Source: Dehalococcoides sp. JdFR-56 (GTDB taxonomy: Bacteria; Chloroflexota; Dehalococcoidia; Dehalococcoidales; RBG-16-60-22). Taken from it: a stretch of 36,951 nucleotides of DNA. The stretch is taken from assembly GCA_002011495.1 (NCBI GenBank), contig MTNR01000006.1, forward strand, positions 1 to 36,951, in the 5' to 3' direction. Below, one piece after another: positions 1 to 36,951 of the stretch. The notes below the pieces were generated by a model. That model was not told the DNA's origin and searched no databases. It saw only the letters and a program-made list of their open reading frames with translations. The translations under genes and the position numbers were made by a program. Each line of letters starts with the position of its first letter. The first letter of the stretch is position 1.

Positions 1-326
1 TTCACCGGCTGGGGGCCCTCAATCAGGCTGGCCACATCGCCACCGATGGTGAGCATGGGCAGAACATGGAGCACGCCGAAGGTGCCGGTGCCGGCCAGCA
101 CTTCACTGATAAAGGGATCAGAGACATCAGGTGGCGCTAGCGTCAATCTCGGGTCACTTACCCCCAGGCTGATATCGGTGATCATGCCGAAGAAACGTTG
201 TCTTTGCCCCTCAATGGTGACGTAGCGCCCCACCGCCATATCCTCCACCGATACCGAGCCATCCAGCTTGACCTCTACTCCCTTTTCCAGCGAACCAGAG
301 ACGACAATTCCCAATCGGTCGGTCAT
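1..326 (-). CDS. herA: HerA-type DNA translocase/helicase, N-terminal part (runs off the window)
   Basis: Partial gene read on the minus strand from an ATG at 326 and open to base 1 (108 complete codons). The translation begins MTDRLGIVVSGSLEKGVEVK and continues as a beta-rich, Gly/Val-rich segment (VGRYVTIEGQRQRFFGMITD, then ISEVLAGTGTFGVLHVLP). This resembles the HAS-barrel that precedes the RecA-like ATPase domain in HerA proteins. The Walker motifs would lie outside the window, so HerA identity rests on this barrel and on nurA upstream. HerA is a hexameric DNA translocase that works with the NurA nuclease in end processing. The ATG directly follows the stop codon (329-327) of the preceding gene with no intervening base, so translation is probably coupled. 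Confidence 0.72.
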   Translation of the reverse strand, partial: MTDRLGIVVSGSLEKGVEVKLDGSVSVEDMAVGRYVTIEGQRQRFFGMITDISLGVSDPRLTLAPPDVSDPFISEVLAGTGTFGVLHVLPMLTIGGDVASLIEGPQPV

Positions 327-917
327 CTAAAGCCTCCCCAGAATCGCTTTGAGCTGACTGAATTGCCCGCTGAGCAAAATGGCCAGCTCCTTGCCCGCCG
401 CCACCAGAAAGGCGTGAGGGTCTTCATGCGCCTGGCTCATCTGGCGCAGCACCGCCGCCACCACCTCCTCCATGGAGACGGGTAGACGCGTATTGACCAA
501 GATATTGAGGAAATCAAAAGACTGGCTGAACTCCCTCACCTCCTCCGGGCGGCACTGGTAGACAAAGCCGTGGATGCGAGCCGGTTTGGGGGGGAGATAG
601 TGATAGAGCTTATCTCCCTCCCGGTGCCCCACCACCAGGGCGCTGAATTCACTTTTGAGCAGCTTTAGAAGCTGCGGGCTAGAGCGGTAAATCTCCTCCT
701 CAGCTACCTCGTCCCGGCCGCGGGCGATGGGCCGGCGCCCCGGCTCCAGGCTGCCGGTGGTGGCGTGATAGACGATGCCGTATAGCTCCACCGGCTCGTC
801 CCGGGTCTTCACCAGGCTGCCCAGTGGCGGTAACTGGTAAAGCTCATAAGCCTGCGCCACGAAGTCCGTGGTGCTGGCCTCAATCACTTCCCCGACTCTG
901 TCTTTCAGCTCAGTCAT
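327..917 (-). CDS. Conserved protein between nurA and herA (HAS-barrel-like, HerA-associated)
   Basis: A 196-residue protein with no transmembrane segment or signal peptide. The first half is beta-rich (for example VELYGIVYHATTGSLEPGR); the second half is helical and ends in LSGQFSQLKAILGRL. I recognise the arrangement rather than a catalytic motif: Chloroflexota and cyanobacterial NurA-HerA loci often carry such a gene between nuclease and translocase, usually annotated as a HAS-barrel or hypothetical protein. A role as adaptor or regulator of the NurA-HerA complex is inferred. The ATG at 917 has a GAGG about ten bases upstream, inside the edge of the palindromic repeat at 942-999. The stop abuts the herA start. 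Confidence 0.8.
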   Translation of the reverse strand: MTELKDRVGEVIEASTTDFVAQAYELYQLPPLGSLVKTRDEPVELYGIVYHATTGSLEPGRRPIARGRDEVAEEEIYRSSPQLLKLLKSEFSALVVGHREGDKLYHYLPPKPARIHGFVYQCRPEEVREFSQSFDFLNILVNTRLPVSMEEVVAAVLRQMSQAHEDPHAFLVAAGKELAILLSGQFSQLKAILGRL

Positions 918-941
918 TGTTTATCAACCTCACCCCCTATG

Positions 942-999
942 TCCCCCTCTCCTTGACAAGGAGAGGGGGAGGATTTTGGGAGAGGGGATTCGCCCCTCT
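942..999. repeat. Two adjacent perfect hairpins (REP/MITE-like palindromic element)
   Basis: Bases 942-954 (TCCCCCTCTCCTT) pair perfectly with 958-970 across a 3-base loop, giving a 13-bp stem. Immediately downstream, 981-987 (AGAGGGG) pairs with 993-999 across a 5-base loop. The two stems share the same GAGAGGGG core. Neither hairpin is followed by a T-run on either strand, so this is not a normal intrinsic terminator. It resembles short dispersed palindromic elements common in environmental Chloroflexota genomes, but copy number cannot be tested in this window and no second copy was seen here. A 66-codon plus-strand reading frame across it is an artefact of the repeat. Confidence 0.6.
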
Positions 1000-1098
1000 T
1001 GGACACCCTCGATTATTGCTCTAGAGTAGAGGCCCTGCCTCTCTTTGGCTCTCCATCTCAAAGAAAAAGGAAATAGAGGATTGAAAGATTTTCCCCTC

Positions 1099-1161
1099 TT
1101 ACTTCTCCTTTTTCTTCTGCTGCTTGGGCTTCTTTACGTTTTTTCTGCCCTTGGTGCCCAT
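1099..1161 (-). CDS. Lys-rich 20-residue mini-protein
   Basis: A short reading frame, MGTKGRKNVKKPKQQKKKEK, ends in TAA at 1101-1099. It lies 23 bases downstream of the nurA stop on the same strand. Upstream of its ATG is AAAAGGAG at a standard spacing of about seven bases, better than the initiation signal of nurA itself. Half of the residues are Lys or Arg, so the product should be disordered and able to bind nucleic acid. I do not recognise a named family. The strong ribosome site and abrupt stop favour a real gene; the length and simple composition argue caution. Its position within the nurA-herA unit suggests a nucleic-acid-related accessory role, which is inference. Confidence 0.5.
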   Translation of the reverse strand: MGTKGRKNVKKPKQQKKKEK

Positions 1162-1184
1162 GGCTTGGCTCCTTTTTAATAACC

Positions 1185-2381
1185 TTAAACCCATCTCATC
1201 CTTTTGCTAAAGCTCTTGGCGGAGGTGGGGATGGGCAGTTTTTCCTCCAGGCATAAGGACTCCACCAGCTGCCAGAACTCTTCCTTATCGGCGGCGGTGA
1301 CCACCGCTTGCTCATGGGCTTCAGTCAGTGCCACCGGATAGCCGTGACCCCGCCGGCACTGGTCTAAAACCAAAGCATGGGTTAATTCAAGCAAATCCTT
1401 ATCCTCCGCCACCCAGCGGGGAACCTCAACCCGGGCAATCTCATCATCCACCCTGAGGTAGAAGAAATAGACCTGGTGCTCCCCGTAGTGTTTAACTATC
1501 TTTGATGGGCTGATAAATAGCGCTGAGCGCTCCCCCGGCTCAAGCAAATTCAAGAATAGCTCCCGGTCCTGAACCCCAGCCAGGGCATCACACTCCCGGG
1601 CTTTGCCCGGTGGGCAATTTCGGTCACAGTCCGCCGGCTGATATGGGCAGATGGCCACCCGCAGCACATTGACCACGTCCGTGCTACGGGGAAAGCTGAT
1701 GTAGCTGGCCAGCGCCAGCCTGCGGTCGCTACTGAGCCTTTTTGCTTCTTCCAGATAGCGGATAAAACCTCTATCCAGCAGCGCCTCGGTGACGAATTCA
1801 GGGTAAGCCTCCAGCCCCCACAAAATCAGCGAGCCATCAAGCAGGGCTAGGCTGGTGCTGTCGGGCGGCTGGGTGGCCGCCAGCTGGGCTAAATGGCGGC
1901 ATTCCTCCACGGCACGCTTGATGCCCAAAAGCGCTCCCTCCACCGGCTGCTCACGGCCCTTGGCCCCGGGGTGCGCGATCACTAGGTCTTCATCATCGGA
2001 GTAAAGCTGAGGGAAGCTCTCCAGGATGGCGTCTGGCTCGGCGCCGTAACGCAGGATGACAGAGCCAATGTTTATGAGATAACACCTAGTTGAGCGATGC
2101 CGGTCAACATCAATATGCGAGCCGTCAGCGGCGAGAACGCTGAATTCAGCCGGGGTGGGAGATGCTTGGTAGCGAGCGGCTAATCTGTCCACCAGACCCG
2201 CCACCAGCCAGGTGGTCTTGCTGGCAGCGATTTTCTCTTTTAAAGCCCCAAGGTCAAACGCTTCATCACCGAGCACACCCAAGGCATGCTGAAGGCGCTC
2301 CTGCCGCTCTTGGCGGCTATCCTTAAGCCTAGTGACCATGCGGCCAACCTGTGCCGCAACCTTGGCTAAATCCAGTGACAC
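1185..2381 (-). CDS. nurA: NurA-domain nuclease
   Basis: A 398-residue protein of the NurA family, nucleases that act with HerA in DNA end resection. Two acidic metal-binding motifs are visible: LAADGSHID with Asp86, and LLDGSLILWGLE with Asp182. An N-terminal helical segment (residues 1-60) precedes the core. A notable insert near residues 245-264 holds four cysteines (C245, C252, C256, C264; spacing x6, x3, x7), which looks like a Zn or Fe-S site. The start is GTG at 2381, in which GGGAGAG runs directly into the start codon; an internal ATG at residue 15 is the alternative but lacks a ribosome site. A good promoter lies at 2405-2433. The unit continues into the mini-ORF, the linker gene and herA. 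Confidence 0.85.
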   Translation of the reverse strand: MSLDLAKVAAQVGRMVTRLKDSRQERQERLQHALGVLGDEAFDLGALKEKIAASKTTWLVAGLVDRLAARYQASPTPAEFSVLAADGSHIDVDRHRSTRCYLINIGSVILRYGAEPDAILESFPQLYSDDEDLVIAHPGAKGREQPVEGALLGIKRAVEECRHLAQLAATQPPDSTSLALLDGSLILWGLEAYPEFVTEALLDRGFIRYLEEAKRLSSDRRLALASYISFPRSTDVVNVLRVAICPYQPADCDRNCPPGKARECDALAGVQDRELFLNLLEPGERSALFISPSKIVKHYGEHQVYFFYLRVDDEIARVEVPRWVAEDKDLLELTHALVLDQCRRGHGYPVALTEAHEQAVVTAADKEEFWQLVESLCLEEKLPIPTSAKSFSKRMRWV

Positions 2382-2404
2382 CTCTCCCGTCCCCTTATGG
2401 CCCC

Positions 2405-2433
2405 AGTATAATCCATCAAAATAACTAACTCAA
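2405..2433 (-). promoter_or_regulatory. Sigma70-like promoter for nurA
   Basis: On the minus strand TTGAGT (2433-2428) is followed after exactly 17 bases by TATACT (2410-2405). The predicted transcript start near 2398 leaves a leader of about 17 bases before the nurA GTG at 2381. Confidence 0.6.
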
Positions 2434-2462
2434 GCAACCCGGGGAGGCGCTGAGGGAAAGAG

Positions 2463-2471
2463 TGTGATAAT
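2463..2471 (+). promoter_or_regulatory. Extended -10 promoter element for the lysE-type gene
   Basis: TGTGATAAT fits the extended -10 pattern TGnTATAAT with one mismatch. No clear -35 is present. The predicted transcript start near 2478 is only about three bases from the GTG at 2481, so the mRNA may be almost leaderless. The element is back to back with the nurA promoter. Confidence 0.4.
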
Positions 2472-2480
2472 ATATGGAGA

Positions 2481-3101
2481 GTGGTTTCCCTACTGCCAAT
2501 TTTGCTCAGTGTGGTGGTCATCTCCTTCTCCGGGGTGATGATGCCCGGCCCCATGACGGCGGTAACGCTGGCCAAGAGCTACAAGTCCCCCTGGGCAGGC
2601 GCTCAGATAGCCCTGGGCCATGCCGTGATTGAAGTCCCCCTGATACTGCTCATTTACCTCGGCTTTGCCCAGTTCTTTCAGCATGACATGGTGCGGCTGG
2701 TGCTGAGTGTATTAGGCAGCGGCATGATCATCTGGCTGGGAATAAGCATGTTCCGCGCCCGGGTGGAGGTGGTAAGACAAGGCAAGGACCTGCCCTATAA
2801 CGCTTTCAGCGCCGGCATTCTCACCAGCGCCTTCAACCCCTTCTTCCTGCTATGGTGGGCGACCATCGGCAGCATGCTCATCATGCGCATCCTTGATTTC
2901 GCCCTGGCTGGGCTAGTCGCCTTTATCATCGTTCACTGGCTGTGTGACCTGGTGTGGCTATCGCTGGTCTCAACCGTCATCTACCGAACCCATTCCCTCT
3001 GGGGGCGGAGGCTCCAGGAATGGCTGTTTACCGCCTGTAGCCTACTCCTCATTGGGTTTGGGCTCTGGTTTCTGGTCTCAGGCGTCCAGCTGGTGATTTA
3101 G
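2481..3101 (+). CDS. LysE/RhtB-family amino-acid or metabolite exporter
   Basis: A 206-residue integral membrane protein. The N-terminal helix carries the family signature ISFSGVMMPGPMTAVTLAKS (about residues 14-33), followed by a GHAVIEVPLILLIY helix, a central TSAFNPFFLLWWATIGS helix with the conserved Asn-Pro, and two C-terminal helices; about six segments in all, the usual LysE fold and length. Such proteins export amino acids or small amines; the substrate cannot be predicted. The GTG start is chosen because it gives a complete first helix, although GGAGA lies too close to serve as a good ribosome site. The gene is 12 bases upstream of the HDAC-family gene, so the two are probably co-transcribed. 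Confidence 0.8.
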   Translation: MVSLLPILLSVVVISFSGVMMPGPMTAVTLAKSYKSPWAGAQIALGHAVIEVPLILLIYLGFAQFFQHDMVRLVLSVLGSGMIIWLGISMFRARVEVVRQGKDLPYNAFSAGILTSAFNPFFLLWWATIGSMLIMRILDFALAGLVAFIIVHWLCDLVWLSLVSTVIYRTHSLWGRRLQEWLFTACSLLLIGFGLWFLVSGVQLVI

Positions 3102-3113
3102 AGGAGGAAGCTG

Positions 3114-4148
3114 ATGAAAGTTGGCCTTATCTATGACCCGATATACTTAAAGCATGATACCGGGCACCACCCGGAAAACGCCCAGAGATTAGCCGCGATT
3201 GTCTCCCACTTGGAGCAGACGGGACTAAAAGAGCAGTTAACCCCAATTGCGCCCCGTCCAGCCACCAAAGAGGAGCTAACCCTAGTGCACCGGGAGAGAT
3301 ATATTGCCCAAATTGAGGAAACGGCCCGCCGGGGTGGAGGCTGGCTTGATATGGATACGGTGCTGTCAGCCGATTCCTATGAGGCGGCGCTCTACGCCGC
3401 CGGCGGCGTGCTCGCCGCCACCGATGCCGTCATCAAGGGCAAAGTGGACAGCGCCTTCGCTCTAGTCAGGCCCCCCGGCCATCACGCCACCCCCAGCCAG
3501 GGTATGGGCTTCTGTCTCTTCAATAACATCGCCATCGCCGCCAAGTACGCCCTGACCAAATATAAACTGGAGACCGCGCTCATCATAGACTTTGATGTCC
3601 ATCACGGCAATGGCACCCAAGACGCCTTTGCCGATAACCCCCAGGTGGTCTATATCTCAACCCACCAGTATCCTCACTATCCAGGAACTGGTGCTGTTAC
3701 CGAAACCGGCCATGGCCCAGCCCAGGGCACCACGGTCAATATCCCGCTCCCCGCAGGCTGCGGGGACAGCGAATATCAGCAGGCCTTTGAACAAGTAATC
3801 GCCCCCATAACCAGGCGCTTCGGACCGCAGCTTATCCTGGTCTCAGCAGGGTATGACGCCCACTGGGCAGACCAGCTCGCCATGATGCAGGTGAGCACCA
3901 GCGGCTTTGCCCGGATGGTGGGGGTGATTCAGGAACTGGCCGGGGAATTATGCCAAGGCCGGCTGGTCTTGAGCCTTGAGGGTGGCTACAACCTCACCGC
4001 GCTGGCCACCTCGGTGAAAGCCACCTTTGAGGTGCTGCTGGGCAACGCCGATATTGCTGACCCCTTGGGAGAGGCGCAGCGCCGATGGCCTGCCCCCGAT
4101 ATTACGCCACTACTCAAGAAGCTAAAGGAGATACATCAGCTGGATTAG
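3114..4148 (+). CDS. Histone-deacetylase-family amidohydrolase (AcuC/acetylpolyamine type)
   Basis: A 344-residue class I/II HDAC-fold hydrolase. The catalytic set is complete: the His pair in RPPGHHATPSQGMGFCLFNN (H123, H124), zinc ligands D161 and H163 in DFDVHHGNGTQD, third ligand D248 in SAGYDAHWAD, and the transition-state Tyr292 in LEGGYNL. The bacterial relatives deacetylate acetyl-lysine proteins such as acetyl-CoA synthetase, acetylpolyamines or other acylamides. The substrate here is unknown; a LysE-type exporter 12 bases upstream favours a small-molecule amine or amino-acid route (inference). GAGGAGG lies just before the ATG. Its stop overlaps that of the convergent CDF gene (TTAG at 4145-4148). 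Confidence 0.88.
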   Translation: MKVGLIYDPIYLKHDTGHHPENAQRLAAIVSHLEQTGLKEQLTPIAPRPATKEELTLVHRERYIAQIEETARRGGGWLDMDTVLSADSYEAALYAAGGVLAATDAVIKGKVDSAFALVRPPGHHATPSQGMGFCLFNNIAIAAKYALTKYKLETALIIDFDVHHGNGTQDAFADNPQVVYISTHQYPHYPGTGAVTETGHGPAQGTTVNIPLPAGCGDSEYQQAFEQVIAPITRRFGPQLILVSAGYDAHWADQLAMMQVSTSGFARMVGVIQELAGELCQGRLVLSLEGGYNLTALATSVKATFEVLLGNADIADPLGEAQRRWPAPDITPLLKKLKEIHQLD

Positions 4149-5059
4149 GATTTGCGCCGGCGCTTATGAGGAGGCAGCGGACACTGGTCACACTCCTCGC
4201 TGCACGGCTCAACGTGGATGGTAACGCTGGCGTGGCGCAGTTTGCTTTTGATATCCTGCTCCAGATGGTCACATAGCTCGTGTGCTTTCTCCACACTGAG
4301 ATCCTTGGGCACTACCAGGTGGAGGTCAATGTAGCGCTGTCTCCCCGCCTTGCGGGTGCGCAACCGGTGGAAATCAACCAGCTCCCCAACGTGCTCTATA
4401 ATCGCCGCCCTGATGATATGCTCCTCCGCCCCGGGCAGCCTGATATCAATCAGCCCGCCAAATGACCTCCGCAAAACATCATAGGCTGATTTCAGAATAA
4501 CCAAGGCCACCAGCAGGGCGATAATCGGGTCAATGATGCTGAGTCCGGTAAAGCGTATCACCACTAGCCCCACCAGCACCCCCGCTGCGGAGTACACGTC
4601 GGCGGCGATGTTACGAGCATTCGCCTCCAGGGCCACCGAATCGGCAGTCCGCGAGACCCGAAACAGATGCCGGGAGAGAAAGATGCTGACGATGATGGAA
4701 ACCGCCATCACTCCTATCCCGGCTTCAGTGAGCTCCACCACGGTGCCCGTGATTATTCGGCGCACCGCCGAATAGATGATGGCGACAGCGGCGACAAAAA
4801 TGAGCACCGCCTGGACTACGGCGGCGATATCCTCCACCTTGCCGTGACCAAAAGGGTGCTCGGCATCGGCCGGTTTGGTGGCAATGTTGACGGCGAAGAG
4901 GGTGATAACCACACCGAAGAGGTCAAGAAAACTATCTGCTGCCTGGGCAAGAACGCTCACGCTCCCAGTGATGACCCCCACCACCACCTTGAGCCCGATC
5001 AGCCCGAGGACGAGGAGAAGGGAAAGCTTGGCGGCCCCACTTCGGGAGGCAAACATCAC
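4145..5059 (-). CDS. Cation diffusion facilitator (CDF) metal transporter
   Basis: A 304-residue CDF protein with about six transmembrane helices and a cytoplasmic C-terminal ferredoxin-like domain (from about residue 210). Motifs: AADSFLDLFG in helix 2 (D42, D46), HPFGHGKVED after helix 2, and ANARNIAADV in helix 5, where the transport site reads N150-x3-D154. FieF-type zinc/iron transporters have H-x3-D there, so the metal preference may differ, possibly Mn or Fe (inference). The tail contains CSEECDQC (C286, C290, C293) followed by a basic stretch. It lies seven bases after secF at the end of the cca-secD-secF unit; it is a passenger rather than part of the Sec machinery. Confidence 0.87.
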   Translation of the reverse strand: MMFASRSGAAKLSLLLVLGLIGLKVVVGVITGSVSVLAQAADSFLDLFGVVITLFAVNIATKPADAEHPFGHGKVEDIAAVVQAVLIFVAAVAIIYSAVRRIITGTVVELTEAGIGVMAVSIIVSIFLSRHLFRVSRTADSVALEANARNIAADVYSAAGVLVGLVVIRFTGLSIIDPIIALLVALVILKSAYDVLRRSFGGLIDIRLPGAEEHIIRAAIIEHVGELVDFHRLRTRKAGRQRYIDLHLVVPKDLSVEKAHELCDHLEQDIKSKLRHASVTIHVEPCSEECDQCPLPPHKRRRKS

Positions 5060-5066
5060 CCGCTAC

Positions 5067-5987
5067 CTACTTTTTGGCTCTTGCCGCCACCGGCAGCCAC
5101 TGGATAAACCGGCCCCACTCCCCTTTGTCCCAGACTACCAGCAGCGTGGGGGCAATGCAGACGGAGCTGAAGGTTCCGGCGATAATGCCGATAATCATGA
5201 CCACGACGAAGTTCTGGATTGATACCCCGACGAAGAGGAGCAGCGCCAAGACCACGACCAGGGTGGTCAGGCTGGTATTTATGGAACGCCCCAGGGTCTC
5301 CACCAGACTATTATTGACCACCGTCTCAAAGTCAGCCCGCTCTTCCTGCCCCAGATTCTCACGTATCCGGTCAAAGATGACCACGGTATTGTTCACGCTG
5401 TAGCCGATGACCGCCAGGATGCCGGTGATGAACATGAGATTTATCTGCCAGTTGAGTATGCCGCCGAGGATGGAGAAGACCCCCAGCGCCACCATGGCGT
5501 CATGCGCCAGGGCGATGATGGCACAGGCTCCGTAGCGGAAGGGTTTGGGCATGCGGCGAAACGCCCAGGTCACATAGAGGAGTATGCCCACCGCAGCCAC
5601 CACCACGGCGATGGCGGCGGTGCGCACCGTCTCCCCGGCGATCATCGGGGAGACCGAGGAGAACTCAGGCTCGGTGAGCTTGCCGAATCTGGCCTCGAGC
5701 GCCTCCTCCAGCTGTGCCTTGTCCTCACTAGTGAGCTCATGGGTGCGGATGAGGAAATCGCCCGCTCCGGTGCGTTGAATGATAACGTCAGGGTAGCCCA
5801 GCTCAGCCAGTGCTTGTTTTAGCTCGCTCTGGGCCACCTCCTGCTCAAAGTCCACGGTGAGCAGGGAGCCGCTGCTGAACTCAATCCCTGGCTTGAGGCC
5901 AAAGGTAAGTAAGGAGATAATGCCCACCAGGATAACTAGCCCGGAAATGAGAAAGAACCAGAATCTTTTACCGATGATATCAAACAT
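5067..5987 (-). CDS. secF: Protein-export membrane protein SecF
   Basis: About 306 residues, starting MFDIIGKRFWFFLISG. It has one N-terminal helix, the periplasmic P1 domain (GIEFSSGSLLTVDFEQE), then five helices with SecF hallmarks YSVNNTVVIFDRIREN and SINTSLTTLVVV. SecDF uses the proton gradient to finish protein translocation through SecYEG. The reading frame is open further upstream to 6047, but ATG 5987 is preferred: it has GGGGAGAA at good spacing and gives the normal SecF N-terminus. This start overlaps the secD stop by eight bases, indicating translational coupling. Confidence 0.95.
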   Translation of the reverse strand: MFDIIGKRFWFFLISGLVILVGIISLLTFGLKPGIEFSSGSLLTVDFEQEVAQSELKQALAELGYPDVIIQRTGAGDFLIRTHELTSEDKAQLEEALEARFGKLTEPEFSSVSPMIAGETVRTAAIAVVVAAVGILLYVTWAFRRMPKPFRYGACAIIALAHDAMVALGVFSILGGILNWQINLMFITGILAVIGYSVNNTVVIFDRIRENLGQEERADFETVVNNSLVETLGRSINTSLTTLVVVLALLLFVGVSIQNFVVVMIIGIIAGTFSSVCIAPTLLVVWDKGEWGRFIQWLPVAARAKK

Positions 5988-7302
5988 CTCTTCTCCCCAC
6001 AGAGACGCTGAACAGCGAAGTCTTCCGGGCAAGCTTGGTGCCGACAAACAGGCGCAGCAGGGTGCGGGTGACCACGATGGCGGTGAACATGCTCACCCCC
6101 ACACCGATAAACAGGGTCAGGGCAAAGCCCTTCACCGGAGCACCGGCAGCCACGCTATTGCCCACCCAGTAGAGAATGCCGCAGACGATGAAGGTGGTGA
6201 TGTTGCTATCACGAATAGCCGTCCAGGCTCGGCTAAATCCAGCCTCAATGGAAGCGCCCAGCGTCCGACCGGTTCTGATCTCCTCCTTCATCCGCTCAAA
6301 GATGAGCACATTGGCATCCACCGCCATGCCGATGGAGAGGATAAAGCCACCCAGCCCGGCCAGGGTCAGGGTCACCGGGATCAATTTGAACAGCGCCAGG
6401 ACCAGCGCCCCGTAGAAAACCAAAGCTAAACTAGCCAGCAGGCCGGAGAGGCGGTAGTAGGCGATCATAAACAGCATCACCAGGATGATGCCGATCAACC
6501 CCGCCTTGATGCTGCGGGCAATGAAATCGGCGCCCAATATCGGGGATACCGTCTGGTCATAGATGGGGGTGAGGGGAAGCGGGATGCGGCCGGCATTGAG
6601 CAGGCTGGATAGCTCGGTGGCCTCATTCAGGCTCAAGCCCTCAATCTGCCCGCGGTCGGTAATCTTGGAGCGGACAATGGGGGCTATCGGCTCGCCATCA
6701 TCTCCCAGAAGCGGCTCCCCGCTCAAGAAAATGCCCAAGGGCTTGCCGATAAGACGCTCGGTGACCTCCCCGGATATCTGGCTCCCCTCCCGGTTCCACT
6801 CAAAAACCAAAATCGGCCGGCCAAAATCATCCGTGGTGACGTAGGTATTCTCCTTGAAGTAAGCGCTGGTGAGCTCCTTCTCCTGACCATCGATGACGGC
6901 GGTGGCCGGCACCCACTCCTCCTTGCCCTCCTCGTTTATCACCAGCTCACGGAACTCAAGCAGCGCCGTCTGGCCGATCAATTTCTTGGCCTTTTCCGCC
7001 TCGCTGATGCCGGGTAGCTCCACCAGAATGCGGTCATCTCCCTGCTTCTGGATAACCGGCTCGGTCACCCCCAGGATATCGATTCGCCGCTCAATGACGG
7101 CGATGGCACCATCAATGGCCTCCCCCTCCTTCCCCGGCTCTATAGCCGAAAAGTCCGCCTGGTAGACCATGTGGATGCCGCCCTGCAAATCAAGGCCCAG
7201 CCGCATCGCCTCCCGGCCAAAGAGAGGGTAGATGAGCGCGCTCACGGCAGAGCCAAAGAGCGCCAGGATAATGGCCAAGGTCAGTATATTCTTTCTCGTC
7301 AT
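5980..7302 (-). CDS. secD: Protein translocase subunit SecD
   Basis: A 440-residue protein. Transmembrane helix 1 (about 7-27) is followed by the GLDLQGGIHMVYQADF motif, the large periplasmic domain with RRIDILGVTEPVIQKQGDDR and a P1-head region, then five C-terminal helices including SIGMAVDANVLIFERMKEE and AWTAIRDSNITTFIV. These are the standard SecD motifs at normal family length. It forms the SecDF complex with the overlapping secF. The ATG at 7302 has only a weak GAG-type ribosome site. It lies 26 bases after cca and is presumably co-transcribed. Confidence 0.95.
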   Translation of the reverse strand: MTRKNILTLAIILALFGSAVSALIYPLFGREAMRLGLDLQGGIHMVYQADFSAIEPGKEGEAIDGAIAVIERRIDILGVTEPVIQKQGDDRILVELPGISEAEKAKKLIGQTALLEFRELVINEEGKEEWVPATAVIDGQEKELTSAYFKENTYVTTDDFGRPILVFEWNREGSQISGEVTERLIGKPLGIFLSGEPLLGDDGEPIAPIVRSKITDRGQIEGLSLNEATELSSLLNAGRIPLPLTPIYDQTVSPILGADFIARSIKAGLIGIILVMLFMIAYYRLSGLLASLALVFYGALVLALFKLIPVTLTLAGLGGFILSIGMAVDANVLIFERMKEEIRTGRTLGASIEAGFSRAWTAIRDSNITTFIVCGILYWVGNSVAAGAPVKGFALTLFIGVGVSMFTAIVVTRTLLRLFVGTKLARKTSLFSVSVGRRDV

Positions 7303-7328
7303 CTCGCTAGCTCAAAGTCGTCTAATCC

Positions 7329-8834
7329 TTAAGAGGAGGATGAAGCCAGCAGCCGCCTGATATAGGCCAAGGCCTCCTCCCGGGTGGCCACCTCCCCGGC
7401 GGCCTGCGCCTCACGCACCGCCTCCAGGATTTCCCCAATTCTGGGCCCTGGCTTCAGGCCAAAGAGGTTGATCAAATCATGCCCGCTGACTAATTTCGGC
7501 GGCACGGTAAGACTTGCTTCTGCAAAATGCTGCGCCAGCACATAGCTCGTCATTTGAGCGTGCGCCCGCCACTGCGCCAAATCCAGATGCTCCCCCCGGC
7601 TGGCCAGATGGTCAGCCAGGCTCAAGAAAAGGACATCAATGCCCGCCTCCCCCACGTCACGAAAGTAACGGTAAATCGCCCGGCGGGAGGGAAGCCCCTC
7701 ATGGCTCATCTGCGTTGGCCGGAGGTGGTACCTCACCATAACCTCCACCAACTTTATCTCCTTGGTGCTGAACCTGAGCCTTTCCATGACGCCGGCCGCC
7801 ACCAGCGCCCCATCTTTAGCGTGCCCCAGGAAACGGGTGCGGCCACTTTCCTCAACCGTTTTGGTTTGCGGCTTGGCGATGTCATGAAGCAGCGCCGCCA
7901 ATTTAAGCAGCGACCTCCTGGTGCTGCCGTGGCTCACTTCCCGGGCAAAGTGCTGCTCCAGTTCCTCTGACCAAGGGACCGGCGCCAGCGCTTCCTCCCC
8001 GGCATATTCCCAAGTTCCCTGCCTGAGTAGGAAATCAACGGCATCAACGGTGACTATGGAGTGATGGAAAACGTCCCAACAGTGCTCCTTGGGCTGCTCA
8101 ACGCCCTTGGCCAGTTCAAGCTCCGGTATCAGGGCGGTGAGCAAACCAAGCGTATCCAGATAAAAAAGAAGCTGGCCGCTCCCAGCTAGCGCCAGCAAGC
8201 GCAGGAGCTCCTCCCTCACCCGCTCCCCGGCGACGCTGGCCACAAGCTGAGCGTGGCGCCGGATCAGCGCCTCAGTCCCACCATCAATGCTGAAATCAAG
8301 CTCAGCCGCCAGCCGCACCGCTCGCAGCAGGCGGGCGGGGTCGGCGGGGAAGACGTCACTACCAACCACCCGAATGAGACGCCGCTCCAGGTCATCCTGA
8401 CCAGCGAAAGGGTCAATAAGCCTGGGGGTTTGAGGCTGCCGAACAAACTCTTCCAGGTCAATGGCCATGGCATCGATGGTAAAATCACGCCGCGCCAGGT
8501 CCTGCTCGATGCCATCTTCCATGGTGGTGAAGTCAAGCTCCCATCTAGCGCTTTCCTTGCTCACCACCACCCGGCCTATTTTGTTTATCTCATCCAGCAG
8601 AACGTACTTGCCGCCAAGGGCCGCTGCCACCCTGGGGGCGACCTCCAGCGCACTGGCGTCCAGAGCGATGTCAATATCCGCCGTATCCCGCCCCAGCAAC
8701 ATATCGCGCACCAAGCCGCCAGTGAGATACGCCTTTATGCCCTGCTGGACGAGGAAGTGGCTGACTCTGGCTAATAGCGACGAGGTATCAGGCTGAATAA
8801 AGAGCTTCGGTTCTGGCATCACTTGGAGATACAT
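7329..8834 (-). CDS. cca: CCA tRNA nucleotidyltransferase / poly(A) polymerase with HD domain
   Basis: A 501-residue class II nucleotidyltransferase. The head domain holds LTGGLVRDMLLGRDTADIDI (Gly-Gly at 39-40, metal-binding Asp at 53 and 55) and the RRDFTIDAMAIDL motif near residue 115; the neck and body follow. An HD domain (LLHDIAKPQTK near residue 320) suggests phosphatase or phosphodiesterase activity as in bacterial CCA enzymes with HD domains. The role is CCA-end addition or repair on tRNA. Start ATG 8834 is preferred because a strong promoter places the transcript start at or next to it; ATG 8819 is the alternative and neither has a ribosome site. First gene of the cca-secD-secF-CDF unit. 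Confidence 0.9.
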   Translation of the reverse strand: MYLQVMPEPKLFIQPDTSSLLARVSHFLVQQGIKAYLTGGLVRDMLLGRDTADIDIALDASALEVAPRVAAALGGKYVLLDEINKIGRVVVSKESARWELDFTTMEDGIEQDLARRDFTIDAMAIDLEEFVRQPQTPRLIDPFAGQDDLERRLIRVVGSDVFPADPARLLRAVRLAAELDFSIDGGTEALIRRHAQLVASVAGERVREELLRLLALAGSGQLLFYLDTLGLLTALIPELELAKGVEQPKEHCWDVFHHSIVTVDAVDFLLRQGTWEYAGEEALAPVPWSEELEQHFAREVSHGSTRRSLLKLAALLHDIAKPQTKTVEESGRTRFLGHAKDGALVAAGVMERLRFSTKEIKLVEVMVRYHLRPTQMSHEGLPSRRAIYRYFRDVGEAGIDVLFLSLADHLASRGEHLDLAQWRAHAQMTSYVLAQHFAEASLTVPPKLVSGHDLINLFGLKPGPRIGEILEAVREAQAAGEVATREEALAYIRRLLASSSS

Positions 8835-8841
8835 CCGTTAA

Positions 8842-8870
8842 ACTATACTACGAGTCACCCATTTTATCAA
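8842..8870 (-). promoter_or_regulatory. Strong sigma70-like promoter for cca, apparently leaderless
   Basis: On the minus strand TTGATA (8870-8865), a 17-base spacer and TATAGT (8847-8842); each hexamer has one mismatch to consensus. The cca ATG begins at 8834, only seven bases beyond the -10 box, so the first transcribed base should be at or next to the A of the start codon. Confidence 0.65.
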
Positions 8871-8937
8871 GTGCACGCTTATCCGGCGCGCAACCTCAAC
8901 CCCTAAACCAGAACATATTGAGGCCGAGCTCTATATC

Positions 8938-8967
8938 TTGACGCTGGCGCTTCAGCTCGGTTAAGAT
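8938..8967 (+). promoter_or_regulatory. Possible promoter for the MFS-sir2 unit
   Basis: TTGACG (8938-8943), an 18-base spacer and TAAGAT (8962-8967) give a moderate sigma70 match. A 7-bp inverted repeat (CCGAGCT at 8914-8920, AGCTCGG at 8954-8960) brackets the -35 region and could be an operator, but the arms are short and far apart. The rest of 8835-9037 shows no gene. Confidence 0.35.
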
Positions 8968-9037
8968 TAGCAAGCTGGATGAAGAGGCCACGCCTGATAT
9001 CCCTCTAACGCCTCAAACTCGGCAGAAAGATTTGGCG

Positions 9038-10297
9038 ATGACTGAGCGCCCGCGCTTTTTTTATGGATGGGTTATTGTCGGCATCACCATCATCAGCATG
9101 ACGCTGATCTACGGTATCAGGCACTCCTTCTCGGTATTCTTCCCCGCGATTCTGGACGAGTTTGGCTGGAGCCGGGGCAGCACCGCCTTCATGCTGTCAT
9201 TGAGCCTGCTCATCTACGGCTTTGTGGCGCCGGTTGCGGGCAGCCTGGGGGACCGCTGGAAGCCGCACCGGCTGATGCCGCTGGGCCTCCTTGTCCTCAG
9301 CCTGGCCACCGCCGGCAGCGCCTTTGCCCGTGAGCTTTGGCACTTTTACCTCCTCATTGGCATCCTGGTGCCCGTGGGGACCGCCTTCTGCGGCTGGCCT
9401 CTCCTCGCCCCGGCGCTGGCCAACTGGTTCATCAAGAGGCGCGGGCTGGCCACAGGGCTGGGCCAGATTGGAGCTGGGCTCAGCTTCACCTATGGCATGT
9501 TCGCGGAACTGGCCATATCCCAGCTGGGATGGCGCCAGGCCTATTTTGTCCTGGCCGGCATGCTGGCCCTCATCCCCCTTCCCCTCTACCTCCTTCTCTT
9601 CCACTACCGCCCGGAGGACCGGGGGCTGCGGGCTTACGGGGCTGAGGAACCGCTCGCCGCGGCCACCACCCGGGGTGTCACCTCTCAAGACTGGACAATG
9701 GGGCAGGCGCTGAGGACCCGGCAGCTGTGGCTGCTCATGCTATCCTACTTCCTCTTCTGGGGCATCGGCACCTATCTGGTCCTGGCCCACCAGGTCAAAT
9801 TCGCTGAAGACGTGGGCTACAGCGGCACCTTCGCCGCCTCCATCTTCGCCCTCTTCGGCATCCTTCAGGTTGGGGGGCAGCTCTCCGCAGGCATATCCGA
9901 CCGCATCGGGCGGGAGATGACGGTCACCCTGACCACCATCCTGACCATGGGGGCGCTGGCAGCGCTAGTCTCGGTCAAGGATACCTCCCAGCCCTGGCTC
10001 CTCTATCTTTACGCGGTCTCCTTTGGCTACGGGGTCGGCTTCTTCACCCCCACCATAACGGCTGGCGCCGCGGATATCTTCCACGGGAGGCACTTTGGGG
10101 CCATAGCTGGGCTACTACTTACCGGCATGGGAGTGGGCGGTGTCATCGGCCCCTGGCTGGGGGGCTATATCCATGATACCACCGGCAGCTACTTTGCCGC
10201 CTTCATCCTCTCTATGGTATGCTTTGGTCTGTCCTGCACCGCCTTCTGGCTCGCCGGCCCCAGAAAGGCGGCCAAGCTGCGCGCTGGAGGAAGCTAG
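9038..10297 (+). CDS. MFS transporter, oxalate/formate or monocarboxylate type
   Basis: About 419 residues and twelve predicted helices. Helix 1 (FFYGWVIVGITIISMTLIYG) and the following HSFSVFFPAILDEFGWSRG match the OxlT/MCT branch of the major facilitator superfamily; the loop motif GSLGDRWKPHR lies after helix 2 and GISDRIGREM after helix 8. This branch usually moves carboxylates. Import of an organic acid feeding the acyl-CoA genes downstream is a reasonable inference, not shown. ATG 9038 is taken as start; TTG 9032 is in frame and neither has a good ribosome site. The stop overlaps the sir2 GTG by one base (TAGTG). Confidence 0.82.
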   Translation: MTERPRFFYGWVIVGITIISMTLIYGIRHSFSVFFPAILDEFGWSRGSTAFMLSLSLLIYGFVAPVAGSLGDRWKPHRLMPLGLLVLSLATAGSAFARELWHFYLLIGILVPVGTAFCGWPLLAPALANWFIKRRGLATGLGQIGAGLSFTYGMFAELAISQLGWRQAYFVLAGMLALIPLPLYLLLFHYRPEDRGLRAYGAEEPLAAATTRGVTSQDWTMGQALRTRQLWLLMLSYFLFWGIGTYLVLAHQVKFAEDVGYSGTFAASIFALFGILQVGGQLSAGISDRIGREMTVTLTTILTMGALAALVSVKDTSQPWLLYLYAVSFGYGVGFFTPTITAGAADIFHGRHFGAIAGLLLTGMGVGGVIGPWLGGYIHDTTGSYFAAFILSMVCFGLSCTAFWLAGPRKAAKLRAGGS

Positions 10298-11082
10298 TGG
10301 AAGACAAAGACCTGGAAGCACTTATCAGCAAGGTGGCTGGCTTGGTCTTGAGCGCCAGCAGAACGGTCATCTTCACCGGGGCTGGCGTCAGCACCGAGTC
10401 AGGCATCCCCGATTTCCGCAGCCCGGGAGGGCTCTGGGACCGGTTTGACCCTGATGACTTCACCTATCAGAAGTTCATCAGCGACGTCAGCGCCAGGCGG
10501 AGGCAGTGGCAGCTACTTTGGAGGGAGCGCCTGACCGAGGAAGTAAAACCAAACCCCGCCCACTACGCCATCGCCGAGCTTGATAAGCTGGGCAGGCTGG
10601 ACTGCGTCATCACTCAGAACGTGGACAATCTCCACCAGAAGGCAGGACTTCCCCAGGAAAAGGTGTTTGAACTGCACGGCAATATGCAGTGGGTGGTCTG
10701 CCTTGGCTGTGGGCAGCGTTACCCTATGGAGCAGATCAGAGCTAGGCTAGATAAGGGTGAAGAAATCCCTGACTGCCAGGCCTGCCATGGCATCCTGAAA
10801 CCAGACATCGTGCTCTTTGGCGAGGCGCTGCCCGAGTCAGTGTTTGAGGAGGCAGCTGCCCGTGCCCGTAACTGCGACCTATTTATCGTCATCGGCTCGA
10901 CCTTGGTCGTCTACCCAGCGGCGCTGCTGCCGAGCTACGCCGCCGACGCTGGCGCTAGACTGGTCATCATCAACTTGAGCCCCACCCCGATGGACGAGGT
11001 GGCAACCGTTCTCATCAGGGCGAAAGCCGGAGAGGTGATGCCAAAAGTGGTGCAGAGGGTGGTCGAGAGAGCCGGCGGTTGA
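10297..11082 (+). CDS. Sir2-family NAD-dependent protein deacylase
   Basis: About 261 residues from GTG 10297. Motifs: FTGAGVSTESGIPDFRSPGG (NAD site, about 26-45), TQNVDNLH (106-113), catalytic His127 in FELHGN, and a four-Cys zinc site C135, C138, C160, C163. GGAGGAAG precedes the GTG at ideal spacing and the start overlaps the MFS stop, so the longer open frame back to 10219 is rejected. Bacterial CobB-type enzymes remove acetyl or other acyl groups from acyl-CoA synthetases and related enzymes. Its place among acyl-CoA genes fits control of CoA ligase activity (inference). Confidence 0.93.
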   Translation: MEDKDLEALISKVAGLVLSASRTVIFTGAGVSTESGIPDFRSPGGLWDRFDPDDFTYQKFISDVSARRRQWQLLWRERLTEEVKPNPAHYAIAELDKLGRLDCVITQNVDNLHQKAGLPQEKVFELHGNMQWVVCLGCGQRYPMEQIRARLDKGEEIPDCQACHGILKPDIVLFGEALPESVFEEAAARARNCDLFIVIGSTLVVYPAALLPSYAADAGARLVIINLSPTPMDEVATVLIRAKAGEVMPKVVQRVVERAGG

Positions 11083-11107
11083 TTTGCCCGCCGGCATGGA
11101 CTATAAT
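11071..11107 (+). promoter_or_regulatory. meaB promoter with an overlapping GC-rich hairpin
   Basis: TTGATT (11079-11084), a 17-base spacer and a perfect TATAAT (11102-11107). A perfect 8-bp stem (GCCGGCGG 11071-11078 with CCGCCGGC 11088-11095) encloses the -35 in its loop and covers the sir2 stop codon. No T-run follows, so it is not a standard terminator; it could weakly terminate sir2 transcripts or act as a binding site. Confidence 0.6.
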
Positions 11108-11151
11108 TTGTTTTGCTTCAAAAAAGGGAAATCGCCGCCACGCAAAGGAGA

Positions 11152-12138
11152 ATGGAGCTAGCCAGCAGAGTACTGCAAGGTGATACCATCGCCGCCGCCA
11201 AGCTCATCAGCGGGATAGAGGATGAGGTGCCCAGCGCGCGGGAAGAGATGAGCTATCTCTACCCCCACACCGGAAAGGCGTATGTCATCGGCATCACCGG
11301 CTCCCCAGGCGCAGGTAAAAGCACCCTGACCAATAATCTGATAGGGTTTTTCCGCGCTCAAGGCATGAGCGTGGGCGTCATTGCCATTGACCCGACCAGC
11401 GCCTTCACCGGCGGGGCAATCTTGGGGGATAGGGTCAGGATGCAGCACCACAGCGCCGATAAGGACGTCTTCATCCGCAGCCTGGCCACCAGGGGATGGG
11501 TCGGCGGCCTGGCCAAGGCCACCACCGGCGCCATCCACGTCATGGACGCCCTGGGCAAGGATGTCATCCTGGTGGAGACGGTAGGCTCTGGGCAGATAGA
11601 GATAGACATCACTAGAGCCGCTGACACCACCCTGCTGGTTCTGACCCCGGCGGCTGGTGACGCCATCCAAATGATGAAGGCCGGCATTTTAGAAGCGGCG
11701 GATATCTTCGTCATCAACAAAGCCGATAAAGGCGGGGCTGACCTTCTCAAAACAGACTTAGAAGCCATGCTGGCGATGAGAGCTCAGCCCGCCAACGGGT
11801 GGCGGCCGGGCATCGTGCTCACCGAGGCCATCTATGACAAGGGCACCGAGGAACTGGGAGAGGAAATCTTGAGGCACCGGGAATTCCTCATCTCCAGTGG
11901 CGAGCTAGGGAGGCGGCAGCGAGAAAGGGTGAAACTGGAGCTCATGGAGACGGTGGAAGGTTTCCTCAAGGATTTCGTCCATGAGGTTGATAAAGGTGAT
12001 TATCTCTCCCGGCTCATTGATGACTTAACCCAGGGCAAGACCAACCCCCACGCCGCCGCCCTGGAGATTATTCGCCGTCTGGCCAAAGAGCTCTCTCGGC
12101 TGGAGGATAGCGGTAAGGCCGGACGGCCCAAGGCATGA
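11152..12138 (+). CDS. meaB: MeaB/ArgK-type GTPase, chaperone of a B12-dependent acyl-CoA mutase
   Basis: About 328 residues of the G3E/MeaB GTPase family, which load and protect adenosylcobalamin in acyl-CoA mutases. Motifs: ITGSPGAGKSTLTNNL (P-loop), VGVIAIDPTS, VETVGSGQIEIDI (the usual form is VETVGVGQSE), and INKADKGGAD (base recognition). The C-terminal helical dimerisation arm is present. ATG 11152 gives a family-typical N-terminus and length; AAAGGAGA lies unusually close to it. TTG 11113 is in frame but sits at the predicted transcript start. Mutase genes follow one gene and one terminator downstream, which supports the MeaB role rather than arginine transport. Confidence 0.9.
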   Translation: MELASRVLQGDTIAAAKLISGIEDEVPSAREEMSYLYPHTGKAYVIGITGSPGAGKSTLTNNLIGFFRAQGMSVGVIAIDPTSAFTGGAILGDRVRMQHHSADKDVFIRSLATRGWVGGLAKATTGAIHVMDALGKDVILVETVGSGQIEIDITRAADTTLLVLTPAAGDAIQMMKAGILEAADIFVINKADKGGADLLKTDLEAMLAMRAQPANGWRPGIVLTEAIYDKGTEELGEEILRHREFLISSGELGRRQRERVKLELMETVEGFLKDFVHEVDKGDYLSRLIDDLTQGKTNPHAAALEIIRRLAKELSRLEDSGKAGRPKA

Positions 12139-12160
12139 AAGGATGCCGCAGGAGGTAGTT

Positions 12161-13306
12161 ATGGACTTTTCCCTGACTGAAGAGCAAAAGATGCTGAAAG
12201 CCATGGTGCAGGACTTTGCCGCCAAGGAGCTGGAGCCGATCGCCGCCCAGATAGATGAGGAGGCCAGATTTCCCGCGGAAAGCGTGAAGAAGATGGCGGA
12301 GCTGGGGCTAACTGGCATTGGCCTCCCGGAAGAATACGGAGGCAGCGGGGGCGGCGCCACCGAATTCTGCATTGTGATTGAGGAGATAAGCCGCGTCTGC
12401 GCCGCCACCGGCACCATTCTGCTAGCCAGTTCTGGCCTAGCTATCGAGCCCGTCTATCTGCACGGCAATGAAGAGCAGCGCAAGCGCTTCGTCACCCCGG
12501 TCGCCAGTGGAGAGAAGCTGGCCGCCTTTGCCCTCACCGAGGCGGGCGCGGGCAGTGACCCGGCTTCCATGGAGACCACCGCCACCCGCCACAATAATGG
12601 CTACCTGCTCAACGGAACCAAGGTCTTCATCACCAACGGGGCTGAAGCCGGCGTCTTCCTGGTCTTCGCCACCATTGATAAATCTCTGCGGCACAATGGT
12701 ATCACCGCCTTCATCGTGGAGAGGGATACCCCCGGCTTTTCCGTGGGCAAGCACGAGCGTAAATTGGGCATACGAGCCTCCTCCACCGTGGAGCTCACCT
12801 TTGAGGACTGCTTTGTCCCCGAGGAAAACCGCCTGGGCGGCGAGGGCGAGGGGTTCAAAATCGCCATCGGCGCCATTGACGCCAGCCGAGTAGTAGTGGC
12901 AGCACAGGCCCTGGGCATCGCCCAGGGTGCCTTTGACAAAGCCCTGGCCTACGCCAAGGAGCGCCAGCAGTTTGGCCAGCCCATCGCCAATTTCCAGGCG
13001 ATTCAGTGGATGCTGGCCGATATGGCCACCCAGATTGATGCCGCTCGGCTATTAACCTACCGCGCCGCCTATCTCCAGGATAAGGGGCTACCCTTCATCA
13101 AAGAGGCATCCATGGCCAAGGTCTTCGCCGCGGAGACATCATCGTTTGTCACCAATAAAGCCATCCAGATATACGGGGGATATGGCTATATCAAGGAACA
13201 CCCCCTGGAACGCTATCTTCGCGATGCCAAGATCACCGAAATCTACGAGGGCACTTCAGAGATGCAACGGATGACCATCGCCCGGCAATTGATTCGGGAA
13301 GGCTAA
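12161..13306 (+). CDS. Acyl-CoA dehydrogenase (short-chain/butyryl-CoA type)
   Basis: About 381 residues, the normal size of the FAD-dependent acyl-CoA dehydrogenase family. The N-terminal helical domain starts MDFSLTEEQKMLKAMV; the FAD-binding signature is FALTEAGAGSDPASMETTA; the second signature IYGGYGYIKEHPLERYLRDA precedes the putative catalytic base Glu363 in EIYEGTSEMQ, the position used by short-chain enzymes. It introduces an alpha-beta double bond and passes electrons to ETF. No etf genes are in this window. ATG 12161 has GGAGG at good spacing and is preferred over ATG 12143. It lies 22 bases after meaB and is followed by a terminator. Confidence 0.93.
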   Translation: MDFSLTEEQKMLKAMVQDFAAKELEPIAAQIDEEARFPAESVKKMAELGLTGIGLPEEYGGSGGGATEFCIVIEEISRVCAATGTILLASSGLAIEPVYLHGNEEQRKRFVTPVASGEKLAAFALTEAGAGSDPASMETTATRHNNGYLLNGTKVFITNGAEAGVFLVFATIDKSLRHNGITAFIVERDTPGFSVGKHERKLGIRASSTVELTFEDCFVPEENRLGGEGEGFKIAIGAIDASRVVVAAQALGIAQGAFDKALAYAKERQQFGQPIANFQAIQWMLADMATQIDAARLLTYRAAYLQDKGLPFIKEASMAKVFAAETSSFVTNKAIQIYGGYGYIKEHPLERYLRDAKITEIYEGTSEMQRMTIARQLIREG

Positions 13307-13313
13307 AACCGAG

Positions 13314-13341
13314 GAGGCTACCAAAACGGTAGCCTCTTTTT
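13314..13341 (+). terminator. Rho-independent terminator after the acyl-CoA dehydrogenase gene
   Basis: A perfect 9-bp stem (GAGGCTACC 13314-13322 with GGTAGCCTC 13328-13336), a 5-base loop and a T-run starting at 13337. It separates the MFS-sir2-meaB-acd unit from the mutase genes. Confidence 0.93.
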
Positions 13342-13368
13342 ATATTCAGGGATAATCTGGGGGCAAAA

Positions 13369-15129
13369 ATGAAGAGCGAAAAAACGACCAAGGAGATTCT
13401 GGAGGAGAGGGCCAAGGCTGAAGGGCGTACTCCGCTCTATAATCCAGAAGCCCTAGAGAAAATCAAAGCCGAGTTTGAGCGCTGGAAGAACACCACGGTT
13501 CCCGAGCGCGACCGAGAGAACTGGGAAATTACCCCGCACACCATCCTGGGTTCGGAGATTCCCCGGGAGCTACTCTATACCCCATTGAATACCGCTGACC
13601 TTGACTATGAAAAAGACCTAGGCTTCTCCGGAGAGGAGCCCTACACTCGGGGCATCCACCCCAACATGTATCGGGGCCGCATCTTCACCAAGCGCCAGCT
13701 CTTCGGCGCTGGCTCGCCGGAGGAGTGCAACCGAAGAATGAAGATGCTCCTGGAGCACGGGGCTACCGGAACCAACTGGGCGTTAGACCTGGCCACGGTG
13801 CAGATGTTTGATTCTGATGAGCCTGAGGCCAAAGGGCAGGTGGCCACCGTGGGCGTCCCCATTGACTGCGTGGAGGATATGGAGGTAATCTGCCGGGATA
13901 TCCCCATTGATAAAATCAGCGCCTCCATCGTTACCCACTACCCCAGAAACACGGCCATTATCTTCCCCATGTATCTGGTGATGGCGGAGCGGAGAGGTAT
14001 CCCCTGGGATAAGCTCCCGGGCAGCGTGCAGAACGACTTCATCATGGAGAGCGTGGTACGCAGCGCCCCGGAATACATCCCACCCCGGGATGACTTCAGA
14101 ATCCAGTGTGACAACATCGAGTTCATCCGCAAGCACGTGCCCCAGTGGAACTATGTTACCCTAAACGGCTACAACTTGAGGGAGTGGGGGACCTCCGGCA
14201 TCACCGAGATGGCGGTGGCCGTGGCCAATGGCATCGAAATCATGAAGGAGATGAGTAGAAGAGGCCACGATATTGACTGGATAGCAGAGAGGCTGGCTTT
14301 CTTCTGGGCGCCAGCCAATGACTTCTTTGAGGAGGTGGCCCGGATACGGGCGGTGAGGCGGCTCTGGTACAAGATAATGAAGCACCGCTTTGAGGCCAAG
14401 CGGCCAAGGTCAATGTGGATGCGCTGTCACGTGCAGACCTCAGGGGTTTCCCTCACCCGGGAAGAGCCGATGAATAACGTGATAAGGGCAGCTTACCACG
14501 CTCTGGCGGCGGTGCTGGGTGGGGCGCAATCGTTGCACGTTGATTCCTATGACGAGGCCTATTCCGTCCCCTCCGAGGAAGCTTCCCTTTTATCCCTACG
14601 CACCCAGCAGATTATCGAGGCGGAGACGCAGATAACTCAGGTGGTTGACCCGCTGGGCGGCTCCTTCTACGTGGAGGCGCTGACCAACGAGATAGAAAAA
14701 AGGATCCTGGATGAGGTGGATGAGATCGAGCGGATGGGCGGCATCATTGAGGCTGTGGCCAGTGGCTGGCTGCACCACAAGGTAGCCCGGCACATTGAGC
14801 GGGAGCAGAGGATGATTGACAGCGGTGAAATCAAAGTGGTGGGCCGCAACTACTACCCCGACCCCAACCTCAAGCTGCCCGATATCTGGGTGCACGAATA
14901 CGATGAAACCATCGCCCGCCAGATGCGGGATAAGCTCGCTAGACTGCGCCAACGCCGAGACAACGAGAAGGTAACCAGCGCTCTTCAAGCCTTAAAGGAG
15001 GCCTGCAAGCGGGGGGACAACGTCATGGAGTATACTCTCGAGTGCGCTCGCGCCGATGCCACCGTGGGGGAGATGCGCCGCGTCTTCACCGAAGCCTTCG
15101 GCTCCTGGAAGCCTCCCATCTTCACCTAA
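13369..15129 (+). CDS. B12-dependent acyl-CoA mutase, large (TIM-barrel) subunit; substrate uncertain
   Basis: A 586-residue methylmalonyl-CoA mutase family barrel without a fused B12 domain, so it pairs with the separate subunit at 15150. Ungapped comparison around the active site with Propionibacterium MCM gives: Arg207 is Arg231 (QNDFIMESVVR), Gln197 is Gln221, Tyr243 is Tyr268, but His244 is Asn269 (LNGYNLREWG) and Tyr89 is Leu111 (FTKRQLFGAG). The Arg suggests a substrate with a free carboxylate. Isobutyryl- and 2-hydroxyisobutyryl-CoA mutases carry Gln at this site, so they are poor matches. A possible GATAAT -10 box lies at 13351-13356 and GGGGG precedes the ATG. Methylmalonyl-CoA is possible but the two pocket changes argue for another substrate. 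Confidence 0.9.
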   Translation: MKSEKTTKEILEERAKAEGRTPLYNPEALEKIKAEFERWKNTTVPERDRENWEITPHTILGSEIPRELLYTPLNTADLDYEKDLGFSGEEPYTRGIHPNMYRGRIFTKRQLFGAGSPEECNRRMKMLLEHGATGTNWALDLATVQMFDSDEPEAKGQVATVGVPIDCVEDMEVICRDIPIDKISASIVTHYPRNTAIIFPMYLVMAERRGIPWDKLPGSVQNDFIMESVVRSAPEYIPPRDDFRIQCDNIEFIRKHVPQWNYVTLNGYNLREWGTSGITEMAVAVANGIEIMKEMSRRGHDIDWIAERLAFFWAPANDFFEEVARIRAVRRLWYKIMKHRFEAKRPRSMWMRCHVQTSGVSLTREEPMNNVIRAAYHALAAVLGGAQSLHVDSYDEAYSVPSEEASLLSLRTQQIIEAETQITQVVDPLGGSFYVEALTNEIEKRILDEVDEIERMGGIIEAVASGWLHHKVARHIEREQRMIDSGEIKVVGRNYYPDPNLKLPDIWVHEYDETIARQMRDKLARLRQRRDNEKVTSALQALKEACKRGDNVMEYTLECARADATVGEMRRVFTEAFGSWKPPIFT

Positions 15130-15149
15130 AACGGAGGTTAGAAGATACT

Positions 15150-15563
15150 ATGGCACAGCCAAGAAATAAAATTAAGGTACTGCTAGCCCAGTTCCCTCTG
15201 GAGACCCACAGCCGGGGCATCATCACCGTGGCCGGCATGCTCAAAGACGCCGGCATGGAGGTGGTTTTAATCGGTAATGAGCTGCCGGAACGAATCATTG
15301 ACGCCGCCATCCAGGAGGATGTTGACGTGGTGGGCATCAGTACCTACTGCGGCGGTGAACTGGCGCTAGCCGATGACCTGATGAAGGCCGCTGAGGAAAA
15401 GGGGATAAAGGAGAGTACCGTATTCCTGCTGGGAGGGATATTCCCGCCCAAAAACATACCCAAGCTAAAGGAGATGGGCTTTGATGGCACCTTCCTCTCC
15501 ACGACCAAGGAAGAGATCGTTAGCTGCATTGAAAAGGCCATCGCCAGCAAAAGAAGGAGGTAG
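15150..15563 (+). CDS. B12-binding small subunit of the acyl-CoA mutase
   Basis: A 137-residue cobalamin-binding Rossmann domain, about the size of IcmB/HcmB-type small subunits. The histidine that replaces the lower axial ligand is His20, in L-E-T-H-S-R-G; the family motif is DxHxxG, so the Asp that hydrogen-bonds the His is Glu18 here, and the upstream Lys of MCM (Lys604) is Gln14. Later B12-contact segments are present as GISTYCGGEL and LLGGIFPPKN. GGAGGTT precedes ATG 15150; the longer open frame from 15042 overlaps the large subunit and is rejected. It lies 20 bases after the large subunit and two bases before the SDR gene. Confidence 0.92.
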   Translation: MAQPRNKIKVLLAQFPLETHSRGIITVAGMLKDAGMEVVLIGNELPERIIDAAIQEDVDVVGISTYCGGELALADDLMKAAEEKGIKESTVFLLGGIFPPKNIPKLKEMGFDGTFLSTTKEEIVSCIEKAIASKRRR

Positions 15564-15565
15564 CC

Positions 15566-16348
15566 ATGGGGAGACTGGATGGTAAAGTCGCCGTGATTAC
15601 CGGTGCCGCCAGAGGCATCGGCAAGGCGGATGCCTTACTTTTTGCCCAAGAAGGGGCGGCCGTGGTCATCAGCGATATTGACCCAGAGCCGCTTGAGGAG
15701 ACCGCCAGGGAGATAGCGGCCGCCGGAGGTAAAGTGGCCTGGTGTGTGGCTGATGTCACCAAGCCAGAGGATACTGATAAGCTGATGGACACCGCCGTGG
15801 AGAAATTCGGCGATTTGAATATCCTGGTGAACAATGCCGGGATAACCCGGGATGCGCTCATCCACCGCATGACCGATGCCCAGTGGGATATCTGCATAGA
15901 TACCATCTTAAAGGGAACCTTTAACTGCATCCGCTCCGCAGCCAAGTATTTCCGCAAGGAAGGTCACGGGGGCAAGATCATCAACGTCGCCTCGGTGGTG
16001 GGGCTGATGGGGAATATCGGCCAGATAAACTATTCAGCGGCCAAGGCAGGCATCATTGGGCTGACCAAAACCGTGGCCAAGGAGTGGGCTAGCTTCGGCG
16101 TCACTTGCAACGCCATCGCCTATGGCTTCGTCCACACCAGGCTCACCGGCGAGAAGGAAAGCGGGGAGATAGTGGCCGGAGAGAAAGTGGGCATACCCAA
16201 GAAGGTGAGAGAAAGCATGCTCGAGATGGTCGGTGGCAAAGCCATGACCCCGGAAGAGGCAGCTAGACCAGTTCTGTTCCTGGCCTCATCCGATGCCGAC
16301 TACATCACCGGTCACGTTCTCAATGTAAGCGCCGGGATGTATATGTAG
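15566..16348 (+). CDS. Short-chain dehydrogenase/reductase (3-hydroxyacyl-CoA dehydrogenase or FabG-like)
   Basis: A 260-residue classical SDR. The nucleotide motif is TGAARGIG (residues 12-19), with acidic SDIDP after beta-2, which favours NAD(H) over NADP(H). NNAG lies near residue 90, the catalytic Ser in INVASVVG and the YSAAK Tyr/Lys near 155-159. A small insert with EKESGEIVAGEKVG occurs in the substrate lid. Oxidation of a 3-hydroxyacyl-CoA or a cyclic hydroxyacyl-CoA is inferred from its position directly after the mutase. GGAGG precedes the ATG. The gene converges on the BcrD-like gene with nine bases between stops and no visible terminator. Confidence 0.9.
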   Translation: MGRLDGKVAVITGAARGIGKADALLFAQEGAAVVISDIDPEPLEETAREIAAAGGKVAWCVADVTKPEDTDKLMDTAVEKFGDLNILVNNAGITRDALIHRMTDAQWDICIDTILKGTFNCIRSAAKYFRKEGHGGKIINVASVVGLMGNIGQINYSAAKAGIIGLTKTVAKEWASFGVTCNAIAYGFVHTRLTGEKESGEIVAGEKVGIPKKVRESMLEMVGGKAMTPEEAARPVLFLASSDADYITGHVLNVSAGMYM

Positions 16349-16357
16349 CTTTTGACC

Positions 16358-17134
16358 CTAGGCAGCCATCTCCTCAGCCATGATGGCGGCACCCAAAGCG
16401 GTCACCAGCTGGGGCTGTGGAGGCACCAACAGCTTGAGGCTCAGCTTCTCTTCTATGCTTCTTACCAGCCCGATATCAAGAGCGCCGCCGCCGCTGATGG
16501 TGCAGTCCTTCTCCAGACCAACCCTCTCAACAAGGGTGGATATTTTGTCGGCCAGTGCCTGGTGCACCCCGGCCAGGATATCCTCCTTGGCATTGCCCTC
16601 AGCCACCCTGGAGATGGCCTCTGATTCCCCGAAGACGGCACAGCCGGTGGTGAAGGCAACCGGCCTTTTTGATTTCAGGGAAAGCGGCCCGATATCCTCA
16701 AGCTCTACTTGGAGCACATTGGCGATGACTTCCAGAAAGCGCCCGCTGCCGGCGGCACACTTCTCACTGACCACGAAGTTAACCACCTGCCCGCGCTCAC
16801 CCAGCCTGATTACCTGGCTGGACTGCGCCTGCACGTCGATCACCGTTCTCGCCGAGGGAAAAATTTTACTTATGCCCCGGGCGCAGCAGCGGATATCGGT
16901 AACTTGCCCATCCGAGTAGGGCACACTGGCCGAGCCCTGGCCGGTGGCCACGGTATAGGCGATGTCTTGGGAAGATAGTTTGGCTTTGGCCAGAAGCTCA
17001 GCGCGCAATTTTTCTGCGGCCGCCCGGTAATTCGCCCCGGAGGGGAGCAGGTGGTAAGCCAGCACCTCTCCATCCCTAGTGACAACTCCCTTGCTCGTTC
17101 CCGAGCCAATATCAATGCCCATAAAATAAGCCAT
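16358..17134 (-). CDS. BcrD/BzdP-type ATPase subunit with altered DIGGQD motif
   Basis: A 258-residue member of the BadF/BcrA/HgdC ATPase family with an ASKHA fold. The N-terminal phosphate loop is MGIDIGSGTSKGVV; the [4Fe-4S]-bridging cysteines are C126 in SEKCAAGSGRFLEV and C165 in TTGCAVFGESE. The usual DIGGQD(S/A)K motif is replaced by DVQAQSSQ (100-107). In class I benzoyl-CoA reductases two non-identical ATPases form a heterodimer, and as I recall the BcrD-type partner also deviates at this motif; 2-hydroxyacyl-CoA dehydratase activators are homodimers. This subunit therefore looks like the second half of a BCR-type electron activator. It is the last gene of the unit. Confidence 0.85.
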   Translation of the reverse strand: MAYFMGIDIGSGTSKGVVTRDGEVLAYHLLPSGANYRAAAEKLRAELLAKAKLSSQDIAYTVATGQGSASVPYSDGQVTDIRCCARGISKIFPSARTVIDVQAQSSQVIRLGERGQVVNFVVSEKCAAGSGRFLEVIANVLQVELEDIGPLSLKSKRPVAFTTGCAVFGESEAISRVAEGNAKEDILAGVHQALADKISTLVERVGLEKDCTISGGGALDIGLVRSIEEKLSLKLLVPPQPQLVTALGAAIMAEEMAA

Positions 17135-17142
17135 AACACGCC

Positions 17143-18003
17143 CTACTTATAGAAGGTGGCCTCCGCCAGACGGCGCTCCTTCTTGGGGAGGGGCTCACCC
17201 TTCTCCAGAGATTTAAAGGCGATTTCCTTACCTAAAAGAGCCGCCCCCAGCGCCCCGCTGATGAGCGGGTCATCGGGAACAAGCACCTGATGTCCCAAAT
17301 TTTCCTGCACCGCCCTGACCACTCCTTTATTTTTAGCCACACCCCCGGTAAAGACGACATCGCCCTCAATCCCCAGCCGCCGCAGCATGCCCACGGCCCG
17401 GCTGGCGATGGCCTCATGGAGCCCAGCCACGATATCCTCTACGGGAACCCCCTCGGAAAGGCGGGAGATAACCTCCTGCTGGGCAAAAATGGTGCAGGTG
17501 TTGCTGATATTGACCCGATTTTGCGATTTCAAGGAGATATCGCCCAGCTCTTCTAGCTTGAGGCCAAGCGTTTTGGCGATGACTTCCAAAAACCTCCCCG
17601 TCCCGGCGGCACACTTGTCATTCATGACGAAGTTGGTGAGCTTGCCATCTTTTATCTTGAGCCCCTTGGCATCCTGTCCCCCGATATCAAGGGCAGTTCT
17701 GGCGGAGGGAAAGAGGCTGGTCACCCCCCGGGCATGGCAAGTTAGCTCGGTTATCTGCCTATCGGCAAAAGGAACATTGATGCGCCCGTAGCCAGTGGCG
17801 ATGACGTAGGTTATCTCCTCAAAGGGTAGTTCTGCCTGCTTCAGCGCCTGCTCCATCACCCTGTTGGCCAGGCGGCGGTGCTCGGCGCCGGTGTGAGTCT
17901 CCACCCGAGCCCGAATCACCCCATCCCCGTCAATAATCACCACCTTGGTCATGGTGGAGCCAAGGTCAACGCCGGCAAAATAGAGTGAGCCTGCTGATTT
18001 CAA
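17143..18003 (-). CDS. BcrA/BzdQ-type ATPase subunit (HgdC-like electron activator)
   Basis: A 286-residue ASKHA ATPase with canonical motifs: GVDLGSTMTKVVIID (phosphate 1), ALDIGGQDAKGLKI (D106 to D111, connect/phosphate 2), cluster ligands C131 in NDKCAAGTGRFLEV and C170 in SNTCTIFAQQE, and FTGGVAKNKGVV (adenosine motif). Such proteins couple ATP hydrolysis to raise one electron to very low potential and pass it to the partner reductase or dehydratase. The start is TTG 18003 with a G-rich ribosome site; no better start gives the full first motif. Eight bases separate it from the second ATPase, and together they should form the heterodimer. Confidence 0.9.
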   Translation of the reverse strand: MKSAGSLYFAGVDLGSTMTKVVIIDGDGVIRARVETHTGAEHRRLANRVMEQALKQAELPFEEITYVIATGYGRINVPFADRQITELTCHARGVTSLFPSARTALDIGGQDAKGLKIKDGKLTNFVMNDKCAAGTGRFLEVIAKTLGLKLEELGDISLKSQNRVNISNTCTIFAQQEVISRLSEGVPVEDIVAGLHEAIASRAVGMLRRLGIEGDVVFTGGVAKNKGVVRAVQENLGHQVLVPDDPLISGALGAALLGKEIAFKSLEKGEPLPKKERRLAEATFYK

Positions 18004-18035
18004 ATTAGAATACCCCCTTTACCCCCGCAGCGAGC

Positions 18036-19214
18036 CTAACCTATCACCTCAAGGAAGGCCTGGACCCTCGTCCTTAGCTGGGCCAGAGCTGCCTGGCTGT
18101 AGTCATGCTCAAGATAAATGCTGGGTAAATCAATGTGGTCAAGGTAGTCTTTGAGGCCGGGCACCTCATAACCGTGAATATCGCAGTACCGCAGCACCTC
18201 AAGGATAACCCCGTTAACCTTCCATTCTTGAGCGTAATCTTTGAGGTAACTGAACCTGTTTTCCAGGTCAGCTAGATAATCCTTGCGCTTGGTCTTGGTG
18301 AGAACCGTCTCCCGGAAAGTGCGGGGGCTTTTAAGCGCCACCAGATAGCGGTTGGCTAGCCCGTCCAGCGGGTCGCCGGTTTGCTCCACCAGTGGGAAAT
18401 AGGCCCGGCTGCCCAGTGAGGTATCATCCATGACCACGTTGGCCCCGAGGCTCTCAATCAGGTCAATAATCGCGGTGTTATCAATGATGCTGCCCCAGAG
18501 AAGAAGCCTGGCCGGCTGTATTCTCGGGCCGTCCCGGCGCTCATGCGCCTGGCGGATAACCTGCCTGAGGAGCTCGTTTCCTTCTGTTACCGGCAGGCTG
18601 GCCAGCGCCACCAGCACCTGAAGCGTCTCCGTTCCAGAGATAAGGGGAGGGTCAGGCTTCCTCAAATCATACAGTTCCCGCACTAGAAGGCGCTGCTCAT
18701 TGTGGACCTCGATAGCCTGGCGCAGTTTCTCCAGGGTAAGTTCTTTCCCGGCGAACGCTTCCAGGGTTTTCTTAAAATCTTTCAGCAATTCTTTATGCTG
18801 CTCAAGGGCGGCGGTATGGGTGGTGTGGGGGGTATCAATGAAGTGGGCATAAGCAGGGTTAAGGTAAGTTCGCCAGATGTGGGCAGTTTTCTCGGCCACT
18901 TCACAGCCATGGGCCATGACCACCCCGTCCAGGAAATCGTACCTGCCCTTCAAACCCAGGTCCATCACGCTGCGGATAAAGGGGCAGACCACGGTGGGTA
19001 GGCAAGCATCCGCCTTGGTTATCGGCTCATTCATATCGCCCAAGATCCGGTAAGGAACTAAATCAAGCGCGGTGAGCATCTCCAGAACGGGGTAGATATC
19101 AAAGTAGCCGATGACCTGCTTCCCCTCAGCTTTGAGCTCTCTAGCTCGGCGGGTCCGGTCCTGATAAATGGCCCTAGCTCTATCCAGCCCAGTTTCCATC
19201 TCGCTCATCACCAT
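18036..19214 (-). CDS. BcrC/BzdN-like subunit (2-hydroxyacyl-CoA dehydratase/benzoyl-CoA reductase family)
   Basis: A 392-residue HgdB-superfamily protein, close to the length of benzoyl-CoA reductase subunit C (about 380-390). Candidate cluster cysteines lie at the family positions: C77 in VVCPFIRSVMD (with C71 nearby), C104 in MAHGCEVAEK and C344 in LRYCDIHGYEV. These would bind a [4Fe-4S] cluster that receives electrons from the ATPase pair. The ATG at 19214 overlaps the upstream stop (7 bases); a second in-frame ATG at 19208 shares a TGATG with that stop. Whether it reduces an aromatic ring or removes a 2-hydroxy group cannot be decided from sequence; context favours the BCR form. Confidence 0.86.
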   Translation of the reverse strand: MVMSEMETGLDRARAIYQDRTRRARELKAEGKQVIGYFDIYPVLEMLTALDLVPYRILGDMNEPITKADACLPTVVCPFIRSVMDLGLKGRYDFLDGVVMAHGCEVAEKTAHIWRTYLNPAYAHFIDTPHTTHTAALEQHKELLKDFKKTLEAFAGKELTLEKLRQAIEVHNEQRLLVRELYDLRKPDPPLISGTETLQVLVALASLPVTEGNELLRQVIRQAHERRDGPRIQPARLLLWGSIIDNTAIIDLIESLGANVVMDDTSLGSRAYFPLVEQTGDPLDGLANRYLVALKSPRTFRETVLTKTKRKDYLADLENRFSYLKDYAQEWKVNGVILEVLRYCDIHGYEVPGLKDYLDHIDLPSIYLEHDYSQAALAQLRTRVQAFLEVIG

Positions 19215-20545
19215 GCCATCCCCGCCTCTTTTCTCACCTGGCGGTAGTGGCTCATCGTCTCCTCAAAGGTCTCCGCCTTCCTCAAGGCCTCGGCGGGGTC
19301 AAAGAGGTTGAGGTCAACGATGTCCCCCTCAATGACCAAGGAGGGCACCTTCAACTTGGACATGAGCTGGTCCTGAACCACCATCAGGTGGTTCGTCGCC
19401 GTGCGACAGGTAAGCAAGGGATGCAGCACTATGCCATCACACTGATATTCCTGGACCAGTTCCAGGTAAGGATGGGCGAAATATCCCCACCAGTCTCCGG
19501 TATTGTAGGCATCCTCAAAGTAGCCGGAGAAATACTGGTAGGTCAAATTGGCCACGCGCTCCAGGGGGTCACTCACCTGACTTAAGTCTATCGGCTTGGG
19601 CGGGTGATACGCCCAGCTCTCAATGACAAAGTTCCAGCCCCGCTCCGCCAGCTGGTCAAAGAATTTCAGGCTGTGCCACGGGGGGAGCTCAGCAAAGGCG
19701 AGCCTATATTTCTCCTCCCCAATGGCGCCACGGTGGTTTGCCACCATGGACTTTACTTCCTCATACATCTGGCGGTAGAGGCCAGTGGTAACTTTGGGGT
19801 CAGCCGCCATATAGAGCGAGGCGGGCATGCTGCTCCAGAAGTCCCGGGAGTGCATCGGGCAGGGGCGGGCTTTGCGTAGCTCGTTTACCTCATACCACAC
19901 CCGGTTCATCTCAATGGTATCATCAATTATCTCGGCGAGTTTGTCCCAGTCCATCTTCCTATCCAGCAGCCACTCCAGAAAGGCGATAAACTCCCTAAGC
20001 TCAGCCACCAGAAATTTGATGTTATGCTCCCTCACCCCCTCCAGCCGGCTCTCCTTCACCCCGGGGTGGGGCATCTCCAGCACCCACACCGGAGCGTCCA
20101 GGTAGCGCCCGAGCGCCTGAAACCATTTATAGCGGGTATCGCAAAAGTAGCCGGAGCTGAGCAGCAAAGTGGGCTTGGGCATCCCACCCATGGGGGCTTC
20201 GGGCGGTATCGCGCCCAGTTCCTTCATCCGAGCGGCGTAGCCGAGGCAGTTGCGGGCATAGCCACACATATGGCTGGGGAAACCATCGCTGTCAGCTTGC
20301 GCCAGATACGCCGGGGCAGCGCCGAAAGCGGCGCAGACGGCACCATAGTCCTCCGGGTAGACCGCCGCCACCTCCATCGCCCTGAGGATGGCATCCCCTC
20401 CCCACCAGTTGACCATGCACCAGGCCACCGGCTTCCCCTCCTGGCCTGCCTCCACCGCCCGCTCATACATCCCGTCAACCAGGGCCCGGAGGGGATACAT
20501 GGTCTTCAGCCGGTTGATGGGCCTTTTCTTTTCCCCTTCAGCCAT
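19208..20545 (-). CDS. BcrB/BzdO-like subunit (benzoyl-CoA reductase family)
   Basis: A 445-residue HgdB-superfamily protein; BzdO/BcrB proteins are about 430-450 residues. Cysteines suitable for cluster binding are C94 and C100 in HMCGYARNCLGY, C135 in GYFCDTRYKW and C380 in HPLLTCRTATNH. The last motif and the N-terminal GKPVAWCMVNWWGGD resemble BCR subunit B more than the dehydratase subunits (judged from memory of the families). It should pair with the 392-residue subunit to form the substrate-reducing module. AAGGAG precedes the ATG. The 30-base gap to the DUF35 gene and the overlap with the next subunit indicate one transcript. Confidence 0.87.
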   Translation of the reverse strand: MAEGEKKRPINRLKTMYPLRALVDGMYERAVEAGQEGKPVAWCMVNWWGGDAILRAMEVAAVYPEDYGAVCAAFGAAPAYLAQADSDGFPSHMCGYARNCLGYAARMKELGAIPPEAPMGGMPKPTLLLSSGYFCDTRYKWFQALGRYLDAPVWVLEMPHPGVKESRLEGVREHNIKFLVAELREFIAFLEWLLDRKMDWDKLAEIIDDTIEMNRVWYEVNELRKARPCPMHSRDFWSSMPASLYMAADPKVTTGLYRQMYEEVKSMVANHRGAIGEEKYRLAFAELPPWHSLKFFDQLAERGWNFVIESWAYHPPKPIDLSQVSDPLERVANLTYQYFSGYFEDAYNTGDWWGYFAHPYLELVQEYQCDGIVLHPLLTCRTATNHLMVVQDQLMSKLKVPSLVIEGDIVDLNLFDPAEALRKAETFEETMSHYRQVRKEAGMAW

Positions 20546-20575
20546 AAATGATGGCTCCTTAAGCGCTAACCTGCC

Positions 20576-20989
20576 CTAGGCTACCAGGCTGAAGAGAGGT
20601 CTGGCGCCATCGCCCGCGGAATACTTATCGCCAGGGAAGACCGCGTTTCCCGTCATCTTCACCTTTTTGCCAATCAGCTCCATGCTGGCCGCAGCCGGGT
20701 CAATGCCGGTTAAATTGCCCATCACCCAGGGACCTTCATCAAGCTCCACCAGCAGGATAACATAGGGGACTTCGCTCTCCCTCCCCTCCGGGGCAACATT
20801 GCAGGTGGTGAAAGTCTGAATCTTGCCCGTGCCTTTGAGCTCAATGACCTCCATATTGGGGCTAGAGCACTTCCGGCAGACCATCTTGGGCGGCACGGTA
20901 ACCGTGCCACAGTCATTACATTTCAGGCCCAATAGTTTATTCTGCTTGAGCGCCTCATTATAATCCTTGAAAGTCAGCTTATACTCCAT
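20576..20989 (-). CDS. DUF35 zinc-ribbon/OB-fold acyl-CoA-associated protein
   Basis: A 137-residue protein. The N-terminal rubredoxin-like zinc ribbon has C24, C27, C38 and C41 (KCNDCG, then CRKC), followed by an OB-fold (GKIQTFTTCNVAPEGRE, then VPYVILLVELDEGPWVMGNL). Members accompany thiolases, for example in archaeal thiolase/HMG-CoA synthase complexes and steroid side-chain enzymes, and help hold acyl-CoA intermediates. It lies 35 bases after the thiolase gene and should form a complex with it. GGAGG lies before the ATG. Confidence 0.9.
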   Translation of the reverse strand: MEYKLTFKDYNEALKQNKLLGLKCNDCGTVTVPPKMVCRKCSSPNMEVIELKGTGKIQTFTTCNVAPEGRESEVPYVILLVELDEGPWVMGNLTGIDPAAASMELIGKKVKMTGNAVFPGDKYSAGDGARPLFSLVA

Positions 20990-21024
20990 TTTCAGCCTCC
21001 GCAGAAACTAAATCAGCCCTCTAC

Positions 21025-22203
21025 TTACCAGCCCCGCTCTAGGATCATGTTAACCAGGGTGCTGCCATCTCCGCCCAGGGTGTCCGTCATCCCGATTTTG
21101 GCCCCCTCCACCTGCCGCTCCGGCTCCACCTCGCCTCTTAACTGTTTGGTGATCTCATAGACCTGACCGGCACCAGTGGCCCCGATAGGATGGCCTTTGG
21201 ACTTCAGCCCGCCCGAGGGATTTATGGCCACCTTACCGCCAATATCCGCCTCGCCCTTCATCCAGGCCTCGCCCGCCTTGCCAAACTCAAAGAAGCCCAG
21301 GCTCTCCGCCGCGATGAGGCTGGCGATGCTGAAGCAATCATGCAGCTCACAGACATCAATATCCTGGGGCGTCACCCCAGCCATATCATAGGCCTGCTTG
21401 GAGGATATCTCTCTGGCCCTGAGCCGGGGCAGATATTCCTGCTGGCTGACCAAAGGGCCACCGGAAGCTTGCCCCACGCCGATGATATAGACCGGCTTAC
21501 TAGTCAATTTCTTGGCCACCTCCTCCGAGGCCAGAACCAGGGCCGCCGCCCCATCAGAGAACGGGCAGCAATCATGCAGCTGCAGCGGCGTGCTCACCAT
21601 GAACGAATTCAGCACCGCCTCAACGGTTACCTCCTTGCGCAGGTGCGCCTTGGGGTTGAACATGCCGTACTTGTAAGACTGCACTGATACCACCGCCATC
21701 TGCTCTTTGAGCTTCTCCAAGGGGATGCCATACTTGGCCGAGTAAAGATGAGCCAGCATGGCAAAGACCGCGGGGAAGGTGATACCAGAGGGGAATTCAT
21801 ACCGGCTATCACTGAACATGGAAAAGGTGCGCGTGGCCAGCGCCGTGCCCATGGTGGCCGCCCTCTCCACACCCCCAGCCAGCACGATGTCATAAAAGCC
21901 GGAGGCCACCCACATGAAGGCATCCCTTACCGCCATGCTGGCGGAGGCACAGGCTCCCTCGTATCTGTTGGCTGGGATACCAGCGCAGCCGATGCTCTCC
22001 GCAGCAAACGCCTGCACCGAACCCTGCCCCTCTGAGAAATCCCCCAGCACGTTGCCTAAGAACAAAGCCTGAATGTCCTTTGGTTTCAGGTTTGATTCGG
22101 CGATAGCCTCCGCAGCCGCCTCGCCAAAAAGTTCAACGCTCGTCTTCTCCTGGGCCCCGCTGAACTTGGTCTCCCCCACGCCAACAACAGCTACTTTTCT
22201 CAT
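21025..22203 (-). CDS. Thiolase-family acyltransferase (SCP-x/archaeal acetyl-CoA acetyltransferase type)
   Basis: A 392-residue thiolase. The acyl-accepting Cys is C85 in YEGACASASM, with H288 in CELHDCFS and H338 in NPSGGLKSKGHPIGATG. The second cysteine of classical thiolases (in a CGGG context near the C-terminus) is absent; the segment reads MTDTLGGDGST, as in the SCP-x/archaeal branch that works with DUF35 partners. It probably cleaves a 3-ketoacyl-CoA, or catalyses a related C-C bond step in the DUF35 complex. AGGAGG precedes the ATG and a promoter lies at 22241-22269. It is the first gene of the six-gene unit ending at 16358. Confidence 0.92.
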   Translation of the reverse strand: MRKVAVVGVGETKFSGAQEKTSVELFGEAAAEAIAESNLKPKDIQALFLGNVLGDFSEGQGSVQAFAAESIGCAGIPANRYEGACASASMAVRDAFMWVASGFYDIVLAGGVERAATMGTALATRTFSMFSDSRYEFPSGITFPAVFAMLAHLYSAKYGIPLEKLKEQMAVVSVQSYKYGMFNPKAHLRKEVTVEAVLNSFMVSTPLQLHDCCPFSDGAAALVLASEEVAKKLTSKPVYIIGVGQASGGPLVSQQEYLPRLRAREISSKQAYDMAGVTPQDIDVCELHDCFSIASLIAAESLGFFEFGKAGEAWMKGEADIGGKVAINPSGGLKSKGHPIGATGAGQVYEITKQLRGEVEPERQVEGAKIGMTDTLGGDGSTLVNMILERGW

Positions 22204-22240
22204 CTTGGTCCTCCTGCTTTGATGCTAGAGCTCAGTATTA

Positions 22241-22269
22241 AAGGTACTACATTCCGCTTACACCGTCAA
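22241..22269 (-). promoter_or_regulatory. Possible promoter for the thiolase-BCR unit
   Basis: On the minus strand TTGACG (22269-22264), a 17-base spacer and TACCTT (22246-22241). The -35 is good and the -10 is weak. It lies in the 94-base gap between the EMO-like gene and the thiolase, the only sizeable gap in this part of the strand. Confidence 0.4.
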
Positions 22270-22297
22270 TTTCAAAACTTCAAAAAACCGTCCTCCC

Positions 22298-24349
22298 TCA
22301 AGATACCGCTTGGATAACCAGCTCGGCGATGTCCATAACTTTGAGCCTTTCTTCCGCCTCCTTTGATTTTATCCCATCCTCAAACATCTGGAGACAATAA
22401 GGACAGGCGGTGGCGATCACCTCAGCGCGGGTTGCCAGCGCCTGCTCGGTTCGCATTTCATTGATGCGCTGGCCCACCTTCTGCTCCTCCAGCCAGAGGT
22501 GCCCACCACCAGCCCCACAGCAAAAGCCCCGCTCCCGGTTCTGCGCCATCTCCACTAGCCTAATCCCAGGGATATGGTTTAGAATCTGCCGTGGGAGCTC
22601 ATAGATATCATTGTACCTCCCCAGATAGCAGGAGTCATGGTAGGTTATCACCCCGCCACTCCCTTTGAGAATCCCTAGCCTCCCTTCCTTGAGCAAGCTA
22701 GCGATAAATTCGGTGTGATGGATAACCTGAAAACCGGCGCCGAACTGGGGGTATTCGTGCTTCAGGGTGTTATAGCAGTGAGGGCATCCGGTGACTATCT
22801 TTCTTATGCCATAGTTCTTTAGTAGCTCAATATTGCCCTGCACCTGAAGCTGAAAGAGGTACTCATTGCCCAGACGGCGGGCTGGGTCGCCACAGCAGAC
22901 CTCCTCAACCCCCAGAATGCCAAAGTTAACGCCAGCCAGTTTCAGTATTCGGGCAATCGCCTGGGCCACCCTGGTGCTTCTCTCCTCCAAAGCCTGAGTG
23001 CAGCCGACCCAGAACAAAATATCTATATCGCTGTCATCAGCCAAGGTTTTGATATCAAGCCCCTGCGCCCAGTCAGTGCGGCTGAGGGTGGTTCCCCGCC
23101 AGGGGTGGCCTCTTGCCTCAAGGCTCTTTAAGGCCCCTTCCCCCGTCTCCGGAATGGACGCCCGCTCCAGCACCAGATTTCGTCTCATCTCCAAGAGCTT
23201 GACCATCGGCTCAATATACACCGGGCAGACCTCCTGGCAGGCGTAACAGGTGGTGCAGTTCCAAATCTCATCCTCCTGGACCACCTCACCGATGAGCTCC
23301 CGGCCACCATCTCCAGAATCGGCCGTCCGCGCAAGTAGGCTTGCTTTTAAGTCCTGCACCGTCTTCTTGGGGCTTAAAGGTTTCCCGCTGAGATAGGCCG
23401 GACAGCTATCCTGGCACCGCCCGCACCGGGTGCAGGCGTCCAGGTCCAATAGGTGCTTCCAGCTGAAATCCTCAATTTTGGCGGCACCAAAGGTCTCGGT
23501 TTGCTCCAAGTCAATCGGCCTAAGAGCCCCCCTTGACTCCAGATTGCGGAAGAAGATATTGAGCGTGGCCACCACGATATGCCAGAGCCGGTTCCAGTAC
23601 AAGGCCACATAAACCAGGGCACCCATAGACAGAAGCATATGCAGCCACCAGGTAACCCGGTGCCAGATAAGCAGACCAGCTTGGCTCAAGCCGCTGAAGC
23701 CGAGCGCCAAAAGATAGCCCACCGGTGACCAGAGCGCCCAGCCCGGGTTGGTCTTGAGCTCCGTGGCAGCGATACGCAGCCCCTCAACCAGAAAGCCACT
23801 CACCACCAGGGCGAGGAGAAGGAGCAGGGTGATTAGGTCATCGCCCTTATTATCCAGTCTGGCCGGTCTCTGTATATAGCGCCGGTGCACGGCCAGCACC
23901 ACCCCGACGATAACCACTAGCCCTGCGATATCAAGCGCCAGCGAAAAACCCAGGTAGAAGCTGCCCTCAAGGAAGTGAAAGAAGTAGTGGCTGGCCGAAA
24001 CCAGAACCGTGCCGAGAAACAATACCAGTACACCAGAAAAGATGAGAAAATGGATTAGCCCGGGATAAAACTCTCTGGGCCTGAGGTCTTTTATTGCTAA
24101 GCGCCGATGCCCCAGCCCCTCGGCCACACCCAAGAACTTGCGGTGCAGCAGAATATCAACCACGAGGCTACCGAGAAACGCCCGCAATCTTCTCCCCAGA
24201 TAGCTCAAGCGGTTCTCCGGCCCACCCAGCCGCCACAATCTAGCCCGGCGCCAGAGCGCCCAAACAAGAATGCTGGCAACGATGATTGCCAGCACGTCAA
24301 CGATGACCCCAAGCGGTATATTCCAGAATACTTCCCGACTGGGTTCCAT
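22298..24349 (-). CDS. Membrane-bound Fe-S oxidoreductase, EMO (ETF:menaquinone oxidoreductase)-like
   Basis: About 683 residues. Residues 1-265 hold about six membrane helices with His residues suited to haem b (LIHFLIFSG, WHRVTWWLHMLLSMG), like NarI. Two [4Fe-4S] motifs follow: ACTRCGRCQDSCP (C306, C309, C312, C316) and NCTTCYACQEVCP (C365, C368, C371, C375). The C-terminus has two CCG domains (EVCCGDPARRLG, GFCCGAGGGHLW) as in HdrD and GlpC. This order matches the FAD-independent ETF:menaquinone oxidoreductase first described in Geobacter; other HdrD-like quinone oxidoreductases are alternatives. It could oxidise ETF reduced by acyl-CoA dehydrogenases. ATG 24349 has AAAGGAG and is preferred over the open frame to 24394. 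Confidence 0.85.
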   Translation of the reverse strand: MEPSREVFWNIPLGVIVDVLAIIVASILVWALWRRARLWRLGGPENRLSYLGRRLRAFLGSLVVDILLHRKFLGVAEGLGHRRLAIKDLRPREFYPGLIHFLIFSGVLVLFLGTVLVSASHYFFHFLEGSFYLGFSLALDIAGLVVIVGVVLAVHRRYIQRPARLDNKGDDLITLLLLLALVVSGFLVEGLRIAATELKTNPGWALWSPVGYLLALGFSGLSQAGLLIWHRVTWWLHMLLSMGALVYVALYWNRLWHIVVATLNIFFRNLESRGALRPIDLEQTETFGAAKIEDFSWKHLLDLDACTRCGRCQDSCPAYLSGKPLSPKKTVQDLKASLLARTADSGDGGRELIGEVVQEDEIWNCTTCYACQEVCPVYIEPMVKLLEMRRNLVLERASIPETGEGALKSLEARGHPWRGTTLSRTDWAQGLDIKTLADDSDIDILFWVGCTQALEERSTRVAQAIARILKLAGVNFGILGVEEVCCGDPARRLGNEYLFQLQVQGNIELLKNYGIRKIVTGCPHCYNTLKHEYPQFGAGFQVIHHTEFIASLLKEGRLGILKGSGGVITYHDSCYLGRYNDIYELPRQILNHIPGIRLVEMAQNRERGFCCGAGGGHLWLEEQKVGQRINEMRTEQALATRAEVIATACPYCLQMFEDGIKSKEAEERLKVMDIAELVIQAVS

Positions 24350-24371
24350 ATATAGCTCCTTTAGCTTTGCT

Positions 24372-24872
24372 TTAGCGCAAACGGCTGATGGCAAGGAAAA
24401 CGCCCAAGGCCAAGGCCACTAGGTCAAAGATGATGCCGAACAGGCTGAAGTGAAGCCCGCCCAAAAGCAGCCCCCAGGGAAAGAAAATGCTCACCAGATA
24501 GCTTAAAATCACGGCGATGCCGGCGGTCAGGGCCAGCCCTATGCCACGCTTGCGGTTGACGGAGAGACTCACCACCTCGCCGATGGCGTAACCAACGCCA
24601 GGGCCAAGCAGCAGATTGAGGTAGAAGAAGGGCAGAAAATTGCCTATCACCCCCCAGATGAGGCCGGAGACGATGGCCATACCCAGCGCCGCCAGGGACG
24701 CCCTCAGGTAATGCTTGGAGGAAACGCGATAGGTGGGCAGTTTATACATTCGAGCGCAGTCCGGGCACCTGGCGCCCACTGGGGTCTGCACCATGCACTT
24801 GGGGCAGATGGGCTTACCACACTTCCCGCACCTGAGGCTGGTTTCCACCTCAGGATGAGCGGCACACTTCAT
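24372..24872 (-). CDS. B-box-type zinc-finger membrane protein
   Basis: A 166-residue protein of unknown function. Residues 1-40 hold two small zinc-binding knuckles (MKCAAHPEVETSLRCGKCGK and CPKCMVQTPVGARCPDCARM), a B-box-like arrangement. About four hydrophobic segments follow from residue 58 on. Similar N-termini occur on bacterial rhomboid-related and YIP1-like membrane proteins. Its ATG overlaps the plsY stop by four bases (ATGA at 24872-24869), so it is translationally coupled to phospholipid synthesis. No function is claimed. Confidence 0.8.
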   Translation of the reverse strand: MKCAAHPEVETSLRCGKCGKPICPKCMVQTPVGARCPDCARMYKLPTYRVSSKHYLRASLAALGMAIVSGLIWGVIGNFLPFFYLNLLLGPGVGYAIGEVVSLSVNRKRGIGLALTAGIAVILSYLVSIFFPWGLLLGGLHFSLFGIIFDLVALALGVFLAISRLR

Positions 24873-25561
24873 TGGCTTATCTTCCCCTCCCAGGGCTTGC
24901 GGTACATCCAGAGCTCTCTATCGGCGATATCCCGGTCAAAGAGTAGCCGGTTGAGCAGCACCCTTCCCCGGCTCAGCGAGACCTCCTGAGCCACCTTGGG
25001 CGCGGTCAGGCGCCTCGTGACCAAGACCAGAAAGAACGCCAAAAACCCCAGGGTAACCGAGGGCGGCTCAAAAAAGGCGCTCACCAGAGGGAGTGATGTC
25101 ACCCCAGCCAACACCGGCAGCGGTGAGCTGCGCAGCACCACCGTGCCCCCGGCGAGGATGCTGAGACAAGCCACCGTTGCCCACGGCGTCATCTCATTAT
25201 TTATCAGGGGGAGTATCAGCACCACGCCCATGGTGGTGCCGACCCCTCTGCCCCCATTAAAGCCCAAAAAAACCGGCCAGTTATGCCCGATGACGGCGGC
25301 CAGCCCTACCACCAGCTGCTGGGAGATGCTGAGGCCGGCTAGTTCAGCCACCCAGACCATGGTCAGCCCCTTGCTCAAATCAAAAATGCCCACCGGCAAG
25401 GCCAGATACCAGGAGGTCATCCGCCACAGGTTACCACCCCCCACCTGACCGGTCCCGCATTGCCTTAAGTCTATGCCACGGGCCAGCTTGGCCACAAGAT
25501 AGGCGGCCGGCACCGATCCCAGAAGGTAGCTAGCCACTATCAAGGCAAACCAGATAGCCAT
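24869..25561 (-). CDS. plsY: PlsY-like acylphosphate:glycerol-3-phosphate acyltransferase (divergent)
   Basis: A 230-residue membrane protein with PlsY layout: YLLGSVPAAYLVAK (motif 1, about 12-25), GTGQVGGGN (motif 2, 36-44), FDLSKG, GHNWPVFLGFNGGRGVGT (motif 3, 92-109) and a C-terminal tail of about 30 residues. PlsY makes lysophosphatidate from acyl-phosphate. Motif 2 is normally GSGNxGATN and motif 3 normally has KGGKG, so several conserved residues are replaced (Asn to Gln, Ala-Thr to Gly-Gly, Lys to Asn, Lys to Arg). It may be a second, divergent PlsY paralogue. It overlaps the zinc-finger gene downstream. Confidence 0.82.
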   Translation of the reverse strand: MAIWFALIVASYLLGSVPAAYLVAKLARGIDLRQCGTGQVGGGNLWRMTSWYLALPVGIFDLSKGLTMVWVAELAGLSISQQLVVGLAAVIGHNWPVFLGFNGGRGVGTTMGVVLILPLINNEMTPWATVACLSILAGGTVVLRSSPLPVLAGVTSLPLVSAFFEPPSVTLGFLAFFLVLVTRRLTAPKVAQEVSLSRGRVLLNRLLFDRDIADRELWMYRKPWEGKISQ

Positions 25562-25578
25562 AAGCTCTCCAGGCCGTC

Positions 25579-26430
25579 CTACGGTATCGCCGACTTCAAG
25601 GCTCGTTCCCCGGCCAGCGCCATGAGTTTTTCCGCTGAGGCCACGGGCACCTCCACCCCACCCATCATGGTCTCATCACTTTCATCCAGGCCATGATAGT
25701 CACTGCCCCCAGTGGCGATAAGCCCGTGCCTTTCCGCCAGCCCAACCAAGGTGTTTATTTCCTCGGCGGTATAGCCATCATAATAGGCCTCAAGGCCCAC
25801 TAGACCGGCGCTTTTAAGTTCACCAATCATCGCCTCCGGGTCAGGGGCGGTTAAGGGGTGGGCCATCACCGCCAGTCCCTCGGCCTGCACGATAAGCTCC
25901 ACCGCCTGCACTGGGGTCAGCTTCTCCCGCTCCACATAGGCTGGGCCATCCCGGGCAATGTACTTGTCAAAGGCCTCCCGTATGGAACTGATATAGCCTT
26001 TCTCCAGCATCGCCTGGGCAATATGGGGACGGGCGATGGAGCCATCACCGGCGAGCTCCTTGACCCGCTGCCACTCAATGTGGATACCGAGCTTGGCCAG
26101 TTTGGCCACCATCCCCTGCGCCCGCCTCTCCCGCGAATTGCGGAACCGGGCCAGAGCCTCGGCTAGCTCAACGCTGGTGTAATCGATAAAGTAGCCCAGA
26201 ATGTGGACTTCACCGCTGGGGACATCAGTGCTGACCTCAACGGCAGGGATGAGCTTGAGCTGGGGGAATTCTCTGGCTGCCCTTAAAGCTGGGATAATGC
26301 CATCCACGCTGTCATGGTCCGCCAGCGCGATCACGGCCAACCCCAGCTCCGCCGCCTTGCGCACCACCTCCTCCGGACTCAACCTCCCATCAGAGGCGGT
26401 GGAATGAACATGCAGGTCAACCTTGCTCAC
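25579..26430 (-). CDS. PHP-domain metal-dependent phosphoesterase
   Basis: About 283 residues starting VSKVDLHVHSTASDGRLSPE. PHP metal-site motifs are DLHVHSTASDG, IALADHDSVDG, the EVS Glu near residue 67, MAHPLTAPDPE and TGGSDYHG. This matches the YciV/TrpH (RNase AM-like) group, which includes 3',5'-nucleotide phosphatases and 5'-3' exonucleases. GTG 26430 is the start: GGAGAGATA precedes it and it shares TAGTG with the stop of ymdB, so ATG 26451 within ymdB is rejected. Its position after rny and ymdB suits a role in nucleotide or RNA turnover. Confidence 0.88.
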   Translation of the reverse strand: MSKVDLHVHSTASDGRLSPEEVVRKAAELGLAVIALADHDSVDGIIPALRAAREFPQLKLIPAVEVSTDVPSGEVHILGYFIDYTSVELAEALARFRNSRERRAQGMVAKLAKLGIHIEWQRVKELAGDGSIARPHIAQAMLEKGYISSIREAFDKYIARDGPAYVEREKLTPVQAVELIVQAEGLAVMAHPLTAPDPEAMIGELKSAGLVGLEAYYDGYTAEEINTLVGLAERHGLIATGGSDYHGLDESDETMMGGVEVPVASAEKLMALAGERALKSAIP

Positions 26431-27200
26431 TATCTCTCCAGCACCCGGCAAATGCGCTCAATTTTCACCGCCCGCCCGCTGTCCTCGGCCACCTCAACCA
26501 TTATACCATTAAAAACCGGTTTTCCCTTCCCCACGGAGAGACGGTGAGGTAGCCCAGTGAGAAAGCGCCGAAGCACTCCCTCCACGCTATCACCGATGAT
26601 TGAATCCGTGGGCCCGGTCATGCCGATATCGGTAACATAGGCGGTGCCCTCAGGCAGTATCTGGGCGTCAATGGTGCCGACATGGGTATGGGTGCCGAGC
26701 ACGGCGCTGACCCTGCCGTCCAAATACCTCCCCATGGCCACCTTCTCGGAGGTGGCCTCAGCATGAAAGTCAACGATGACCACCGGCGGCCTGGGAGTAA
26801 GCTCACTGAGCAGCTTATCCATCGCCCGGAAGGGGCAATCAAGCTCCCGCATGAAGACCCTGCCCATCAGGTTAACCACCATAACCTGGCCCTGGATGAG
26901 GTAGCCCCTGCCGGGCACCCCTGGGGGATAATTTAAGGGGCGCAGCAGGGGCATCTCGCCATCTAAGTGCTCGATGATCTCCTTCTGCGCCCAGATGTGA
27001 TTACCTGAGGTGAGCACGTCAACGCCGGCCTCCATCAGCTCCCTGGCCACGGCTGAGGTCAGACCAAAGCCGCCGGCAGCGTTCTCGGCATTGGCGATCA
27101 CCATGTCCAGCCCCAGCTCCCGGCGCAAATCGGGCAGTAGCCGGTGCACCGCCTGCCTGCCCGGCTGGCCGATGACGTCACCGATGGTCAATATCTTCAT
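26430..27200 (-). CDS. ymdB: YmdB/TIGR00282-family metallophosphoesterase
   Basis: About 256 residues with the calcineurin-like motifs of this family: TIGDVIGQPGR (residues 5-15), ANAENAAGGFG, TSGNHIWAQKE, VDFHAEATSEK and GTHTHVGTIDA. The Bacillus member is a cyclic-nucleotide phosphodiesterase that affects biofilm and motility and interacts genetically with RNase Y. Here it lies 11 bases after rny, the usual association. ATG 27200 has GAGGAG at good spacing; an in-frame TTG at 27203 is less likely. Confidence 0.93.
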   Translation of the reverse strand: MKILTIGDVIGQPGRQAVHRLLPDLRRELGLDMVIANAENAAGGFGLTSAVARELMEAGVDVLTSGNHIWAQKEIIEHLDGEMPLLRPLNYPPGVPGRGYLIQGQVMVVNLMGRVFMRELDCPFRAMDKLLSELTPRPPVVIVDFHAEATSEKVAMGRYLDGRVSAVLGTHTHVGTIDAQILPEGTAYVTDIGMTGPTDSIIGDSVEGVLRRFLTGLPHRLSVGKGKPVFNGIMVEVAEDSGRAVKIERICRVLER

Positions 27201-27211
27201 CAAATCTCCTC

Positions 27212-28756
27212 TTATTTGGCGTAGTCCACGGCCCTGGTTTCCCTGAGCACGGTAACCTTTATCTGCCCAGGATACTCCAGGCCTTCCTCAATCTTCTTGA
27301 CGATGTCCCGGGCCAGCCGCATCGCCCCCAGGTCATCAATCTCCTCCGGCTTCACCAGGATGCGAATCTCCCGGCCGGCCTGGATGGCATAGGACTTCTC
27401 CACCCCCTTGAAGCCGTCGGCGATATCCTCCAGCGCTTTCATGCGCTTGATATAGCTCTCCAGGGACTCGCGCCGTGCCCCGGGCCGGGCGCTGCTGATG
27501 GCATCCGCCGCCGAGATGATGAAGCCCCACAGGCTGACGTTCTCCGTCTCCATATGGTGCTCGGCGATGCCCTGCACCACCTCCGGCGACCTATCCCACT
27601 GCTTGACTAGGTCAGCCCCGATGGCAGCGTGGGTGCCCTCCACCTCTCGGTCAACCGCCTTGCCGATGTCGTGGAGCAGCCCAGCTCTCTTGGCGATGGC
27701 CACGTTGGCCCCCAGCTCAGAGGCGATCATGCCGGCGAGATACGCCGTCTCTATGCTGTGGGCCAGGGTATTCTGCCCGTAGCTGGTGCGATACTTGAGG
27801 CGCCCCAGCAGCTTGATGAGCTCAGGACGGAGCCCGTGCACGCCCACCTGGTACGCCGCCTGCTCGCCAGCGCTGTAGATATCCGCCTCCACCTCCTCCT
27901 TGGCCTTGGCCACCACCTCCTCGATCCGCGCCGGGTGAATGCGGCCATCAAGGATGAGCTTGTTTAGCGCCCGTCGAGCTATCTCCCGCCGCACCGGATC
28001 AAAGCTGGATAGCGTCACCGCCTCTGGAGTATCGTCAATGATGAGGTCAACGCCGGTAGCCTGCTCTAAGGCTCTGATGTTACGGCCTTCCCGCCCGATG
28101 AGCCTTCCCTTCATCTCATCGCTGGGCAGGGGTACCACTGCCACCGTGCTCTCGGCCACCACCTCAGAGGCGCTGCGCTGGATGGCTTGCGCCAGGATCT
28201 CCTGGGCTCTCTGGTCCGCCTCCTCCTTCAGCTTGGCCTCCCACTCACGAAGGCGCCGGGAGGTCTCCTGCTGCATCTCAACCTCCATGGCATCCAATAG
28301 TTGCTGGCGTGCCTCAGCGCTGGACATGCCTGAGATCAGCTCCAGCTGCTTTAACTGCCGGTCTCTGAGCTCCCCCAGCTGAGCCCGGATGGAATCAATC
28401 TCCTTCTCCTTGCTGGCCAGGCTGCGCTCGCGCTGCTCCACGCTCTCCAGCTTGCGGTCAAGGCTTTCGCTCTTCTGAGATAGGCGGTTCTCCTGCCGCT
28501 GCAGCTCAGCCCGCCGCTCCCGATACTCCGTCTCCGCCGCCACCTTGATCCTCTTCGCCTCCTCCCGTGCCTCGTTCAGCACCACTTTGGCCTCGTCTCT
28601 GGCCTCGGCCATCATCTTGGCCGCCTTCCTCTCGGCGATGCGTATCTGCCGGTTAAACATGATGCGCCGGAAGAGAAAGGCCGCCATGCCGCCAAAAACG
28701 GCGCCGATAACAAAGGCAAAGAAAATCGCAATGACAACAATCACATCCATGCCCAT
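27212..28756 (-). CDS. rny: Ribonuclease Y
   Basis: A 514-residue protein: one N-terminal transmembrane helix (about 4-28), a long charged coiled coil (about 38-200), a KH domain ([20 protein letters not shown]) and an HD domain with [12 protein letters not shown]. The C-terminal region ends at [20 protein letters not shown], as in typical RNase Y. It is a membrane-anchored endoribonuclease starting mRNA decay. GAGGTGGTGAAAAA precedes ATG 28756. It lies 74 bases after recX and may be transcribed with it. Confidence 0.97.
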
Positions 28757-28757
28757 T

Positions 28758-28791
28758 TTTTCACCACCTCTCTATCTCTAGTTTTCACCAC
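28758..28791. repeat. 10-bp direct repeat upstream of rny
   Basis: TTTTCACCAC occurs at 28758-28767 and at 28782-28791; on the minus strand this is GTGGTGAAAA twice, and the copy nearest rny is its ribosome-binding region. It may be a chance duplication or a site for translational control. Confidence 0.3.
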
Positions 28792-28830
28792 GGGATGGCC
28801 GGAGATAAGCCTCCTTAGTAGCCCAAGCGC

Positions 28831-29463
28831 CTATCCCGAGCCACCCCCTCTTTCCTGCCATATCCTCTCCACGGTATGGCTGATCACCTCATAATCAAAC
28901 CCCCGCCGCCGCAGGTATTCGCTCAAGCGGCGACGGAAAGCGGGATAGTCAGACATTGGCCAGTGATGGGTTCTAGCTAGCGCCGCCCGATAGGCGCTGT
29001 CCTCGTCATCCACCTCTTCCAGCACCTGGTCAATAATGTCCGCAGCCACCCCCTTCTGCCTCAGTTCCAATTTGGTCATCCGCTGGCTGCGGGGGCGGAA
29101 TGACTCCCGGTTTTCCTTCCAGAACTGAGCAAAGGCGGCATCATCCACCAGGCCCTGCTCTTTAAGCCTGGCCATCACCGCCCCGATGCAGTCATCATCA
29201 AAGCCGCGCCGCCTAAGCCGGCCCCTTATCTCGGCTTCGCTGCGGGGGCGGTAGCTAAGGTAACGATAGGCGGCGTTGAGGCCGCGCTGAAACTGCTGAG
29301 CCCTGGTCAGCGCCTCAACCTGGGCGGAGGAGAGCTCCTGCCCAACTTGTAGATTCTCTCTGGCGGCCACCTCAGCATCCAGGCTGAAGGCAAACCGGCC
29401 GTCCAAGAATACCCTAACTCGCCTGTCTCCGCTCTCCTCATGGAGGGCGGTCACCTTGCTCAT
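28831..29463 (-). CDS. recX: Regulatory protein RecX
   Basis: A 210-residue, helix-rich, highly charged protein. RecX repeats are visible: YLSYRPRSEAEIRGRLRRRG (about 68-87), then LKEQGLVDDAAFAQFW and LRQKGVAADIIDQVLEE, and a final YLRRRGFDYEVISHTVERIW. RecX binds RecA filaments and limits their activity. An N-terminal beta segment (RRVRVFLDGRFAFSLDAEV) is typical of longer family members. It lies 88 bases downstream of recA on the same strand, the usual arrangement, with an inverted repeat in the gap. Confidence 0.93.
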   Translation of the reverse strand: MSKVTALHEESGDRRVRVFLDGRFAFSLDAEVAARENLQVGQELSSAQVEALTRAQQFQRGLNAAYRYLSYRPRSEAEIRGRLRRRGFDDDCIGAVMARLKEQGLVDDAAFAQFWKENRESFRPRSQRMTKLELRQKGVAADIIDQVLEEVDDEDSAYRAALARTHHWPMSDYPAFRRRLSEYLRRRGFDYEVISHTVERIWQERGGGSG

Positions 29464-29484
29464 CTACCCCACCCCCTTAAACAC

Positions 29485-29515
29485 GTAAGGCTGAAGCTAT
29501 TCACCTCAGCCTTAC
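29485..29515. repeat. Perfect 10-bp inverted repeat between recA and recX
   Basis: GTAAGGCTGA (29485-29494) pairs with TCAGCCTTAC (29506-29515) around an 11-base loop. No T-run follows on either strand. It may lower recX expression relative to recA by partial termination or mRNA processing. Confidence 0.5.
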
Positions 29516-29551
29516 TTAACTCTCTATTCAGCTTTGTTTAAACGCCCGTTT

Positions 29552-30580
29552 TCAATCGCCGGGCACGACGAAATGAGTGGTAGCGGCTGAGGCCCTTATT
29601 CTCTCTTCAATTTCCTGGGCAAGCTCAGGGTTCTGCGCCAAAAACTGCTTGGCGCTCTCCCTGCCCTGCCCCAGACGGATGTCACCGTAGGAGAGAAAGG
29701 CTCCAGCCTTGGTTATCAGCTCCAGTTCCACCCCTAAGTCAATAAGATTGCCCTCCCGGCTTATGCCATGGTCAAACATGATGTCAAATTCAGCGGTGCG
29801 GAACGGAGGGGCAACCTTGTTCTTGACTACCTTGGCTTTGATGTGACTGCCTATTGCCTCGTTTCCCTGCTTGATGGTGTCAGCACGCCTCAGCTCTATC
29901 CTCACCGAGCTGTAGAACTTGAGCGCCCTGCCACCTGGCGTCACCTCCGGATTGCCGAAGATGATGCCAACCTTCTCCCTCAGCTGATTGATGAAGATAA
30001 CCGCCGTCCCTGACCGACCGATGGCAACAGCCAGCTTCCTCAATGCCTGAGACATCAGGCGGGCTTGCAAACCAACTTGGGGGTCCCCCATGTCTCCCTC
30101 AATTTCGGCGCGGGGTACCAAAGCCGCCACGCTGTCAATCACGATGGCGTCAACGGCACTGCTCCTGACCAGGGCCTCCGTGATCTCCAGCGCCTGCTCC
30201 CCAGTATCAGGTTGAGAGATGAGCAGGTCATCAATGTTAACCCCACAGTTGGCTGCATAGGTGGGGTCCAGGGCGTGCTCGGCGTCAATGTAGGCAGCCA
30301 TACCTCCTCGTTTTTGCGCTTCAGCAATGATATGCTGAGCCAAGGTAGTTTTCCCGGATGATTCAGGGCCGAATATCTCGGTGATGCGCCCCCTCGGGAT
30401 GCCACCAACACCCAAGGCCAAATCTAGAGCCAGCGACCCGCTGGGAATAGCCTCCACCGGGGATACCGCGGACTCCCCCAGCTTCATAATGGAGCCTTTG
30501 CCAAACCGCTTTTCGATCTGGCCGATAGCCAGCTCTAGAGCCTTCTCTCTCTCGGTAACCATTTTCCCCAGTTGCATCAT
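29552..30580 (-). CDS. recA: Recombinase RecA
   Basis: A 342-residue full-length RecA: Walker [14 protein letters not shown], Glu/Asp-rich [10 protein letters not shown], Walker [20 protein letters not shown], loop L2 region [20 protein letters not shown], and [12 protein letters not shown]. No intein or frameshift is present. It forms the strand-exchange filament and the SOS co-protease. ATG 30580 is used; ATG 30562 ([14 protein letters not shown]) would also give a normal N-terminus. It heads the minus-strand run recA-recX-rny-ymdB-PHP-plsY and diverges from the URO-D-like gene. Confidence 0.97.
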
Positions 30581-30603
30581 AGCATAACCACCACCACCAA
30601 AAC

Positions 30604-30635
30604 AAGTATACTTTTCCCAATTAATATTATATACT
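30604..30635. promoter_or_regulatory. Divergent recA / URO-D-like control region with palindrome
   Basis: The 74-base gap holds a perfect palindrome AAGTATACTT (30604-30613). A minus-strand TATAAT (30631-30626) could serve recA, with a poor TTAAAT -35 seventeen bases upstream. A plus-strand TATACT (30630-30635) could serve the URO-D-like gene. The palindrome would sit just downstream of the recA transcript start, a place where a LexA-like repressor could act, but it does not match the known Bacillus or E. coli SOS boxes. Confidence 0.35.
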
Positions 30636-30640
30636 CTCCG

Positions 30641-30650
30641 AGGAGGTGAT
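30641..30650 (+). promoter_or_regulatory. Near-perfect ribosome-binding site fixing a GTG start
   Basis: AGGAGGTGAT is a ten-base match to the usual 16S rRNA 3' end and lies just before the GTG at 30655. It sets this GTG as the start and predicts strong translation. Confidence 0.75.
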
Positions 30651-30654
30651 TTAA

Positions 30655-31803
30655 GTGTCCTTAAGCCACCGAGAAAGAGTTATCAAGGCGCTAAGCCACC
30701 AAGAACCAGACCGCATCCCCCTTGACCTGGGCAGCACCATCTGCTCTAGCGTCCACATCACCGAGTACCAGAAGCTGAAGGCGCATTTCGGCATTGAGGC
30801 CGAGGATACCATCATCAACATGATGATGCAGACCGCCGCCGTGCACGAGCCCATCCTCCAGGCCCTGGATATTGACCTGCGTCTGGTGCTTCCGGGAGCG
30901 CCGGACAGCCGGCCCATCGTTCCAGTGGGTGAAGACGGCTATCAGGATGAATACGGGGTGGTGCGCCGCAAGCCGCCCCGCTCCCTCTACTATGACCTGG
31001 TAAAGTGCCCCCTCGCCGGGCCAATCAGCATCCAGGACATCGTCAACTTCCCCTGGCCTGACCCATCCGACCCCGGCTACACCCGGGGCCTGCGGGAGCA
31101 GGCCCTATACTATCGGGAGAAGACGGATTACGCCACCGTGCTCCGCCTCCCGGTGCCGTTTGTGCATACCACCCAATTCCTGCGCGGCTTTGAGGACTGG
31201 TTCACGGACCTCGCCGTGGACCGAAAACTGGCCGCGGCCCTGTTTGATGCCGCCGTGGAGCATAACTCAGCCCTGGCCGAGGAAATCCTGAAAGCCGCCG
31301 GCGACCTGGTTGATGTGGTGGCCTTCAGCGATGACCTGGGCTTCCAGAATGGGCCCATAGTTTCCCCCGAGCTTTACCGCGAGCTATTCAAGCCCCGCCA
31401 CCAGAAATACTTTGACACGGTGAAGAAACACACCTCCGCCTTCATTCATTTTCACTGCTGCGGCTCCATCTACAAGCTATTGGATGACCTAATTGAGCTC
31501 GGGGTTGATGCCCTCAATCCGGTGCAGGTGGCCGCCAGAGATATGGACTCCCGCGTCCTGGGGGCAGAGTTTGGCCGCCGGCTCAGCTTCTGGGGGGCCA
31601 TTGATTCGCAATTCGTCCTGCCCAAAGGCACCACGGAGGACGTCGAGGCTGAGGTGAGGCGGCGCATCCGTGACCTGGCCCCCGGCGGCGGATACATCCT
31701 GGCGGCGGTGCACAATATCCAGCCCGGGGTGCCTGTGGAGAACATCATCGCCATGTATCAAGCCGGCAAAGAGTACGGCAGATACCCCATCGCTCCAGAA
31801 TGA
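30655..31803 (+). CDS. URO-D-fold protein, corrinoid methyltransferase-like (not HemE)
   Basis: A 382-residue member of the uroporphyrinogen decarboxylase superfamily, starting [21 protein letters not shown], a common N-terminus of the MtaA/MtbA-like branch. The RQAGRY motif of true HemE is absent. A zinc-type motif [20 protein letters not shown] (H265, H267, C268, C269) fits the His-x-Cys site of cobamide-dependent methyltransferases. Such proteins move methyl groups between corrinoid proteins and thiols or tetrahydrofolate; substrate and partner are unknown, and no corrinoid protein of that kind is adjacent. It diverges from recA and ends 71 bases before the FmdB-like gene. Confidence 0.85.
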
Positions 31804-31826
31804 AATGAAGCTATAACCTTTTAAGT

Positions 31827-31855
31827 TTGACTTAAAAGCTCAAAAAAGCTAAACT
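31827..31855 (+). promoter_or_regulatory. Sigma70-like promoter for fmdB-DUF763-methyltransferase
   Basis: TTGACT (31827-31832), a 17-base spacer and TAAACT (31850-31855). The -35 overlaps an AT-rich 8-bp inverted repeat (TTTTAAGT 31819-31826, ACTTAAAA 31830-31837). Transcription should start near 31862, about 13 bases before the ATG. Confidence 0.6.
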
Positions 31856-31874
31856 AGTTCATGGGTGAAGGAAG

Positions 31875-32111
31875 ATGCCCATCTATGAGTATCTCTGCTC
31901 CGACTGCAATTTTAAGTTTGAGCTGTTGCGGCCGCTCAGCAAGGCCGATGAGAAAGCTCCCTGTCCCCGCTGCCATAAGGATGCCCAACGAACCGTCTCC
32001 GCCTGCGCCGCCTTCTCCAGAGGCGAGAGCGGAGAGACCACTCCCCTAGCTGGCAGCGGCAGCTCCTGCACTAGCTGCAGCGCCACCAGTTGCCGCACCT
32101 GTAGCCTCTAG
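31875..32111 (+). CDS. FmdB-family zinc-ribbon protein
   Basis: A 78-residue protein starting MPIYEYLCSDCNFKFELL, the FmdB/CxxC putative regulatory signature. Its ribbon cysteines are C8, C11, C30 and C33. The Ser/Gly-rich tail contains a second C-x2-C-x4-C-x2-C set (C65, C68, C73, C76), which could bind another metal. Family members were named from a formamidase operon; their function is still unclear. A GGAAG ribosome site precedes the ATG. The gene heads a three-gene unit. Confidence 0.87.
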   Translation: MPIYEYLCSDCNFKFELLRPLSKADEKAPCPRCHKDAQRTVSACAAFSRGESGETTPLAGSGSSCTSCSATSCRTCSL

Positions 32112-32128
32112 CTAGGAGGCAAACGAAA

Positions 32129-33217
32129 ATGACCACCCCCACCCGAACCGGCATCGCCCACCTGCCCCTCCATTACGGCAAGGCGCCACCCTGGCTTTTC
32201 CGCCGTATGGTGAAGTTGGCGCGCGAAATCACCCTGGCCATCGTCATCGACTTCGGCCCGGAGGAGATGCTGCGGCGCCTCTCCCACCCCTACTGGTTCC
32301 AAGCCTTTGGCTGCATCCTGGGCTTTGACTGGCACAGCAGCGGGGTCACCACCACCCTCTGTGGGGCGCTGAAAGAAGCCATAAAGGGATTGGAGCGGGA
32401 CCTTCACCTATTTGTCGCCGGGGGTAAGGGCAAGACCTCAAGACAGACCCCCACTGAGATTGAAAACTGGGCTGAGCGGACCTCCTTAAATCCAGCCCCG
32501 CTGGTCTATGCCAGCCGCATGTCGGCCAAGGTGGATAGCTCGGCGGTGCAGGACGGCTATCAGCTTTACCACCACACCTTCCTCTTCACCAGCAAGGGGG
32601 CGTGGGCAGTCATTCAGCAGGGCATGAATGAGACCAACCGCTATGCCCGCCGCTATCACTGGCTTGGGGAAGCCCTAAGCAGCTTCGTCAACGAGCCTCA
32701 CTCGGCGGTGCTCTCTGAGGCCAGAGGAGAGGCGCTGAATCTGGTGGCCGGCGAAAGTGACCCGGCAAGAACCACTATCACCGAGATCGCCACCGAGGAA
32801 AAGCCGGAGAAAACCCTGGCGCACTTAAAAAAACTGAAGAGTTTGAATTTACCTCCCCGCCACCAAATCCTGGCTAGTGACCTGCACCCCGATAGCCTGA
32901 TCAAGATTCTCCTAAGCACCTACGAGCGCCAGCCACAGGACTTTGAGCAGCTGCTGGGGTTATCCGGGGTGGGTGCCAAGACCATCCGCGCCTTGAGCCT
33001 GATTTCGGAGCTGGTCTATGGGGTTGCCCCCAGCTACCGCGACCCCGCCCGCTACAGCTTCGCCCATGGGGGTAAGGACGGCATCCCCTACCCGGTGGAT
33101 AGAAAAACCTATGACCAGAGCATTGAGCTTCTCTCCCAGGCCATCAACAAAGCCAAGTTGGGACTGAGCGAGAAGAAAGAGGCTCTGGGCAGGCTGAACC
33201 GGGTGATGACGAGGTGA
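32129..33217 (+). CDS. DUF763 protein
   Basis: A 362-residue protein with the DUF763 hallmarks: TGIAHLPLHYGKAPPWLFRR at the N-terminus, VTTTLCGALKEAIKGL, the HHTFLFTSKGAWAVIQQGMN segment and YHWLGEALSSFVNEPHSAV. A helix-hairpin-helix-like stretch (FEQLLGLSGVGAKTIRALSL, about 272-291) suggests DNA or RNA binding. The family is common in archaea and thermophiles and patchy in bacteria, with no known activity; a nucleic-acid role is inferred from the hairpin motif. It lies 17 bases after the FmdB-like gene and overlaps the methyltransferase by four bases. Confidence 0.9.
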   Translation: MTTPTRTGIAHLPLHYGKAPPWLFRRMVKLAREITLAIVIDFGPEEMLRRLSHPYWFQAFGCILGFDWHSSGVTTTLCGALKEAIKGLERDLHLFVAGGKGKTSRQTPTEIENWAERTSLNPAPLVYASRMSAKVDSSAVQDGYQLYHHTFLFTSKGAWAVIQQGMNETNRYARRYHWLGEALSSFVNEPHSAVLSEARGEALNLVAGESDPARTTITEIATEEKPEKTLAHLKKLKSLNLPPRHQILASDLHPDSLIKILLSTYERQPQDFEQLLGLSGVGAKTIRALSLISELVYGVAPSYRDPARYSFAHGGKDGIPYPVDRKTYDQSIELLSQAINKAKLGLSEKKEALGRLNRVMTR

Positions 33218-33885
33218 AGGGGCAGGATATATCCCCCGTCTCCAGAACCAAAGAGGAAGCCAGAAGGTGCTACGACCGTATCAGCCGAGTTTATGACTAT
33301 TTCGCCGCCCCCTTTGAGCGCAAGTACGCACAAATGACGCTGGAGCGCCTCTCCATCCAAGAGGGGGAAACGGTATTGGAAATCGGCTTTGGCACCGGGC
33401 ATTGCCTAGAGCGAATAGCCCAGTCCATCGGCCAAAGTGGCAGAGCCTGCGGCATTGATATCTCCCCGGGAATGCTGGAGGTGACCAGAAGAAGGTTGAG
33501 CAAGGCCGGACTTATGGACAGGGTAACGCTCCACTGCGGGGATGCGGCCAATCTGCCCTATGAGGACAATACCTTCGATGCCGCCTTCATCAGCTTCACC
33601 CTTGAGCTCTTTGATACCCCTGAGATTCCCCGGGTGCTCGCCGAGGTAAAGAGAGTGCTGAAAGCCGGGGGCAGGCTGGGGGTGGTCAGCATGTCCCGAG
33701 AAAATGGACAGTCAAAGTTGCTCAGACTCTACGAATGGGCCCACTGCAAATGGCCGAGGTATATTGATTGCCGCCCTATTTACCTCGAGCAATCCCTGAA
33801 GAACGCGGGATACGAGATAAAAAGTAAAACCAAGGTAAGATTGCTCGGCTTGCCTGGGGAGATTGTCATCGGCATGAAGGCATAA
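33214..33885 (+). CDS. SAM-dependent class I methyltransferase (UbiE-like)
   Basis: A 223-residue Rossmann methyltransferase. Motif I is VLEIGFGTGHCLERIA (about 49-64), then CGIDISPGMLEVTRRRL (motif II), DAANLPYEDNTFDAAFISFT and RVLKAGGRLGVVSMSR. The order resembles UbiE/MenG and other small-molecule methyltransferases; the substrate is not predictable. GTG 33214 overlaps the DUF763 stop (GTGA), which indicates coupling. The gene converges on the HAD phosphatase with seven bases between stops. Confidence 0.88.
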   Translation: MKGQDISPVSRTKEEARRCYDRISRVYDYFAAPFERKYAQMTLERLSIQEGETVLEIGFGTGHCLERIAQSIGQSGRACGIDISPGMLEVTRRRLSKAGLMDRVTLHCGDAANLPYEDNTFDAAFISFTLELFDTPEIPRVLAEVKRVLKAGGRLGVVSMSRENGQSKLLRLYEWAHCKWPRYIDCRPIYLEQSLKNAGYEIKSKTKVRLLGLPGEIVIGMKA

Positions 33886-33892
33886 AACTCCC

Positions 33893-34558
33893 CTATTTTG
33901 AGGCTAAAAGCTCCAGCCCCCTGACCACGTCACTCAGGTCATCAAAGGGGGTGTGGTTCAGGTTCCTCTCCCGGCAGTAAGCTAGCAGGTCATCCCGGGC
34001 GAAGATGTAATCAGCTTGGCTGGCTGGAATGCGGTCAGAGAGGCCATCGCCGATGTAGATGACGCGGTAGCCCTGCCCCCGGAAGAACTCCACATACGCC
34101 TTCTTGAAATTATCCTGAAGCTCACCGCCATCCGGCCCGATGTATCTCACCTTAAGGCCCTCCGGGCCAAATTCAGTCTGCGCGGCGAACACCTCAACGT
34201 CTTTGACGCCCATATCCTTCAAGATGGCCTCAATGTAGAAGCTCAGCCCATTGCTCACGATGACAAACTTGAGGCCCCTTTGGGCACAGTAGGCGAGGAG
34301 CTCTTCAAACCCGGGGCGGATTTTGGCTCTATTCTCCTTCAGGATAAAGCGGAGCAGGGTTGGCTCGTCTGCCTTGACCATGGCGAAGACTTGGCTATTA
34401 AAAACCCCAACTGATATCCGCCCCTCACGGTACTCCCTCCATACCCGCCTCCAATCCCCATCGGCGAAGGCGTCCAGTATCTGGAAGCTGACGTCATCCA
34501 CGGCGATGGTGCTATCAAAATCACACTGGATCAGGGTCTTCCCCCTAGCTAGCCACAT
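33893..34558 (-). CDS. HAD-IB phosphatase, MtnX/SerB-like
   Basis: About 221 residues from ATG 34558 (MWLARGKTLIQCDFDSTIAV). HAD motifs: nucleophile and acid Asp13 and Asp15 in CDFDSTIAVDD, motif II FVIVSNGLSFYIE, and motif IV IYIGDGLSDRIPAS. A small helical cap lies after motif I. The family includes MtnX (methionine salvage) and phosphoserine-phosphatase-like enzymes; no methionine-salvage gene is nearby, so the substrate is open. The frame is open to 34735, but ATG 34558 has AGGAG and avoids overlap with uvrC; ATG 34603 lies inside an inverted repeat. Confidence 0.85.
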   Translation of the reverse strand: MWLARGKTLIQCDFDSTIAVDDVSFQILDAFADGDWRRVWREYREGRISVGVFNSQVFAMVKADEPTLLRFILKENRAKIRPGFEELLAYCAQRGLKFVIVSNGLSFYIEAILKDMGVKDVEVFAAQTEFGPEGLKVRYIGPDGGELQDNFKKAYVEFFRGQGYRVIYIGDGLSDRIPASQADYIFARDDLLAYCRERNLNHTPFDDLSDVVRGLELLASK

Positions 34559-34573
34559 GCTGAAGCACTCCTG

Positions 34574-34610
34574 ATTATAATTATTGCCTGATGTCAGCTC
34601 CATCAGGCAA
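34574..34610 (-). promoter_or_regulatory. Promoter and operator-like inverted repeat before the HAD phosphatase gene
   Basis: A perfect 10-bp inverted repeat (TTGCCTGATG 34584-34593, CATCAGGCAA 34601-34610, 7-base centre) lies just upstream of a minus-strand TATAAT (34579-34574). The repeat covers the spacer and -35 position of that promoter, where a repressor would act. The predicted transcript starts about ten bases before the ATG at 34558. Confidence 0.5.
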
Positions 34611-34695
34611 CCTGCTCCAGTTTCCACTATACAGGATACCGCCAGGATGGTCAAACCAAGACTCTCTTCAAACGCTTTGTCCCCTCCGTGGGCTA

Positions 34696-34704
34696 TGTTA
34701 AAAT
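34696..34704 (+). promoter_or_regulatory. Extended -10 promoter element for uvrC
   Basis: TGTTAAAAT fits TGnTATAAT with one mismatch; TTGTCC (34677-34682) lies 16 bases upstream as a weak -35. AAGGGG precedes the uvrC ATG. Confidence 0.45.
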
Positions 34705-34719
34705 AATTAAGGGGATAAG

Positions 34720-36555
34720 ATGGCGGAAGTGGCAAGCGTGCTCATAGAGGAACAGCTAAACCGGCTGCCCGAGAGCCCCGGCGTTTACCTGATGCGGGAT
34801 GCCGAGGGCAATATCCTGTACGTGGGCAAGGCGGCCAGTCTGCGCCACCGGGTAAGGTCGTACTTTGGCGCTGGGCTGAAGCTATCACCAAAACTGCAGA
34901 GGATGGTCACCCGCGTGGCCGATATTGATTTTTACGTCACCTCCTCAGAACAGGAGGCGCTCATCCTGGAGCTGAACCTGATCAAGAGGCATCATCCCCG
35001 CTACAATGTCCGCCTCAAGGATGATAAGACCTTCCCCTACCTCAAGATAGATACCAGTGAGGAGTGGCCCAGGGTGCATTTCACCCGGCGGCTGGAGCAG
35101 GACGGGGCGCGCTACTTCGGGCCCTTTGCCAGCGCCAAGTCAGTGCGCCAGACGCTGAAGGTGCTCAAAGGCATCTTCCCCTTCCGCCACTGCACCAAAA
35201 AGATCACCGGCACCGATGCCAGAGCCTGCCTTGAGTACCACATGGGGCGCTGCCTCGGCCCCTGCATCGGGGCCACCAGCCAGAAAGAGTATGCTGAGGT
35301 CATCAAAAATGTCATCTTCTTCCTGGAAGGCAAACACGAAAAGATAGCCCGGGAGCTGGAGCAGAAGATGAACCAGGCCTCAGAGGCGCTTGAATTTGAG
35401 AAGGCGGCTCTCTACCGTGACCAGCTCCAAGCGATAAATAAGGTGGTGGAGGGGCAGAGAATCGCCGCCACGGTGCGGGGTGAGCAGGATGTCATCGCCT
35501 TCGCCCAAGATAAAGACCAGGCGTATGTCCAGGTTTTCTTCATCCGCAATAACAAACTCACCGGGCGCGAGAGCTTTGTCTTGCAGGGCACCCAGCATGA
35601 GGAGCCAGCGCAGATCATGACCAGCTTCATCAAGCAGTTTTACAGCTCCAGCCCCAATATCCCACCCCGGCTCGTGCTTCAGCACCCGGCGGAGGATATC
35701 AGCGTTCTTGCCGAGTGGCTGCAAAGCCGGCGGGGAGGCAAGGTTGAGATCCAGGTCCCCCGCCACGGCCATAAAAAACAGCTGGTGGACATCGTGGCCG
35801 AAAATGCTCGCCAGGGCCTGGAACAGCTCAAAATAAAGCAGCTGGCCACGCCCAAAGAGCTGGAGGCGGCTCTAGACGAAATCGAAAAGGAGCTTGGCCT
35901 ACCTCGCTCACCGCTCCGTATGGAGGCCTACGATATCTCCGATATCCAGGGGACGGCGGCGGTGGGCAGCATGGTGGTCTTTGAGAGGGGAAGGGCAAAA
36001 CCAGCCCACTACCGGCGCTTCCGGATCAAAACCGTCTCCGGAGCCAATGACTACGCCATGCTCCAGGAGGTACTCAAGCGGCGCTTTAAACACTTGGGCG
36101 AGGAAACCTCCTCCCCAGATGCCTGGGCCATGGTGCCTGACCTGGTCCTCATTGATGGGGGCAAGGGGCAGCTCAATGCCGCCCTAGCCGCCTTGGAGGA
36201 GGTCGGTGTTAGTTCAATACCCATCGCCAGCCTGGCCAAAGAAAATGAGGAGATTTTCCTCCCGCAGCGGTCATCCCCCATCGTTTTACCCCACAGCTCT
36301 CCCGGGCTCAAGCTGCTGCAGCGCCTGCGCGATGAGGCCCATCGCTTCGCCTTGGGCTACTACCAGCGCCTGCGCCGGCGGGAAACCTTCGCCTCGGCCT
36401 TTGATGATATGCCCGGCATTGGCCCCAAGCGCAAGCGCGCCCTGCTGAAACGCTTTGGCTCAATTCAGGCCATCAGAGAGGCCACCATTGAGGAACTGGC
36501 CGCAACTGAAGGCATGACGAAAAACTTAGCCAGAAGGGTGAAGGAGTATCTGTAA
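34720..36555 (+). CDS. uvrC: UvrABC system subunit C
   Basis: A 611-residue full-length UvrC. GIY-YIG nuclease: GVYLMRDAEGNILYVGKAAS (about 21-40), RVRSYF and Glu in EALILELNLIKRHHPRYN. A Cys segment (C163, C174, C183, C187) matches the Fe-S/Zn-type cysteines of UvrC (HCTKK, DARACLEYHMGRCLGPC). A UVR motif lies near 205-235, the RNase H-like endonuclease near 380-500 (AYDISDIQGTAAVGSMVVFE, LVLIDGGKGQLNAAL) and two helix-hairpin-helix motifs at the end (PGIGPKRKRALLKRFGS). It makes the two incisions of nucleotide excision repair. ATG 34720 has AAGGGG upstream. Confidence 0.97.
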   Translation: MAEVASVLIEEQLNRLPESPGVYLMRDAEGNILYVGKAASLRHRVRSYFGAGLKLSPKLQRMVTRVADIDFYVTSSEQEALILELNLIKRHHPRYNVRLKDDKTFPYLKIDTSEEWPRVHFTRRLEQDGARYFGPFASAKSVRQTLKVLKGIFPFRHCTKKITGTDARACLEYHMGRCLGPCIGATSQKEYAEVIKNVIFFLEGKHEKIARELEQKMNQASEALEFEKAALYRDQLQAINKVVEGQRIAATVRGEQDVIAFAQDKDQAYVQVFFIRNNKLTGRESFVLQGTQHEEPAQIMTSFIKQFYSSSPNIPPRLVLQHPAEDISVLAEWLQSRRGGKVEIQVPRHGHKKQLVDIVAENARQGLEQLKIKQLATPKELEAALDEIEKELGLPRSPLRMEAYDISDIQGTAAVGSMVVFERGRAKPAHYRRFRIKTVSGANDYAMLQEVLKRRFKHLGEETSSPDAWAMVPDLVLIDGGKGQLNAALAALEEVGVSSIPIASLAKENEEIFLPQRSSPIVLPHSSPGLKLLQRLRDEAHRFALGYYQRLRRRETFASAFDDMPGIGPKRKRALLKRFGSIQAIREATIEELAATEGMTKNLARRVKEYL

Positions 36556-36558
36556 AAG

Positions 36559-36951
36559 ATGCCAGCCAATCTACCACCACAATACTTTGAAGCTGAGAAA
36601 AATTTCCGGGCGGCAAAGACCCCTGCCGAAAAGATAGCCGCTCTAGAGGAAATGCTGGCGATCATGCCCAAGCACAAGGGGACTGACCACCTCCGTGCCG
36701 AACTCCGCAGCCGCATCGCCAAGCTGACCCAGCAAGCAGCCAAGAAGAGCGGTGCCCAGCGGGCGTCAATGCTCATCGAGAAAGAGGGCGCTGCTCAAGT
36801 GGCGGTCATCGGGCTGCCCAACGCCGGCAAATCTCAGCTTGTGGCCAGCGTCACCAACGCCTCACCCACGGTGGCCGACTACCCTTTTACCACCTACACG
36901 GCTATCCCAGGCATGATGGAGTTTGAGAATATACAGATTCAACTGCTTGAT
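36559..36951 (+). CDS. DRG/Obg-type GTPase, N-terminal part (runs off the window)
   Basis: 131 codons are visible from ATG 36559, three bases after the uvrC stop. Helical residues 1-70 ([40 protein letters not shown]) precede the G1 loop [15 protein letters not shown] and the G2 Thr in [14 protein letters not shown]. The helical N-terminus and NAGKS loop fit the DRG-like, TGS-domain GTPases that act on ribosomes; the TGS domain would lie beyond the window. Co-transcription with uvrC is likely. Confidence 0.85.

Follow-up and report, generated by a model that had tools for sequence, protein, structure and literature searches.

Class I benzoyl-CoA reductases (BCRs; BzdNOPQ, MbdONQP and BcrCBAD) combine two HGD-D subunits with two unlike BcrA/D ATPases, and their genes are linked to ferredoxin and ring-hydrolysis genes. 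The (R)-2-hydroxyacyl-CoA dehydratases (HADs; HadBC, HgdAB and LcdAB) share the fold and employ one homodimeric activator, and in the acrylate pathway an acryloyl-CoA reductase is the partner of a dehydratase. Double-cubane cluster proteins (DCCP, YjiM), of the same superfamily, are homodimers with one ATPase. Class I bzdNOPQ genes have been described in Dehalococcoidia (PMC5736913), and sub-cluster loss has been proposed to reshape this enzyme family (PMC11971306). In acetone-degrading sulfate reducers, 'benzoyl-CoA reductase' subunits are strongly induced by acetone, an observation left unexplained; acetone induces HgdBC-like subunits in Desulfotomaculum species, and D. biacutus and D. cetonica have them too (PMC8084838). 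The acetone clusters (Desulfotomaculum arcticum/geothermicum, Desulfococcus biacutus, Desulfosarcina cetonica) join these subunits to a B12 mutase, with thiolase, DUF35, hydratase and dehydrogenase genes in the same cluster, as at the locus described here.

The six-gene cluster and its recurring neighbours

We analysed a 36,951-nt stretch of DNA (the window) from Dehalococcoides sp. JdFR-56, an uncultured Dehalococcoidia bacterium (GCA_002011495.1, contig MTNR01000006.1; genome completeness 92.75%). Positions 16358-22203 of the minus strand hold six intact open reading frames of 392, 137, 445, 392, 286 and 258 residues, spaced from the thiolase to the last ATPase by 35 bases, 30 bases, a 7-base overlap, 32 bases and 8 bases; with their Pfam assignments, these bear out the tightly spaced six-gene cluster described in an earlier sequence-only reading. 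Gene order and identity are kept in independent MAGs at 60-91% identity, so the arrangement is far beyond chance. That reading had also called the cluster a reductase 'fused' to a thiolase-DUF35 unit and had ended it at 16358: the genes are indeed adjacent but separate, and the six belong together but have recurring neighbours on both sides. In relatives, the six genes recur both with an opposite-strand unit at 11113-16348 (MeaB, acyl-CoA dehydrogenase, large and small B12 mutase subunits and a short-chain dehydrogenase, SDR) and with an upstream membrane iron–sulfur protein (22298-24394). The conserved partner that had been overlooked is the B12 mutase.

The thiolase (21025..22203, minus strand, 392 residues; Pfam Thiolase_N and Thiolase_C_1) is of the acetoacetyl-CoA/SCP2 type that partners a DUF35 protein; its top PDB match is acetoacetyl-CoA thiolase 6esq (E 1e-73), and its position is conserved in relatives. 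Its DUF35 partner (20576..20989, minus strand, 137 residues; zf-ChsH2 and OB_ChsH2_C) consists of a ChsH2 zinc ribbon and an OB fold and is weakly similar to BbsA (34 of 250 bits). The membrane iron–sulfur protein (22298..24394, minus strand; Fer4_8 and two CCG domains) has NarI-like helices and a NarI/QmoC-type N-terminus; its gene is adjacent in loci L006 and L018, and it is probably an electron carrier from Etf to quinone. On the plus strand, MeaB (11113..12138; Pfam MeaB, 282 bits), a GTPase chaperone of B12 acyl-CoA mutases, is followed by an acyl-CoA dehydrogenase (12143..13306) closest to acryloyl-CoA reductase AcrC (522 bits against an NCBIfam cut-off of 640; second-best model 360 bits), whose catalytic motif reads YEG; an AcrC-like dehydrogenase nearby is also a point of likeness to lactyl-CoA dehydratase. 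The SDR (15566..16348, plus strand; Pfam adh_short) is of the 3-hydroxyacyl-CoA type, and in relatives a MaoC hydratase lies in its stead beside the last ATPase gene, as at the equivalent place in L006.

The radical enzyme compared with its superfamily

The substrate-side subunit, HgdB445 (19208..20545, minus strand, 445 residues; HGD-D, 176 bits), retains the three cluster cysteines and the Glu65 equivalent found in both BCRs and HADs, and its C94, C135 and C380 are predicted to hold an aqua-[4Fe-4S] cluster. A Trp lies near the position of BzdO Trp46, whereas the catalytic His131 of BzdO is replaced by Arg138, an exchange found throughout the HgdB445 clade; because MbdO also lacks this histidine, its loss argues against the BZD type only. 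The electron-relay subunit, HgdC392 (18036..19214, minus strand, 392 residues; HGD-D, 253 bits), keeps the proximal cysteines C77, C104 and C344, but the three distal ligands of the BzdN-type [8Fe-9S] double cubane are gone (now D39, S266 and S296), leaving three of six as in HadC, which lacks the distal ligands too. Most HgdC392 orthologues, in the same operon, retain all six, in likeness to BzdN and DCCP. Exactly the three distal cysteines have been lost in the window and four relatives, and a second lineage has lost the same three independently.

Two different ATPases complete the enzyme. ATP286 (17143..18003, minus strand, 286 residues; BcrAD_BadFG, 223 bits) is a canonical BcrA/D-type electron-activating ATPase with an intact DIGGQDAK motif and both cluster cysteines, and ATP258 (16358..17134, minus strand, 258 residues; BcrAD_BadFG, 175 bits) has a degenerate nucleotide motif (DVQAQSSQ) and both cluster cysteines, as aligned with MbdP and MbdQ. 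This pair is a BCR-like trait and does not match the single homodimeric activator of HADs or the one ATPase of DCCP. The two large subunits also differ from each other, giving a heterodimer where DCCP is a homodimer.

The proposal of a class I BCR-like enzyme thus held as far as the four-subunit, ATP-dependent BCR/HAD radical superfamily with two unlike ATPases, but class I identity was not supported. Scores fell short of every BCR equivalog cut-off (BzdN 170/454, BcrC 138/421, BzdO 76/449 and BcrB 58/487 bits; BzdQ 185/380 and 161/380 bits), and likewise of HadB (110/750 bits), HadC (141/700 bits) and the DCCP model NF040772 (186/350 bits). In the trees that the sequence-only reading had suggested, built on references without BcrBC proper, each large subunit formed its own clade (support 100/100) outside BZD-type BCRs, methylbenzoyl-CoA reductase, HADs and DCCPs; neither fell firmly inside the last two families, which that reading had named as evidence against itself, and neither grouped with BzdNO or with MbdN and MbdO, which sat elsewhere on long branches. 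The Dehalococcoidia BzdN and BzdO lie within the BZD clade, and BzdN exceeds its cut-off in 5 of 216 Dehalococcoidia genomes; together with the published genes, this makes the earlier description of the host as belonging to a group without known enzymes of this kind incorrect at the class level. Neither ferredoxin nor ring-hydrolysis genes are linked to the cluster, as had been noticed, and the search elsewhere for a ring-cleavage hydrolase found no 6-oxocyclohexenecarbonyl-CoA hydrolase (Oah) above the cut-off of 464 bits in the window genome (best score 65 bits) or in 31 family genomes (97 bits). We therefore rejected class I identity on the missed cut-offs, the separate clades, the exchange of His131 and the lack of Oah.

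Structure comparison gave similar scores for HAD and BCR references in both large subunits. The AlphaFold model of HgdB445, whose top PDB sequence match is HadB, scored Z 34.7 with HadB, 33.0 with MbdO and 32.6 with BzdO, differences within noise; that of HgdC392, a weak model (pLDDT 70), scored 31.5 with HadC, 31.1 with BzdN and 30.6 with MbdN, and its top PDB match by sequence is BzdN 8s02 (E 1e-47, 30% identity). We regard it as very likely that the window enzyme belongs to a mutase-linked family distinct from the BCRs.

The B12 mutase and its linkage to HgdBC

The mutase consists of a catalytic subunit (13369..15129, plus strand; MM_CoA_mutase, 545 bits) and a B12-binding subunit (15147..15563, plus strand; B12-binding, 66 bits; TIGR00640, 78.9 bits against 57.5), whose start was chosen from orthologue lengths, the listed frame beginning upstream at 15042. 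The division into a large and a small subunit, the accompanying MeaB and a hydrophobic residue at position 89 recall 2-hydroxyisobutyryl-CoA mutase (HCM), the nearest solved structure (4r3u, 39% identity). The active site is nonetheless unusual, with a signature of L89/R207/N244 (1REQ numbering): where HCM has Ile90, Asp117, Gln208 and His, the window clade has Leu, Ala/Leu, Arg and Asn, and of Tyr89, Arg207 and His244 in methylmalonyl-CoA mutase only the arginine is shared. Asp117 binds the 2-hydroxy group in HCM, and Arg207 binds a carboxylate in methylmalonyl-CoA mutase; the absence of the former and retention of the latter make a dicarboxylic substrate possible. The mutase clade (support 100/100) is sister to those of the acetone-type clusters, which carry the same Tyr-Asn signature but Gly at position 207. 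Elsewhere, the window genome encodes a 2-oxoacid:ferredoxin oxidoreductase and, next to it, an isobutyryl-CoA-mutase-like enzyme, which may be where isobutyryl-CoA is processed.

Mutases with the odd signature lie next to HgdB/C genes of at least four distinct lineages, across three phyla. Mutase and HgdBC genes are adjacent in Dehalococcoidia (the window, L006, L047, L010, L011, L013 and L059) and in L014 of the Syntrophaceae, where both are on one strand; the window mutase lineage is also found beside a second HgdBC subclade (L109, L137 and L138) and beside two others that are quite different (L134 and L144), and a related mutase lineage adjoins a fourth HgdBC lineage in L148 and L163. Among Desulfobacterota, mutase and HgdBC co-occur in 8 of 13 genomes, where 1.4 would be expected (P 1e-5, without correction for kinship). 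The ligase beside these mutases is 48-55% identical to a ligase of the Methylibium 2-hydroxyisobutyrate cluster, and L144 encodes a 2-hydroxyacyl-CoA lyase (803 bits, cut-off 600). Literature searches found nothing on an HgdBC-mutase module outside acetone clusters, nor a structure paper on methylbenzoyl-CoA reductase. The acetone-type loci L148 and L163 hold a TDP-dependent ketone-formylating enzyme together with mutase and HgdBC, whereas the window has a different HgdBC lineage, and neither its genome nor close relatives had a match to the TDP enzyme at E 1e-50 or a 2-hydroxyacyl-CoA lyase above cut-off; we rejected an acetone pathway for the window genome since the TDP enzyme had no match at this threshold.

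Proposed pathway, alternatives and implications

We read the window enzyme as an ATP-dependent radical enzyme, probably a 2-hydroxyacyl-CoA dehydratase, that joins the mutase in processing a branched acyl-CoA. ATP286 and ATP258 would hydrolyse ATP to drive a low-potential electron through HgdC392 to the [4Fe-4S] cluster of HgdB445, where a thioester ketyl radical would arise. Like HADs, the enzyme would most likely interconvert a 2-enoyl-CoA and an acyl-CoA of the 2-hydroxy-2-methyl or a similar type. The mutase may interconvert branched 2-hydroxyacyl-CoA and straight 3-hydroxyacyl-CoA, which the SDR would oxidize to 3-oxoacyl-CoA for cleavage by the thiolase-DUF35 pair, while the AcrC-like dehydrogenase and the membrane iron–sulfur protein may handle the electrons of the acyl-CoA/enoyl-CoA step. 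Gene content, membership of a distinct family, the residues retained or lost and the repeated mutase linkage are read directly from sequence, and the step order, the dehydratase chemistry and the class of substrate are inferred. That the six genes and the mutase unit form one such CoA-thioester module is suggested by the fully supported clades, the mutase/HgdBC adjacency, the co-occurrence in Desulfobacterota and the sister relationship to acetone-type mutases; the Methylibium-like ligase and the L144 lyase place it in a 2-hydroxyacyl-CoA context, and the dehydrogenase closest to AcrC and the HadC-like absence of the distal cubane favour dehydratase chemistry. We hold the module tentatively, and dehydratase chemistry on a 2-hydroxyacyl-CoA with the same reserve; any exact substrate we might name would be doubtful. 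The six cysteines of most orthologues, as in BzdN, fit a two-electron reductase no less than a dehydratase. The two unlike ATPases, the mutase with Arg207 and without Asp117, the isobutyryl-CoA-mutase-like enzyme elsewhere in the genome, the YEG motif where isobutyryl-CoA dehydrogenase is reported to have LEG (PMC8360864), and the window genome's lack of a TDP ketone-activating enzyme or a lyase above cut-off also speak against it.

An unlikely alternative is a Birch-type two-electron reductase of an aroyl-CoA other than benzoyl-CoA, ending an arylsuccinyl-CoA route in which mutase (as IaaGH), dehydrogenase, hydratase, SDR, thiolase-DUF35 and ring reduction follow in turn. The gene content fits indoleacetate/phenylsuccinate logic (PMC8360864), and Arg207, the Trp near BzdO Trp46, the six cysteines of most orthologues and the BzdN match of HgdC392 agree with it, but decarboxylating benzylmalonyl-CoA dehydrogenases carry GGG rather than YEG (PMC8360864), no ring hydrolase passed its cut-off, BCR His131 is Arg, and the mutase neighbours are 2-hydroxyacid rather than arylsuccinate genes. 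The related indoleacetate-type benzylmalonyl-CoA route, prompted by the mutase and dehydrogenase, is weakened by the same motif and neighbours. A true class I BCR, despite its four subunits, sizes, unlike ATPases and fold, the 30% identity to BzdN and its occurrence in some Dehalococcoidia, is very improbable given every missed cut-off, the position outside the BZD clade and away from MbdN/MbdO, the lost histidine and the 31 genomes without Oah.

It has been suggested, loosely, that the unexplained proteins of acetone-degrading sulfate reducers have a C1 or formyl role. There is little chance that the radical enzyme stands off the main carbon chain, supplying C1 or formyl groups in strongly reduced form, with the mutase acting downstream: the acetone induction of HgdBC-like subunits (PMC8084838) and the composition of L148 and L163 would suit this, but the window genome and close relatives keep HgdBC and mutase without a TDP enzyme at E 1e-50 or a lyase above cut-off, and the acetone-type HgdBC forms a separate clade. 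It is similarly improbable that we see a stand-alone dehydratase of amino-acid fermentation with the mutase unit as a chance neighbour; HadB is the top sequence and model match of HgdB445 (the latter tied within noise with BCRs), yet the linkage is seen again and again across three phyla, in rearranged gene orders, the ATPases are unlike, and the subunits lie outside the HAD clade.

Returning to the mutase-linked radical enzyme, the locus points to a new breakdown route whose substrates are organic acids with branches or hydroxyl groups, not aromatic rings. More speculatively, it may represent a third functional family of ATP-dependent radical acyl-CoA enzymes and a new B12 mutase class (L89/R207/N244) in an undescribed anaerobic branched/straight acyl-CoA route of Chloroflexota, Desulfobacterota and Bacillota, including in-operon conversions from an [8Fe-9S] double-cubane to a single-cluster relay. 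The loss of distal ligands inside one orthologous operon provides natural enzyme pairs for testing the proposal on sub-cluster loss (PMC11971306). Such clusters are easily annotated in metagenomes as aromatic-ring degradation though the evidence points elsewhere. The association of BCR-superfamily enzymes with B12 acyl-CoA mutases extends far past acetone users, and for the acetone-induced 'benzoyl-CoA reductase' proteins (PMC8084838) the mutase link offers a concrete reaction to test.

Gene content and conservation

The six minus-strand genes at 16358–22203 are intact and closely packed, and Pfam assigned them to a thiolase, a DUF35 protein, two HGD-D proteins (HgdB445 and HgdC392, the predicted substrate-side and electron-relay subunits) and two BcrAD_BadFG ATPases (ATP286 and ATP258). 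Their order was kept in independent MAGs at 60–91% identity, confirming that the cluster reported in the sequence-only reading is real and conserved. The window corresponds to contig C11 in a genome of 1.80 Mb (92.75% complete), and its closest named relatives are Dehalococcoidia (Chloroflexota) MAGs. The unit extends beyond these six genes on both sides: a membrane iron–sulfur protein is encoded upstream, and an opposite-strand set of genes for MeaB, an acyl-CoA dehydrogenase, the large and small subunits of a B12 mutase and an SDR runs towards the last ATPase gene. In the Syntrophaceae locus L014, a single strand carries the SDR, an enoyl-CoA hydratase, thiolase, DUF35, HgdB, HgdC, both ATPases, MeaB, mutase and B12 subunit. 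At L017:1240-3926, a tandem pair of HgdB445-type genes (69% and 61% identical to that of the window) precedes one HgdC gene. A histone-deacetylase-like gene (window:3114-4148) and a Sir2-type deacylase (window:10219-11082) lie near the mutase unit; Sir2 adjoins MeaB in several relatives too, and these neighbours are perhaps linked to acyl-CoA stress.

Relation to benzoyl-CoA reductases

The presence of two different ATPases is a trait shared with benzoyl-CoA reductase (BCR), and the two are indeed unlike: ATP286 is canonical, with the nucleotide motif DIGGQDAK, whereas ATP258 has the degenerate motif DVQAQSSQ but retains both cluster cysteines. MbdP of methylbenzoyl-CoA reductase deviates at the same motif. 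The proposed class I BCR identity was nevertheless not supported: all BCR equivalog cut-offs were missed by a wide margin in profile searches. In IQ-TREE phylogenies with BZD (BzdNOPQ-type), MBD (MbdONQP-type), 2-hydroxyacyl-CoA dehydratase (HAD) and double-cubane cluster protein (DCCP) references, HgdC392 fell into a clade of 23 rows and HgdB445 into one of 27 rows (both 100/100). Both clades were separate from the BZD one, in which the true BzdN and BzdO of Dehalococcoidia are found, and also from HAD and DCCP. AlphaFold models matched HAD, MBD and BZD chains about equally. BzdO binds its cluster through Cys95, Cys128 and Cys380 and uses Glu65 and His131 as acid/base pair (PMC11971306); in the alignment, the HgdB445 clade retains the three cysteines and the glutamate, with His131 replaced by Arg throughout. 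This replacement counts against the BZD type only, because MbdO also lacks the equivalent histidine.

No 6-oxocyclohexenecarbonyl-CoA (Oah-type) hydrolase exceeded the cut-off in the window's own genome or 31 family genomes; it was below cut-off in five of six further cluster-carrying genomes, the exception being the Desulfotomaculum genome of L012. The group had also been thought new to this enzyme; class I BCR is already published for Dehalococcoidia (PMC5736913), and we detected it in other genomes of the class. Some Dehalococcoidia genomes (G1166, G1186, G1198 and G1176) have eight or more BzdN-like genes apiece, so that class I BCR-like enzymes are unusually expanded there.

Cluster ligands of HgdC392

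Positions 39, 77, 104, 266, 296 and 344 of HgdC392 align with six cysteines of BzdN, DCCP and YjiM, which we take as ligands from this alignment and from the [8Fe-9S] cluster reported for BzdN. All six are present in most orthologues. In the window, L005, L006, L008 and L009, which form one clade (99/96), the residues are D, C, C, S/V/T/F, S/N and C: the loss is confined to the three presumed distal-cubane ligands, with the three proximal ones retained; the same triple loss occurs in a separate lineage (L080, L082, L101, L104; 100/100). Since L010, L011, L013 and L014 keep all six cysteines in the same operon, the pathway appears to operate both with and without the distal cubane, and two-electron storage therefore looks non-essential. 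This argument is suggestive only, because methylbenzoyl-CoA reductase likewise lacks the distal ligands in the part of the sequence compared. At L104:7127-9088 and in L101 (both Desulfobacterota), where HgdC lost these ligands independently, a TDP-dependent acetolactate-synthase-like enzyme lies beside a close HgdB445 relative.

The B12 mutase and a possible 2-hydroxyacyl-CoA pathway

The mutase (13369–15129, plus strand) has Leu89, Arg207 and Asn244 (1REQ numbering) at its active site, whereas methylmalonyl-CoA mutase has Tyr, Arg and His and 2-hydroxyisobutyryl-CoA mutase Ile, Gln and His; Arg207 may indicate a dicarboxylic substrate. This signature is near-invariant within its clade (20 rows, 100/100), whose sister is a Gly207/Asn244 clade (96/93). 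Adjacency to HgdBC recurs in Dehalococcoidia and Syntrophaceae L014, with HgdBC of a related subclade in L109, L137 and L138, with quite different HgdBC lineages beside window-type mutases in L134 and L144; L148 and L163 show such adjacency for mutases of the sister clade. Across 395 Desulfobacterota genomes, mutase and HgdBC co-occurred in 8 of 13, where 1.4 would be expected (P 1e-5, uncorrected for kinship). No mutase was found on the contig pieces examined for L015, L017 and L060–L062. In the Gly207 subclade, mutase, B12 subunit and ligase are followed by an HpaB/4-hydroxybutyryl-CoA-dehydratase-type gene (L147:2806-4284, L149:5571-7025), so that a different kind of radical dehydratase is here paired with the mutase; the L149 gene is assigned by sequence likeness only.

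Ligases beside these mutases are 48–55% identical to a ligase of the Methylibium 2-hydroxyisobutyrate cluster, and L144 encodes a 2-hydroxyacyl-CoA lyase above cut-off. The best-scoring model for the window dehydrogenase is acryloyl-CoA reductase (522 bits against a cut-off of 640; the next model scores 360), an enzyme that acts after lactyl-CoA dehydratase in the acrylate pathway. L163 combines a TDP enzyme, an HMG-CoA-lyase-like protein, mutase, MaoC, ligase, 2-oxoacid oxidoreductase and HgdBC, matching acetone-inducible clusters of Desulfotomaculum species, whose "benzoyl-CoA reductase" subunits were called of special interest and assigned no reaction (PMC8084838). The window's genome yielded no TDP ketone enzyme and no 2-hydroxyacyl-CoA lyase over cut-off.

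That genome also holds a second four-gene set of another lineage (L044:6815-11161, contig C18), with two HGD-D proteins, two BcrA/D ATPases (one degenerate) and all six double-cubane cysteines in HgdC, adjoining cobalamin biosynthesis genes. On contig C9 (L168:6512-11057), an isobutyryl-CoA-mutase-like enzyme (Phe89, Gln207, His244) and B12 subunit directly follow a 2-oxoacid:ferredoxin oxidoreductase, which suggests an anaerobic valine route and makes isobutyryl-CoA an unsafe substrate guess for the window module.

We propose that a 2-hydroxyacyl-CoA thioester would undergo ATP-driven one-electron reduction to a ketyl, which would lose hydroxide, be deprotonated and return the electron to give a 2-enoyl-CoA, reversibly. 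The mutase would interconvert branched 2-hydroxyacyl-CoA and 3-hydroxyacyl-CoA, the latter being completed by the SDR and thiolase–DUF35; we infer direction, substrate and electron donor. Judged by its sequences, the cluster is not a demonstrated BCR but forms a family of its own within the radical superfamily to which BCR belongs, and it is linked to a B12 mutase of unusual type.
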